A stretch of DNA of 64,000 bases, taken from Rosa chinensis (lineage: Eukaryota > Streptophyta > Magnoliopsida > Rosales > Rosaceae). Location of the stretch: positions 16,950,001 to 17,014,000 of the forward strand of contig NC_037094.1 in the NCBI RefSeq assembly GCF_002994745.2, read 5' to 3'. Made by a program: the position numbers and the translations under genes. The notes under the pieces were generated by a model. The model was given only the letters and a program-made list of their open reading frames with translations. It was not told the origin of the DNA and ran no database searches. Every line of letters starts with the position of its first letter. Within the stretch, counting starts at the first letter, position 1. Below, piece by piece: positions 1 through 64,000 of the stretch.

Positions 1-664
1 TTTTTTAAATTTATTGTGGAATTAATTGCTAATTAATTTGGCCACATATCCATAGGGTAATTACTAATTACCTTTCTTCTTCTCACATCAATGAGTTTGG
101 TATATCGCTAAATTCAATCTTCAACTTTGTCAATAACTTAACTTTCTTACCATTGTTGTTCTTCACGTTGATGTCTCTAAGATTTTTAAAATTAAATATA
201 TGTCCATATCTTCATGATCCATATAGTCATGGTCAATATTAAAATCGGTAAAGAATAAGCCATGGTGATTGTTTTGCAAACGTAGTGATTGATGATGATG
301 TATTCATGCATGCAAGATATATTTATTGGTTTTATAACCTCTTTCAATACATTTCAACTAATTTGGTTGCTTGCTAGTTCTTCACGTGGATTGCAATTAT
401 TTCATTTGTCAATGACGTTCACATATGATCTTGAAGAGAGATCGATTGTATCATGAAGACGAGGAGAAAATTTAACATTTAAGAAATATTTTATTAATGT
501 TTTGATATATAAAGCATTTAATTCTTATTTTATTTGGATTCTTCTTCATTTTTATTTATTATTTATTTATTAATAAGGAGGGTATAGATGGAAGTTTGAT
601 GACAAAAAATATAATAGGTGTGCAATAAGTAATTAAGGGTGTATATATAAAATTTCTCAAATGG
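1..664. other. AT-rich intergenic sequence
   Basis: No open frame, RNA gene or repeat structure could be supported here. The sequence is AT-rich and ends at the 5-bp target site ATATC (665-669) of the first Copia element. Confidence 0.5.
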
Positions 665-669
665 ATATC

Positions 670-891
670 TATTCAAGTAAATATCTATTTTGTGTCTGGC
701 CCAAACTCTAGGTTACTTGACCTAGTGGTAATAGGGTTAGATTAGAAGAATCTAGAGATTCCTATTCAATGTATGATTATCTTTTCTCGTATGATTCAGA
801 TTATATGCATTGTAATCCTCTATATAAAGAGGCACCTATTATCAATAAGAATACATAGCGATTTTCACTCAATTTCCGTTTTTCTAAAACA
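670..891 (+). repeat. Left LTR of Copia-1
   Basis: It aligns with 7331-7542 from TTCAAGTAAAT to the terminal CTAAAACA. It contains a TATA-like TATATAAAGAGGC near 820-834, a plausible core promoter. The first dinucleotide has decayed from TG to TA. Confidence 0.92.
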
Positions 892-903
892 CGTTATCAG
901 CAC
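892..903 (+). other. Primer-binding site of Copia-1
   Basis: CGTTATCAGCAC lies immediately after the left LTR. This motif type is seen in other short plant Copia elements. The matching tRNA was not determined. Confidence 0.6.
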
Positions 904-1039
904 AAAGCCCTAACCCTGAAAACCCTAATTTCGTATCCCTCAAAATTCCAGCATCCATCGCCTCACATATCGAAGCCCTAGTCCCAAGGAGCCCAGAACC
1001 GGCTGCGGAACCACTGGAACGGGCCGGAAACCACCTGAA

Positions 1040-1290
1040 CCGGCCACTACCTTGTGCCTGCCCTGAGCCTGCCTTGTGCCTGCCCCTGCACATCTGCCAA
1101 GAAGCTGCCGAGTCCTGCGCACCCCTATGCCTGCATCTGCCGAGATCTATCGACAACCCCTGTGCGCTTCCTGCCGAGATCTGTCGAGATCCGCGCACCC
1201 CTGTGCCTGCACCTGTCGATATCTGCCAAGATCTCTGTGCAGCCCTGCCGAGACTTGTCGAAACCTACGTAGCCTCTGCAGAGTACCTGC
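1040..1290 (+). repeat. C-rich degenerate tandem repeat in the Copia-1 leader
   Basis: Imperfect copies of CTGCC(G/A)AGATCT(G/A)TCGA-like and CCTGTGCCTGC-like words recur between the PBS and gag. The strong C bias opens long but meaningless frames on both strands, so none is called a gene. Confidence 0.6.
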
Positions 1291-1532
1291 CAACAGATTG
1301 CTTGCCAGCCCCGCACAGCCTCTACACGCCCCTACAGCAGCCCGTACAGCCCAGCCTAGCTCCGGCCACTTTTGCAGGGACCTTTTTCCTGCCAACTTCA
1401 TCAACTTTTCCGATCAAGATTTCAGGTAATTTTTCAAGGTAAACTTTTCTAAAAGTTCTCGTTTTTTTTTTAGTTTTTCATTCTTTTCTCTTCTTTTTCT
1501 CGGGGACTTACAACCTCTCTTCTTCTACCCCT

Positions 1533-1550
1533 CCCCCCCCCCCCCCCCCC
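1533..1550 (+). repeat. Poly-C homopolymer (18 C)
   Basis: An uninterrupted run of C sits in a pyrimidine-rich stretch before the gag start of Copia-1. Confidence 0.95.
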
Positions 1551-1835
1551 TTCTTCTTTATAGGGGAGACCAAAAGTCGAACTGTGGCGTGCTCACTCCA
1601 AGCTTAAAGCTTGTAGAGTCCTCCAAACTTAGAGTTTGTTGAGAAGAAAACGATCGATCACATACATCGTTGTTTTGATCTAATCCAAACTCCTCTTGGA
1701 ATCGGATTTTCTTGGAAGCTACTACGTTAAGAAATTCCTAATTTCTTGGAAGCGATTACGCTAAGAAATCTTTTAGTTTTTCGTGGTAGCCTTTTTCGCT
1801 CCGAAACTAACCCTAATCTTGTGTTGTTTTTCAGG

Positions 1836-4800
1836 ATGAGCAACCTGAACAAGTTGAACTTTTTTCCACTTGAGACAATAGGCGCAGGATACCATAGGTG
1901 GGTCTGAGATGTGCACCAAAATCTTAAGGCTGATAGACTTTTGGAAACCATCCAAGAGCCAAGTCAGGACGTGCTTACTCCTTAACAAGATGTTGCTTTT
2001 GAAGCAAATAGAGCTACGAGAGAGGCGAATGAAGCTAAAGCCATCATTCTCATGACAAGACACATGAATGACGCACTCCAAAGTAAATACCTTAACGAGG
2101 AAGACCCCAGAAAACTATGGGTGGAACTTAAGCAACGATTTGGCAACTTTCATGATTCCCTACTTCCTGATTTAGAAGTGAGATGGCATAGCCTCCGCTT
2201 TTTTGATTTCAAGTCTTTACTTGATTATAACTCGGAAGCTCTTCGTATCAAGTCTTTGATGGAGTTTTGTGGAAAAACCATTATTGATACGATGTTGATT
2301 GAGAAGACTATCTCTACCTTCCCCATCTCTACACTGATGATTTCTAAGAATTATTGGATTGATGTGAATGCAGGACGTATCACAAGGTTTCATGAGCTTA
2401 TTGGTGCCATGAATGTAGCTAAGTAGCACAACAATATCCTTGTGAAGAACTATAATGCTAGACCTGTGCGAACCAAGTCCATTTCGAAGTCTAACTATAG
2501 TCGCACCCCTAAAGGAGGACGCAAGGAGCGAAACCCTAAGAATAGGGACAATTCTTGATGTTCTGGTCCATATAATCGCCCTAAAAAGAAGGACCAAGAG
2601 ATGAGTGCACGAAACCGTGGAGGTCAACGTGTGAAGAGAGAGAGGCGGAGCCTCTGGCCATGGTGGTGACTCCACCAAGAGCAATGGTCGTCCAAATCGC
2701 ACCCCAAAGGCACCTCGATCAAGGGAGCCTGACAGTAATGATGTTTGTCTTGGATGTGGATCAACCAGACATTGGGCCAAAGCATGTAGAGTATCCCAGA
2801 ATGTTACAGACGTATACAAGGCGTACGTATCGCGAAGCAAGGGAGGCGCGCACTACATGGAGCAAGAGGATCAAGAGGATGATCTCGCTCTTAAGGTGGA
2901 CTATTTCAAGGGCCAAGAAACTGGCGATTTTGATTAAGTTCTTTTTTAAATTTCCAAGAGATGTAGGCAATTGCCATATTATTTTTTAGTAGATGCCAAT
3001 GGTTTAGTCTTTCTTCAAAGTAGGCGTACTCAATGTAAGTGTGATATCTAGGAAGGTTTTGAGAATAGTGGTATTTAAGTGAGCCTCGCTCCACTGACAT
3101 CTCTCTACTTTTCACATGGTCACATTTGCATTGGAATTACCGAAAGAAGTTAGACGACTGCTATTGTTTTGCATTAGCTAGTTTATTGGATTATCCTTTA
3201 GTCAAAGAAACAATGATATAATTCTGTTTGGCTTATTAATAAAAGTTGAGTTCTTTTCTTCATGACTTTTTTTAAAAAAAATTTGAGCTTTTCTTTTAGG
3301 AATAGATTGAGTTACAATGTCTTGCGGATAGTGCAACTACGCACACCATTCTACGCCATAGGCAATTATTCTTAGAGATGTTGCCTACATATTCCTCTGT
3401 GACTACCATGGCTGGGCCATCAAGTTTAGTTCAAGGACATGGAATGGCCCAATTCTTATTACCAAATGGCACCTTAATTAAAGTCACAAAAGCTCTCTAC
3501 GCTCCTAAGGCAAATCGGACCTTATTGAGAGAGCCAACAGATTCCATGAGGAAACACATACTGAGAACGAAAAAGTGTTCATTTGCATTACCTCTAATGA
3601 TTGCTGATGAAAGCGCATCTTAGAGAAGCTTATGTGTCAATCTAGTGGACTTTATGTCACTACAATTCGACCAATTGAATCCAATAATGTGATAAGAGAA
3701 GATCTCTTGGATTCAGACACATATTGGCTTTAGCATGACTGACTATGACATCCTAGTCATGATATGATGATTTGTATACTAAAGACTTCACACGGACATC
3801 CATTCTTTAGAGTGAGACGAAACAAGAATAGAAAATTGATTCTTGGACATAGTATGACTGCCTCCACCGCTACTTCTGGCGCTGCCGCTGTCCTGAGCAG
3901 CCCTAGGGAAACCCAAGTCCCTTGTGACGATGTCATAAATGGCGCCAACCATGGCCAAGACGCCATGGATGCCATTTTCCATGGTTCCAATTCCATGATG
4001 GGTGACGTAGTCACACATTTTGCTTCTAATAGCATTACAGACGCTCATGCCCAACCAAAATCCTCATTAGTTGCTTCTAAGGCCCCTCGCTCATTTTGCA
4101 AAGGCTGTTCCTTCGGGAAATTAGGACCGAGACCATCCTACGCAAAGGATCCCAAAATACTCATTCCGTTCTCATAGAGAATCCAAGGGGATATTTGTGA
4201 ACCTATTCAACCATCATACAGACCTTTAAATATTTTATGGTATTGGTTGATCCGTCGACACGTTGGTCACATGTCGCGCTGTTGTCCACTCGAAATGCTG
4301 CTTATGCTAAACTCCTTGTCCAGATTATCCATCTACGGGCTCACTACCCTGACCATCCTATTAAGTCAATTCGACTTGACAATGCGGGGAAGTTTACATC
4401 GAAAACGTTCGATGACTATTGCATGTCACTGGGGATTGATGTCGAGCATCCAGTTACCTATGTTCATACCCAAAATGGTCTCGCGAAAGCCACTATCAAA
4501 CGACTACAGATGATAGCACGGACATTAGTTATGCGCACCAGTCTCCCTGTTTTTGCTTGGGGATATGCAATATCGCATGCAGCGACTCTAATTCGTCTAT
4601 GACCCACTGCCACCCAATTGTACTCTGCGTTATAGCTAGTGACTGGTTACGAGCCTGATATCTCGCACTTACGCATTTTTGGGTGTGCCATTCATGTGCC
4701 TATTACGCCGCCACAGCGTACTAAAATGGATCCACAAAGATGAATGGGCATATATGTTGGCTATGAATCTCCAACTATTGTCCGCTATCTTGAACCCTTG

Positions 4801-7140
4801 ACAGATGATGTCTTTATCGCTAGATTTACGGATTGTCACTTTGACGAGACAGTCTTCCCATTGTTACGGGGAGATAAGAACACAAATGTTCAACAGGAAT
4901 GATAGGAATTTTCGTGGTCTATCCCCACTATGTCTCATCTCGATCCCCGTATCGCACAGTCCGAACTTGAAGTGCGACGAATAATCGAGCTTCAGAATGT
5001 AGCTGATACTTTGCCTGATGCGTTTTCTGATGTTGCCAAAGTGACGAGATCACACACACCTGTTGCAAACGTGCCTGCAATGATTGACGTCCCGAATACT
5101 GGACGTAACACGCTCTTGAGATGCCAGGAGATAGTTTCACTGCCCATATTGGCAGTAATGTGGCGCCTATGGCTGCAGGTCTCGCGAGGAAGCGTGGTAG
5201 ACCAATTGATTCGAAGGATACTCGCCCTAGAAAGAGAGTGAATGAGGCACAAATAAATCCTTTGATCATCGGTACTCAAAATCTATCTCATGAGAATGTT
5301 CCAAATTATGGTTATGTCCAAGAGACATCATTGGGGGACTCCTCAATGTCAGAACCTATCCCTGAGAACATTGAGATCTCTGTAAATTACACTAGTGTAC
5401 ATGAGACGTGGGAAAGAAACTCCATCATCATTGTATTCGTGTATTCCGTAGCGCGTTAGATTATTGAGACCGATGACATTGAACCACGCTCCAATGATGA
5501 ATGCCAACGTAAAGCTGATTGGCCAAAATGGAAAGATGCGATCCAGGCAGAACTTGATTCTCTAGCAAAAAGAAAGGTATTTGGAAAGGTTATACCAATA
5601 CCACCCAACACCAAACCAGTTGGTCATAAATGGGTATTCGTTAGAAAGCGTAATGAGAAAAACCAGATTGTAAGGTACAAAGCTCGACTTGTGGTGCAAG
5701 GCTTCTCACAATGCCCTAGAATCGACTACGAGGAGACTTATTCTCCCGTAATGGACATTATTACATTTCGCTACCTTGTCAGTTTGGTAGTTTTCGAAAA
5801 ACGGAACATGCAGCTTATGGATGTGGTTACTACGTATCTATATGAGGATCTAGATACAGAGATATATATGAAGGTTCCAGATGGACTTCAATTACCCAAA
5901 TCAAATGGCTCTAAACCACGGAGCGCGTTTGCTATAAGGTTGAAATGCTCGCTATATCCGGACGGATGTGGTATAACCTTCTAAGTGAATACTTGATTGG
6001 TAAGGGATATGTCAACAATGAACTATGCTCATATGTGTTCATAAAAAGGAAAAATTCCGGATTTGTAATAGTAGCAGTTTACATCGATGACATGAACATA
6101 ATTAGCACCCTTAAGGAGTTTACGGAAATAGCTGAACACTTGAAATCCGAGTTTGAGATGAAAGATCTTGGGAAAACACGATTTTGCCTCGATTTGGAAC
6201 TTGAGCACCGTGAAGATGGTATTCTGATTCATCAATCAGCGTATACCCAAAAGATGCTTAGGCGTTTTAATACTGACAAGATTAAGCCTTTAAGCACCCC
6301 AATAGTCGTCCGTAGTCTTGATCAAAAGAATGATCCATTTAGTCCAAAAGATGACGACAAAGAAATGTTAGAGGCAGAAGTGCCCTACCTAAGTGCAATG
6401 GGCACATTATTATACTTAGCACAATGCACAAGACCAGACATCTCATTCGCTATGAACTTGTTAGCTAGATATAGCTCTGCGCCAACATGACGTCATTGGA
6501 CTGGTGTTAAAGATATCTTTCGATACCTAAGTGGTACGATCGATATGGGCTTGTTCTATCCCTACAGAGAGACAATGGATTCTAGCCCATTGAATGCCAG
6601 GGACACCATACATAGTGTTTCACGTCCCCTATCCCCATCCCAAAATGATATAAGTGTTTTGGAAGGTTTTGCTGACGCTGGGTACCTCTCTAGTCCTCAC
6701 AAAGGTCGTTCCAAAACTGGTTATGTATTCACCATGGGAAAGACCGCGATATCTTGGAAGTCTACAAAGTAGACCTTAGTCCACCTCTTCGAATCATTCA
6801 GAAATTATTGCTCTTCACTAAGCAGTTCGTTAATGTATATGGCTACGATCCTTAGTTACGCATGTTCGGAGTAATTGTGGTCTGAAGTCTATCACTTATG
6901 AGCCCACGAGCATTTATGAGGATAATGCTACTTGCATTGAACAAATGAAGCAAGGCTACATCAGAGGCGATAACACCAAACACATATCACCCAAGTTCTT
7001 CTACAATCAACAATAACAGAAGCTCCTCAAGATTTAAGTGAAGCAGGTTTGATCTGAGGACAATGTGGCATACTTGTTTACTAAGTTATTACCCAAATCC
7101 ACGTTCGAGAAACATGTGGCAAGAATTGGCTTGCGAAGGT
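1836..7140 (+). pseudogene. Copia-1 gag-pol remnant
   Basis: Gag appears to start at ATG 1836 and reads in one frame to 2426, with in-frame stops near 1905 and 1983. Further along, in several frames, come a CX2CX4HX4C zinc knuckle (2746-2790), a protease relic with DSATTH (about 3330), integrase pieces (about 4090-4620), reverse transcriptase blocks (about 5670-6100, with YIDD near 6080) and RNase H (about 6670-7140). About 300 bases near 3000-3300 have no recognisable coding content, and the 3850-3990 stretch fits the protein poorly. Many stops and frameshifts make it inactive. It is kept as one relic because all domains fall in Copia order between matched LTRs. Confidence 0.85.
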
Positions 7141-7330
7141 TATCTGAACTCCCATGATCGCAGATATCAGGGGGAGATGTCTACGTGTTCATGTCGAAAC
7201 GTGAAGGGTGTGTTTTACTCTTTTTCCACTTCGACAGAGGTTATTTTTGTTCTACTAGGTTTTTGTTACTCGGCAATGTTTTTAGCGAGGCAAAGAGAGA
7301 AGCACCGCGTTTAGGCGACACAAGGGGGAA

Positions 7331-7542
7331 TGTTCAAGTAAATCTATATTTTGTGTATGGCCCAAACTCAACCTAGTGGTAATAGCGTTAGATTAGAAGA
7401 ATCTAGAGATTCCTATTCAATGTATGATTATCTTTCCTTGTATGATTCAGATTCTATGCATTGTAATCCTGTATATAAAGAGGCCCCTATTATCAATAAG
7501 AATACACAACTATTTTCTCTCAATTTCCTTTTCTCTAAAACA
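7331..7542 (+). repeat. Right LTR of Copia-1
   Basis: It starts TGTTCAAG directly after the polypurine tract and ends TAAAACA before the target duplicate ATATC. It is 212 bp against 222 bp for the left LTR; small indels explain the difference. Confidence 0.92.
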
Positions 7543-7547
7543 ATATC

Positions 7548-8271
7548 AAAATAAAAGTGGGTTCTAAACCACCAAGGTCTAATAGACTATAGTTTAGATT
7601 AGCCAAAGTCCCAAACAACAAGCCAACAACCCGATCTCCCTTGCAAGTAAGGTCTAAATCGAAAACAACCAATTGAGTCCCCATTTCTCAAACCATCCAA
7701 CATGATCCTCTTAACCCTCAGACTAATGTGTCATAAAAAATAAAATTAAAATTAAAAAATATATTAAAAAAACGTCAGACTAATGACCAATTGGACATAA
7801 AAAGGGAGACTCGGAATTGATGAAAACATAGGGGAGGCTTAAAAAGATTAGGAACAAGCTCCTAAATAGACGTCAGAAAACTAAACACTACTTCACCAAA
7901 CCAGAAGGATCCTTAAAGGAGAGAAGTTAGAGAGATTAGTAACATTAGTTCAACTCTAGGACCTCCAAGGATGCAAGGGAGTAATAGAAGTTGTCGTTGA
8001 AATCCAAGAAAAAGCCGTTGTCTGTACCTACAGTGTTAAACCTTATCGGAGCTAGAGAGAAAATATTCATTTTGCTAGTATGTAACATAAGATATTTTCT
8101 AGAAGTTGTAAATACATACGTATATAGACTATACATACAATTTATCAAAAAAAAAAAGACTATACATACAATGGAGGGAAAAATTCTAAATTTACAACAC
8201 GTGTCTTTACTAACTAATTTACATCAGCGACTTTATTTGTCAACTCCATATGATGGATTGCTATATGAACT
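7548..8271. other. Intergenic, AT-rich
   Basis: No gene is supported. It holds the tiny A-tail insertion at 8142-8156 (listed separately) and ends at the 9-bp target site ATTAATAAA of the MULE that follows. Confidence 0.5.
8126..8172 (+). mobile_element. Minimal retroposon insertion: A-tail with 16-bp target duplication
   Basis: AGACTATACATACAAT occurs perfectly at 8126-8141 and 8157-8172. Between the copies is only TTATC followed by ten A. This looks like a LINE-mediated insertion truncated almost to its tail. A chance or slippage duplication is the alternative. Confidence 0.55.
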
Positions 8272-10202
8272 ATTAATAAAGGGAGAGGATCCTCTCCTGA
8301 GCACACTATTGACCTGAGCTTCTTGAGTTTTGAAGCAGATGACGACACGTGGATTTATCAAAATCTAACGGTCTATGATTCTTCTTTTCCTTCAGTCACT
8401 TCATTCTTTCCTTCCTCTCTCTTCTGTTTTCCCTTTCCTTCTCTACTCTGATTACCACCAATTGAATCCCAAACCCAAATTGAAGTCACCTTCCTCAAAA
8501 CACCATTCTTCGGTCAATTCAAGTACTTGGGCATCAACACAGTCCTAATAGCTGAGCAAACTTTGAGTACTAGTTTATGACCAGTCGATATCCCTAACCC
8601 GGATCTTTTCGAAACGAGCTGGAGCAGGTCGCCAGTAGCTAACCTCCACAAATAAACGGTGACTCTTGATAGGAGCATTTTAATGCAACATTTCAAGTGT
8701 TATTGCTTCATATTTACTTAGTTATTTCCTTAAATAAATCCTTTTGGTTTAGGAAAGTTTCTATTTCCTATTTTTAGAAAATTTCCAGTTCTTATTTGTA
8801 GAAAGTTTCTATTTTCCATTTTTAGGAAGTTTCTATTTTTAGTAATAGTTTATATTTTCAGGTCCTTGGAGCAAACAAGCTGAACTGAGCTCAAGAGAGG
8901 AAAGACGAGCTAGTCGACGTTGGAGGGAGCTAAGACAAGACATAAAGGGCTGCATAAATGAGCTAAAATGAAGTTTTCCAGTTTCAACCAGGAAATCTTG
9001 TTCAGAAGAGGAAATTTTGTCAAGCAAGACTCCTGAGCCAACCAAAAAGCATGATCGAAATAATAAAGGGAAATGACGTTGAGAGAAGATTCCTGGAGGC
9101 ACTAGGAGACTATAAGGCTTGAAGATGATGCAAGGAGGCCCAAGATCCTTCTAGACTATTGTGGATTTCAGCAAATGGATAAAAGCCCATTGGAATTAGG
9201 GTTTGTGATGCATGAGAGATATTCTTGGAGGATTTATATGTTTTGCTGTGAAATACAAAGAGAAAATGGGTGGAGACAATGTGAAAATCAAGAAGAAAAT
9301 CAAAGATCACGTTGGAGATTTTATAGGGAGAGTTTTAAGGAAAGATGAAGTGTGTGCAACAAGAAAAAGGTCTGAAACAAGTCTAGATTCGTTCGCTACT
9401 TTCTCTCAAGATATTTTGGGCAAAAATAAGATAGAAAATCAGAATATATTCATGGAAATTTGGCAACAATATATTAGGGACTTACATGGCAATTTGTGAT
9501 TGGTCGGAGTTATGTGGCATTTTCAGATAATTCCTTGGGAAAATAATAGAAGATTCATGAAGCTTGGAGAGCACTTTGCCGTCCCCTATATATACTCCCC
9601 TATAGCTTGACGTTAGACATACCCTCTTCATTCAGAAAATTCTCCCATAAACGTAAAAGCTCTCTCCATTCTCTAGTTCAAGTCTGCGTTTTCAAGAAAG
9701 GGAGGACGAAAGAAGAAGAAGCCGTGAGCATCCCTCCATAATCCACCTTGAAGCCGTGAGTTTTGAAGCTTGCTTCCAAGATTCAATAGTTCAACGTTCA
9801 AGTTCTTCATCCCCATCTCCATTCACGGTATAATTTAACATTTTCCTTGTAACCTCTTTTGGTTTTCGTATGAAACCTTGTTTGAATTCGTATGAACATG
9901 TTCTAGTTAACATATAACGTTTAGGGCAAAGTTTAAGCCGAATTTCTATGATTAAATAAAGTTTTCGATTCCTATACTGTGATTCTAAGTTGCTTTTGTG
10001 AGATTGTTCAATTGAATTTACTTGATTGATATCTTTTATATGTTTATTCTAATTGGTTCGAAACTTTTAGGATTTTTGTATAATTGGTGCTAGATTTAAG
10101 TTAATGCTTCACCTAATAGTTTTGTGAACTTAAATCAAAAGTAGTAAAGGTTTTGGATAAAAATCGAATTCAATTGAAAAGAATTTCAAATAGATGAATT
10201 TA

Positions 10203-11451
10203 GAATTAAATACTTGTTACTCCTCAAATTTTTCCCTAAAAAACAGTTTAGTCCCTCACCTTTCAAATTAAATTGGATAGTCCTTATTCTTTCTAATTCT
10301 CACTCAACATGTCTAAAATGACTATTATATCCCTGAGATCCTTTTTTTTAAATATTTTTTCTCTCATTTTTTAATTTTTCTCTCTTTTTAAAAAAATTTT
10401 TTCTGGTTTTCTCTCTCTCTCTCTCTCCAAGTTCTTATCCACTCGATCCGCCGCACTCACTACCACTCTGCAGCGCTTGACAGGCCCCCTCCTCCCCTCA
10501 TGGAAGCTCCGCCGCCACAATTCCATCTCCACCTCCATTGTCGTCCCCACTAAGCTTAGCCACCTCTCCTCCTCCTCATCCTCCACCACACCCACCAATA
10601 AGCCCCGCTAGAACTGCAGCTTCCCAACCTAAAACTCCTCCTCCTCCTCGTCCTCTCCCCCAATCCCTCCACCGATTCCTCCTCCTCCTCCTCCCCCAAC
10701 CATGACTTCCCCGCCATCCACCACTTCCTCTCCTCCCAAGAAATCGCCGCCACCCTCTCCCTCCTCTCCCTCTCCCCCAAATGCAAGCGGGCCCGTCTCG
10801 ACTCCTCCGAGCCCACTCCCCCGGCCCAACTCAGCCTCCCTCTCCCTCGCATTCCCGACTCCTTCAAGACCTCTTTCCGAATGACCTCCTCAACCTTCGA
10901 GTGGCTCTGCTCCTTGCTCGTGCCCTTACTCGAGTGCAGGGACCCGATTGGCTCCTCGCTCAATCTCTCCGCCAACCTCCGCCTTGGAATTGACCTGTTT
11001 CACCTGGCCAACGGAGCCAATTACCCGGAGATATCAAGACAATTCCGGATTTCAGAGTTTGTGTCGAGATTTTGCTCCAAGCAATTGTGTCGTGTTCTCT
11101 GCACTAACTACCGGTTCTGGATTGAGTTTTTGAATAAGACTGAGTTTGAATCGGTGTCTTCGAAACCCACACAGGGTTGCCCAATTGCTGCGGTGTGATT
11201 GACTATACCCGGTTCAATTTTGTGAGAAGTAATGGGAAGGGAGAGAGAAAAGTTAAAAAAAAATAAAAAATAAAAAAAGAGAGAAAAAAAAAATTAAAAA
11301 AGGATCTCGGGGGTATAATAGTCATTTTAGACCTGTTTTGGACCTGTTGTGTGAGAATTAGAAAGAATAAAGACTATCCAGTTTAATTTGAAAGTCGAGG
11401 GACTAAACTGTTTTTCAAGGAAAAGTTTGAGGAGTAATTAGTATTTAATCC
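10203..11451. mobile_element. Second MULE nested in solo LTR A, carrying a gene fragment (Pack-MULE-2)
   Basis: Inverted repeats of about 140 bp, starting G(A/G)ATTAAATACT, lie at 10203-10345 and 11305-11451. The 9-bp target duplication is ATGAATTTA (10194-10202) and ATGAACTTA (11452-11460), with one mismatch. The undisturbed site is visible in the related palindrome arm near 60085 (AGATGAACTTTTTCATATTAGG-like context). The ends differ from Pack-MULE-1 but match the terminal word of the 485-bp foldback at 58044, so these two belong to one MULE family. The cargo is an ALP1-like fragment. Confidence 0.88.
10500..11230 (+). pseudogene. ALP1/HARBI1-like gene fragment inside Pack-MULE-2
   Basis: From ATG 10500 one frame reads, through a few stops before 10690, into an open stretch (10698-11198). 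It has HHFLSSQEIAATLSLLSLSP, then SFRMTSSTFEWLC (10881), LSANLRLGIDLFHLANGANY and FCSKQLCRVLCTNYRFW. This matches the N-terminal half of plant ALP1-like nucleases. A frameshift near 11165-11175 ends the frame, and the shifted frame goes on with LPNCCGVIDYTRF, the segment with the first conserved Asp of the family. The rest of the catalytic domain is missing. It is a different paralogue from the fragment in Pack-MULE-1. GC- and C-rich codon use contrasts with the AT-rich surroundings, as expected of captured gene sequence. Confidence 0.78.
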
Positions 11452-12612
11452 ATGAACTTATTTATACTAGGTTGTGCACTTAAGTTAATAACCTTTCTCT
11501 ATGTGTATTGCGTTGAACCTGTTTTGATTAGCTAGCTTTCTAGACTTTGATTGCATGTTTAATAGGATTAATCTAGGTTCTTTCACTTAGGTTAATTAGT
11601 AAAGGAAAGTAAAATATGGAAAATCATTCGCTTCAAATGTTTTACATGATCAACTTCTTTCTCATGACTTAGATGATCAATTATAGGGTTCTAATCGAAT
11701 TTGATTATATGGAATTGGTTTTGATCTTTGTTCCTTACGTTCTACTTTTGTATATGTGTTTTTATATTTTCTTTGTTTTGTTTATTTTATTTTTTGAAAA
11801 GCTAAGTCTAAACCCCCCTTAATTTCGTTACTTGTATATATTCTTGTAAATATTATACTTTATTTTTATTTTAATTCTTTATTTGTTTTACAATGACAGG
11901 TGTATCCTCAATCCCCTGATTTGAACGATTCCTATTTACTATGTACTGACGATGATATTTTCAGGGTTAAATTATACGCTTACTTTTATCGTATCAACTC
12001 TCTACCGAATAGAAATTACATTCCGGAGAGTGGTGTCCTCTTTCACTATAGCTGAATTGAGCTCGTCGCAGATCAAATCGAACGTGGCCTTCCCCATCCG
12101 GAAGGCTTTTTTGAATTCGTCTTCCGAGAAATCGGGTAGTACTCGACGTCCAATTAGTAGCCCTGCAAATCGGAAGTAGTGCTCCACCATCACTTGGACT
12201 CTTAAACCCAAATTCTACTCATCAATTGAATCTCAACCCAACTCATCCATTGAATCTTAGTCCCAGAGTAAACATGAAAGATTGCTGGACCTTAAATTGA
12301 TGGGAAATGGAAGAAAAAAGAACTATTTAGAGCGGGAGATGATAGCTTAGATGTGGCAAAATAGACATTTAAAATAGAGAGAGGTTTTGTCATAAGATTA
12401 GATGAAATTTGATAAGGAGTGAAGAAGAACAAGAGAGAGAATAACGTGCAGTGAAGGAAAGGGAAAACAGAAGAGAGAGGAAGGAAAGAATGAAGTGACT
12501 GAAGGAAAAGAAGAATCATAGACCGTTAGATTTGATAAATCCACGTGTCGTCACCTGCTTCAAAGCTCAGGTCAATAATGAGCTCAGGAGAGGATCCTCT
12601 CCCATTAATAAA

Positions 12613-13757
12613 TTGACATTTCTCTTAAAAAAAAATAAAAATAAAAAACATAACTGATATGTGAGAAAATTTTCAATTTCTAATCAAGAATTATGATTGA
12701 AATATAAAAAATTCTACCTCCACCAACAATTTTACCAAATTTATTTTCATTTCCTTTTCAATGGGACTCAATCATATTTATTACCTCTTTATAAATGATT
12801 ATATAAATACGTGATCTAATTCAGATATGATGTTGCGCGTGAATCCTTACAACACATGGTCGTTAAAAATGGTGTTGCTGAACCGATCAAGGATTCTAAA
12901 GGCGGGGTCGGGATGGATCCCCTTCTTTTGGGCTTGGGTTTTGGGCCTAACCCATTGTTAGGGTTGTTGTTGCTCTTGTTCGGTCTATGGTTTTGTAATG
13001 AGCTTTGGACTATTGTTTGTTCATTTTATGCTTTGTTGGATGAATGGCTTGTGGCCTCTTTTGTTTACGGGAGATGTCGTAGTTTTGCATGTAGAACTTA
13101 AGTCATTTTAGTCTTTTCCGAAATTTGTTTAATGTTTATCAATAATAGGCTTTATGACTAAAAAGATAAGGTTTGCTTCGGTAACGGCTTTTTTGTTAGC
13201 CACACAGGGATGAATTGTTACACTCTCATTGAACTATTAATGAATTGACACTTCTCCTTTAAAAAAATGTAATTATGTGAGAAAATTTTCAATATATTAA
13301 TCAATCGAATCAGAAATCGTTTAATTATCTAATTGAATCAAACAAATGGATGGTTCTAACAACACTTACTACTATTATGATGAACCGTCCATGTATTTCA
13401 TAGAAATGAATAACTGAAAGGTCTTCGATTTGATTGATTTTTTACAAAGCTAATCTTTGTATTACGTTATACAACATGAATGGTTGGATTACAAAATTAT
13501 AAAGTTATTATGCGTTAATCGATAATAGGGGTGAATATGCTCATTCACCCTATGGGTGAACCTAAGAATTGTTCATATCTAATCAAGAATTCTAAATATT
13601 ATAAAAACACAATATTAATGACGTCTCATAATTTACTAAGAAATCCAACGAAGGAAATTATCGAGTCGAAAAAGAAATCCTTATCTGATGGGGGAGGGAC
13701 TGGCTTCTCCTTGACCTTACACACGCTCAAGCTATATTATTAATGGAGGAGAATGGG
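12613..13757. other. Intergenic; probable 5'-truncated LINE tail at about 12830-13268
   Basis: An 81-codon frame at 12856-13101 has no family match I recognise. The segment ends GAACTATTAATGAATTGACACTTCTC followed by A-rich sequence, like a non-LTR retroposon tail. ATGTGAGAAAATTTTCAAT occurs exactly both at about 12659 and at about 13275, which may be the target duplication. The rest of the interval is plain AT-rich DNA upstream of the HSF gene. Confidence 0.35.
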
Positions 13758-13772
13758 AGAACCTTCTGGAAA
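13758..13772 (+). promoter_or_regulatory. Perfect three-unit heat-shock element (distal)
   Basis: AGAACCTTCTGGAAA fits nGAAnnTTCnnGAAn exactly. It lies about 780 bases upstream of the HSF start codon. Trimeric HSFs bind this motif. Confidence 0.75.
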
Positions 13773-13780
13773 AGACGTTA

Positions 13781-13809
13781 GAAGAAGAAGAAGAAGAAGA
13801 AGAAGAAGA
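13781..13809 (+). repeat. GAA/AGA microsatellite
   Basis: An (AGA)n run directly follows the distal heat-shock element and is followed by CCCTTT repeats at about 13845-13870. Confidence 0.9.
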
Positions 13810-14086
13810 ACCTACTCACTCACACTTTCTCACATCCCCTTCCTCCCTTTCCCTTTCCCTTTCCCTTTCCCAATTCGTATGCACCGGCACCATTGTCAAT
13901 CACTCCCTCCCTCCCTCTTCTCCCGTGGCCCCCACATCCTTTGCCCTTTTCCAATCTATCTCCCCTTTTAATAAATAAAAAAATCCCCATCCATTTTTCT
14001 CTCTTTTCTTCTCGAACCCACGATTTGTTTCTCCTCGCTTTCCCTGTCTCGCCCCTATCAAATCCCATTTTCACTCTCCCCCCACC

Positions 14087-14101
14087 AGAACCTTCTAGAA
14101 A
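14087..14101 (+). promoter_or_regulatory. Perfect three-unit heat-shock element (proximal)
   Basis: AGAACCTTCTAGAAA fits nGAAnnTTCnnGAAn, about 440 bases before the HSF ATG and likely close to the transcription start. It shares the 10-base core AGAACCTTCT with the distal site. It suggests that class A HSFs, or the B2 factor itself, control this gene. Confidence 0.8.
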
Positions 14102-14251
14102 ACACAAAGCCTCCCTCCCGCTCTCTGTTTCTGTTCGCCGCCGCTTCTTCCTCCGCCGGTGAAGCTTTTCGTTTGAAGAACCCAACACTGTAAGGCAGTT
14201 TTATTTTTTCGTTCAACTTGATTTCTTTCTCAATTTTTCGGTTTTTGGTTG

Positions 14252-14284
14252 ATGCGGAAACTTCCAAATCCGTCCCTTTTCTAG
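14252..14284 (+). other. Possible upstream ORF in the HSF leader
   Basis: ATG CGG ... TTC TAG gives a 10-codon frame about 260 bases before the main start. Leader uORFs are known in class B HSF genes such as HSFB1/TBF1. Whether this stretch is in the mature leader is unknown, since GTATAT after the stop could also be a 5'-UTR splice donor. Confidence 0.35.
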
Positions 14285-14541
14285 GTATATACGCCTCTGT
14301 TTAAACTTGATTCGTTTAATTTCAGGCTCTAATCTGAAATCTCTATTTCCGTTGGTAGAATAGAGGAATTGAAATCTCAGATTTTTTTTTTTTGTAATTT
14401 TGATTAAAATTTTGATACAGTTACTGATTTGTCTTTGTCTAATCCAATACGGATTGTGATTATTCAGTCTGTAATAGAGCCAAGGATTTGAATTATTTCT
14501 TCGCGAAAGTTCTCTCTGGATCTGAGAGAGGCAAAAGGGCC

Positions 14542-15674
14542 ATGGCTGCGTTGCCGGACCAGAACGGCGATTCGGCGTCCGGCGGACGGGAGTCGCAGAG
14601 GACGATTCCGACGCCGTTTTTGACGAAAACGTATGAGCTCGTGGACGATCCGGAGGCCGACGATTTGATTTCGTGGAGTGAAGGCGGATCGACTTTCATA
14701 GTGTGGCGGCCGGCCGAATTTGCCAGAGATATACTCCCCAAGTACTTCAAACACAACAACTTCTCCAGCTTCGTCCGCCAGCTAAACACTTACGTGAGTC
14801 TCTGGCTTCTCCTAAAACTTCTATTCGATCTGTTTTAAGATTTTTGTTTTTGTTTTAATTTGTTGGTGTTTGTTTCGAATTTTAGGGATTTCGGAAGGTT
14901 GTTCCGGATCGGTGGGAGTTTGCCAACGACTGCTTCAAGAGAGGGGAGAAAGGACTCCTCCGCGAGATTCAACGCCGGAAGATCTCTCCGGCGGTGTCAG
15001 CTTCCGCCGCGGCGGTTGTGGCGGCGGCGACCGTGACGGCGGCGACACTGCCTCCAGCGACGGCTTCGGTTTCTCCGGCAAACTCCGGCGACGAGCAGGT
15101 GATCTCGTCCAACTCGTCGCCGATGGCCGTGCCGGCGCCGACTCCGACGGTGGCGTTGCTGCCTCGAACCAGGAGCTGCAACACCACGGCGGAGATTCTA
15201 GAGGAGAACGAGCGGTTGAGGAAAGAGAACATGCAGCTCAGCCAGGAGCTGGCTCAGCTTCGGGGGTTGTGTAACAATATACTTGCAATGATGACCAACT
15301 ACGCCTCGGGGCAGTTAGCGAGAGGCGGCGGAGCAGCGGCCGAGGATAAGCGGCCATATCCGCCGCCTCCGGTGAAAAAATCTCAAGAGGGCCAAAAAGC
15401 CGCCGTATCAGGCGGCGACAAGGCGGAGTACTCGGCGGGGGAAGAGGAGATGGAGGAGGATCAGGAGGAGGAAACGCCGCCGCTGCTTCCGATTCAGACG
15501 CCGAAGCTGTTTGGGGTTTCAATCGGGGTGAAGCGCGTGAGGAGAGACGAGGGGGAGGAGGAGGAGGATCATGAGCGTCAAAACCAAGGGTGTGATGAGG
15601 TGGTGAAGCCGGAGCCGTCGGATGGGAGCTCCAAGCACGATAAGGAGGCTACGTGGCTGGAGCTGAGGAAGTGA
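14542..15674 (+). CDS. HSFB2B: Heat stress transcription factor, class B2 (HSFB2b type)
   Basis: Two exons, 14542-14793 and 14886-15674, with a 92-base GT-AG intron in phase 0 between NTY and GFRKV, the conserved HSF intron site. The product has 346 residues, usual for B2 HSFs. The DNA-binding domain spans about residues 22-117 ([44 protein letters not shown]). The HR-A/B coiled coil lies at about 187-223 ([15 protein letters not shown]). The B-class repressor tetrapeptide LFGV is at 292-295, followed by a basic NLS-like KRVRR (300-304). There is no AHA activation motif, so it should act as a repressor or co-regulator in the nucleus, binding heat-shock elements. ATG 14542 is the first in-frame ATG and fits the short family N-terminus. 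Two perfect HSEs upstream predict heat induction. Confidence 0.96.
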
Positions 15675-16974
15675 TATGTATCGTGATCTTGAAACGAGTC
15701 AGAGCTTCACCGCACGAAAGCGTAAAGCGCGCACGTGCGAAAGGGGTGTGTGTGGGGAATCTTTAATTTTTCTGGTACATTCTGGAAAGCCGCGAAAACG
15801 GTGTCGTTTTGCGGTGTCAATTTTTTGGGGCGTGAATGAGTGAAAGCCGTTTGAGGAACGGCCGTTTGATCCGTGGAACTGTGGAAGCGCCAAAAGAGGA
15901 AACAGGAAAAAGTGCATCTTGCCGCAAAAGGTAAAAAAAAAGCGAAAATCCGCAGTCAAAGTTTACGAATTTGACCTTGCTTTGGTTAAGTGTGATCATA
16001 ATCATAATTAATTGAGGATGGGTTTCTGGGTTATGAACAGAAACACACCACTTTTGACCAGTACCGTGCTAATGCGTTCAAGATCAGCAATTTGATTATG
16101 GAATTAGTCAAATGTAGTTAGCGGGTTTTTTTTTTTTTTTTTTAGGCAAGTCAAAATTTAGCTTGTTGGTAATTGATGTAAGAGAAAGCAAAATCTTTAT
16201 CTAATGGTTTGTTTTTGTTGTTTATCATGTGAGTTATGTTTCATTAGATTTTGGGAAATTGACTAATCATTGGTGTTGTGTCTTTCTGTCGTCGTATTTT
16301 GTCGTTGGCAAAGTGTCTGGACCATATGTTAAGCTCCTTATCCATATGGATATGAGAAATGTGAAGAGCAATCGTAACTGTTCTGGTTTCTGCAGTAGAA
16401 TGAATTTATAGGGATGAGATGAGAGGTAAATAGGTAAATAAGTGGTCTCTTGAAATTTTAGACTGGATCCGTATGAATAAAAAGTTTGGTAATGATGTGG
16501 GGTTGATCAGTTGGGCTATGTAGTATGGTGGATTTGACATAATGGTGTTCGTCGCAACAGTCTGCAGTGATGATTTTTATAATTTTTTACCCTCACAATC
16601 GATGGGTTTTACTTGATATAAAAGTGATTGATGATGGTTTGGTTTGGATCGGTTTGGGAAATCACAATTGCTAGAACATAACGAAACAAACCAGATTTGG
16701 TTTTGGTTTCGGTTTCGGTTTCAATTTCGGTTGGGGTGAGGAACAGGAGTAAATCCAAACATGAACGCCCCTAATTTTTTTAGTGATATGAAGAAACTAC
16801 ATATACTCCACATCTTCTGAGGTACTAGTCTTGGTCATGACACATTAGTAGGCTAGGTTGACTGCTATTGATACAAACAAATATACATAATATGAGAGTT
16901 AAACCCGAATATATTAGATGAAATATGTGGACACGTAGATATCTCATCTGTCACCAAGAAGTGCAATACATTAA
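15675..16974. other. HSF 3' flank and intergenic sequence
   Basis: The first few hundred bases are probably the HSF 3' UTR, but no clear poly(A) signal was fixed. A T homopolymer lies at about 16125-16143 and GGTTT(C/G) low-complexity repeats at about 16640-16735. No gene is supported. Confidence 0.45.
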
Positions 16975-17389
16975 GGGTGCGTTTGGATGAGAAAATTATA
17001 AAATCTGTAGGAATTTATAAATGATGGAATCTTTAATTCCATCAATCTAAAATTCCATTAATTGTAAATTCTATTGTTTGGTTGCATCTATTTAGGATTT
17101 GAAATGTGTAATAAATTAAGAAAGTTTAAAACAAATAAAAAGATAAAATAGAAAAAAATCTTGTTTTAGAAATAAAAATTGAATACAGCAAAGGAATTCG
17201 TAAATGACACCTGTTTTGGTGGAAATTGAAGTGAGGAATTTAAATAACGAATTTCTTCTTTTTTTTTTCCACAGAAAAATTTAAAATTTTCAATCTGATG
17301 ATGCCAAACGAGGGAATTAGTTTTTAGGAATTTTGAAATCCTCCATTTCAATTAAATTCCATCATTTTTTCTCTCATCCAAACACACTA
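16975..17389. mobile_element. MITE with short inverted ends
   Basis: GGGTGCGTTTGGATGAGA at the left and its near complement TCTCATCCAAACACACTA at the right enclose about 415 bp of AT-rich non-coding DNA. The ends also hold subterminal inverted words (AAATTCC/GGAATTT). No target duplication could be fixed, so the superfamily (hAT or Harbinger) is open. Confidence 0.65.
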
Positions 17390-17831
17390 TCAATATTTTT
17401 ATGATATATCTGTCAATTGTTAGGTGCACTACATTAGTAGCCGATATATTTGTCATGGCTGATCTTTCAAACCTTGATTTGGAACCAAGGTTTTCTTCTT
17501 TTCAAGGAGATGAAAATGAAAATTCTGAATAAGAAAAAATGTCTGTGAGGAATAATACGCACATACCGTCGGTGTATTCTTGCTTACCACACATTAGTTG
17601 CTTCCCGAATCAATCTTCATCATGCTTGTGATTTGTGAACCCACCGTCAAAGATAAAATTGACTTGTCCTCGGTAACATCTGTGACATGTTTTCGAGGGT
17701 GGATAAAGGGCTTGGATAGAGAGGCCAACACTGTAAATATTGGGAACTGGGCTTAGCAGATGGGCCTAAATTTTTTTGAAGTAGACAAGATTACCTCTGT
17801 TGCTCTAAAACCCTAGCCTCAGTCTCCACTA
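17390..17831. other. Intergenic
   Basis: Nothing recognisable was found before the F-box remnant. Confidence 0.4.
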
Positions 17832-17972
17832 ATGTACCTCCCTGAAGACCTGGTTATTTCTGTTGCCAGACACATGAATTCCATGGAGGATTTGTTTAAC
17901 TTTGCTTCAGCTTGTAGATCACCGAGATCAATCATCAAGGGCAAGGAAAACTTCAAACGTGGGTTAATCTAA
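17832..17972 (+). pseudogene. F-box gene remnant (copy 1)
   Basis: The 46-codon frame from ATG 17832 has LPEDLVISVARHMNSMEDL and ASACRS, an F-box of the type that begins F-box/DUF295 proteins. The expected CRSWRS reads CRSPRS. A possible intron follows (a donor near the frame end, and an acceptor GTGTGCAG near 18080), but nothing like the DUF295 domain was recognised downstream. It is closely related to the better-preserved copies at 24216 and 28250. Confidence 0.65.
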
Positions 17973-18663
17973 TTAACACCATAATTGTGTTTCACTAACG
18001 TTGCTTGTATATGTTTACCTTGTTAAATTATACGCTTATGATTGTATGCCTCTTTTTACCATTTCTCTTCGTGTGCAGCGATTATCACAATTCACAACTG
18101 CGAGGACGAACAATAGAAATAGAATCTGAAAGTTCACTGATACACTTATCCGGAAGACTAAGAGAATCGCCGTCCTATTAGCGAGATATCAATTGGTGAG
18201 GTTTTTTTTTTCTTTTTTAATTTTTTTTGGGAAGATAAGGTTGACTGTAATGAGGTTTTGATCGATGTTGGGATCAAAATCGTAGTAAACAAAGTAAAAC
18301 CTTTGTGAAAGAATCGTTTTAAACCCTGATCGATGTTGTGAAATAGGCATTGATCGTGGTAGGAATTTGTTCACTATAGATAATCTTATGCCGTAGAGCC
18401 AAAGTTGAGTTTATCAGCAAATCTGCAGGTGTAAACACAAACATAAAATCACCCAATCTTCTGCTGTTGACAGTTCACCTTTCAATACTTGAGCCACACA
18501 AGGAAACCAAGGGTGATCTTAACTTAAAAGCACTCCATATCCTACAAGGAAATGGCATGGGCTGTATCCTTTGTAAATAATGGGCAGTAGGTGAAAATCT
18601 TGTTTTGCTATCTATCTTATACTGTATACTTTTCAACTCATCAAATTTTACGGTAAGTGGGAT
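17973..18663. other. Intergenic or unrecognised remainder of F-box copy 1
   Basis: Only short broken frames are present. The interval ends at the CTTAA target site of the second Copia element. Confidence 0.4.
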
Positions 18664-18668
18664 CTTAA

Positions 18669-18927
18669 TGAAGAGCGTTGTCCAAGTCTTTAGGGTTTGT
18701 TTTTCAGTTGAATAAAGACATGATCCTTAGGATCAGGTTATGCTTTGAATTATTTTTGTTTTCTGTTAAAGCACGTGGCTGCATGTAGCCGATACGTGAG
18801 CATGTTTTCAGTTTAGTTTCTTAGAGTATCAGGCTATATAATAGCCAGAGTTATAATTGAATACGTATTGATTGCATTCAATCTAGTTTAGAGAGTTTTA
18901 GTGTGTTGCAAGTTCTCATTCCTAACA
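18669..18927 (+). repeat. Left LTR of Copia-2
   Basis: It runs from TGAAGAGCGTTG to CCTAACA. A TATA-like GGCTATATAATAG lies near 18832. It aligns along its full length with 23868-24125. Confidence 0.95.
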
Positions 18928-18930
18928 AAG

Positions 18931-18942
18931 TGGTATCAGAGC
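18931..18942 (+). other. Primer-binding site of Copia-2
   Basis: TGGTATCAGAGC is complementary to the 3' end of plant initiator Met-tRNA, the usual Copia primer. It lies three bases after the LTR. Confidence 0.9.
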
Positions 18943-19003
18943 CCCCACTGGGCCTGAGAATAGAGTAAAGTCGCAGCTTAGAGAGGGAAACACAGAGAGA
19001 GAG

Positions 19004-22000
19004 ATGAGTGAGGATAAAAGTTATACAAAAATCCCTCATTTTGATGGCGTCCACTATGACCATTGGGGAGAGCTGATGGAAAACTTCCTCAGATCGAAGG
19101 GATTATGGAGCCTTATAGAGAATGGTTTCGAGGAACCAAAAGCTGGAACAGGGTTGATAGATGCGCAGCTATCGTTGTTGGATGATGCAAGGACCAAGGA
19201 TCACAAGGTGAAGCACTACCTGTACCAGGCCATTGGCAGAGTCACTTTCGAGCAAATTCTGGACAGACACAACTCAAAGGCTGTCTGGGACTCACTGAAG
19301 AGGAAATTTGGTGGGAATGCTCGAGTTAAGAGGTCTCTTCTTCAAGCTTTGAGAAGAGACTTTGAGGTGTTGGAGATGAAGAAAAGCAAGACAATCACTG
19401 AATATTTTGCTAGGGTCATGGTTGTGGCAAACAAAATGAGGAGCAATGGTGAAACCATGCCGGATTCCAAAGTGGTAGAGAAGATCTTGAGAACGTTGAC
19501 TGAGAGATTCACCTATGTAGTGGTGTCCATCGAGGAGTCGAAGGACATAGACACCCTCTCAATTGATGAGCTGTAGAGTTCACTGGTGGTTCATGAGCAG
19601 AAGTTCCACAGGCTGAATCAAGAAGAAGAAGAAGATCAGGCCTTGAAGATTGAAGATCGAGCTGACGCTAGAGGTTGGGGGAGAGAAACTCTCAGAGGAA
19701 GAGGTCGAGGGAAAGGACGACAGTCCTTCAATCATGGTTCAAAAAATCGCTAGGCGCTAGTCGAGCAGTGGTCAGGGGACTAGCGCCCAGAAGCCTAGGC
19801 GGGGTACCTAGGCGGTTTTTATTTTTTTATTTTTATAACATATAATTATATAAATATAAAAATATAAAGACTTATAGGGTAAAAATATTTATTAAAAATA
19901 CTCAAAGTAGTCCATGGTTTTATATTGAAGTAGAAAACTAGTAATTTTAATGAATAACTTAACAAATAAGCAGCATAATGGATGAGTTTAAACATCTCGC
20001 AGCATAGTTTTATGTACCGTGAACCTTTTTCTTTTGCATTGATCAATTGAATAGATAAAAAAAATGGAGCAACTAATAATTGTTTGATATAAATAACTAT
20101 TTCTTTTTGGGTGTGGTGCAGTAGTGCAGGCTATCATGGTAGCCCACTCATTTTTTTATTCATATATTTTCATTAACTGACAAAAGGACACATACGTGTC
20201 CCACTTGTTTTTAATTAAACACTTCTAAGTTTGTCGTTTTGACTTTTGAGATTAGTTCATCTTCTTCAGTTTCAACCCAGTTCGTCTCACAGACCAGAGG
20301 GCTATCCAACCTTAATTCTTTCTTAACCATGAAAAAAACGCCCAAAGCCCACCTAGCCAACTGTGTAGCGCCTAGTCGCCCGCCTAGGTCGCTTGAACGG
20401 CCGCCCAACCTTAACCCGCCCAAAAGCTCCAATTTGACACTACTCGAGTCGGAGAGCCGACGCCCAGCTCCTAGGCGCCGCTTAGGCGGCCGAGTTTTAG
20501 AACACTACCTTCAATAGAGCAACAGTAGAATGCTTTAAGTGTCACAATCTTGGACACTTTCATTACGAATGTCTGAAGTGGAACAAAGAGGCCAATTATG
20601 CGCAGCTTGATGAAGAAGATGAGCTGCTCCTAATGTCATATGTGGAGATGCATGAGGCAAAGAGGAGCGATGCTTGGTTCCTAGATTCTGGGTGCTCAAA
20701 TCATATGTGTGGTGATCGAGGTATGTTTTTGATTTTGGATGTTAGTTTTACACATTCAGTCAAGCTTGGAAATAACATTAGGATGAGTGCGGTTGGGAAG
20801 GGAAGTATAAGACTAGTGTTCAATGGTGCTGCCTTTGTTGTTGGAGATGTGTATTATGTTCCAGATCTTAGGAACAATCTTTTTAGCATTGGGCAGCTAC
20901 AGGAAAAGGGTTTGGCAATCATGATCCGAGATGGAGCATGCAGCATTTACCATCCACAAAGAGGGCTGATTGTGTACACCCTGATGAGTGCTAATCGTAT
21001 GTTCATCATCCTGAATGAAGCTTCAGCCTCTACAAAATCTCTCCCTCGACTAGAAGAACGTTTTCATACAAGCTCCTCGGATTTGACACACCTGTGGCAC
21101 TAGAGGTATGGACACTTGAGTCATAAGGGGCTGAGGACATTACAATTCAGGAAAATGGTGCATGGTCTACCTCAGTTTAAAGCTTCACAGGTTATTTGTA
21201 CCGATTGCTTCAATGGCAAGCAACACAGGAATGCCATTCCAAAAAGAAGTTTGTGGAGAGCAAGTCAAGTACTGGAGCTGATTCATGCAGACATTTGCGG
21301 GCCAATCTCCCCTACATCCAACAGTGGAAAAAGGTACACTTTATGTTTTATAGATGACTTTAGTCGAAAATCATGGGTGTACCTTCTGCTTGAGAAGTCA
21401 GAAGCACTATATTGTTTTAAGAAATTCAAGAAGTTGGTGGAAAAAGAAGCAGAAGTGTCTATCAAGTGCCTAAGGACTGACAGGGAAGGAGAATTCACAT
21501 CACATGAATTCAATATATTTTGCAAAGAGCATGGAATCAAGAGGCATCTCACTACTGCATATACGCCACAACAAAATGGCGTCGACGAGAGGAAAAATAG
21601 AACAGTGATGAACATGGAATGCTCCATGTTATCTGCCAAGAAGATGCCGAAGTCTTTTTGGCCTGAAGCAGTGGTTTGGACGTTCTATGTTTTGAATCGG
21701 TGCCCTACTTTAGCCGTGAAAGAAGTCACACCACAAGAGGCATGGAATGGTGTTAAACCATCTATTGATCACTTTCGAGTTTGGGGCTGCGTTGCACATG
21801 TCCACATCCCAGAAGCAAAACGAGGTAAATTAGATAATAAAATTTTTCCTTGTATCTTATTGGGAGTCAGTGAAGAATGTAAAGGTTATAGGCTATTTGA
21901 TCTGAAAACAAAAAGGTGGTTGTGAGTAAAGATGTTGTTTTTGAGGAAGATAAGCAATGGGATTGGGGTGAAAAATATGAGGACCAAATTAGGTCAGAGT

Positions 22001-23834
22001 TGGTTTGGGGTGATGATGGTGAGTTCAGTGATGAAGAAAATGAGGGAGAGAATAGAGGTGATGTTGGTGACGATAATGTTGAGGTGAATGGTGAAAGACA
22101 AGATGGAGAAAACTCTAGTGAAGCAATTGGGAGCACTAGCGAGGTCAATGGCAATGAGGGTAGAGAAGTAGGTCACTTTGAGGGTAGCTTAGTTGAAGGG
22201 AGAGAAAGAATACCACCATACTGGACAGAAGATTATGTGAGTGGTGAGGGTCTAAGTGAAGAAGAGGAGGCAATGTATCTGGTACAAAATGCAGCGGAAG
22301 AAGATCCCACCTTATTTGAAGATGCTATAAGAGAAGATAAATGGAGAAAAGCCATGGATAACGAGATCAACTCCATCAAGAAGAACAAAACATGGGTTCT
22401 AACTCAATTGCCGGCAGGAGCTAAGAAAGTTGGTGTCAAATGGATTTACAAAACAAAACGTGATGAGCATGGTGAAGTTGTCAAGCATAAGGCTCGTCTA
22501 GTAGCTAAGGGGTATTCACAAAGAGAAGGCATTGATTATTCAGAAGTATTTGCACCAGTGGCAAGGTTAGATACAGTGAGAACCATCATTGCTCTAGCAG
22601 CTCAAAAGAAGTGGAGAATTTTTCAATTAGACGTCAAATCAACAATTCTTCATGGAGACTTGAATGAGAAGGTTTATGTAGAACAACCTAGAGGATATGA
22701 GAAGAAGGGAAAGGAGCATATGGTTTATAAATTATACAAAGCCTTGTAAGGTTTAAAACAAGCTCCCCGAGCTTGGTTCAGCCGCATTGAAGCATACTTT
22801 GTCAATGAAGGTTTTCAGAGATGTGAAAGTGAGCAAACTTTGTTCACTAAGAGGAGCAACAAAGGCAAAATCATCATTATAAGTTTATATGTTGATGATT
22901 TGATTTTTACTGGTGATGATGCTAATCTGTTGCTTGAATTCAAGACTTCCATGATGAGAGAATTTGATATGACTGATATGGGGAGCATGAGTTATTTTCT
23001 TGGGATAGAAGTGATACAAAAACCAGGAGGGAATTTTATCTTTCAAAGAAGATATGTGTTGAAAAGGTTTGGAATGATGGGGAGCAACATGGTTACCAGA
23101 CCAATTGTGCCGGGGTCCAAGATAGGGAGAGATAAGTATGGTGTCACAGTTGATGAAACTGACTACAAACAGCTTGTAGGAAGTTTAATGTACCTAACTT
23201 CTACACGGCCTGATCTGATGTTTGTTACAACTCTACTAAGCATATATATGGCAAAACCCAATGAACTTCACTTGCAGGCTGCCAAGAGAGTCCTCAGGTA
23301 TCTAAAAGGCACAGTAGACTACGACATTTACTACAAGAATGAAGGTGGTGACAAGCTAATGGCATTCACTGATAGTGGTTATGCCGGAGACATGGAGGAC
23401 AGCAAGAGTACGAGTGGATATGTTTTTTTGTTAAGCTCAGGAGCCATCTCATGGAGTTCGAAGAAACAACCAATTGTGACCCTGTCAACAACTGAGGCAA
23501 AATTTGTTGCAGCAACAATGTGTGTGTGCCAAGCAATTTGGTTGAAGAGGATAGTGAAGGAGCTCGGGCATGAAGAAGAGGACTGTACCTACATCAAATA
23601 TGACAACACGTCCACCATTAAACTTTCAAAGAACCAGTGTTACATGGACGCAGCAAGCACATACGTGTGAGGTACCATTTTCTTAGAGATCTCACAAAAG
23701 AAGGTTCAATTGCTTTGGTTCATTGTGGAAGTACTGAACAAGTAGCTGACATAATGACTAAACCTTTAAAGTCTGAAACATTCATTAAACTCCGGAGCAT
23801 GCTGGGAATGTGTGAAGTTAGTAAAGTAAGCTAA
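19004..23834 (+). pseudogene. Copia-2 gag-pol, broken
   Basis: Gag starts at ATG 19004 and meets TAG at 19574. The zinc knuckle CX2CX4HX4C is at 20531-20572 beyond the nested hAT, and protease DSG is near 20682. TAG at 21101 breaks the pre-integrase region. Integrase core residues are present (HADICGP near 21285, D near 21479, E in NGVDERKNR near 21587). A frameshift lies near 21915 in an A-run. Reverse transcriptase has YVDD at 22888-22899, with TAA at 22747 inside the LYGLKQ motif. RNase H is at 23366-23670 with a frameshift near 23635; the end of the frame (RYHFLRD ... MTKPL) continues to 23834. It is not functional. Confidence 0.93.
19733..20507. mobile_element. Non-autonomous hAT element nested in Copia-2 gag
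   Basis: A perfect 8-bp target duplication CCTTCAAT lies at 19725-19732 and 20508-20515. The ends are CATGGTTCAAAA and TTTTAGAACACTA (imperfect inverted ends of the CAGTGTTCTAAAA kind). Subterminal CTAGGCG/CGCCTAG words are repeated at both ends. The 775 bp encode no transposase. Gag resumes in the same frame beyond it, which confirms the insertion. Confidence 0.9.
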
Positions 23835-23867
23835 ATTGATTCACTGAATTTAGCTTAAGGGAGAGAT

Positions 23868-24125
23868 TGAAGAGCGTTGTCCAAGTCTTTACGGTTTGTT
23901 ATTCAGTTGAATAAAGACCTGGTCCTTAGGATTAGGTTATGCTTCGAATTAGTTTTGTTTTCTGTTAAAGCACGTGGCTGCATGTAGCCGATACGTGAGC
24001 ATGTTTTCAGTTTAGTTTGTTAGAGTCTGAGGCTATATAATAGCCAGAGTTATAATTGAATATGTATTGATTGCATTCAATCCAGTTTAGAGAGTTTAGT
24101 GTGTTGCAAGTTCTCATTCCTAACA
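23868..24125 (+). repeat. Right LTR of Copia-2
   Basis: It starts TGAAGAGCG after the polypurine tract and ends CCTAACA before the target duplicate CTTAA. Divergence from the left LTR is about 4%. Confidence 0.95.
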
Positions 24126-24215
24126 CTTAACGCAGCACTAGTTTGATACATATAAACTTAGTGGCCGATTTGCTGATTAATGGTTCATTTTTCTTTAAAG
24201 AAATAAAAAATATTA

Positions 24216-25280
24216 ATGGCTGACTGGTCGAATCTACCGCAAGATCTTCTCATCTCTGTCGCGAAACGGGCGGATTCCATGGAGGATGTTTTTCCTTTTA
24301 GTGGTGTATGTAAATCATGGAGAGATCAGTTGCAACGAAGGAAAATTTTATTAGTTCCTTAACACACCAAGTTCCACTATTGCTTACACCCAGAGAATTA
24401 GAGCACCAATGAGCTTTACAACTTGACAAAAGGCAAAATTTCCGAAGCTCACATGCCGGAATCTATGGGGAAACGATACTATTCTTCTTCTTTGGGACGG
24501 GTTATGACTTCATCTATTGAAGATATGAAAGTTAGTCTGTTTAATCCTTTCAAAATGCATTCTCAGATTCAGTTGCCAGATATTGACAGAATTAAATGGG
24601 ACGACGGGAACGGCCAGTATTTTATTATGAAAAAGTTTGTCTCAACATCAAGTCCTTCTTGGACATCTGATTACATAATCATGGTACTTGGTAAACACAG
24701 AACATTAGTATTTTGCAGACCAGGAGACAATCAATGGACATCCATCAATACAAGTAAGCGCAGGATGTACTGGGATGACATAACTCACTATAAGGGAAAG
24801 TTTTACGTGGTAGGAGGTTATGGCACCATCTTTGTTTGTGACATTGAAGACCCTCAGCAACCAAAACTTAAAGAGTTATAGTTACAGTTTCAGAGATGCC
24901 TAGACATATTCTCCTTCCTGGTAGTATTTTTGAGCAAATTTACCTTGTGGAATCTGCAGGGGACTTATTGGTGGTTTCGCGTTTTAATGGTGATATGTAT
25001 AATCTAACGGCTTTCAAGGTGCCATTGAGTAATGGCATGTGGTCAGACTCATTAGAGGTATGTGATTTGGGGAACAGAACCTTGTTCGTCGATAGCAGTA
25101 GTACTAGTATATCTCTATTGATATAGGATCCAACCAGTCTGAATGCAAAACCAATTGCATATACTTCACGCATCTGAGTATTTATAATATGAAAGATGGG
25201 AAATTTGAACCACAACGTTAACTAAGAAAATTTCCTAAAACTCTGAATCACCGTCTTTAGGCTGAGGTTTTAGGTTTTTC
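24216..25280 (+). pseudogene. F-box/DUF295 gene, degenerate (copy 2)
   Basis: ATG 24216 opens an F-box (NLPQDLLISVAKRADSMED, VCKSWRDQ) that stops at TAA 24360. After a frameshift the DUF295 part follows in pieces: 24423-24881 (NLTKGKISEAHMPES, DDITHYKGKFYVVGGYGTIFVCD) and 24885-25126 (LVESAGDLLVVSRFNGDMYN, LGNRTLFVDSSS), with a further relic at about 25180-25270 (YNMKDGKFEP-like). Intact relatives have about 380 residues and would act as SCF ubiquitin-ligase substrate receptors. At least three breaks mark this as a pseudogene. Frameshift sequencing error is an unlikely alternative, given several separate lesions. Confidence 0.8.
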
Positions 25281-26234
25281 TTGGGCTGGTTATACTAAGA
25301 GCTCCGTCAGAAACTCATAATGTAGTAAATTTAAAATTATTATATTTAAATTACCTATTGTAATTTTTAGTTTTAGATTTATCTGTTATGGTTGTTCCAC
25401 AACGTGGACGATAAATCCTAATTGAGCATGTGAGATCATCATATATATTAAGAAGAACAAACCTTATCACTATTACTATAAGAGCATCTCTAATGGAGAT
25501 ATCAAAATGCTTGTGTCAAATTCGAATTTGAAGGCTGAGTTGTCATTTTGACAAATTTCTATTCCTATGGATAAGTTTAATTTAAATATTATTTTATTAT
25601 TTTTCAGAATTTTTATACCAAAAAAAATCATTTTTCCTCTTTCTTCTCTATCCCTCCTCTTTTGTAATCATGTTCACTCTCCTCTTCTCTATCTCCCCTC
25701 TTCTCCATATGTTTCTTTTGCTGTTCTTGGAAAACCATTCATTATTGCAGGAGATAATTGTTGACATTGGTGACACGTTTACTTACTTGAAATGGAAAAT
25801 AATAATGAATCGGAGACAACTAGAATGAGAGAAGAAATGAATCGGTATTGATTCCGGAGGATTTGATTCCTAAACCCATCTCCCCCTTTTGTAATCAAAT
25901 TCCTGAGTATTCAGGAATCGATTCCTTACAAGGAGGTGAGACCTACACCCATTCCGATTCCTTCATGTGTTAGTAAACGCATGATACTTTTACCCGGAAT
26001 TATTCCGATTCCCGTTAGTAAACACAAGAATTCCCTCTCATTCCAAGTAAGAAACGTGCCCTGGGTTTGGAGATGGGATATTATAGAACCAATGCATTTG
26101 CTACATGCTTTTCCGTCCTTAACCGTCAACGACCTGCAACGCAATTCGGTCTCACATATCTTACCACCCTCAACTTTTCAAAAAAATAAAAAAATCATCT
26201 TTCTACTCTCCCAAAAGCTTCAATATATCCACCC
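25281..26234. other. Intergenic with a MITE
   Basis: AT-rich DNA. A sequence starting GAGCATCTCTAATGGAGAT (about 25482) resembles one end of a common MITE type, but the partner end was not found. The MITE at 25769-26062 is listed separately. Confidence 0.4.
25769..26062. mobile_element. MITE with inverted GGxxACGTTTxCTTACTTG ends
   Basis: The left end GGTGACACGTTTACTTACTTG pairs with the right end CCAAGTAAGAAACGTGCCC. Inside, GATTCC/GGAATC words are repeated in both orientations (foldback-like). It is about 294 bp. No target duplication was fixed. Confidence 0.6.
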
Positions 26235-26432
26235 TTCAAAATAGATATTGGTATCGAATTCCATATGGGTTATGTATATGGATCTCGGACGAACATTAAG
26301 GATTGACATGAGACACATACCTGTCTTCAATATACAGATCACGTGACCCAATGTAGGACTGCTAGCAGCGGGGATCGAACTTGGATTGGGGCACAACCAC
26401 AAGCATGATCATACCAACTAAACCAACCCACG
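26235..26432 (-). mobile_element. tRNA-derived SINE
   Basis: Read on the minus strand, the head from about 26432 has an A-box-like TGGTTTAGTTGGTATGATC and a B-box-like GTTCGATCCCC, about 40 bases apart as in a tRNA promoter. A non-coding body follows. The A-tail and target duplication are eroded. Confidence 0.55.
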
Positions 26433-26990
26433 TTGGTTTGAATAAAATAAATTTAATTCATATAATAAGCATATAAAATATCATTATGGTAAAATATCAA
26501 AATCAAATAAAAGAAAATTTGAAAAGAAAAAAAGAGTAGGTGAGAAACATAATTCTAATCCAATAATTGCTGCAGACAGTTTCCTAACTTTTATTCTCTT
26601 TAGTTCTGAAACTTGAGACCAAAACACATCAAATTCATGGTTATTACTCAGGGCATCACACAGGTATAATGCTAGTTTGTTAACAAAAAAAATTAAGAAA
26701 ATAAGGACAAAACTGGTTATCAAAGGTTTGCTTTTCCAAGAACACTATATTACAGGTTGCATTAGTTTTGTGTGATTAATTACGTTGACGACAGTTTTTT
26801 CAGTAGAGATCTTCTGTATTTACGGATAATTAGTAGTCTTAAGTGGAGTAACTATTTTATGATTCCGGAGTGGTTCTGTGGCTGAGTATTAAGATTACGA
26901 TGACGGATGAGTCTTATCTTAACATATAAATTTACCATTTTTTTTAAAATAACTATTAATTCATGTTCAAAAGAAAAGAAAAAAAATAAC
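26433..26990. other. AT-rich intergenic sequence
   Basis: No gene or clear repeat was seen. Poly-A/T runs occur near 26935-26990, next to the LINE-like insertion. Confidence 0.45.
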
Positions 26991-27006
26991 TATTAATTAT
27001 AGACTT

Positions 27007-27935
27007 TTTTTTTTTTGGAGTTAAATAAATTTATGTTCATCTGAAGCCAGAATAGGTCGTTACATACCCTTCCGCTGTCATTTAAGGGCATAGACAGACA
27101 AGAAGCTAGTGGTAGTACCCATAAAGTGGTATGTACATATAGTCCTACTCATTATACATTAAATATGTAGAGGTAGCGAAAACCCTCCTTTGGTACTACT
27201 CTAGAGGCGCTAGAGATACATAGAGTGCACCATAGTGGTGCTTAGCTTCCTAAATATAAGGAAATTATTGTAAATTAGACTTAACTAAAAAACATAGAAA
27301 ATGGCTTAGGGCAAAAACCCTAGCCTAAATTAGAGAGCCCACTAGGGCAGCCCAAAGAGAAGAGGCCCAAACTCAAGGCCCAGCAGGACATGGTTGACCT
27401 CGGCCCAAACCACCCCTCTACCACGCCTGCAGCCGCCTGTGCAGAGTCGCTTACGAGTCCGGCCCCGAAACTAGTCTCACCACGATCCACGTTGTTGAAC
27501 TCCGCCAGAAGCCAGCACCACTCCGAGTCCCCAAGCCAATGCCATGCAGCTCCTAAACCCGAGACCCGCATGCCGCACAGTTGTCTAGACCCGAACTTCA
27601 CAAGCCGTACCGTCGCCAGATCGAGCCTCAAGATCTCCTCCGCCCCCAGCTCGAGCAGTCCCTGCACAGAAAACCACCACAAACGCCAGAAAAACCAGCT
27701 AACCTGCATCCAAACAGCCTCCCAAACCATAGCCGAACAACTTCTCTCCCCATCTCAACCCAGGGCATTGAAGCGCTCGTCCGGCAGTCAGCCTAGTGAC
27801 GGCGTAGCGAAGCCGGCGCTATCCATGGCAGCCGCCGGACGGGGAACTGTTTGGTGGTGTTTTCCTCTCCTGCGGCTCTAGGGCTAGAGAGAGTCCTATC
27901 ATAGAGTTTGTATACCTTATATGAGTGAGGTTATT
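27007..27935 (-). mobile_element. LINE-like non-autonomous retroposon (copy a)
   Basis: A poly-T start (the A-tail on the minus strand) and a 16-bp target duplication TATTAATTA(T/C)AGACT at 26991-27006 and 27936-27951 (one mismatch) show a target-primed retroposition, minus orientation, about 929 bp. The first 330 bases of the plus strand (the 3' half) match the copies at 57720-63605 and 63676-64000. The GC-richer 5' half opens frames on both strands (27320-27881) without any recognisable reverse transcriptase or gag motif. Confidence 0.72.
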
Positions 27936-28182
27936 TATTAATTACAGACTTATCAAATTATCATACAAGATATATATAACCTTGACGGACACTTGAATAT
28001 CTTTTGGATCGCAGATTTATCACCCTAGATCTCATTCCAAAATCAAGCAGTGAATCCCACTAGATTGATATTGAGTTATTGACTAGAGTACTCGACATAT
28101 TTAATAGCTTGTGCTATGTTGCACACAGAGATTAGTTTATGGGCCTATACAGCTTTTGAGGATACCTTATTGTGATCTCGAT

Positions 28183-28185
<3 letters not shown>

Positions 28186-28218
<33 letters not shown>
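28186..28218 (+). repeat. (TA)n microsatellite
   Basis: A run of about 16 TA repeats lies shortly before the third F-box relic. Confidence 0.95.
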
Positions 28219-28220
<2 letters not shown>

Positions 28221-28480
28221 ATTTCAGTACAACGACGAGGAGTTCTCCGATGGCTAATCTGCCTAATCAGAATCTAGTTGTGCCTCACTAGTCGGATCTT
28301 CCACAAGATATAGTTGTGTCTACTACAAGATTGATGGTTTCCATTGATGATCTTACTGCTATTAAAGGAGTTTGCAGATCATGGAGATCAGCCATCAGCA
28401 AGGAAATCTGGTAAATTAGCACATCATGCTCCACTTTTGCTTCTCAACCCTAGTAAATATTTGCCCTAAACCCTAGTACG

Positions 28481-28498
28481 TCCCCGGCAACGGCGCCA
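28481..28498 (-). other. Primer-binding site left by a minus-strand Gypsy-type element
   Basis: TGGCGCCGTTGCCGGGGA (minus strand) lies five bases inside the LTR end at 28504. This PBS is common in Tat/Ogre/Athila-type plant elements. The rest of the internal region is missing. Confidence 0.75.
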
Positions 28499-28503
28499 AA
28501 AAT

Positions 28504-30089
28504 TGATACGTCTAAAAAATGCACAACTTAAACCTTGCACTCAAATATCATCGTTGGTAATATAGTGATCAAGCAAAGGTCATTACCTGCTGAAGATTTT
28601 TCCTAAATTGTTAACCAAATGTCACAAACTACTCTAAATCATGATACTGAACAGTTAACGAAAATAAATTAATTAACTAACCTAGAATCAATTGAATTTT
28701 CTATAAATTTTATAGGACACTAAAGACACATTTAATAACACGCATACAAAATTTCAGAACAATCAGAGTTGATTTGCTATATTAAATAATTCACGTAAAA
28801 CTAAACACAGAAAGATAACAAAGCATAAACAGATTTTATAACTTTAAACTGTTGACAGAAACAAAGCTAAGGGCTCATTCTCCACCACCAAACACACTCA
28901 ATCATATCAAATCTCAGTTATGGAATCTTAATTCTCAATTGAATTTACCCGAAGTTAACTCTCAAGCTCGAATTCACCCATTACCCTTTCTTAGTTCCTC
29001 GTTAAGTGAATACAAGCTCACCACTTAATCTATTTCCGATTATGCAACCTAGACACAAGCTCGCTAAGTTTAACATATCAAAATCATTAAGCAATAAAAG
29101 GGTTTGGATAAATCTAGGGGCACAAGTACATTGGTAGTCTTGCTAAACCTAGGGTTTGAGTCACATGTAATTCAAGAAAACATTTTGCTACTCAATTGGA
29201 ATCAACACACGACATATACGAATCTAGTGTTACTCCTAGCATTAGAACCCTAACCTATTCATTTAGCTACGCACCTAAACAAACAAGCAAAGATTCATCT
29301 TGTAGACACGGTGAAACAAACACTCAATTGATAATATAGAGAACCAAAAACTGAATTATTATCAATATGAATTGAACATGTTTGGGGCTTTGAAATCGCC
29401 CCTAGCTACAAAAGTATTTAGCTAGACATAGTCATGAACAAAACAAAAACTAGAAGAAAGGAAAAAGGAAGAGATGGCGGCTAGTTGATGGCAGAAGATG
29501 TCGTTCTTTCTTTCTCTTGTGCGGCCCTCTCCTACTCCACTGAACGTCTCCCCTCTCTTATTGCTTAGGTTAGGAGATTTTCACTTCTTTTCCTTTTAGG
29601 AATCAAGTAGCTTCTCCTTTAAGATTCCTAATAATTTTCACCCATAAAAATATGTCATATATCTCTAATAAACAGAGATATTCAGTTAATACTCGTCTGT
29701 GGGCTTCTAAAAGGAATTCGGGCCTTAAATCATGGATTTCCGTCAAAGTGTCAGATTCTCGGACTGCTCAACCTTGCTGTACTAAATCGGCCATAACTTT
29801 TTGTAGAAAAATGATATGAATGAACCGTTAAAAGTTCTGGAAACTAGACATCTGAAGATTTCCAAGCATATAAAGTTCACTGTCTGGTTCATGCTGAACT
29901 TCATTCAGCTTCATGTCGAAGTTGACTGATCTGCACAGGCATATTTACTTATTTAGCTTCTTTTCTTCTACTTTGCTCCAAAACACCTACAAAACATAAA
30001 AATAAATTAAATGACTCAAATAGATAGAAAACTAGCTAAGAAAACATGAAGAAATCAACACAAAATCATGTACATTTATGAGTTTATCA
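28504..30089 (-). mobile_element. LTR of a Gypsy-type element, minus orientation, with PBS (LTR family C)
   Basis: On the minus strand it begins TGATAAACTC at 30089 and ends GACGTATCA at 28504 (TGATA..TATCA ends), about 1586 bp, followed by the PBS. No second LTR or coding region is present and no clean target duplication was found, so this is a truncated element and not a simple solo LTR. It disrupts F-box copy 3. Confidence 0.75.
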
Positions 30090-30243
30090 GGTGCCGATAC
30101 AACCCACATGCTTTACAACTTCCAGGATGTAATAATTTCAAAAGTTTTACTCTCCCTGAAGCATAAAAGAACCTTTACTTTTCCTTAGGATGGATGTTAA
30201 TTCAGTCTGATGAAGATTATAAAGTTAGTGTGTTGCATCTCTT

Positions 30244-30439
30244 TTTTTTTTTTTTTTTTTTGACATTGTCAAGGGGAACCCAAATACTTCCTAGGCCCAA
30301 GATAAATTCATTTAGCACATGTGAAATGCTCCAACTGTGCATTGCAACACACTGTCTGGCCACTTTGACAGCTTCGGGCTCCGAACCTAGGTTGGGGAGC
30401 ACACCCATCTAGGCAAGAACCACTAGGCCACTTGCAGTG
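30244..30439 (-). mobile_element. tRNA-derived SINE with perfect 20-bp target duplication
   Basis: GTTAGTGTGTTGCATCTCTT flanks it at 30224-30243 and 30440-30459. The poly-T at 30244-30261 is the A-tail of a minus-strand copy. The head on the minus strand has A-box TGGCCTAGTGG and B-box GGTTCGGAGCC, the RNA polymerase III promoter. The body is about 196 bp. It interrupts the DUF295 reading frame of F-box copy 3, which continues beyond it. Confidence 0.93.
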
Positions 30440-31350
30440 GTTAGTGTGTTGCATCTCTTAACTCGTCTCGAAATTGAGCTGCCGAATGTTGATGGTTTAA
30501 AACACTATGGAAAATTTGGTCTGATGATAGTAATGTTTACCTTATCATCGAGCCCCCCTTCCTCCTCATCAGATTGCAAAGTAGGTCATGGTTGGTTTCA
30601 GCGGGCGACAAGAATTGGCATTTTGCATACCAAAAGACTGTGAATGGACCATGCATGTTAGACACATGGAGATACAGAGATATATGTCGATGCTACACTT
30701 GTATATGGTTTATAATATGAAAGGTAGAAAGTTTGAACCTCAGCTTAGAAAATTCCCTAATTCTCCGATTCAACATCTATAGATTCACCCGAGTTTCTAG
30801 CTCAGTTTGAATGTATTTAAATTACCATATTACTTTTACTTTCAGATTTATCAGTTGTGAATGTTTCGTGTTATTGATTTTGCTCACTATATCTCAAATG
30901 CAATATCAAATATCAATTCTAATTTACTGTGCTCGATCAAGATCTTCATATAACCTCAAGAAAAGGAGAAGATTGGCTATCCATTGCTTGTTCAAAGTTG
31001 GTACAGGTTGCATTAAGGGTTTTTGTCCATTTACCCTATTTTTAGAGATTTTTTTCCCACTTACCCCATTAAGTTTTTTTAATTCCCTCTTACCCAAAAC
31101 ACTCTAAGGAGGTATTCCCTAATACCCCATTAAGATTTATTTTTATTTAAAAAAAAAATAAATTTAATACCATTTTACCCTCACCCTTTATTACTTAAAG
31201 AAAGAGAGAGAAAATGGAAGAGAGATAAACCATAGGAGACTTCGCCGGAGTCCCGTCACAGGTCGCCGGAATCCAGCCAACTTTCACCGGAATCCGACCA
31301 ACCTCCGCTCACTGGAATTTGCTGAAAATCTCACCGGAAATGTTTTTTTG

Positions 31351-31525
31351 CCCCCAATAGACCTTTATTGCCCCCCAATAGACGTCTATTGCCCTAATAG
31401 TCTATTGCCCTCTAATAGACGACTATCAGCCATGTATTGACCCCCAATAGACGACTATCAGGTATGTATTGCCCCCCTAATAGACCACTATCAGCCATGT
31501 ATTGCCCCCCGCCCCCCAATAGAAC
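31351..31525 (+). repeat. Minisatellite of CCCCCAATAGAC-TATTG units
   Basis: Units of about 17-30 bp share CCCC(C)AATAGAC and end in TATTG; longer ones add GACTATCAGCCATG. At least seven imperfect copies are seen, with two outliers at 31620-31660. Confidence 0.85.
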
Positions 31526-31850
31526 TTTCGTTTGCAGAATGAAAACTAATTTTTCTAAAATTAGACAAATAAAAATTTGATTAAAGAAAAAAAAACAAAG
31601 AGATTACATCAATTTAATACATCTATTGCCTCCCAATAGACGTTTATTGGCCCCAATAAAACCTTTTTTTCTTTCTTTCTGGGCTTCTGCCATATTTTAC
31701 CACAAAAAAAAAAAAAAAACTGATTTGGGTCAAGCACTAACAGACTCGATCCAATCAAGGACCCGGTCTGAGTCGCTGCAGGTATAGCAGTGGAGAGAGA
31801 GAGGCTGAAAAGCTCTTATCCATCTCTCTCTTCGGAATCGGAACCGGGGT

Positions 31851-31941
31851 GTTGTGTTGGATGTCGAACTCAGTGTCTCCATTTTGGGTTTTTTTGCCTC
31901 CAATGTTGTGCTGGACGTCGAACTCAGGGTCTCCATTTTCG
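31851..31941 (+). repeat. 38-bp direct duplication inside the MULE
   Basis: GTTGTGTTGGATGTCGAACT (31851) and GTTGTGCTGGACGTCGAACT (31904) begin two copies of a 38-bp unit, 53 bases apart. This makes short parallel frames but no known product. Confidence 0.8.
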
Positions 31942-32548
31942 ATCTTTGGCTGTCGAAGGAGAAACCATCTGAAACCGGACTAGAAGTAAGCTCTTATCTC
32001 TTTCTTCGGGTCTGTAGCCTCCATGGCGCGGCAGTGCAGGCGTCGTGCTGTGAGGGAGGGAGGAAGAGAGAGAGAGAGAGAGAAAAAGTGTGCAGATTGA
32101 AGGGATGAGAGAGACGGAGGCAAGTGTCGGAGACGATGACGGAGGCAAACTGGCCAGTGACGTCGTCTGTCCGATTCCGACGAGGAAGGAGAGAGAGAGA
32201 GAGCCGACGTCTGGTGTGAGAGAGAGACCGGATCTGAGGGAGGAGAGAGATTAGAGTGGCATCATGTAGTTTTTTAATTAAGTGAAGGGTAAAGTTGTCA
32301 TTTCTCTTTAAATTGGGTTATTAGTGGGAATAAAAATCTGTTGCTGGGATAAGTGGGATAACTTTGGCTCATTTTTGGGCTTTTGGTCAAAGACTCTTGC
32401 ATTAATTCATATAGACATTTAACATAGTTGTATATCACTTAATTAATAGTCTAGATCGCTTGAGTATATCTGATAATTTAATTTTATGAGACGGAGAATT
32501 AAGTCGATCGATTTGTGATGATGAAAACATTTTCTCTATCTATTTTTA

Positions 32549-33261
32549 GGGTGCGTCTATTGCCACCCTACGATTTTCTTAGTTCACCCTACAAACATTT
32601 GAATTATTGAAAGACTGTACTACCCAAATGTAAAATGACTACTAAGTACATTAATTTTTTTAAATCTAAATTTGTAAGGAAAAATAAATAAATAACCAAT
32701 GAATTAAATAGAAAGATTACTTAATTTCTCATTGGATAACATTAATCTTCATCTTCTCCACCCAAATTTGCATTTATTACTATTTTTTTGTCTTTTTGTT
32801 ACCTCTTCATCATGAATTCGTTATTTAATGCACAAAATTATTAGTGTTAACTACATCAAAATCTTTGCAATACATTTTGTGAACACCGAAAGTAAAAATT
32901 TTAAACACGAAAGAAAAATCTCAATATCTTCTTCATTGCTGATAGTTGTTAACTAACTAATCTTTTGACATAGATTGAAATACATGAACATTGAAACAGA
33001 AAGAAAAAAAAATTAAAAAAATGGAAGTAAATTAGATTATGATTTTGTTAGGAAACTTTAATATATTATAGTTTTTTTATTGGTATAAATTAAATGCAAA
33101 ATTTTCATTAAAAAAAATCTCTTTTAATTGGATATGTCATATAAGGATATTCTTGGAAATAGAAATGGGTTACATAAGTAAATTTAATAATTGAAATTAA
33201 AATGTAGGGTGTAATGAGGAAGTTGGGTGAACAAAGAAAATAGTAGGGTGGCAATAGCCCC
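32549..33261. mobile_element. MULE-type MITE, 713 bp
   Basis: A perfect 9-bp target duplication CTATTTTTA lies at 32540-32548 and 33262-33270. The inverted ends share CTATTGCCACCCTAC and ATTTTCTTAGTTCACCC (complement at 33205-33261). The interior is AT-rich and non-coding. Confidence 0.82.
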
Positions 33262-33466
33262 CTATTTTTAATAAAGAAGACCGAAAAATCAAGCTATACT
33301 TGCCCAAATCTCCTTGTTTCCCAACTCCAGAGAACTACTCATTTCAGTTATTTGGTAAACTCCTTTATTACGGAGCTCAGCGTAAATTCATTGATTCCAC
33401 CACCTCTATATATTTGAACGTGAGATATATGACGGCCTAATCAATTACTTCATTAGAGAACATTAC

Positions 33467-33986
33467 TGTTAGAACTAAATGGACCTATCATCATCTATTA
33501 TGCAGAATGCAAATTGGATTATAACTTGATTCATTAATAGGAGTTGTAAGCTAAGTACAATACCTAGAAACCTATTGAGATAATTATATCAACTCATTGG
33601 TTAGGAATCCATTAGTTGGTTTACATAGTAATCCAATTTAGTGTTGCATTAGGTTTTCTAATTGTTGGTGACTTGGTTTCTAAGAAACATCTTTATGGGA
33701 GGATTCTTAGGAACATGGCCAATATATATAGGAGTGTTGGTCCCTGCTCTCTCTGTTACAAAGCATTAAGTCCTGCCCCATAGAAAGGAGCTTGAATCCA
33801 GAGCTGAGGAGAAGATCAATCTGCGTTTGTTGTCAAGTTCGTTAGTGCTACTGCAATGGCTCCTAATACTGAAGAAGGTCAGTACATAAACTTTGTATTT
33901 TGGTTCATGTGGTCTTGATTAATATACAGTGTGTTTATGTATTTGTGAATTGATCATGGATTTGGTTTTGCTCATTCAGTCTAACA
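33467..33986 (+). repeat. Left LTR of Copia-3
   Basis: It starts TGTTAGAACTAAAT and ends CAGTCTAACA. It carries ATG 33856 followed after 22 bases by a splice-donor-like G/GTCAGT (33878), relevant to the gag intron. A TATA-like CCAATATATATAGG lies near 33719. Confidence 0.97.
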
Positions 33987-35279
33987 AATTGGTATCAGAG
34001 CTTCAGGTTTTCACAAACATAAATCAATTTTGATTAATTAATTTTTGGAAGAACCAAAATTTTATTTTCAACAAAAAAAAAATTTATAGAAAAATTGTTC
34101 TAAACCTTGCTAAAGAAAAGGGCCACGAGTGGGCCAGTTTTTAGAAAAATCTTTTCGGCCCAAAACCGGCAGGCGCTGACCCGGACCCAATCCCATTTAA
34201 AACCCTGCTACAGATGACCGTTATACTCTAACGGTCATATACGTTTGGGGATTAGGGTTCTTCGTCTGGGATTGAAAGCGCAGAGGATGTTCATATCCTC
34301 TATGGAATTCAAGACTCCAATCACTGCGGATTAAGGGGCCGAACTGATCGACTGCTGTTTTGGGTAAAAATTCATGCTTCCGCGATAAAGTTTTGCAGCA
34401 AATTAAGAAGAACAAGGTTAGAATTTTCTGGAAATTTTGGGTTTTTTAAATTAGAATATTTTGATCATCGTAATATGCAAGAACAATAGAGGCATTCCCG
34501 GCGTGCACCTAGGCTAGAGTAGATGGTGACCGGATGAAACTTAATTTTCTGAATTTGTTTTGTGATGTGATGGTTTCTGGGATGAGCATGAAATTGAATA
34601 TCCTGATGTTTGTGATATGATTGTTTATATGTTGTGAAATTTCTATAATTGATGATCTGCAATGGTATAATGTGACATGTGATTAAGTCGATCTCCCTGT
34701 GCATGCTTGTTATGCTAAAAAGTTGCAGATTGAAAGAAAATTTTTCATGGTCTAAGAATTTAAATGGTTAAGTGGATATGTTGCACAAAGTGATTATCTG
34801 CTTGTTATTCAAAATTCATTAAGATAAAGAAAAGATCAGAAACTTGTGTTTTACTTTTAAACTATGTATGCATATTGTCTTCCAAAGAAGTTTGAGCTAT
34901 ATGATTTAAAAGTGGAACAGCATTATGCATAATTTTGAGTTCAATTTTGGATTCTAGGGACTTTTCTTCTGTCATAAAGATGTTGATTGTCTTTAGAATA
35001 ATATGAATTCACTGCTTGTGGCATAATGATTGAGGAACCTCCAGAATATCATGTTTTCTGCTATAAAAGTGATGCTTGATATTGACTGCAGAATTGGGGC
35101 CAATAATTGCATTATTTGCTTTTTGGTATTGTTTTGTTTTGTTAAATGTTTTGTTTTCTGTTTGTGTGTTTGCTTGAACTGCTTTAGAATCAACACATGA
35201 ATGCAGAACCTTTTTGACAAAACTTGTTTTGAGAACTGATAAAACTAAAACTTACACTTTTCCTTGTTTTGCTCTCTAG
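33878..35279 (+). other. Putative intron joining an LTR start codon to gag
   Basis: The donor G/GTCAGT is at 33877-33883 and a pyrimidine-rich acceptor TTTTGCTCTCTAG ends at 35279. Removing 33878-35279 puts ATG 33856 in the same frame as gag, whose open frame spans the acceptor. Without splicing, the first gag ATG would be 35291, some 1.3 kb past the PBS. The splice is inferred from sequence only. Confidence 0.55.
33990..34001 (+). other. Primer-binding site of Copia-3
   Basis: TGGTATCAGAGC, of the initiator Met-tRNA type, lies three bases after the LTR. Confidence 0.92.
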
Positions 35280-38200
35280 GAATCACCTACATGAATTTGA
35301 ACAATATCCAGATGCTTACTGGATCAAACTTTAAGGCCTGGAAGAGTGGTGTAGAGTTCTACCTAATGATGCATGACAACATGGATTTGTGTTTTACTGA
35401 TATAGAGCCTTATGGAGTAGATGCAACTAGCTCATCCGATGACAAGAAATATTATCGAGACTGGCATAGGTCTAATTATAGGGCTAAGAATGTAATGAGA
35501 ACTACCATGTCTGATACTGTGAGGGGTAGTATTGAAGAGCCTGTTTTGGCAGTTGACTATATGGAAGCAATAGCTGAAAAATTCAAGGAAAGCAATAAGG
35601 CAGAGGCAGCTAGACTTTCCAAGGAGATGAATGAGTTGAAGTATACTGGTAGTGGGGGTGTTAGGCAGCATATCTTGAAGCTCACTGAGCTTAACACTAG
35701 GCTCAGGGATTTAGATCTGGGAGTCAAGGATGACCAACTTGTCCACAATGCCTTAGATTCTCTACCATCTAGCTTCAATACCTTAAGAACTAGCTACAAT
35801 GCACAGAAGGAGAGCTGGACCTTGAATGAGCTTATAGCTATTTGAGTGGATGAGGAGAGTAGAATGAAGAAAGAGAAGCAGCCCTCCACCTCTGTCAATT
35901 TAGTTGAAAAGCCAAAGAAACAGAACAAATTCAAGCCTAAGAAAACTATAGCCAAGCCATCAGGGAATACTGCAGCAGCTAAAGTCAACAAGCCATTTAA
36001 GTTCAAGTGCTATTTTTGTAAGAAAGTAGGACACATGAAGAAGGACTGTACAGGATTTAAGGCATGGCTTGTGAAAAAGGGTAAGATTGATTTATTTGAT
36101 CATTTAGAAACTTTTTCATTAGAAGTTAATTTTGTTAACATTGAACCTCATTCTTATTGGTTAGATAGCGGCAGTCCCTTACACATTACAAACTCTTTGC
36201 AGGGATTCATAGGGATGAGGAAGCCAAGAAGTGATGAAGCTAACATCTGCGTTGGAAATGGAATGAGGGTTGCAGTCAAGGCAGTAGGATCTTTAAGACT
36301 AGATTTGGGATTAGGAAATTTTCTGGTTTTAGATAGTGTTTATTACATTCCCTCAATTAAGAGGAATTTGCTTTCAGTTAGTCTTTTGGTTAAAAGTGGA
36401 TGTAATTTTTACATTGGTTCTGATGGAATAAAAATTTTCAAGGATTCTCTTGATTTCTTGCCTAAAGATTATTCTATTTTTGGTTCTGGTGATATTGTGA
36501 ATGATTATTTAAGATTGAATTGTTCATTAGGTCAACAAGAAACTTTACTTGTTGAAAACAACAATAACACATCAAGTATAAATACCATTACTGGTGTAAA
36601 AAGAATTCTGCATAATGAAAAATCTGCATACTTGTGGCACAGGAGACTTGGCCACATATCCAAAGATAGAATGAAAGTACTCGTGAAAAATAAAACACTT
36701 CCAAAATTGAACTTTGATGATCTTGAAAATTGTATTGAATGCTATAAAGGAAAAATGACAAACTTAAGAAAGAAAAATGCCAACAGAAGCAAGAAACTGT
36801 TGGAATTAATCCATACAGATATATGTGGACCATTTAGACATAAGAAAATATGTGGAAATATCTATTTACTGTCAAAAGTATGCTACCTGGAAAAATCGTC
36901 TATAGCTACATCTACTTACTGTCAAAAAAATCACAATCACTTGAAGCTTTTAAAATTTTCAAAACTGAGGTTGAACATCAACTGGATTTGAAAATTAAGG
37001 TTGTGAGGTCTGATAGAGGGGGAGAGTTTTATGGCAAATATACTGAGCAAGGACAACAAAATGGTCCTTTTGCATTATATCTGCAAAGTGTAGGCATTAA
37101 GGCTCAGTATACAACACCATATAATCCCCAACAAAATGGGGTAGCTGAGAGGAAAAATAGAACTCTATTAAACATGGTAAGAAGTATGATGTGTACTTCA
37201 GGATTGCCAAAGATGTTTTGGAGAGAAGCCTTAAGAACTGCAAATTACCTTTGCAACAGATCCCCAAGCAAAGCTGTAGATAAAACACCATTTGAATTAT
37301 GGTGTGGTAGGCAACCAAGTTTACACCATTGTCATGTCTGGGGATGTAAAGCTGAAGCAAGGATTTATAATCCGAATTTAGGAAAGCTTGATCCAAAGTC
37401 TGTAACTTGTCACTTTATTGGTTACTGTGAAAAGTCTAAAGGCTATAAGCTTTATTCACCTCATCATTCACCCAGAGTTTTTGAAACTCATCAAGTTAAA
37501 TTTTTAGGTGAAAGTGTCTGCAATACAAACTTTGAAGACTTGTCCTCAGATTTCGAAGAAATTGTAGATAATGTGGATAATATAGCAGTAATGCCAAGCA
37601 TTCAAAATAATTTATTTAACTCAGGATTGGCTCAAAATCAAAATCTAGTCGAAGGTCAAAATGCTGTAGATGATAATTTAGAGGCCAATGAACTTAATTC
37701 TGAAATGGCTGAGTTTGACTTAGGACAGGAGCAAGAGCAAGTGACTCAACCTGAACCTCAAAATGAACCACAACCTGAACCTCAACCTCAACCTCAAACT
37801 GAGCCACAACAAAACCAAGTTGTGGTACCAAGAAGGTCACAGAGAGTAAGGAAACCAAGGTTTGGAGGGGAGGATGATATTTATGAAGTTTATTTAAGTG
37901 AAGTAGAATCTGCATTATCTGATGACAATGATCCCACTAGTTTTAAACAAGCAACTGGAGGTAATGATTCTGATGCTTGGACTCAAGCTATGGTTGCAGA
38001 GCTTGATTCAATGTGTAAAAATGGAGTATGGGAGCTTGTGAAGCCAAAAGAAAATCACAAGCCTATTGGCTGCAAGTGGGTTTTTAAAACCAAGAGAGAT
38101 GTCAGTGGAAACATAGAGAGATATAAAGCTAGACTAGTTGCTAAAGGTTTCACACAGAAGGAAGGAATAGATTTTACAGAAACCTTCTCACATGTTTCAA

Positions 38201-39516
38201 CTAAAGATTCATTTAGAATCATAATGGCTGTAGTAGCTCATTATGACATGGAATTACATCAAATGGATGTAAAAACAGCCTTCTTGAATGGGGAGCTGGA
38301 GGAAGAAATATTCATGGTACAACCTGAAGGTTTTATTGAGGCAGGGAAAGAGAATATGGTCTGTAGGCTTAAGAAATCCATTTATGGACTCAAACAAGCT
38401 AGTAGGCAGTGGTATAAGAAATTTGACTCAGTGGTTTCATCTTTTGGTTTTACTGAAAATCTTGTCGATGAGTGTGTATATCTTAAAGTTGTTGGAAACA
38501 ATTTTATCTTTCTTATCCTATATGTAGATGATATTCTTCTTGCTAGCAGTAATGTAAAATTGCTGAAAGATACTAAGGCTTTCTTGTCAAGTAACTTTGA
38601 CATGAAGGATCTGGGAGAAGCATCATATGTGTTAGGAATTGAGATTAAGAGAGATAGAAAGCAGGGATTGTTGGGATTATCTCAACAAAATTATATTTCA
38701 AAAATTCTGAAAAGATTTGGAATGGAAACCTGTGCTAATGGTGAAGTTCCAATGTCTAAGGGAGATAAACTAACTAAAAATCAGTGTCCTAAAACTGATA
38801 TTGAGAAAACTGAGATGGAATCGATACCATATGCTAGGCTAGTAGGGAGTTTGATGTATGCACAAGTCTGTTCAAGACCAGACTTGTCTTTTGCAGTAGG
38901 TATGCTATCCAGATTTCAGTCAAATCCTGGACATGAGCATTGGACAGCTAGCAAAAAGGTTCTAAGGTACCTGCAAAGGACCAAAGGCCATATGCTTGTG
39001 TATAAACGTGTGAAAAAGCTTGAATTGGTTGGCTTTACTGATTCTGACTTTGCTGGGAATTATCCTACATCTATGAATTCGACTTGTGGTTATGTTTATA
39101 TGCTAGCAGGTGGTGCAGTAGCTTGGAAAACAATGAAGCAGTCATTGATAGCTACTTCCACCATGCAGGCAGAGTTGATAGCTATATATGAAGGAGTGTG
39201 TGAGGGGTTATGGATCAGAAATTTTATTTTGGAGACTAAAGTGTTGAGTGATCTTGTTACTGGAAATTTGAAGGTGTTTTGTGATAATGAGGCTGCAGTG
39301 TTTTTCAGTAAGAATAGTAAGAGATCAAATAACTCTAAGCACATAGATTTAAAATTCTATAGTATCAGAAAGAGAGTTAAAGATGGTGAAGCTGAGATTT
39401 CTGGAGTCAAGACAAGTGATCAACTGGCAGATCCATTTACTAAAGCATTGTCAGTAGCAGCCTTTAAGGAGCATTCCAGGAACATGGGAATTCTGTCGAG
39501 TTTTGAAGATGCATAA
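35280..39516 (+). pseudogene. Copia-3 gag-pol, almost intact
   Basis: Gag (35280-35842) meets TGA at 35843, where the surrounding frame continues. The zinc knuckle CX2CX4HX4C is at about 36008-36049 and protease LDSG near 36165. The pre-integrase motif LWHRRLGH follows. Integrase D, D and E are all present (HTDICGPF near 36812, RSDRGGEF near 37007, NGVAERKNR near 37135). Between the first two, 36850-36930 is scrambled, with a repeated TTACTGTCAAAA word and a frame change. From there one 888-codon frame runs to 39516 through reverse transcriptase (YVDDILL, 38521-38541) and RNase H (FTDSDFAGNY near 39033). One stop and one damaged stretch would block a full polyprotein. Confidence 0.92.
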
Positions 39517-40113
39517 GTTCAGTGGGAGCAAAATGTTTTGAGAAAATTGTTTCTTCAGTTTAGTTTTGTTTTGGTTTAGTTCTTGATTTTCTGTTTTGAA
39601 CTATGTAACAGAAACCTTGTACTTCATGGTTGATTTAATGAAATGAGGTATTTTTCAGTTAATGTTTTGACAGCTTTATTTATTTATTTTTGGTAGCTGT
39701 ACAGTTTATCAGTTCAGTTCAGTTCAAGTGGATTGTTTTATATATGCATATATACAGTTAGAAGCAAACATTGATCCACTGTGTGTAAAGAAATTGTGTT
39801 TGCGTTGTGATTTTGATATTCAAAATACTTAGGTTGGACTGTTATCAAATAACAACTGCAGTTTGATATATGATGTTATTTGATTGCATCACATTAAGTT
39901 TGAACTCATGTGAAGTACAGAAATTGTTGTTTTGTGGTCTGGAACGAGTATGCTCATTTGAACATATCTATTTCTTGATTCTGCAATGGTTCTGCATTTT
40001 GACAGAGTTGAATGGATTTACAGTACACTTACATCTCAGTGCACACTTCAACTATTTCTGGAAATTGTTTTAATTCAGTTTGTGAATAGACAATGATGGT
40101 CCAAGTGGGAGAA

Positions 40114-40633
40114 TGTTAGAACTAAATAGACCTATCATCATCTATTATGCAGAATGCAAATTGGATTATAACTTGATTCATTAATAGGAGTTGTAAGCTA
40201 AGTACAATACCTAGAAACCTATTGAGATAATTATATCAACTCATTGGTTAGGAATCCATTAGTTGGTTTACATAGTAATCCGATTTAGTGTTGCATTAGG
40301 TTTTCTAATTGTTGGTGACTTGGTTTCTAAGAAACATCTTTATGGGAGGATTCTTAGGAACATGGCCAATATATATAGGAGTGTTGGTCCCTGCTCTCTC
40401 TGTTACAAAGCATTAAGTTCTGCCCCATAGAAAGGAGCTTGAATCCAGAGCTGAGGAGAAGATCAATCTGCGTTTGTTGTCAAGTTCGTTAATGCTACTG
40501 CAATGGCTCCTAATACTGAAGAAGGTCAGTACATAAACTTTGTATTTTGGTTCATGTGGTCTTGATTAATATACAGTGTGTTTATGTATTTGTGAATTGA
40601 TCATGGATTTGGTTTTGCTCATTCAGTCTAACA
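40114..40633 (+). repeat. Right LTR of Copia-3
   Basis: It has the same length as the left LTR, with about four substitutions, and ends CTAACA before ATTAC. Confidence 0.97.
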
Positions 40634-40638
40634 ATTAC

Positions 40639-42965
40639 TGCTCAAGCTTGAGCTTGAGCTAGAGTACTGTATATTTGTTCTTTTATTATGGGAAATATTA
40701 TGTGGTGCATGTATATATGGTACAATTTTTTGCTTTTACCGTTAATGTCAGTCGTATTAATTAGGGATACCCAATGCCCAATTTTGAGTCAAATTGCTCC
40801 CACTTACTTCATTAAGAAAATTTTACTCCTCAATTTAAACGCAAGTGACGTATTTACCCTCAATCTAATTAATAACTACAAACTTTTCTCTCCTCCTCCT
40901 CCTCCTCTTCCTATCAGCTCTCTCTTTTCCCCTGTCGAGTCGACTGAGCGAGTGACCACCATCTCCGTCGACTCGAAGACACCGAGTTCACTACCGTCTT
41001 TGCCGGACGAGGACTGGACGACGGTTGGTCAGGAGCTAGGCGTCGGGGACTGGACAGCGGTGTCCATCCATGGAGGCTTCTAGAGACGACTCATACATCA
41101 TCGACTACATTTCCATGGTTTAGAGACTTTAGACTAGCATTTTTACTAGCCCCTATTCTGATAGTCCATTGGCCTTACTTTACTAAAATATCAATGAAGT
41201 TGGTCGACTTATCTACAATTTTTATATATATACTTCCCTCTTCCCTGTGTTTAATCAGGTTGCGTGGCAAATTTGCGTGGAAAAATTCAACATGAATTGA
41301 ATTGGTAGTGAACTAAGCCTCTAGAGACTTGACAAACTGAAACGAAAATGTTTCTGGCAAAACGATCGACTTCCACATCCACCGGGCAACTTCGTTGGAT
41401 CTTCTCTACTAGACTACTACTGAACCCGTATTAAACTGCAGCATCCTTTAATAGCATCTTGAACAATCTATGGAAACTCTCCCTTATGGATACAAAAAGA
41501 TAGTCGAATTGGAAACTTTTCGATGAAAAAATGTCCTGAATAATTTTCCTAACAATATATGGATGTTTGGCAAAACTCTGCCTTCACCACAAATCGCTGG
41601 TTTGGTAGGCGCCGCTATTCTATAGAATCACTTTGGCCTTACTTTCTTGTCCTTTATAAACTATAGCTTCTAGTTGGTCAAGGAGTGCTTTCACTTTTGA
41701 TCTTCCAGAAAGGTCAGTATTTACAATCTGTCACGCACATGATGTGAACCCAAATATATGCCGAATTTTCTGCGGCTGGGACTAATGTACCGATTTGCTA
41801 CCATGATTAAAAAGTAATTAAGCAGTAGAGACCTACAATCCATGATCAATGAGCGTGGAGCGTGTTGTAAACTTGATTTCGTGTGCTAAATTTAAACCTT
41901 TATGATGAGATATAGAAAATTAAAAATTTACTTGATACGCATAGAAGATTCCACGTACTACTTGATCTTGCTACCTTATTGAAGACTTTGCAGTCAACAA
42001 AACTAATGGAAACACCGACGAAATTGGTCGACTTGGATGTCTTGATTAATTTTCTACAAGTTGTATAGTTGTATACACTATACTTCCCACTTCCCCGTGT
42101 CGACTATGTAATTGCTTCGCAAACTTTCGAGGAAAAAATCATGCAGACCGCAGACGGCAGTGACAGAATTAATCAAATCTGTAGAAAACTTGACAAACTG
42201 AAAGAAAAATGCTTATGGCAAAACGACTTCCACATCCGCCTGTATGCTGCCGGACAACTTCCTTGGAAGTTTAAGAAAGAAAAAATGAAAGCAAAGAACA
42301 AGGAAAATTATTCACGATTCATATAGATATAACTATAGGGGTCACCCACTTTGGCCACGTTCTCCACTTGCATTGTGCAGCACTTGACACAATTTCGACC
42401 CCACCTGAATAAATACTAGAGTTTTGAGCACTAATATAAATTCAAGGATGTCTGAATTTAATTAAATTTTTCTAACATATCATCGAACACATTTTATGGA
42501 TGACAGCAAAGTAATTGTGCACCGTTTTTGTTATAAAAAAATCTGAAATGTCTTGTTTCCGTGAAAGTTTGAAACTGAAATTTCGAATTTTGAACAAGCA
42601 ACAAGCAACATATATATATATATATATGTGTGTGTGTATTTTAGTCATCGTACTGTTCGTAAATTATATCCATCTCTGTCTTAGTATGCACCTATAAACG
42701 TCAAAAGTGATAGTGACAGATTGAGTGTAAGTGTGAGTGAGCTGTGTCATTATAAATGTACAGCAAGGAAACAAGCAGAAAAAACGTCCTCTACTTAAGC
42801 TGACTTAGTAAGAGGGCAAAGAGAATTGCGAAAGAGTCACACATAGCTGCTATTCCAGGCTTAAATTTCCATATCCCTTCTCATTCTAAATTCCACAAAA
42901 ACGAAGCTCCCTAGAAAATTGTCTCTTAAATTAACTTCCCCACCTGTCTCAAATTGGCTGCTGCT
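40639..42965. other. Intergenic with a diverged local duplication
   Basis: No intact gene was found. 40688-41083 opens a 131-codon frame rich in Pro and Ser that starts in AT-rich DNA and matches nothing known to me. 40770-40860 resembles the left end of the MULE at 31017, but no right end was found. A (TA)n/(TG)n microsatellite lies at about 42608-42638. Confidence 0.4.
41190..42265 (+). repeat. Diverged direct duplication (about 41190-41400 and 42005-42265)
   Basis: Both segments share AATGAAGTTGGTCGACTT-like, TATACTTCCC(T/A)CTTCCC(T/C)GTGT and ACTTGACAAACTGAAA words in the same order, then AAAATG(T/C)TT(C/A)TGGCAAAACGA and CTTCCACATCC. The second copy keeps an 85-codon frame (42069-42326, with RKLDKLKEKCLWQNDFHIRLYAAGQ). 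The first does not. It may be a relic of a tandem gene or of an unnamed transposon. Confidence 0.55.
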
Positions 42966-42974
42966 TATATAAAT
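42966..42974 (+). promoter_or_regulatory. TATA box of the C2-domain gene
   Basis: TATATAAAT lies about 50 bases before the start codon, with a leader of roughly 20-30 bases predicted. Confidence 0.6.
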
Positions 42975-43017
42975 ATACACGTTTATCACCCCAACTCCAG
43001 CTTCATAGATTAATCCA

Positions 43018-43026
43018 ATGCCATGA
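43018..43026 (+). promoter_or_regulatory. Two-codon upstream ORF overlapping the C2 gene start
   Basis: ATG CCA TGA: the stop codon overlaps the main ATG (43023) in the arrangement ATGA. If the leader begins near the TATA box, ribosomes would meet this minimal uORF first, so leaky scanning or reinitiation would set the protein level. Confidence 0.4.
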
Positions 43027-43673
43027 AGCACAGCAACCAACCAGTAATGGAGATCACAGTGATATCAGCTCAAGGCCTCAAGAACTCTTCTCACTTTTCC
43101 CAGAAGATTAGACCCTTTATCACCCTCAGCACTACTCCACCGGCTGCCACACCATGCCGGTCCTCCGGCGACGAGAAGTGCCACGTGTACAAAACGAGGG
43201 TGGATGATGAAGGTGGGATCAACCCAACATGGGGTGACAAGTTCTTGGTTCCTCTGGATGCTAGTTTCTTCAGCAACAGGTACTCTTGCATATATCTCCA
43301 GCTTTACACTAAGCGGCTCATAATGGGCCGGGCTCAGCTGGGCTGGTGTCAAATCCCGGCGTATGATATTGTCGGGTTCCCGGCGACGGGCTCGGTCCGG
43401 TACCTGAGTTACCGGCTACGGGCTAGGGACGGTACGAGGACTCATGGGGCTGTGAACGTGGCTATCAAGTTGGAGAATTTGGCGCCGGTGAGCAATCAGA
43501 GGGTGGTGTCAGTAAACTCTATCTCATCGACATTTGACACGTGTGGCACGGTTATTGGTACGCCGGTGGCACAGCTATCACCTTTGGCGGGTGAGTGCTC
43601 CGTTACGTGTCAGGGGCAGATAAGTCACTTTGGTTTTGGTTGTAAAGAGGGAAATAGATGGAGCCATGTGTGA
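43023..43673 (+). CDS. C2-domain protein (BAP/SRC2-like)
   Basis: A single-exon gene of 216 codons. A C2 domain spans about residues 9-150: MEITVISAQGLKNSS (first strand), KTRVDDEGGINPTWGDKFLVPLD (the NPxWxxxF block) and YLQLYTKRLIMGRAQLGWCQIPAYDI, then LSYRLRARDGTRTHGAVNVAIKL. Plant proteins of this kind (BAP1, SRC2) bind phospholipids, sometimes with Ca2+, at the plasma membrane or endomembranes, and take part in defence or cold responses. Acidic loop residues are sparse here, so calcium binding is uncertain. The C-terminal 60 residues are Ser/Thr-rich with Cys near the end, and no membrane segment is evident. ATG 43023 is used; Met9 (43047) at the start of the domain is the alternative. 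The coding part is GC-richer than its flanks. Confidence 0.9.
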   Translation: MKHSNQPVMEITVISAQGLKNSSHFSQKIRPFITLSTTPPAATPCRSSGDEKCHVYKTRVDDEGGINPTWGDKFLVPLDASFFSNRYSCIYLQLYTKRLIMGRAQLGWCQIPAYDIVGFPATGSVRYLSYRLRARDGTRTHGAVNVAIKLENLAPVSNQRVVSVNSISSTFDTCGTVIGTPVAQLSPLAGECSVTCQGQISHFGFGCKEGNRWSHV

Positions 43674-45372
43674 AGGGCATTTGGCTCATTGAGATGTGCT
43701 TGTGCATAGCACCGAACTTTCAATGCGTTTGGTTTGGGGAATGGAAGATAAAGATCATTTTCCAATTACAAATTTGAGTTCACATATCATCAGTATGCAA
43801 AACTCCAAGATCTGTCACCTCTAGCGCATCATATCAACGTGAAATACCCGCTGGATGTTGCAACAGGTGCAAGAATTTGATATTTAAGAAGATTCCAGTT
43901 TTATAAATGTTTTTTTTGTTGTTCTAGTTTATAATGAATCATCACAAAAGTCAATGAAAAATTACCATCTTACGATACTAGCTCAAATGGGGTTCCAAAT
44001 ATGTGAGATTCTGAATTTGATTCCCTCGTTCCCGAATATCTCAATAAAATGGTTGAGATAAGAGCGGGTTTCGGCCCTGACACATACACGCCGCACCAAA
44101 CGAGAGGGATAGGGCCAGGGTAGGTCTCGACTCTTGACTCTTGAGAAAGTGAAAGGCTAAATGTCAATAGTTTGGCATTTCTTAATCTTGTTTTGGTGGA
44201 TAAAGGGTACACATCTAATGCTTAACGTAAGGAAAATGTAACAATTGAACTTCGTAGTGTAGGTACACCTTGTCATTTGAGAAGTTGTAAATTGTAATTT
44301 GTTGTCAAAATTTTGCCAAATAAAGTAAAGCACATCAATCCAATAACCATGTACAACTGTTAAATTCCGTGTGTTCACCACTAATCCATCACCAAACTTT
44401 CCACATTCCTTTTGGAATGAATCATCTTTCCACATTGAAAGAGTGTAAATTCAAGTTAACTCCAAGCTCAGTGATTTGTGGACGCACCCTTTTCCCACAA
44501 TCATAGCAAATCCCAAATCCCATTATTTGTGTGAAGTTTCCTTTGATTAGGTCGGTCATCTATTTCACACCAATCAAAGGGCCCATATTTGCCTGTCACA
44601 TGAAATTTAAACACATATATTCAAGATCACGAGTGCTGTTAGCACCAAGGATATAGATCGTTATACTGTCGGTACTCTGTGTTAATAGCAGAGAGGATTT
44701 TCGAGCATAAGAATACAATGATTGCAAAACAATGTGGAAGATGAAATACCAGGTGGCACAAAAAACAGGTGACACTGAGTCATTTGTCATGGTCCTATTG
44801 CATATATGTTATAACAGGTCTATCTAACAGCCTTCCTTCACTCCTTCCAATGATGACCACTTATTCCCAAAAAAGCTTTGTCTACACCTGTCATATGCAA
44901 CAGTTTGCTCTAACTTTTTTCCTTAAGCATATACCAATACATGTTGAATCGAAAAGTTAGTGAAACAAGTACTAAAATTATACATAAAGTATGACGCGAT
45001 GGGTACTGACATGGTTAATCTAATTTTTCCTGTGATCTACAATAGATGATGTATGCTAATGTTTATCGTAATTGAGAGCGGTGCAAAATGTTGGAAGTTG
45101 GTAGGAAAGGAAATAATATTGAAGATATCAAAAATAGAATCAAAGTATTCTAACCAGTTTTGGGACTACAGGACAACTAACGCTCCAACTGATAATCTTT
45201 TGGTATCTGTTCTTTTATTCCTTCTGTAGAGGTAGTAGTTTTTGATACACCTATACAAATATAGGAACAAAAGTCTTGGCCTCATTTTACCTGTTATGGA
45301 GAGCCTACCCTGTGCACTCTAGGAATCTAAATGAGAATGCAAGGTGCCTTACAGCACATTGTCTCGTCTGCA
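43674..45372. other. Intergenic between the C2 and MUN-domain genes
   Basis: No gene is supported and frames are short and AT-rich. The 3' ends of both genes (convergent) must lie here, but poly(A) sites were not fixed. Confidence 0.45.
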
Positions 45373-48300
45373 CTACCACGCCACATTCCTGAATTCAGAT
45401 GTTGCTTCTTGAAGTTTCTTCTTAAATGAGGTAAAGGTACTATGCGTATTATTCCAACGAAATGACGTGCTTCGCTTTGCTAGATCTGAAGTGCTTCGCT
45501 TTGCTAGATCTGACATGCTTCGCTTTGATAGATCTGATCTGAGAGGTGATTGGGAAGTTGGATCTGTTGATGGAGTGTCTTCATATTCTGCAATTGAAAG
45601 AAAAAAGAACACGAAACAAATACCAAATTACTGAACGTCCTTAAGTTTATGGTGATAGAATGTTGTAGCCTTGTAGGCAGACCAAATAGCATAGCCATAA
45701 ATACAACAGCTGCATAAATGATCACCCCTTTATTCTCAAATCAGAAAATTGAGAAAAATTTCAAATAACGATTCAATCAAACAGTTTCAGAGCAAACTTC
45801 CCACAAAGGTTTTCCATGACTAAATGCAACACAGTTTATCATTCCTAAAGTAATTCTCAATTCTTTAGCGACATATTGGTTGCTGAAGGAAAGACAAGAT
45901 CTTTTAGGACGCACTTCCTCCTACACACAATCTTATTGAAAAGTGGCTTGGGTTGTCTTTACGATGCAGAAACAACTACAAGGACAAAAAACCCACATTG
46001 AAACTAGCTCTGAGTTCCAGGACAACATTAAGCAAACATCCATTACCAGTAATCTATAAATCATAAGATCATTACCCAACCCAATGACAAAACTATATCA
46101 TATCACATAGGTAGAGAGGAAAATTACCTGAAGACATGGGGAGCTGATATTGCCTTTTCAAGAATTTAGAGGCTTCTCTATCTTTTTTGTGGCATAACAC
46201 CCGCACAAAAGTGTGGGCATTATTTAATCGCATATAGTTATGATCATGTGAATCTAGCCCCAATGATATTTGTTCACTTGCAGCCATCAGCTTTTGGATG
46301 ATAGTTTCAGTCTACAAAAACAGTAGTGTCATATAGCCAGTTTCAGCCATTTAGAGGTTATGCAATTCTGATTAGAAGAGGCCAAACCTGCAGTGAATAC
46401 AAGTTCAGTATTTCCTCAGGAAACTTTGCTTCTTGCTCCACTACTGATCGGGGAAGGCCTTCACCATCAGCTACAAAAAATTCCTGTGAAGTCGAGCAGT
46501 ATAGCTCCATCAATTTATATATATTGATCAGATGTAACAACTAACTAGTGCTATGAGCTTAACCCAACAGAAAGGTACTTGTCTGTTATAGATACTTGTT
46601 TATTTGCTCAAGTTCATGGATGCACGTGGATGAGTATGTTAGCATTTCCAAAGTAACTACAACAATTAAGAGTCATTGGTGTCAACAATAGTTGGGAGAG
46701 ACTACCATACCTTTAGTGCAGAAAGGTCATCCTCTATTAGTACAATATCTGAATCACAAAATGCACGGGAAGGCCCACCATCAAGCAAAACCCACGCAAA
46801 GCCTTCCTAAACCACATAAGATGAAAGATTAATTCTAGCATGTATGGAAAACAAAAGATTAGTTTCCAACAATGAGGCATACCAGTGATGCCCGACAGAT
46901 GCTTAAAACCACAGCGTCTCTAAGAGAATCATCAATATAACTGCATACATGGCCAAGGACCTACAACAACGTCTCTAAGATGAATAGAATCCACTTGAAA
47001 ATATATGATAGAAACCACAAATATACAGTATCAATGCGTATCAATGATACAGAGAGAGACTTACAGTATCAATGCGTGTGAGAACACCATCCAAACGAGA
47101 AGCTTCAACGCTTCCACAATATAAACAAAAGAGGAATGCATGTCTGAGATCCCAGAACACAGCTTTTGCACCTTGAAATTTAATTTAACAAGAATAATTC
47201 AGCCAAACTATTTTCATCAAAATGGACTCCACAGTTAAATCCTTTTGTTTTTTTTTTTTTTTAAGAAAAGTTTAAACTAGATTTAGAAATTTCAAAGCTC
47301 TATCACAACATAATGACTACCATAAAATAGAGAACAATATTTGGACCACCATCAAGTATGACCACTTCCCTTAATGGGTGGCACATCATACACCAAAAGC
47401 CTATAATCACATTTCACATGACACTGGCATGAAGGTCTATTGCTAGATGTGTTCAGTAAAGCCACAACAATTAATAACTTCAATATAATCATATTATCCA
47501 AAACAGGAATAGTACATTTTCATCAGTAAAACTATAGAACCAGCCTGTAGATAAAGCTTCATGGTGAAGTCTAACACATGGATCAGAAGAAAAAAGGTTG
47601 CATATGCGAGGACCTGACTGATATAATTGTGTAGGACAATTCTATACATGTTTATCAAAGAATAGCAAAAGTACGGATGCATATGTACACAAATTATCTA
47701 TCATTTTATGAGAAGTCCCATTGATGAGTTGAAGATACTGCACAGGTGAATCTGCTCACCAGTAAAGTCACAAATTTTACTGATGGCATTTGCTGCATTA
47801 TCCCTGATGATGTCAAAGGTGGTGCAGAAGAGCTCATCAATTTGTTCATTGCATGTTGAAGTTCCCAAACGCTGTTCTCTGGCTGATAAAACAAAAATGG
47901 ATATAAGCATGTGAAAATGAACCAATTCAGTTATGCTATCCTAAGGGAAGTTGTCACTTAACTCTAATTTTCTTCAAGTAAATTTCCATTTAAAGGAAAA
48001 AAAAAATTGTTTACTGCACTAACTGTTTCTAATGATATTCCATGTAATTATAACTTCCACGACCTCATAATCTATTACATAAGCATGGCCAAAGCTTGTC
48101 CACAATAATTTCAAGTACATCCTTGCAAAGCCAAATAATAACTGAAGAGGTCAAGCAACTGTCAAGTATTTATTTGGACTTTGGATCAAGGACGCCCTGA
48201 TGTTCATTGTCCCTAGCCGACAACTTAAGACAAACTGACAGGCAAGACATCTCTTAGTACCAATATTCTGTAACAATGTTACTGACCACATGTTTTATCA

Positions 48301-51300
48301 ATTGATTGTCTGATGAGAGCCCAAGATTTTCTGATACCATCTTCTAGTATGTCAATTTGTTTCTGAATATACTGCAAGAATAAACTATATCAGTATACTA
48401 TACTCGTCTCTAAAGTAAATAATAAACATAGCACCATCAAAAAGAAGAGAATGCAATGAGCAGAATTTTTCATAAACGGCTACGAACTTGAGCTGTCATA
48501 AAAAAGTTCAGGCTGTCAAAAAGGTAAAACTGAGGATACGCGAATTGATGATCATATTGAATACATTGACTTAAACTTCGTACATTAAATATCTCACCAG
48601 TATGTAAATTATTTTTTTCAGAAGATTATATGATGGTACACAAGGCAAAATATGACATTGACCACCAGCTTTAAGTTCCTTCTTTGTTTCAGTTCTGACT
48701 TCTGACCAAATCAGAAAAAAGATAAATAACAATGCTGTTTCATCAAAGTGCCCTTAAGAATACAGTACACATTCCTGATCTTCCTCTTTCCCTAACTATC
48801 AAACTCTATAATTTATTTATATGAATGGTGAAATACGTACATGATCTATTTGAAACTGCGAGCATTAGAGGACAAGATATACTTGCTCTTGCAAAATCAC
48901 TTGCGACAAAAATAAATTGGGCATCAATAAATCATTATCTACACTTACTTTCAACGTGTTCATTCGGACACAGAGTTTGGGTATTGTCAAAGTATTCAAC
49001 TTGTCATACACATTGTCATCCAAAGGCATACACTCAAGAAACTTCTTTTTCAGCACCGGAATAGTCGTCTCCTTGTAGCGAGTCAATGGAGGAGCTGATG
49101 GATATAAGTAATTTTTCTCAACTGCATAGAGAGGCATTACAATTGATAGTGAAGTGCATTTCCTATAAATGACTTACGATTTCTGAAATAGACAGCCAAT
49201 CCCAAGAAAGTAAAGTAGAAAGTCTTTCTTTTTCCCACTCCTAGATTGAGCAAAGGATGTAAAAAGCCTCATGCAAATCAATATTTTTATTAACATATAA
49301 CATTATATCTGAAAATTGAAAAATATTAAAATTGAAGCCACTTGGTATCTTTACCCATAAGTTTCCAATTTTGTAAAAGGTCTCAAGCAAATCCCCAAAA
49401 ATAGTTGTCTAAAGGGATTCTTTAAGCCTCTTTCTTTTTGCTTGATCATACAAAAGAATTGTTTTATGAGAGTTCAGGCTGCAAAACTCTGACCATAGAT
49501 AAAAAGCTCCATTTTTTTATAAAAAAAAAAAAAAATTAATGTCCATACATGCTTATGCTTTAAATCTATTAGATCACAGGGAACCAAAGGATAAAGCTAT
49601 CAGGATGATTCACAGATTCAGTAGCATCCAGGCGTTCACACATTGACCCAACTCCAAAGGAAAAAAAGTTAAAATACAAAAATAAATTCCACACTGAAGT
49701 CATGTTCAGTTGTATCAAGTGAAATTCAAGAGATAAAGTAATCAATTAATCCCTGAAAAGTATACTAGCAGGGTAATATGTATGATACCTATCTGGTCGA
49801 GCAATTTCAGCAAATAGGCATCCAAGGTATGAAAGACAACAGATAACAGAGCTTGCAAATGAGTGATATCCATAGGGAGACGGAAACCAAATAATTGATC
49901 CACAGTCTGCAAGAAATTTAAACAAAAACCAAGCTGTTCTAAGAAATATATTCAGAGAAACAACAAGTACAACAGTAGTCCTCATATAAACTTTTACAAG
50001 ACAATTAATACTGAGGTGTAAGCATTCTTCGTTGCTTTGCCATGACTAATCTTTTTGTACTGGATTACCATATAATAAAGACAATATAATGCTCATCATA
50101 CACCTCAGGGGTGATTTCTAAGCGAAAGGAGAAAGATAGAAATGCAGATTAACTTCCATCTATTCGTCTGTCTTAAGGTGAATCTCTATCAAGCTTATAA
50201 AACAAACATTCCAAATAAGAGATAAAATTCTCAATTCCACCATATGTGCACTCATGTTTCAGCTATAATTCATACCTCCTCTATAATTCTAAACACTTCA
50301 ACTATCGATGCTGCCTGTCTTTGCTGAGATGACAAAGGCTCCCACTTCTGCAGATTCCACAAAAGTAAAAAGATATAGTACTCAGCAAATATTGAAGGGA
50401 GGACATCCTCTTACCAAAGCATATCTAAACAAAAATTTATTAACTGATTGCTCAATAGTTAAAAGAGGACCACACCTATATCCATGATCAGTCTTGTCTA
50501 GGACTGAAAAGATATAACAACTTCCAAAAACACAAAACTGGGAAAGGCATCATTCATTCGTTCTTGTGCCAAAGTCATGGCTTAATGAGTTGCTAACTCC
50601 AAAATCCAAACCAATTAAGAAGGTTGATGGTACGACTCATGGATAACAATAAAACAGGCTGAAAGCACTAAAAGTAAGAGAGAGCATATAAAAACAAAAA
50701 GCTCAAGCAATTGTTTCTTTATTATTTTCTATTTCTCACATGAACAAGCACAGACTAAATGCCATGCTGTATGTCTTATAAGTTGATCAGCAGGAGTAAC
50801 AATCAAAGTGATGAAGTTGTTGTTAGACAAATGCTTTTGTACAATCAACCAAGCAGAACATTATTTAATTTAGTTTTACCCACTAGTTGCCTAGAATCAC
50901 ACTAGTCTGTTTAATATGCAACAGAATAATTGAATCCATAATCCCATGAATACACAATGCCACCAATCCCCCACAGTTATCTTTTTCTGTTACTCTAGTG
51001 CAATTGTTTAGTCAGTAAGGTAGGAAAGGATATAATTACACTTCTAAATAACACGATTCAAGTCCACTTAGAACCAACCTCAAGATCAAAAGCACGTCCA
51101 GTCCATTCCAAGATGCGTTCATGCTGAGCAATCACCCAATCAAGAATGATAGGTTTAGCAACTTCACCAATCTGCCCAAAAAAGAGAAGGCAAAGAGCTA
51201 ATTCTTGACTTGTCATCTACAACAAATAAACTACACAACAAGATAGTTTTTTTTTTTAAATTAAAAAAAAAAAAAGAGGATCAAAGGGTTTCACTCCTGC

Positions 51301-54300
51301 CCCATAGTGACTCGAACCCATGACTTCGTACATAGGTAGTGGGTGAAAATTTGATTACAATTGACAAGCTCTAAATGCATGCATGGTGTAAATCTTTTCA
51401 AAACTGAAGTCTTCATTTGTGCAGTTGTTCATTATGTACGACTCAACACCAAACTAAAAGCACAACAGAAAATTTTATTTAATGCTGTCAAGCTCCTGAA
51501 ATCTTTGAAACTGAACAATTCTCTCACAAGTAATGAGTATACAGAAGAAAAGACTCCAATGTTTGTTAACCCCCAGAACAGAATGATCATGTTACCAGCA
51601 ATAGAACAAGATCAAATGCAAGCAGAAAATAAATCACAAATAGATAAAAACAAGAGAGGTCTAATAAATGCAAAATAGTATTTTAGAATTTAAAAAAATA
51701 AAGCATAGGCTACAGAATTGGAACTCATCAACTTTTAAGAGAACTCGGTGACATTTTAAGCTACTAATTTGATAATCAATTTCCTTACCAAACATTTGAC
51801 ATGAGATGCAATAAGAGAAACAAAAGTACAATATTCTAATTTGAAAGGCCATTAAAGAAATAAAGTACAGAAACTATAAACTAACCGGATAATGGTGCAG
51901 ATCTTCACAATTTTCTCCATTACCAGTATTGTAAAGCTGAGTTACGACTTGATCCAACAAATCAGCAGCTGGAAGCACGGCTTTAACATCTTCAGAAAGA
52001 GATGACACTCCATCCAGAAAGGGTCTCTACATATTGATATAAGAAAATCAATAAAAGATCCACAAAATACCAGCTGTAAGGAGATTGGCTATTATTCAAT
52101 GCTAAGGAGTAAAAACATACCAGCCTTTCCCAATAAATCTGGTGCAACATCATAGCTGCAATCATCCCAGAATTAGGGCACCATTTGCATAGTTCCGGGT
52201 AGAACACATTTAGTTCTCTCTCAGCAATCAACCTCAGTTCATTTGCAAGCACGCCCAAAGGATGTTTCTTTTCCACTTCTGATAAGTGATCTATGTTACT
52301 TGCTACCTAACAGATAAACATATAAGCTTCATCTCAAACTGAAAGGACAACCAAATTTACACCAAAAGAAAAAGAAGAACTGAGTTGAATAAAACTGATG
52401 ATCAAAAACATGTCTCACCCGCCTGTATGCAGCTTCAATTGACCTTTTCACATATGACTCAAGTATTTTAGCAGCATCCGTATTGAGATTGAACCTCCTC
52501 AACTGCATGTATGAAAATCTTTGTCAGATGATTTTTTTTGTTTTTTGTGTTATGTGCATGCCAATCACACCCAGGACCTCGTAAATATTGAGTGCAAAGC
52601 AAAGCCACCAGGCCACAAAAGGATCGACAACTGAAATGCAATGACTGAGGTTGCGAAAAAGTGAAAAACCAAAGTCATAATATAGGGAAACCTTCCAACT
52701 GCTAACAGGAATAACCACCAGTTGGAACCATAGTGGACCATGAAAGTACTATGATTAATCTAAAACACTAATTCTGGAGTGAAGTAAAAGTAACCTTCAT
52801 ATGACCACCATCACCGAAATTAAGAACGCCAACTGCTGACACTAAGCTCATCACCCTCTTTAAGTGACTGTGTTGCTGAAACAAAAATTTCAACATTAGA
52901 AAGACAAAACGTGAAAATGCAAATACATTCTATAAGTTCATTAATGCCCAAAGATATGAGAAAAAGCAAAGCAAACCAAAATTCCAAAATTCCTTAATAA
53001 GAAGTTACAGAATTTGGTCTATTGCCATTTCATTTTTCACTTAGGAACAACTAAAACTCATCAGGTAAACACCGCTGCGTGATCTAGAACGGTGACAATC
53101 ACATAATTCAGAAAGAAAAAAAGAATAAGAAAAGTGTAACAGAACTGTTAAAGAAGAGAAATAACCTGACTGAAATGCAGATGATAGTCTTGTAGTTTAC
53201 TCTCACACCAAATGCTTAAAGAGTAGAAGACAGCATCAACCAAACTTAACTTTATCTCGACGGCGTTGCAGTGGATTGAACATAGCAGGCTATTCATATA
53301 TAGCCTTACATTCTCATCATCAACTTTAGCTGATATAAGCTCCTGCAACTCCACCGTTGCATATTCTAATAGCAGAGCCTCATCTGTTCCAACAAACTAT
53401 GCACAGAAGTTTTCCTTAGATAAACTGATTAAAGATAGTTCTAAGGATTGATACAGTGAAGGACACATACATTTGCAATATTTCATCCACCACTCCCAAG
53501 ATTTAGAAAAGCTTTGATGCCATCAGCATTTGATATATGGAATTGGGGACTATTGAGATAGATCTATTCAGCCGCAATATATATACTTGTTTTGATACTA
53601 TGTTTTCAGCCAGTGCACTAAATATTGATATATTTCACAATTTAACAAAGAGTAAATCATTGCTATGATTTGATAGTGATTAAAGCATCAATAAAAAAGT
53701 TATAACTTACATCACCAATATATGATTCCTAAATATTCAGCATCAAATCATTGTGCATACCTGTTGGAAAAGGACCCACATATATATTGCATCATGCATT
53801 TTTTGAGTGATGCCTAAAGTAGACCATGTCAATTTCAAGAGCATCAGGAACTCATCAGCTTCCTAATAGAACAAAAACGCAGAAAAATGAATAGTGAAGC
53901 TATAAGTACACAAATAGAAATTGCTTAACTGACAATTAGAAAGGATATATGTACCTCTATCAGCTGGCTTTCATCAAGAACATCAAATACACCAAGAAGT
54001 AGTTTCTCATAAAGCCTAATATTCAAGTGATATGCAGAAGTCCAATAATAGGTCTCACTTTGGAGATCAAAGCGTCCTGGAAGAGATGACAGCGTTAAAG
54101 CTGCCTGTTTGATAACTGATATAACCTCTGCCTTTCCAGAAGAAGACATAAAGTCCCACTCCTGCCACATTTAGAAACAAAACAATTAAGAAAACAAAGG
54201 TAAGAATTTTTTGAAGTATTCATATTCACTGTTGCATAATACTATGAACTCACAAATGGCACACCTTTGCATTTCTAATCATAGCAAGAGAACGCTTAAT

Positions 54301-56234
54301 AGTTAGATGATCATGCGCCACAAGATTAGGAGAAAAGCAGAGAAGTTCTTCTAAGATACTTGCCTACAAAAAAGTTGCAAAGCATCCTGTTAAGACAAAG
54401 CTTAAAATTATCCTGATATATAGGTAACTAGATAAGTGAAGCAACGGCCTTCACTACAGGAAAACGTGACTGAAGAATATACATGTTATGTCAATTATCA
54501 AATATCAAAACCTCTCAATGACTTGTATTTTGGATTAAGTAATTGAGCAGCAGAAAAGTTTTTGACAGGACACAACATAAATAATCCAGCTTTTACTATA
54601 ACAACCCCTAAGGTTGCTATGACTGTGCGATATGACTGTATGACAATGCCAGACAGTGCTTGACATACAAACCAGTAAGACTAGGCTGGCTCTAAAATTT
54701 ACGACCAAAAATAATAGGGCCAAAAAATGAGAACGACGGCATGTTTACGCCAGGTTTGGCAATTTGTCAGCCCCACTGACAGGATTATTGCTTTGAGTAC
54801 TAAAATTCAAGAAATCAGAAGCACAACAGAACAAAGATTATATCTGCGGAGCATGGTCGATACAAGGTAAAAAAAATGACTTTCAAAGTTCAGATACACA
54901 GGTTATCCTTGCCTCAGTTAAAATGCAATGCAATTAATGACTTTGTGCATAACTACAGCATATGCATGGTAATTGATTGCAATAACAATATAACAAGTTG
55001 TTCTGGCCTGTTCTGACATGGAAATAAATTCAGTTTTAAGTAGTCCAAAGATGACCAATACCTGTCTATTCTTCCATTGCATATAAGACTTTTCATTTGA
55101 AAAATCAGACTTAAAAGTGAAATTCAAAAGCCCCAACACAATTTGAGGAATATCGATCTGCACCCGCGTTCTCCCTGGCGATAACATCATCATCTTCTGT
55201 CTAGTGCACTCATCCATTGCTTCAGAAATCTAGCAAGAAGAAATAATTGACTTTTGATAGGGAATACTATGTTTCTTTCTTTGATGTCTCACACAATGCA
55301 TCAAGCACATAAAATTAGAGCTCAGAACTGAGGAGAAGACAATAATAGATTACCTGCATCTGCACACGGATGGTGCGGATCAGCCGTAAGTTTTTATCAA
55401 GAGGCTGCGACTGCACATTTGGTTTATCCTTTCTACTCTTTAATCCTGACAGCAATCTGGAAGGCCTATGTTTCCTTTGATCTTCAACAGAACAGATTAC
55501 AATCCTGGTTACATGAAAACAAGTATAAGATAATTAAAAAGCAAGAGAGAGTAAGACCATATGAAATCAAGATGTTGAATCCCACAATTGAAAGATAGTA
55601 AATGTGTTCTATGAAAGTGGTTGCACCACACACACATGCATGGAAAGAGGGAAAATAAATTTACCCAGATGTTGCCATAGATGCAAGCAATATTTCGTAT
55701 GCTGATTCCCGCAAGTCATCATCAGATAATCCTTCAAAATTTCTGAAGCTACATTACAGTTTACTCAAAGTATGATATATCAAAGACCAGAGATTCGTGA
55801 TACAAGAACATACATCATTGACCAGATGACCATATATATTGTAAAACAAATAATTCCATCATTGGAAAGATGAGACTGACTGTCAACAGTATACCCTCTC
55901 ATTTCGTACCATATTTCTTACAGATAAACCATACCATATTGTCGGATTCATTATTTTATCATGAAAAACATATGCTAAGAAACTGATACCTGTTTTCAGA
56001 CTAGGCAATCCCAATGAAACAATTTTAAAGTTTTCAATAGGCCTTGGACGTGTGCTGGGTGAGGCTCTATATTTAAAACCATGGTCGTCACCATTCCTGT
56101 CAATCTTCTCAACTTTCAACGAACCCGGCTTTCTAGATGGAACTGATGGAGGCACACGCCTAGGAGGTGATCCAGAATCATCTGGATCAGTATGTAGAAG
56201 AAAGGAATCCCCTAATTTCGAATGAGTCTGCCGG

Positions 56235-56265
<31 letters not shown>

Positions 56266-56911
56266 GCATAATGTTTATAAATTCTAAACAGAAAAATAAC
56301 GCCAAACCTGCTTTGAAATCACACAGTTTGGGACATAAGGATTTTAGAAGAAAAGTTCTACAGTTGTGGCTGAGTTTGCTTTCTTTCTTTATACTCACTC
56401 GCCTATAAAGCTCTATGTTTGTAATCATTTCTCATCTTTGAAATAATTATCGAACCGAAACTTCAAACCAGTTCAAACCATAACAAAATCACAATTTCAC
56501 AACTCAAACACATTGAATTAAACCTTTCACAAAGAAAATGATGAAAAGAGAGCTAAGACAACAGAGAATACGACATGTCAATTTTACCATTGGAGGATAC
56601 GAAGATTCATGGAAGTAAGTCTTGGTTGCTTCAGATATATCCACCACCCCACCTAAACAAAATTCAAAATTCAAAAAGCGGAAAATGTAATCAGCGACGA
56701 AGCACGCGCCATTATTGAGCTCAATTTTGCAGAAACATGGAGGAAAAAACGACTTACCGGATTTGACGCGGTCGATGACATAATCGGCGCTGAGAGTATC
56801 GAAATTGATGTGAGAAAACGACGAGGAGGACGCCGAAGAAGACAAGAGAAACTCCAGAAGCTTGCGGCGATCGCGGCGGTAGCGGTGGAAGAGAGACTGT
56901 TGCTCCTCCAT
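45373..56911 (-). CDS. MUN/DUF810-domain protein, PATROL1 / unc-13 homolog family (26 exons)
   Basis: Minus strand, ATG at 56911. Exons: 56911-56758, 56652-56588, 56227-55990, 55731-55665, 55474-55354, 55229-55062, 54363-54265, 54161-53955, 53862-53761, 53396-53166, 52875-52795, 52502-52419, 52306-52121, 52026-51886, 51171-51079, 50347-50276, 49906-49789, 49121-48949, 48371-48290, 47882-47760, 47171-47065, 46960-46883, 46806-46711, 46483-46388, 46311-46128, 45587-45373. All introns are GT-AG, phases agree and there is no internal stop: 3381 nt, 1126 residues, near family length. Marks: N-terminal FHRYRRDRRKLLEFLL; GSPPRRVPPS; SEAMDECTRQ; YHLNIRLYEKLLLGVFDVLDE; AASIVEVFRIIEETVDQLF; PPLTRYKE; LLDGGPSRAF; FVADGEGLPRSVVE; HKKDREASKFLKRQYQLP. 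PATROL1 acts in exocytic delivery of the plasma-membrane H+-ATPase in guard cells. This looks like the less-studied At4g11670-like paralogue, so its role is inferred to be vesicle tethering. The C-terminal tail holds an 8-residue repeat not typical of the family. Confidence 0.94.
45467..45538 (-). repeat. Three 24-bp tandem repeats in the last exon of the MUN gene
   Basis: Units 45467-45490, 45491-45514 and 45515-45538 differ by one to three bases. On the minus strand they encode SDL(S/A)KRS(M/T) three times, a basic Ser-rich octapeptide. Confidence 0.92.
51245..51345 (-). mobile_element. SINE-like fragment in a MUN-gene intron
   Basis: Minus strand: a B-box-like GGGTTCGAGTCAC is followed by a body and an A-rich tail (T-runs at 51247-51258). 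The A-box part is lost. It lies in the intron between the exons at 51886 and 51171. Confidence 0.4.
52533..52625 (-). mobile_element. Short SINE-like insertion in a MUN-gene intron
   Basis: On the minus strand an A-box-like TGGCCTGGTGGC, a B-box-like GGTCCTGGGTGTGA and an A-rich tail (ACAAAAAACAAAAAAAA) are spaced as in a tRNA-derived SINE. It is about 90 bp. Target duplications are not clear. Confidence 0.45.
56235..56260 (-). repeat. 26-base homopolymer next to the exon-3 acceptor of the MUN gene
   Basis: On the coding strand this is 26 T directly before CCGGCAG/exon 3 (exon border 56227). It serves as an extreme polypyrimidine tract and is likely unstable in length. Confidence 0.9.
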
Positions 56912-57719
56912 CGCCGGCGTCAGCTAAACGGAGGAGAGAGAGAGAGAGAGAGAAATGAGGAGGAGCGCGAAAACGATCCAAAAAGCCCACCGAGTGTTTC
57001 GCTTTCGGCGGAAGGGCTTTTCTAATTTTTCTGTTATGGTTTTGGGTTTTTCATTATACTTTTATGCCACTGAGTTTTGGTAATTATTACGTTGGCCCCG
57101 TCCTTTTTGGGGTCTCTATGACTCTGTTGTTGTTGACCCCTTGCTTTTGGTTTTTATCTTTTGGATTTTTGAAGTCAATAATATTTGTCTGACCAAAACA
57201 AAAATGGAGATGCTAAAATTATGCCAAACGAGGTAAAATTCGTGTTTTGACGCTAGCTATGACTCTCAATTGTTTCCTTCTTTCTTTGATAGGCCAAATT
57301 GTGTAAACCACTTGTTCCGCTGCGGTCCTGGCATCTCGATTGACCTTGGCCTCGTTGATGTTAAGCGGTTTTGCTGTCGGACGGGACTAAATAGGTCTGT
57401 CGAGTAGTCCCTTGTGAATGAGTTGCTCAAACTTTCTGACAGGTGAAGTTTTGGCTTCAGCTTTTTGGCAGGAGATCTCTGGGAGGTGGCCGATCTCATG
57501 TTGATGGCAGCTTGGATTGACAGTGCGATTTAAAATTGATGGTGGTGTGGATCGAAGACGTTGAAATCGAGGCAAGTTCGTGGTGAAGCAACTTGTGGTG
57601 GTGTGGTTTCATCGTGCTTTAGGTCGTGGCGGACTCGGGGAGGCAAGATCATGGCGATACTATCACAGGGGGCGGAGCTGCGCTGGAAGGTTTGGTGGTT
57701 TGGTGGTGGAGGCAGGACC
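56912..57719. other. MUN-gene promoter side and intergenic sequence
   Basis: The gene leader and promoter should lie just right of 56911. A (GA)n run is at 56934-56953, often seen in plant leaders. 57240-57720 is G/T-rich with broken frames and may be the 5' part of the LINE-like copy that follows. Confidence 0.4.
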
Positions 57720-58043
57720 TGGGCCAAGCCAGGCCTGCTAAGCCTTGAGCAGGCCTTCTCTTTGGCTACTTTGGACTTCAAAATTTTGGGCTTTTTGCCC
57801 TAGGCCCATCTCTAAAGCCTTGAGCGGGCCTTCTCTTTGGACTACAAAATTTTCGGCTAGGGCTTTTTGCCCTAGACCCATCTCTATGTTTTTAGTTTTC
57901 GTCTAATTACAATATTATCTTTGTATTAAGGAAGCTATGCACCTATATGCGAACTATGTACCTCTAGTGCCTCTAGAGTAGTACCAAAGGAGGATTCCCA
58001 CTACGTCTACTATTTGATATCTAATAAGTGAACATATTTTTAT

Positions 58044-58528
58044 GGACTAAATACTGTTTAGTTCTTGAGCTTTTGATCATAAAACACTTCAGTCCCTGAC
58101 CTTCCAATTTCACATGTTTAGTCCCTGTACTTCAAAATTTCAGACCAATAGGTCCTTGCCGACTAAAAGTCGCGGCGAAATATCTATTATGCCCTCAGTT
58201 CTTTTTTTAAATAAATTTATTCCTTTATCTTTTTTTATTTTTTCTTTTTTCTTTTTTTTATTCTTTTTTTTCAAACATAAAGAAAGAAAGGGAAAAAAAA
58301 ACATAAAGAAAGAAAGGTAAAAAAAATTCCTTTTCCAAACAAAATTTAAAAAATTAATTAATTAAAAAAAAAACTGAGGGTATAATAGACATTTCACCGC
58401 GATTTTTAAACGGCAATGACCTATTGGTCTGAAATTTTGAAGTATAGGGACTAAACGTGTGAAATTAGAAGATCAGAGACTGAAATGTTTTATGGTCAAA
58501 AGCTCAAGGACTAAACAGTATTTAATCC
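58044..58528. mobile_element. Foldback MULE/MITE, 485 bp
   Basis: A perfect 9-bp target duplication TATTTTTAT lies at 58035-58043 and 58529-58537. The inverted arms of about 150 bp start GGA(C/T)TAAATACTGTTTAG. The same terminal word occurs in Pack-MULE-2 (10203-11451), but here there is no cargo, only A/T-rich sequence between the arms. Confidence 0.92.
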
Positions 58529-59318
58529 TATTTTTATCTACCAACGTGGGTACTACCACAACTTCTTGATCTGTCTGGAAAGAAGGCAACATGAAGGTAT
58601 TGATAGGAGCATTTTAATGCGACGTTTTAACTGCTTTTCCCTACATTTTTCTGCGCCATTTCCTTAGAAAATCCCTGTTTTGGAAAGTTTCCATTCTTCG
58701 ATTGGGAAAGTTCCTATTTGTAGAAAGTTTCTATTTTGTAGTTTCTATTTTTCATTTTTAGAAAGTTTCCATTTTCAGTTTAGGAAAGTTTCTATTTTTC
58801 TTATTAGTTTCTATTTTCAGGACCTCCGAGCAAAAAAGTGGAAATGAACTCATAAATGGAAAGAGGAGCTTGCGAACACCAAGGGGAGCAAAGATGAAGG
58901 TACATTGGAGTAGATGAAGGTGAAATGTACTAAAAGATCAATTTTACACATATTCCTACTCCGAGGAGAAACCAAGCCAAGCAAAGAAGAATGAGCGGCC
59001 GCCTGATCAAATGAACTTCAAATGAGCTGAAACCTTCCAGATCCATTCTAGACACCCAAAGGAACATTTCATATGAAGAGTGCAAGATCCAGATAGAAGT
59101 GGAAGGCCTTCAAACAATCAGTCCAATTTTCTGCAGAAGCAAAACTGGAAAACTGGACCTGTAAGAGGTCCAGCAGCATTTCCGGCCCAACCACATGACA
59201 ATAAATTCTGAAATTTTACCACAGTAATCTACACTCATGGTGGATAATTTCATATGAAGAAGTCGAAGGCTAAATCTGACTTCTTAGTGGAGATAAAAAT
59301 TAAAGGAATAAAGGAGCA

Positions 59319-59440
59319 GAAAGTGCTCTCACCTAACAAATCCACCAAGTGTTTAAGTGCTCTCACCTAACAAATCCACCAAGTGTTTAAGTGCTCTCAC
59401 CTAAAAAATCCACCAAGTGTTTAAGTGCTCAAACCTAACC
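59319..59440 (+). repeat. 34-bp tandem repeat in the left palindrome arm
   Basis: Units of GTGCTCTCACCTAACAAATC-CACCAAGTGTTTAA are repeated three times, plus a partial fourth. They are mirrored at about 61194-61315 in the right arm. Confidence 0.9.
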
Positions 59441-61193
59441 CATTATGATTTGTTTAAAGGCCAAATAGTGTTGCTTGGAAGCCTATAAATAGAGGCAAAA
59501 ACAAAGACACATACATTCCTTCATCTATTCCATCTTCTTTATCTCTCCATTTCCTCTCCATATTTCTTTTTCATTCTCTAGATTTCTTGTTCTTCATTTT
59601 CAAGCCAAGAGAAAGAGAAGCCATGCAATACATCAATTTCCTAACCGCCATCCACCCTTGTGTCGTCCCTAGAAGATTGCTTGCTTTCAAGGATCTTCAA
59701 GTTCTTCGTCTCAAGGCTTTATCATTCATCTTTCAAGGTGTATTATGTCATTTCTCTTGTTTTCTTTGTTTGATTTTGTAAGACTATGAATTCTAGTTAA
59801 CAAATAATGTTAAGGGCAAAGTTTAAAGCTCGTTTATATGTTTTGAAATAAAGTTGTAATTTCTTTGTGTTGATTTCTATGTTGCTTATGTGAGATTGCT
59901 TAATTGATTTTGGTTTATAGAAAACTTTTATATGTATGTGTTCTTTGGTGGCCAACTTGGGATATATGCATGTAATTGGTGCTAGAATTAGGTAAACAAT
60001 TCACCTAATAGTTTTGTGAACCTATTTCATAAGTAGTAAAGGCTTTGGACAAAAGTCGAAATCAATTAAGGAGGATTGCAAATAGATGAACTTTTTCATA
60101 TTAGGTTGTGCATTTTGGTTGACATCCTTTCTTTATTCTTCATGCATTGAATGTGTTCTTGATGAGCTAGCTTTCTAGACTATGATTGCATGTTCAATAG
60201 GATTGATTTAGGTGCCTTCACTTAGATCAATTATTCAAGAAAAGTAAAATATGGGAAATCGTTTGCTTATTAACGTTTCACATGGTCAACTTATTTCTCA
60301 TGTCTCAGCATATAGTTGATTATCTAATGTCATGAGAAATAAGTTGACCATGTGAAACGTTAATAAGCAAACGATTTCCCATATTTTACTTTTCTTGAAT
60401 AATTGATCTAAGTGAAGGCACCTAAATCAATCCTATTGAACATGCAATCATAGTCTAGAAAGCTAGCTAATCAAGAACACATTCAATGCATGAAGAACAA
60501 AGAAAGGATGTCAACCAAAGTGCACAACCTAGTATGAAAAAGTTCATCTATTTGCAATCCTCCTTAATTGATTTTGACTTTTGTCCAAAGCCTTTACTAC
60601 TTATGAAATAGGTTCACAAAACTATTAGGTGAATTGTTTACCTAATTCTAGTACCAATTACATGCATATATCCCAAGTTGGCCACCAAAGAACACATACA
60701 TATAAAAGTTTTCTATAAACCAAAATCAATTAAGCAATTTCACATAAGCAACATAGAAATCAACACAAAGAAATTACAACTTTATTTCAAAACATATAAA
60801 TGGGCTTTAAACTTTGCCCTTAACATTATTTGTTAACTAGAATTCATAGTCTTACAAAATCAAACAAAGAAAACAAGAGAAATGATATAATACACCTTGA
60901 AAGATGAATGATAAAGCCTTGAGACGAAGAACTTGAAGATCCTTGAAAGCAAGCAATCTTCTAGGGACGACACAAGGGTGGATGGCGGTTAGGAAATTGA
61001 TGTATTGCATGGCTTCTCTTTCTCTTGGCTTGAAAATGAAGAACAAGAAATCTAGAGAATGAAAAAGAAATATGGAGAGGAAATGGAGAGATAAAGAAGA
61101 TGGAATAGATGAAGGAATGTATGTGTCTTTGTTTTTGCCTCTATTTATAGGCTTCCAAGCAACACTATTTGGCCTTTAAACAAATCATAATGG

Positions 61194-61315
61194 GTTAGGT
61201 TTGAGCACTTAAACACTTAGTGGATTTTTTAGGTGAGAGCACTTAAACACTTGGTGGATTTGTTAGGTGAGAGCACTTAAACACTTGGTGGATTTGTTAG
61301 GTGAGAGCACTTTCT
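61194..61315 (-). repeat. 34-bp tandem repeat in the right palindrome arm
   Basis: The inverted counterpart of 59319-59440, with one or two base changes. Confidence 0.9.
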
Positions 61316-62043
61316 GCTCCTTTATTCCTTTAATTTTTATCTCCACTAAGAAGTCAGATTTAGCCTTCGACTTCTTCATATGAAATTATCCACCATGAGT
61401 GTAGATTACTGTGGTAAAATTTCAGAATTTATTGCCATGTGGTTGGGCCGGAAATGCTGCTGGACCTCTTACAGGTCCAGTTTTCCAGTTTTGCTTCTGC
61501 AGAAAATTGGACTGATTGTTTGAAGGTCTTCCACTTCTATCTGGATCTTGCACTCTTCATATGAAATGTTCCTTTGGGTGTCTAGAATGGATCTGGAAGG
61601 TTTCAGCTCATTTGAAGTTCATTTGATCAGGCGGCCGCTCATTCTTCTTTGCTTGGCTTGGTTTCTCCTCGGAGTAGGAATATGTGTAAAATTGATCTTT
61701 TAGTACATTTCACCTTCATCTACTCCAATGTACCTTCATCTTTGCTCCCCTTGGTGTTCGCAAGCTCCTCTTTCCATTTATGAGTTCATTTCCACTTTTT
61801 TGCTCGGAGGTCCTGAAAATAGAAACTAATAAGAAAAATAGAAACTTTCCTAAACTGAAAATGGAAACTTTCTAAAAATGAAAAATAGAAACTACAAAAT
61901 AGAAACTTTCTACAAATAGGAACTTTCCCAATCGAAGAATGGAAACTTTCCAAAACAGGGATTTTCTAAGGAAATGGCGCAGAAAAATGTAGGGAAAAGC
62001 AGTTAAAACGTCGCATTAAAATGCTCCTATCAGGTATGTAATG

Positions 62044-63544
62044 TGATGTGCTCATATTATCCTATATTTCTATGCCTCTTAATCTTGGTATTTATGTTTG
62101 GTTCTCCTTATTTATAATTCATTTACATCTTTTAGTGTTTTCATAGGTTTGTTTCATAGAAAGAAGAAAAGAAGCTAGAATGAGCTAAGTAGAATTGAAA
62201 GGCGATTGCAATACCACGTTCCAGAATCTGTCTGTGCAGAATATCCAACTTCACCTAATTACAGGGAAATTCTCGGATAGAATCAGACGATATTGGAAAG
62301 CTACGGATGTCTACTTTCTGTATAATTTTACGAATCTCAATTTCGATACTTCTGGAGAAAGATATGATTATTTGAGTGAAGATAGGTTAGACAGGAAATC
62401 TGCTTGAGAATTTACAACCATTCGTAGAGAACTCAAGTTCCGTGGCGCAAGATCATCAATCCTAATGTTTCAAGGAAGTTAATTCAAATGAGGATTCAAA
62501 GAGCACATGTATTCCTAATTCTACAAGAGATATTTCAATGTTTTCCCATTCCAAATGAAGAAAGGAATCTAAACCCAAGTTTTACAAGGAAACATGAAGC
62601 CAAAGATGAGCAGAAATCTTCTAGCACTAATTTTACATGAGAAGGGAGAGTCTCGGGAGCACAATGTAGACGCCTAAGGAGCAGAGACGACTCATCCATC
62701 TTCCCTTCTTTTTTCCTTCCATTCTTTTTATGTTCTTTCTATGTTTTATTAAGTTATCTTTTGCTAAACCTTTTTCCAGGGTTAGGATGATGCCCTATCA
62801 TGATTGTTTATGTACTTTGATATTATATTGATGGATTTATAGTTTCTTTATGATGAATTCTTAGTCACCATTTGAATTGATGCTTTATGTTTAAGTTATT
62901 TGATTGATCACCTTAGGGCTTTGCATCTAGTAATTAGAAGATGAATTTGAGGCGTACCTGCAATATAATTCAAATTAGGTTCTTGTGATTAAGAGTTGTG
63001 AATTACATTATTATCGGACCTGAAGTAATGGTTTGCATGATTCTCTTGTTTTCTAGAACGTAATGAGTCATATGTGTTAAATTTATGGCGTACCTGGATA
63101 AACTGCATGTTAGGATATATGACATTTGCCGTACCTAGAGAGAATCATACACTTAAGAAAACTATGGTCTAAGTGTTGTACCTAGACTTAGATACGGGAA
63201 TTGTCATCAAAAGAAACAAAAGAATCTGTTAATTGCATCGAAACATAAATAAGATTGTTAGTGGTTGATTCCGAAACCCTAGGTTTTATCATCTTTGCTT
63301 TTCAACTTATAAACTTTATTTTGTTTGTTTGTTTGTTTCACATTAGTTCTTTATTCAAAAAATCTAAAAACAATACTTTCTTAATTTATCTTAATTATTG
63401 ATTGTGTTTTTGTGATTTTGTCTTTCGATTAATCGAGTTAGGGTTTAAATTAATTATTAATCCTCAGTTGGAACGACCTCGTACTTGCACACTATACTAA
63501 CGACGATTTGTGCGTTTGCGAGTTTTAATTAAAATTTCACAACA
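62044..63544 (+). mobile_element. Solo LTR, probably Ty3/Gypsy (LTR family B)
   Basis: It starts TGATGTG and ends CACAACA (near-perfect inverted ends). A perfect 5-bp target duplication TAATG lies at 62039-62043 and 63545-63549. It is 1501 bp with no internal region. Repeated GGCGTACCT/GCCGTACCT/TTGTACCTAGA words at about 62950-63190 lie in the LTR. The 70-codon frame at 62195 has no recognised match. The LTR lies in LINE-like copy b, whose sequence resumes beyond it. Confidence 0.88.
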
Positions 63545-63675
63545 TAATGGCCACTTTGGCTTGTGATGAATGAAATTGAAATTCATTTTGGAATTGATCA
63601 AAAAAGACAAGAGGGTGTAACAATAGTTTAATAAATATGCATCTTCACTTAAATATTATGATACATGTAATGTAG

Positions 63676-64000
63676 TTTTTTTTTTTTAATCAAGCCCATG
63701 GGGCGAAATAATATATTCATCACAAGTCAGAATAAGCCGTTACATACTATTCTGCTGTCATTTATAAACAGACAAGAAGATAGTGGTAATACCCACAGTG
63801 GTACATAGAGATAGACCTACTCATTATACATTTAAAAACGTAGAGGTAGCGGGGATCTTCCATTAGTACTACGCTGGAGGCGCTAGAGATCTAGGTTTCT
63901 AATACAAGAAAAATTATTCAGACAGAAAGGCTAAAAACATAGGGATGGGCCAATGACCTAAACCCTAGCCCAAATTAAGAGCCAATGGACTAGGGCAGAA
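63676..64000 (-). mobile_element. LINE-like retroposon (copy c), minus strand, cut by the window end
   Basis: It begins with a T-run (the A-tail on the minus strand), then AGAATAAGCCGTTACATACTATTC and GTACTACGCTGGAGGCGCTAG, matching copy a (27050-27230) in the same orientation. It runs off the window, so its 5' end and target duplication are not visible. Confidence 0.75.

Follow-up and report, generated by a model that had tools for sequence, protein, structure and literature searches.

Organization of the palindromic locus

The window, a 64,000-nt stretch of Rosa chinensis DNA (C7:16950001-17014000), lies on a 70-Mb contig of a 515-Mb assembly. An inverted-repeat search of the window finds, at 58601-62032, two inverted arms of 1,702 nt each that are 99% alike and separated by a spacer of 28 nt. 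Alignment of the arms with each other gives 13 substitutions, 12 of which are transitions, and no gaps. The outer ends read TGATAG...CTATCA, which places the U3 end of a long terminal repeat (LTR) at both sides. At the left border the flank ends in ...AAGGTAT and the arm begins with TGATAGG, while at the right border the arm ends in ...CCTATCA and the flank begins with GGTATGTAATG. The pentamer GGTAT is thus exact at both flanks and encloses both arms; random agreement of five flanking bases is expected in about 1 of 1,024 cases. The features of the locus are as follows.

58596..58600, + strand: target-site duplication GGTAT, left copy (sequence, alignment)
58601..60302, + strand: left arm, LTR positions 1-1702, U3 end outermost, TGATAGGAGC (arm alignment; genome relatives)
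59484..59492, + strand: TATA-box-like TATAAATAG in the left arm, putative (sequence; inference)
60303..60310, no strand: filler of 8 nt, TCTCAGCA, which reads TGCTGAGA on the minus strand (comparison of LTR relatives)
60311..60330, - strand: LTR positions 1703-1722, on the right-arm side only (alignment to LTR relatives)
60331..62032, - strand: right arm, LTR positions 1-1702 reversed, U3 end outermost (arm alignment)
61141-61149, - strand: mirror copy of the TATA-box-like sequence, putative (sequence; inference)
62033..62037, + strand: target-site duplication GGTAT, right copy (sequence, alignment)

Both arms correspond to the first ~1.7 kb of an LTR of ~2.0 kb, and the last ~310 bp of U5 are absent. 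The initial annotation had described arms of 1.70 kb, a 28-base spacer, TG...CA ends and a GGTAT duplication, all of which were reproduced by the repeat search and alignment. Its reading of both outer ends as the same LTR start agrees with the U3 ends seen at the two sides, and its statement that the LTR runs on naturally into the spacer is borne out on the right-arm side, which follows the LTR to position 1722. Immediately to the left of the palindrome, at 58044-58528, is an imperfect inverted repeat (~80%) that is probably an unrelated foldback MITE.

The LTR family and its target-site duplications

The arms belong to a large LTR family. Among 40 scored candidates of 7,624, at least 89 matches to the arm were found, and the 20-base U3 start occurs in 5,476 genome copies with two or fewer mismatches. 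LTR length ranges from 1,942 to 2,272 bp in the 34 LTRs for which both ends were found. An exact 5-bp duplication flanks 16 of these 34, and a duplication with one mismatch flanks 3 more. Since 5-bp duplications are typical of the family, GGTAT is of the family's own duplication type. Some LTR copies are preceded by a polypurine tract (PPT, a label assigned in this analysis), TGTGGGGGAATT, and others are followed by a short spacer and then a primer-binding site (PBS), TTGGCGCCGTTG. A PPT or PBS adjoins 13 of the 34 LTRs, which are therefore parts of longer elements, and two of the 34 (L026 and L039) fit neither class. The PBS type, TTTTGGCGCCGTTGCCGGGG, suggests a possible placement in the Tat/Athila branch of Ty3/gypsy.

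Several members of the family are mosaics. From LTR position ~909-915 onward, L020, L021, L022, L024 and L025 are ~98% identical to the window arm, and upstream of this point they are about 83-89% identical to it, a pattern suggestive of a template switch at the R start during reverse transcription. In the window arm R likewise probably starts at LTR position ~909-915. The U3-start patterns were also compared with viral and bacterial collections, which gave no matches in one search and a single match in another, to a Staphylococcus contig, which was taken as chance.

A related solo LTR is present in the window at 8667..11996 (+), flanked by the duplication ACTCT at 8662-8666 and 11997-12001. 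It is interrupted at ~10205-11451 by a nested insertion with inverted ends of ~190 bp that are 83% identical (CTCCTCAAA and TTTGAGGAG), and this insertion is probably the remnant of a DNA transposon.

Arm differences and age of the window palindrome

At all 13 sites where the arms differ, one arm agrees with all four of the closest relatives (L010-L013) and the other arm departs from them, with 8 changes in the left arm and 5 in the right. The assignment at site 814, which sits in a tandem repeat, is less secure. The arms have in common 8 of 1,652 sites that are absent from all four relatives. Differences that are private to one arm relative to these LTRs fit arms that were identical at the start. 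The left-arm states at 1147, 1230 and 1535 also occur in other LTR subfamilies; these were taken as recurrent transitions and could be older variation. Because several differing states occur in other subfamilies, we infer rather than observe that the arms were identical at birth. Divergence between the arms (K2P) is 0.0077, which at plant substitution rates of 1.3e-8 and 6.5e-9 corresponds to an age of ~0.3-0.6 million years.

The turn of the window palindrome

The right arm and spacer match the LTR up to position 1722 (...CAACTATA), after which come TGCTGAGA and then the opposite arm from position 1702 (CATGAGAAATAAG), so that the two turn points are 20 nt apart within a 1.7-kb arm. The initial annotation had proposed that a cDNA strand primed itself here through six bases, CATGAG pairing with CTCATG. 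Comparison with the relatives does not sustain this proposal. All 40 LTR rows, which represent 39 distinct LTRs (L030 duplicates one LTR of L017, and L044 had no match), continue past the turn as GGAATTG... or the variants CGAATTG, TGAATTG and GGGTTTGAATC. In none of the 40 rows does TGCTGAGACATGAG follow the turn position, and CATGAG is absent there from all 39 distinct LTRs; in the window these six bases are just the first ones of the opposite arm. Since the relatives lack CATGAG after the turn, there is no sign that the parent strand offered a six-base primer. Only L023 carries a TATATG variant, and the filler would be 6 nt if an LTR of this type were the parent.

A source for the filler was sought in the arm and in the U5 tail of L011, where no piece of 6-8 nt was found; matches in the arm are limited to 5-mers. 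Folding of the window turn as single-stranded DNA gives a z of -1.66, and 9 of 200 shuffled sequences fold equally well. The relatives offer no 3' end at the window turn that is complementary to upstream sequence, and what the turn does display is a pair of nearly coincident ends with filler between them. With its filler, the window turn looks more like end joining.

A second palindrome on C1

A complete palindrome of 4,300 bp with two U3 ends lies at C1:17885768-17890067, with TTGAC at both flanks. Outside the loop the two arms are identical at all but 2 of 2,139 sites. The turn is located at the U5 end and reads ...GGGTTAAATT-ATATGCTTGCTTTGAGCGTATC-AATTTAACCC..., in which the LTR end is followed by ATTT, the first bases of the U5-PBS spacer, and then directly by the opposite arm with no filler. 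L062, a PBS-linked relative that shares this U5 end, continues instead as ATTTTTCGG. At the turn (C1:17887902-17887936) the plus strand ends in a 3' tail, AATTT, that can pair with AAATT immediately ahead of the terminal stem. This stem, with the tail paired, folds under DNA or RNA folding parameters in 7 of 9 PBS-linked LTR rows (6 of 8 distinct LTRs), while in the other two distinct LTRs, L029 and L046, the stem does not hold the tail. With five base pairs and no filler, the C1 turn is compatible with self-priming or with two strands that primed one another.

Comparison of the two junctions for short inverted words, which the initial annotation had recommended, thus gave AATTT/AAATT at C1 and no corresponding primer in the relatives of the window turn. 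The broader claim that a strand turned back before integration remains the best explanation and gains a second case, in which the clean signature of self-priming is found at the U5 end on C1 and not in the window.

Survey for further U3-U3 palindromes

The C1 palindrome emerged from a survey for inverted pairs of this LTR flanked by 5-bp duplications, a search that the initial annotation had also advised. Three overlapping lists of ~100 U3 starts each, out of 5,476, were examined and pairs were matched by eye. The C1 starts, 17885768 (+) and 17890067 (-), form the one outward-facing pair less than 5 kb apart among about the first 100 of the 5,476. Among the matches in the second list (~100 of 606) were both starts of the window pair and one of the two C1 starts, and those in the third (~100 of 546) included no outward-facing pair under 5 kb. 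Clean U3-U3 palindromes among the matches listed are thus only two, and on these two cases the product appears to be recurrent but rare. Copies with a more diverged U3 start are missed by such lists, as illustrated by L067, which was met only through the C1-turn pattern. That pattern, with two or fewer mismatches, has 16 matches, of which one is exact (C1 itself) and none is a further clean case; among the other 15, L063 has an inverted match around the turn, and L052, L055 and L059 have inverted matches elsewhere.

As a control, nine other outward-facing LTR pairs, 12.6-45 kb apart, were chosen by eye from the three lists. None of the nine agrees in the five flanking bases, and in all nine a PPT adjoins at least one of the two LTRs. 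Two further outward-facing pairs, L067 (4.0 kb) and one on C4 (9.3 kb), have no common flanking duplication. The L067 pair (C1:21457702/21461676) consists of nested solo LTRs with their own duplications, ATTAA and TTTAC.

Other candidates were likewise set aside. The U3 ends at C2:52737836/52738101 (L020) face inwards and were read as separate insertions; between these two LTR insertions, L020 1838-2100 (C2:52737837-52738099) resembles, by eye, the coat-protein region of a caulimovirid (plant pararetrovirus). At C5:48726562-48730780 (L070) the U3s face each other with a polypurine tract between them and ~95% identity, which was read as a nested insertion, and at C7:53483063 (L063/L066) an inverted match of 87% lies near a C1-type turn in a complex locus where no common duplication was found. 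The structure at C4:25339802-25349074 (L017, L030, L031) has only one free U3 end and was not counted. Its arms are 4.5 kb long, 99.0% identical and ~220 nt apart, and they hold an LTR, a PBS, a leader and the start of an open frame. Its right end is a U3 end and its left LTR is preceded by a PPT and internal sequence. Near the turn the right arm has ~20 bases that are absent from the left arm, which a simple snap-back does not account for, and the whole structure appears by eye to sit within another, oppositely oriented element, flanked by gag-like and protease-like frames of the latter.

Origin of the palindromes

We consider it probable, at about two chances in three, that the palindromes arose from aberrant cDNA in which a strong-stop plus strand turned back and was copied to the U3 start, giving a linear palindrome that was inserted through two U3 ends. 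Such a process would begin with plus-strand strong-stop DNA (U3-R-U5) initiated at the polypurine tract of an LTR retrotransposon. This strand would turn back on itself, or pair tail to tail with a second such strand, and copying back to the U3 start would yield a linear palindrome with a U3 end at each side. Integrase would then treat the two U3 ends like a usual pair in processing and insertion, which would generate the family's 5-bp duplication. With the U3 ends outward and the turn in U5 or just past it, the turning strand is most simply the plus strand, and the window junction with its filler may be a non-canonical turn of the C1-like kind. Counting against this mechanism is that self-priming yields a hairpin with a single U3 end, and no step giving the two observed is in evidence. 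Conversion to a two-ended duplex could occur if copied-in PPT RNA re-primed synthesis with strand displacement; alternatively, and more simply, the self-complementary U5 end might allow two strands to serve as primers for one another. Both the strand involved and this conversion are proposed rather than observed.

Alternatively, integrase could have inserted the U3 ends of two separate truncated cDNAs whose inner ends were then sealed with filler by host end joining, a known parallel being the inverted repeats of T-DNA in plants. The 8-nt filler and lack of microhomology at the window turn speak for such joining. Inner ends at 1702 and 1722 would, however, have to fall within 20 nt of each other by coincidence, which we estimate at ~2%. 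The arm differences are also compatible with a common start, and filler is absent from the C1 turn, so we regard this origin as unlikely. Less probable still is that a normal solo LTR came first and that a later template switch during replication or repair made a backward copy of the left arm. Genomes often contain fold-back inversions with short spacers, and because TGAT at the LTR start and ATCA at its end form a short inverted repeat, a four-base return at the LTR end via ATCA is possible. At each of the two loci, however, that return would have had to hit the boundary of the LTR precisely and leave the duplication undamaged, in two independent events. The genome does contain nested solo LTRs in inverted orientation, as at L067, yet such independent insertions, whether nested or adjacent, carry their own duplications (ATTAA and TTTAC at L067), whereas in the window one duplication encloses both arms. 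A fold-back artefact of assembly would be expected to mirror the flanks as well and to lack arm-private mutations, and the presence of such mutations argues against it. Two opposite insertions or an assembly artefact are, together, very improbable sources of the window palindrome.

Comparison with known elements and reverse transcription products

The window palindrome has the TG...CA ends and the duplication of the family's fixed length that mark insertion by an LTR-retrotransposon integrase. Like a solo LTR it consists of sequence of the LTR family with a 5-bp duplication and no internal region. A solo LTR has a U3 and a U5 end in one orientation, whereas the palindrome has two U3 ends and no U5 end, which sets it apart from complete and solo LTR elements alike. 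TRIM and LARD elements have direct LTRs with a PBS and polypurine tract between them, and here 28 nt separate inverted arms. Foldback and Mutator-like TIR transposons make duplications of ~9 bp and have TIRs that are not related to LTRs; the duplication here is 5 bp, and the arms consist of LTR sequence, to which many ordinary LTRs are related. DIRS-like elements have inverted terminal repeats, no target duplication and a tyrosine recombinase. The window palindrome has a duplication, and with only 28 nt between its arms there is no room for a recombinase gene.

Template-switch LTR complexes with three LTRs and two internal regions in normal direct order were described by Sabot & Schulman 2007 (PMC1950507). 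These complexes resemble the window palindrome in being an aberrant product of reverse transcription, present as a single insertion whose outer LTRs are nearly identical and which has one 5-bp duplication, but in the palindrome the arms are inverted, there is no internal region and both ends are U3. For HIV-1 minus-strand strong-stop DNA, PMC4668388 treats TAR-dependent self-priming as established, with heterogeneous DNAs as products. There, as in the mechanism proposed here, a stem-loop lets strong-stop DNA prime itself; the HIV-1 case concerns the minus strand and the R region, while the proposal concerns the plus strand and the U5 end, with integration of the product. Autointegration, as covered in PMC4751563, yields circles with inverted LTRs when linear Ty DNA inserts into itself. 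As proposed for the palindrome, the inverted LTRs of these circles form before chromosomal insertion, but the window palindrome is chromosomal and has a target duplication. Among the titles and abstract openings listed for the open-licence literature, none reports integration of a U3-U3 or inverted-LTR palindrome, the available portion of PMC12789967 contains nothing on U3-U3 palindrome integration, and the older subscription retrovirology literature could hold such a case.

Possible consequences for the family

A more tentative suggestion, which we hold to be possible though not favored, is that a hairpin at the family's U5 end folds or pairs the strong-stop plus strand and so gives rise repeatedly to U3-U3 palindromes that integrase takes up like its usual substrates, which would constitute an undescribed insertion class and a natural source of hairpin RNA. 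If this is true, transcription from the LTR promoter would produce ~790 bp of RNA stem, which could silence the family via small RNAs. The window palindrome itself is evidence from a genome that the integrase of a plant LTR retrotransposon can use two U3 ends for a complete insertion with target-site duplication in vivo, and that self-primed side products of reverse transcription are not always lost. It also offers a possible natural origin for LTR hairpin loci that feed small-RNA silencing. The signature, in which a single LTR's U3 start stands at each outer end within one common 5-bp duplication, can be searched for in any genome.

Other elements in the window

Two copia elements are also present in the window. 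The younger, at 33467-40634, has direct repeats of 521 bp (99.2%) around Ty1/copia frames for GAG-pre-integrase, integrase and RVT_2, and the older, at 18669-24125, has direct repeats of 259 bp (95%) around broken copia frames.
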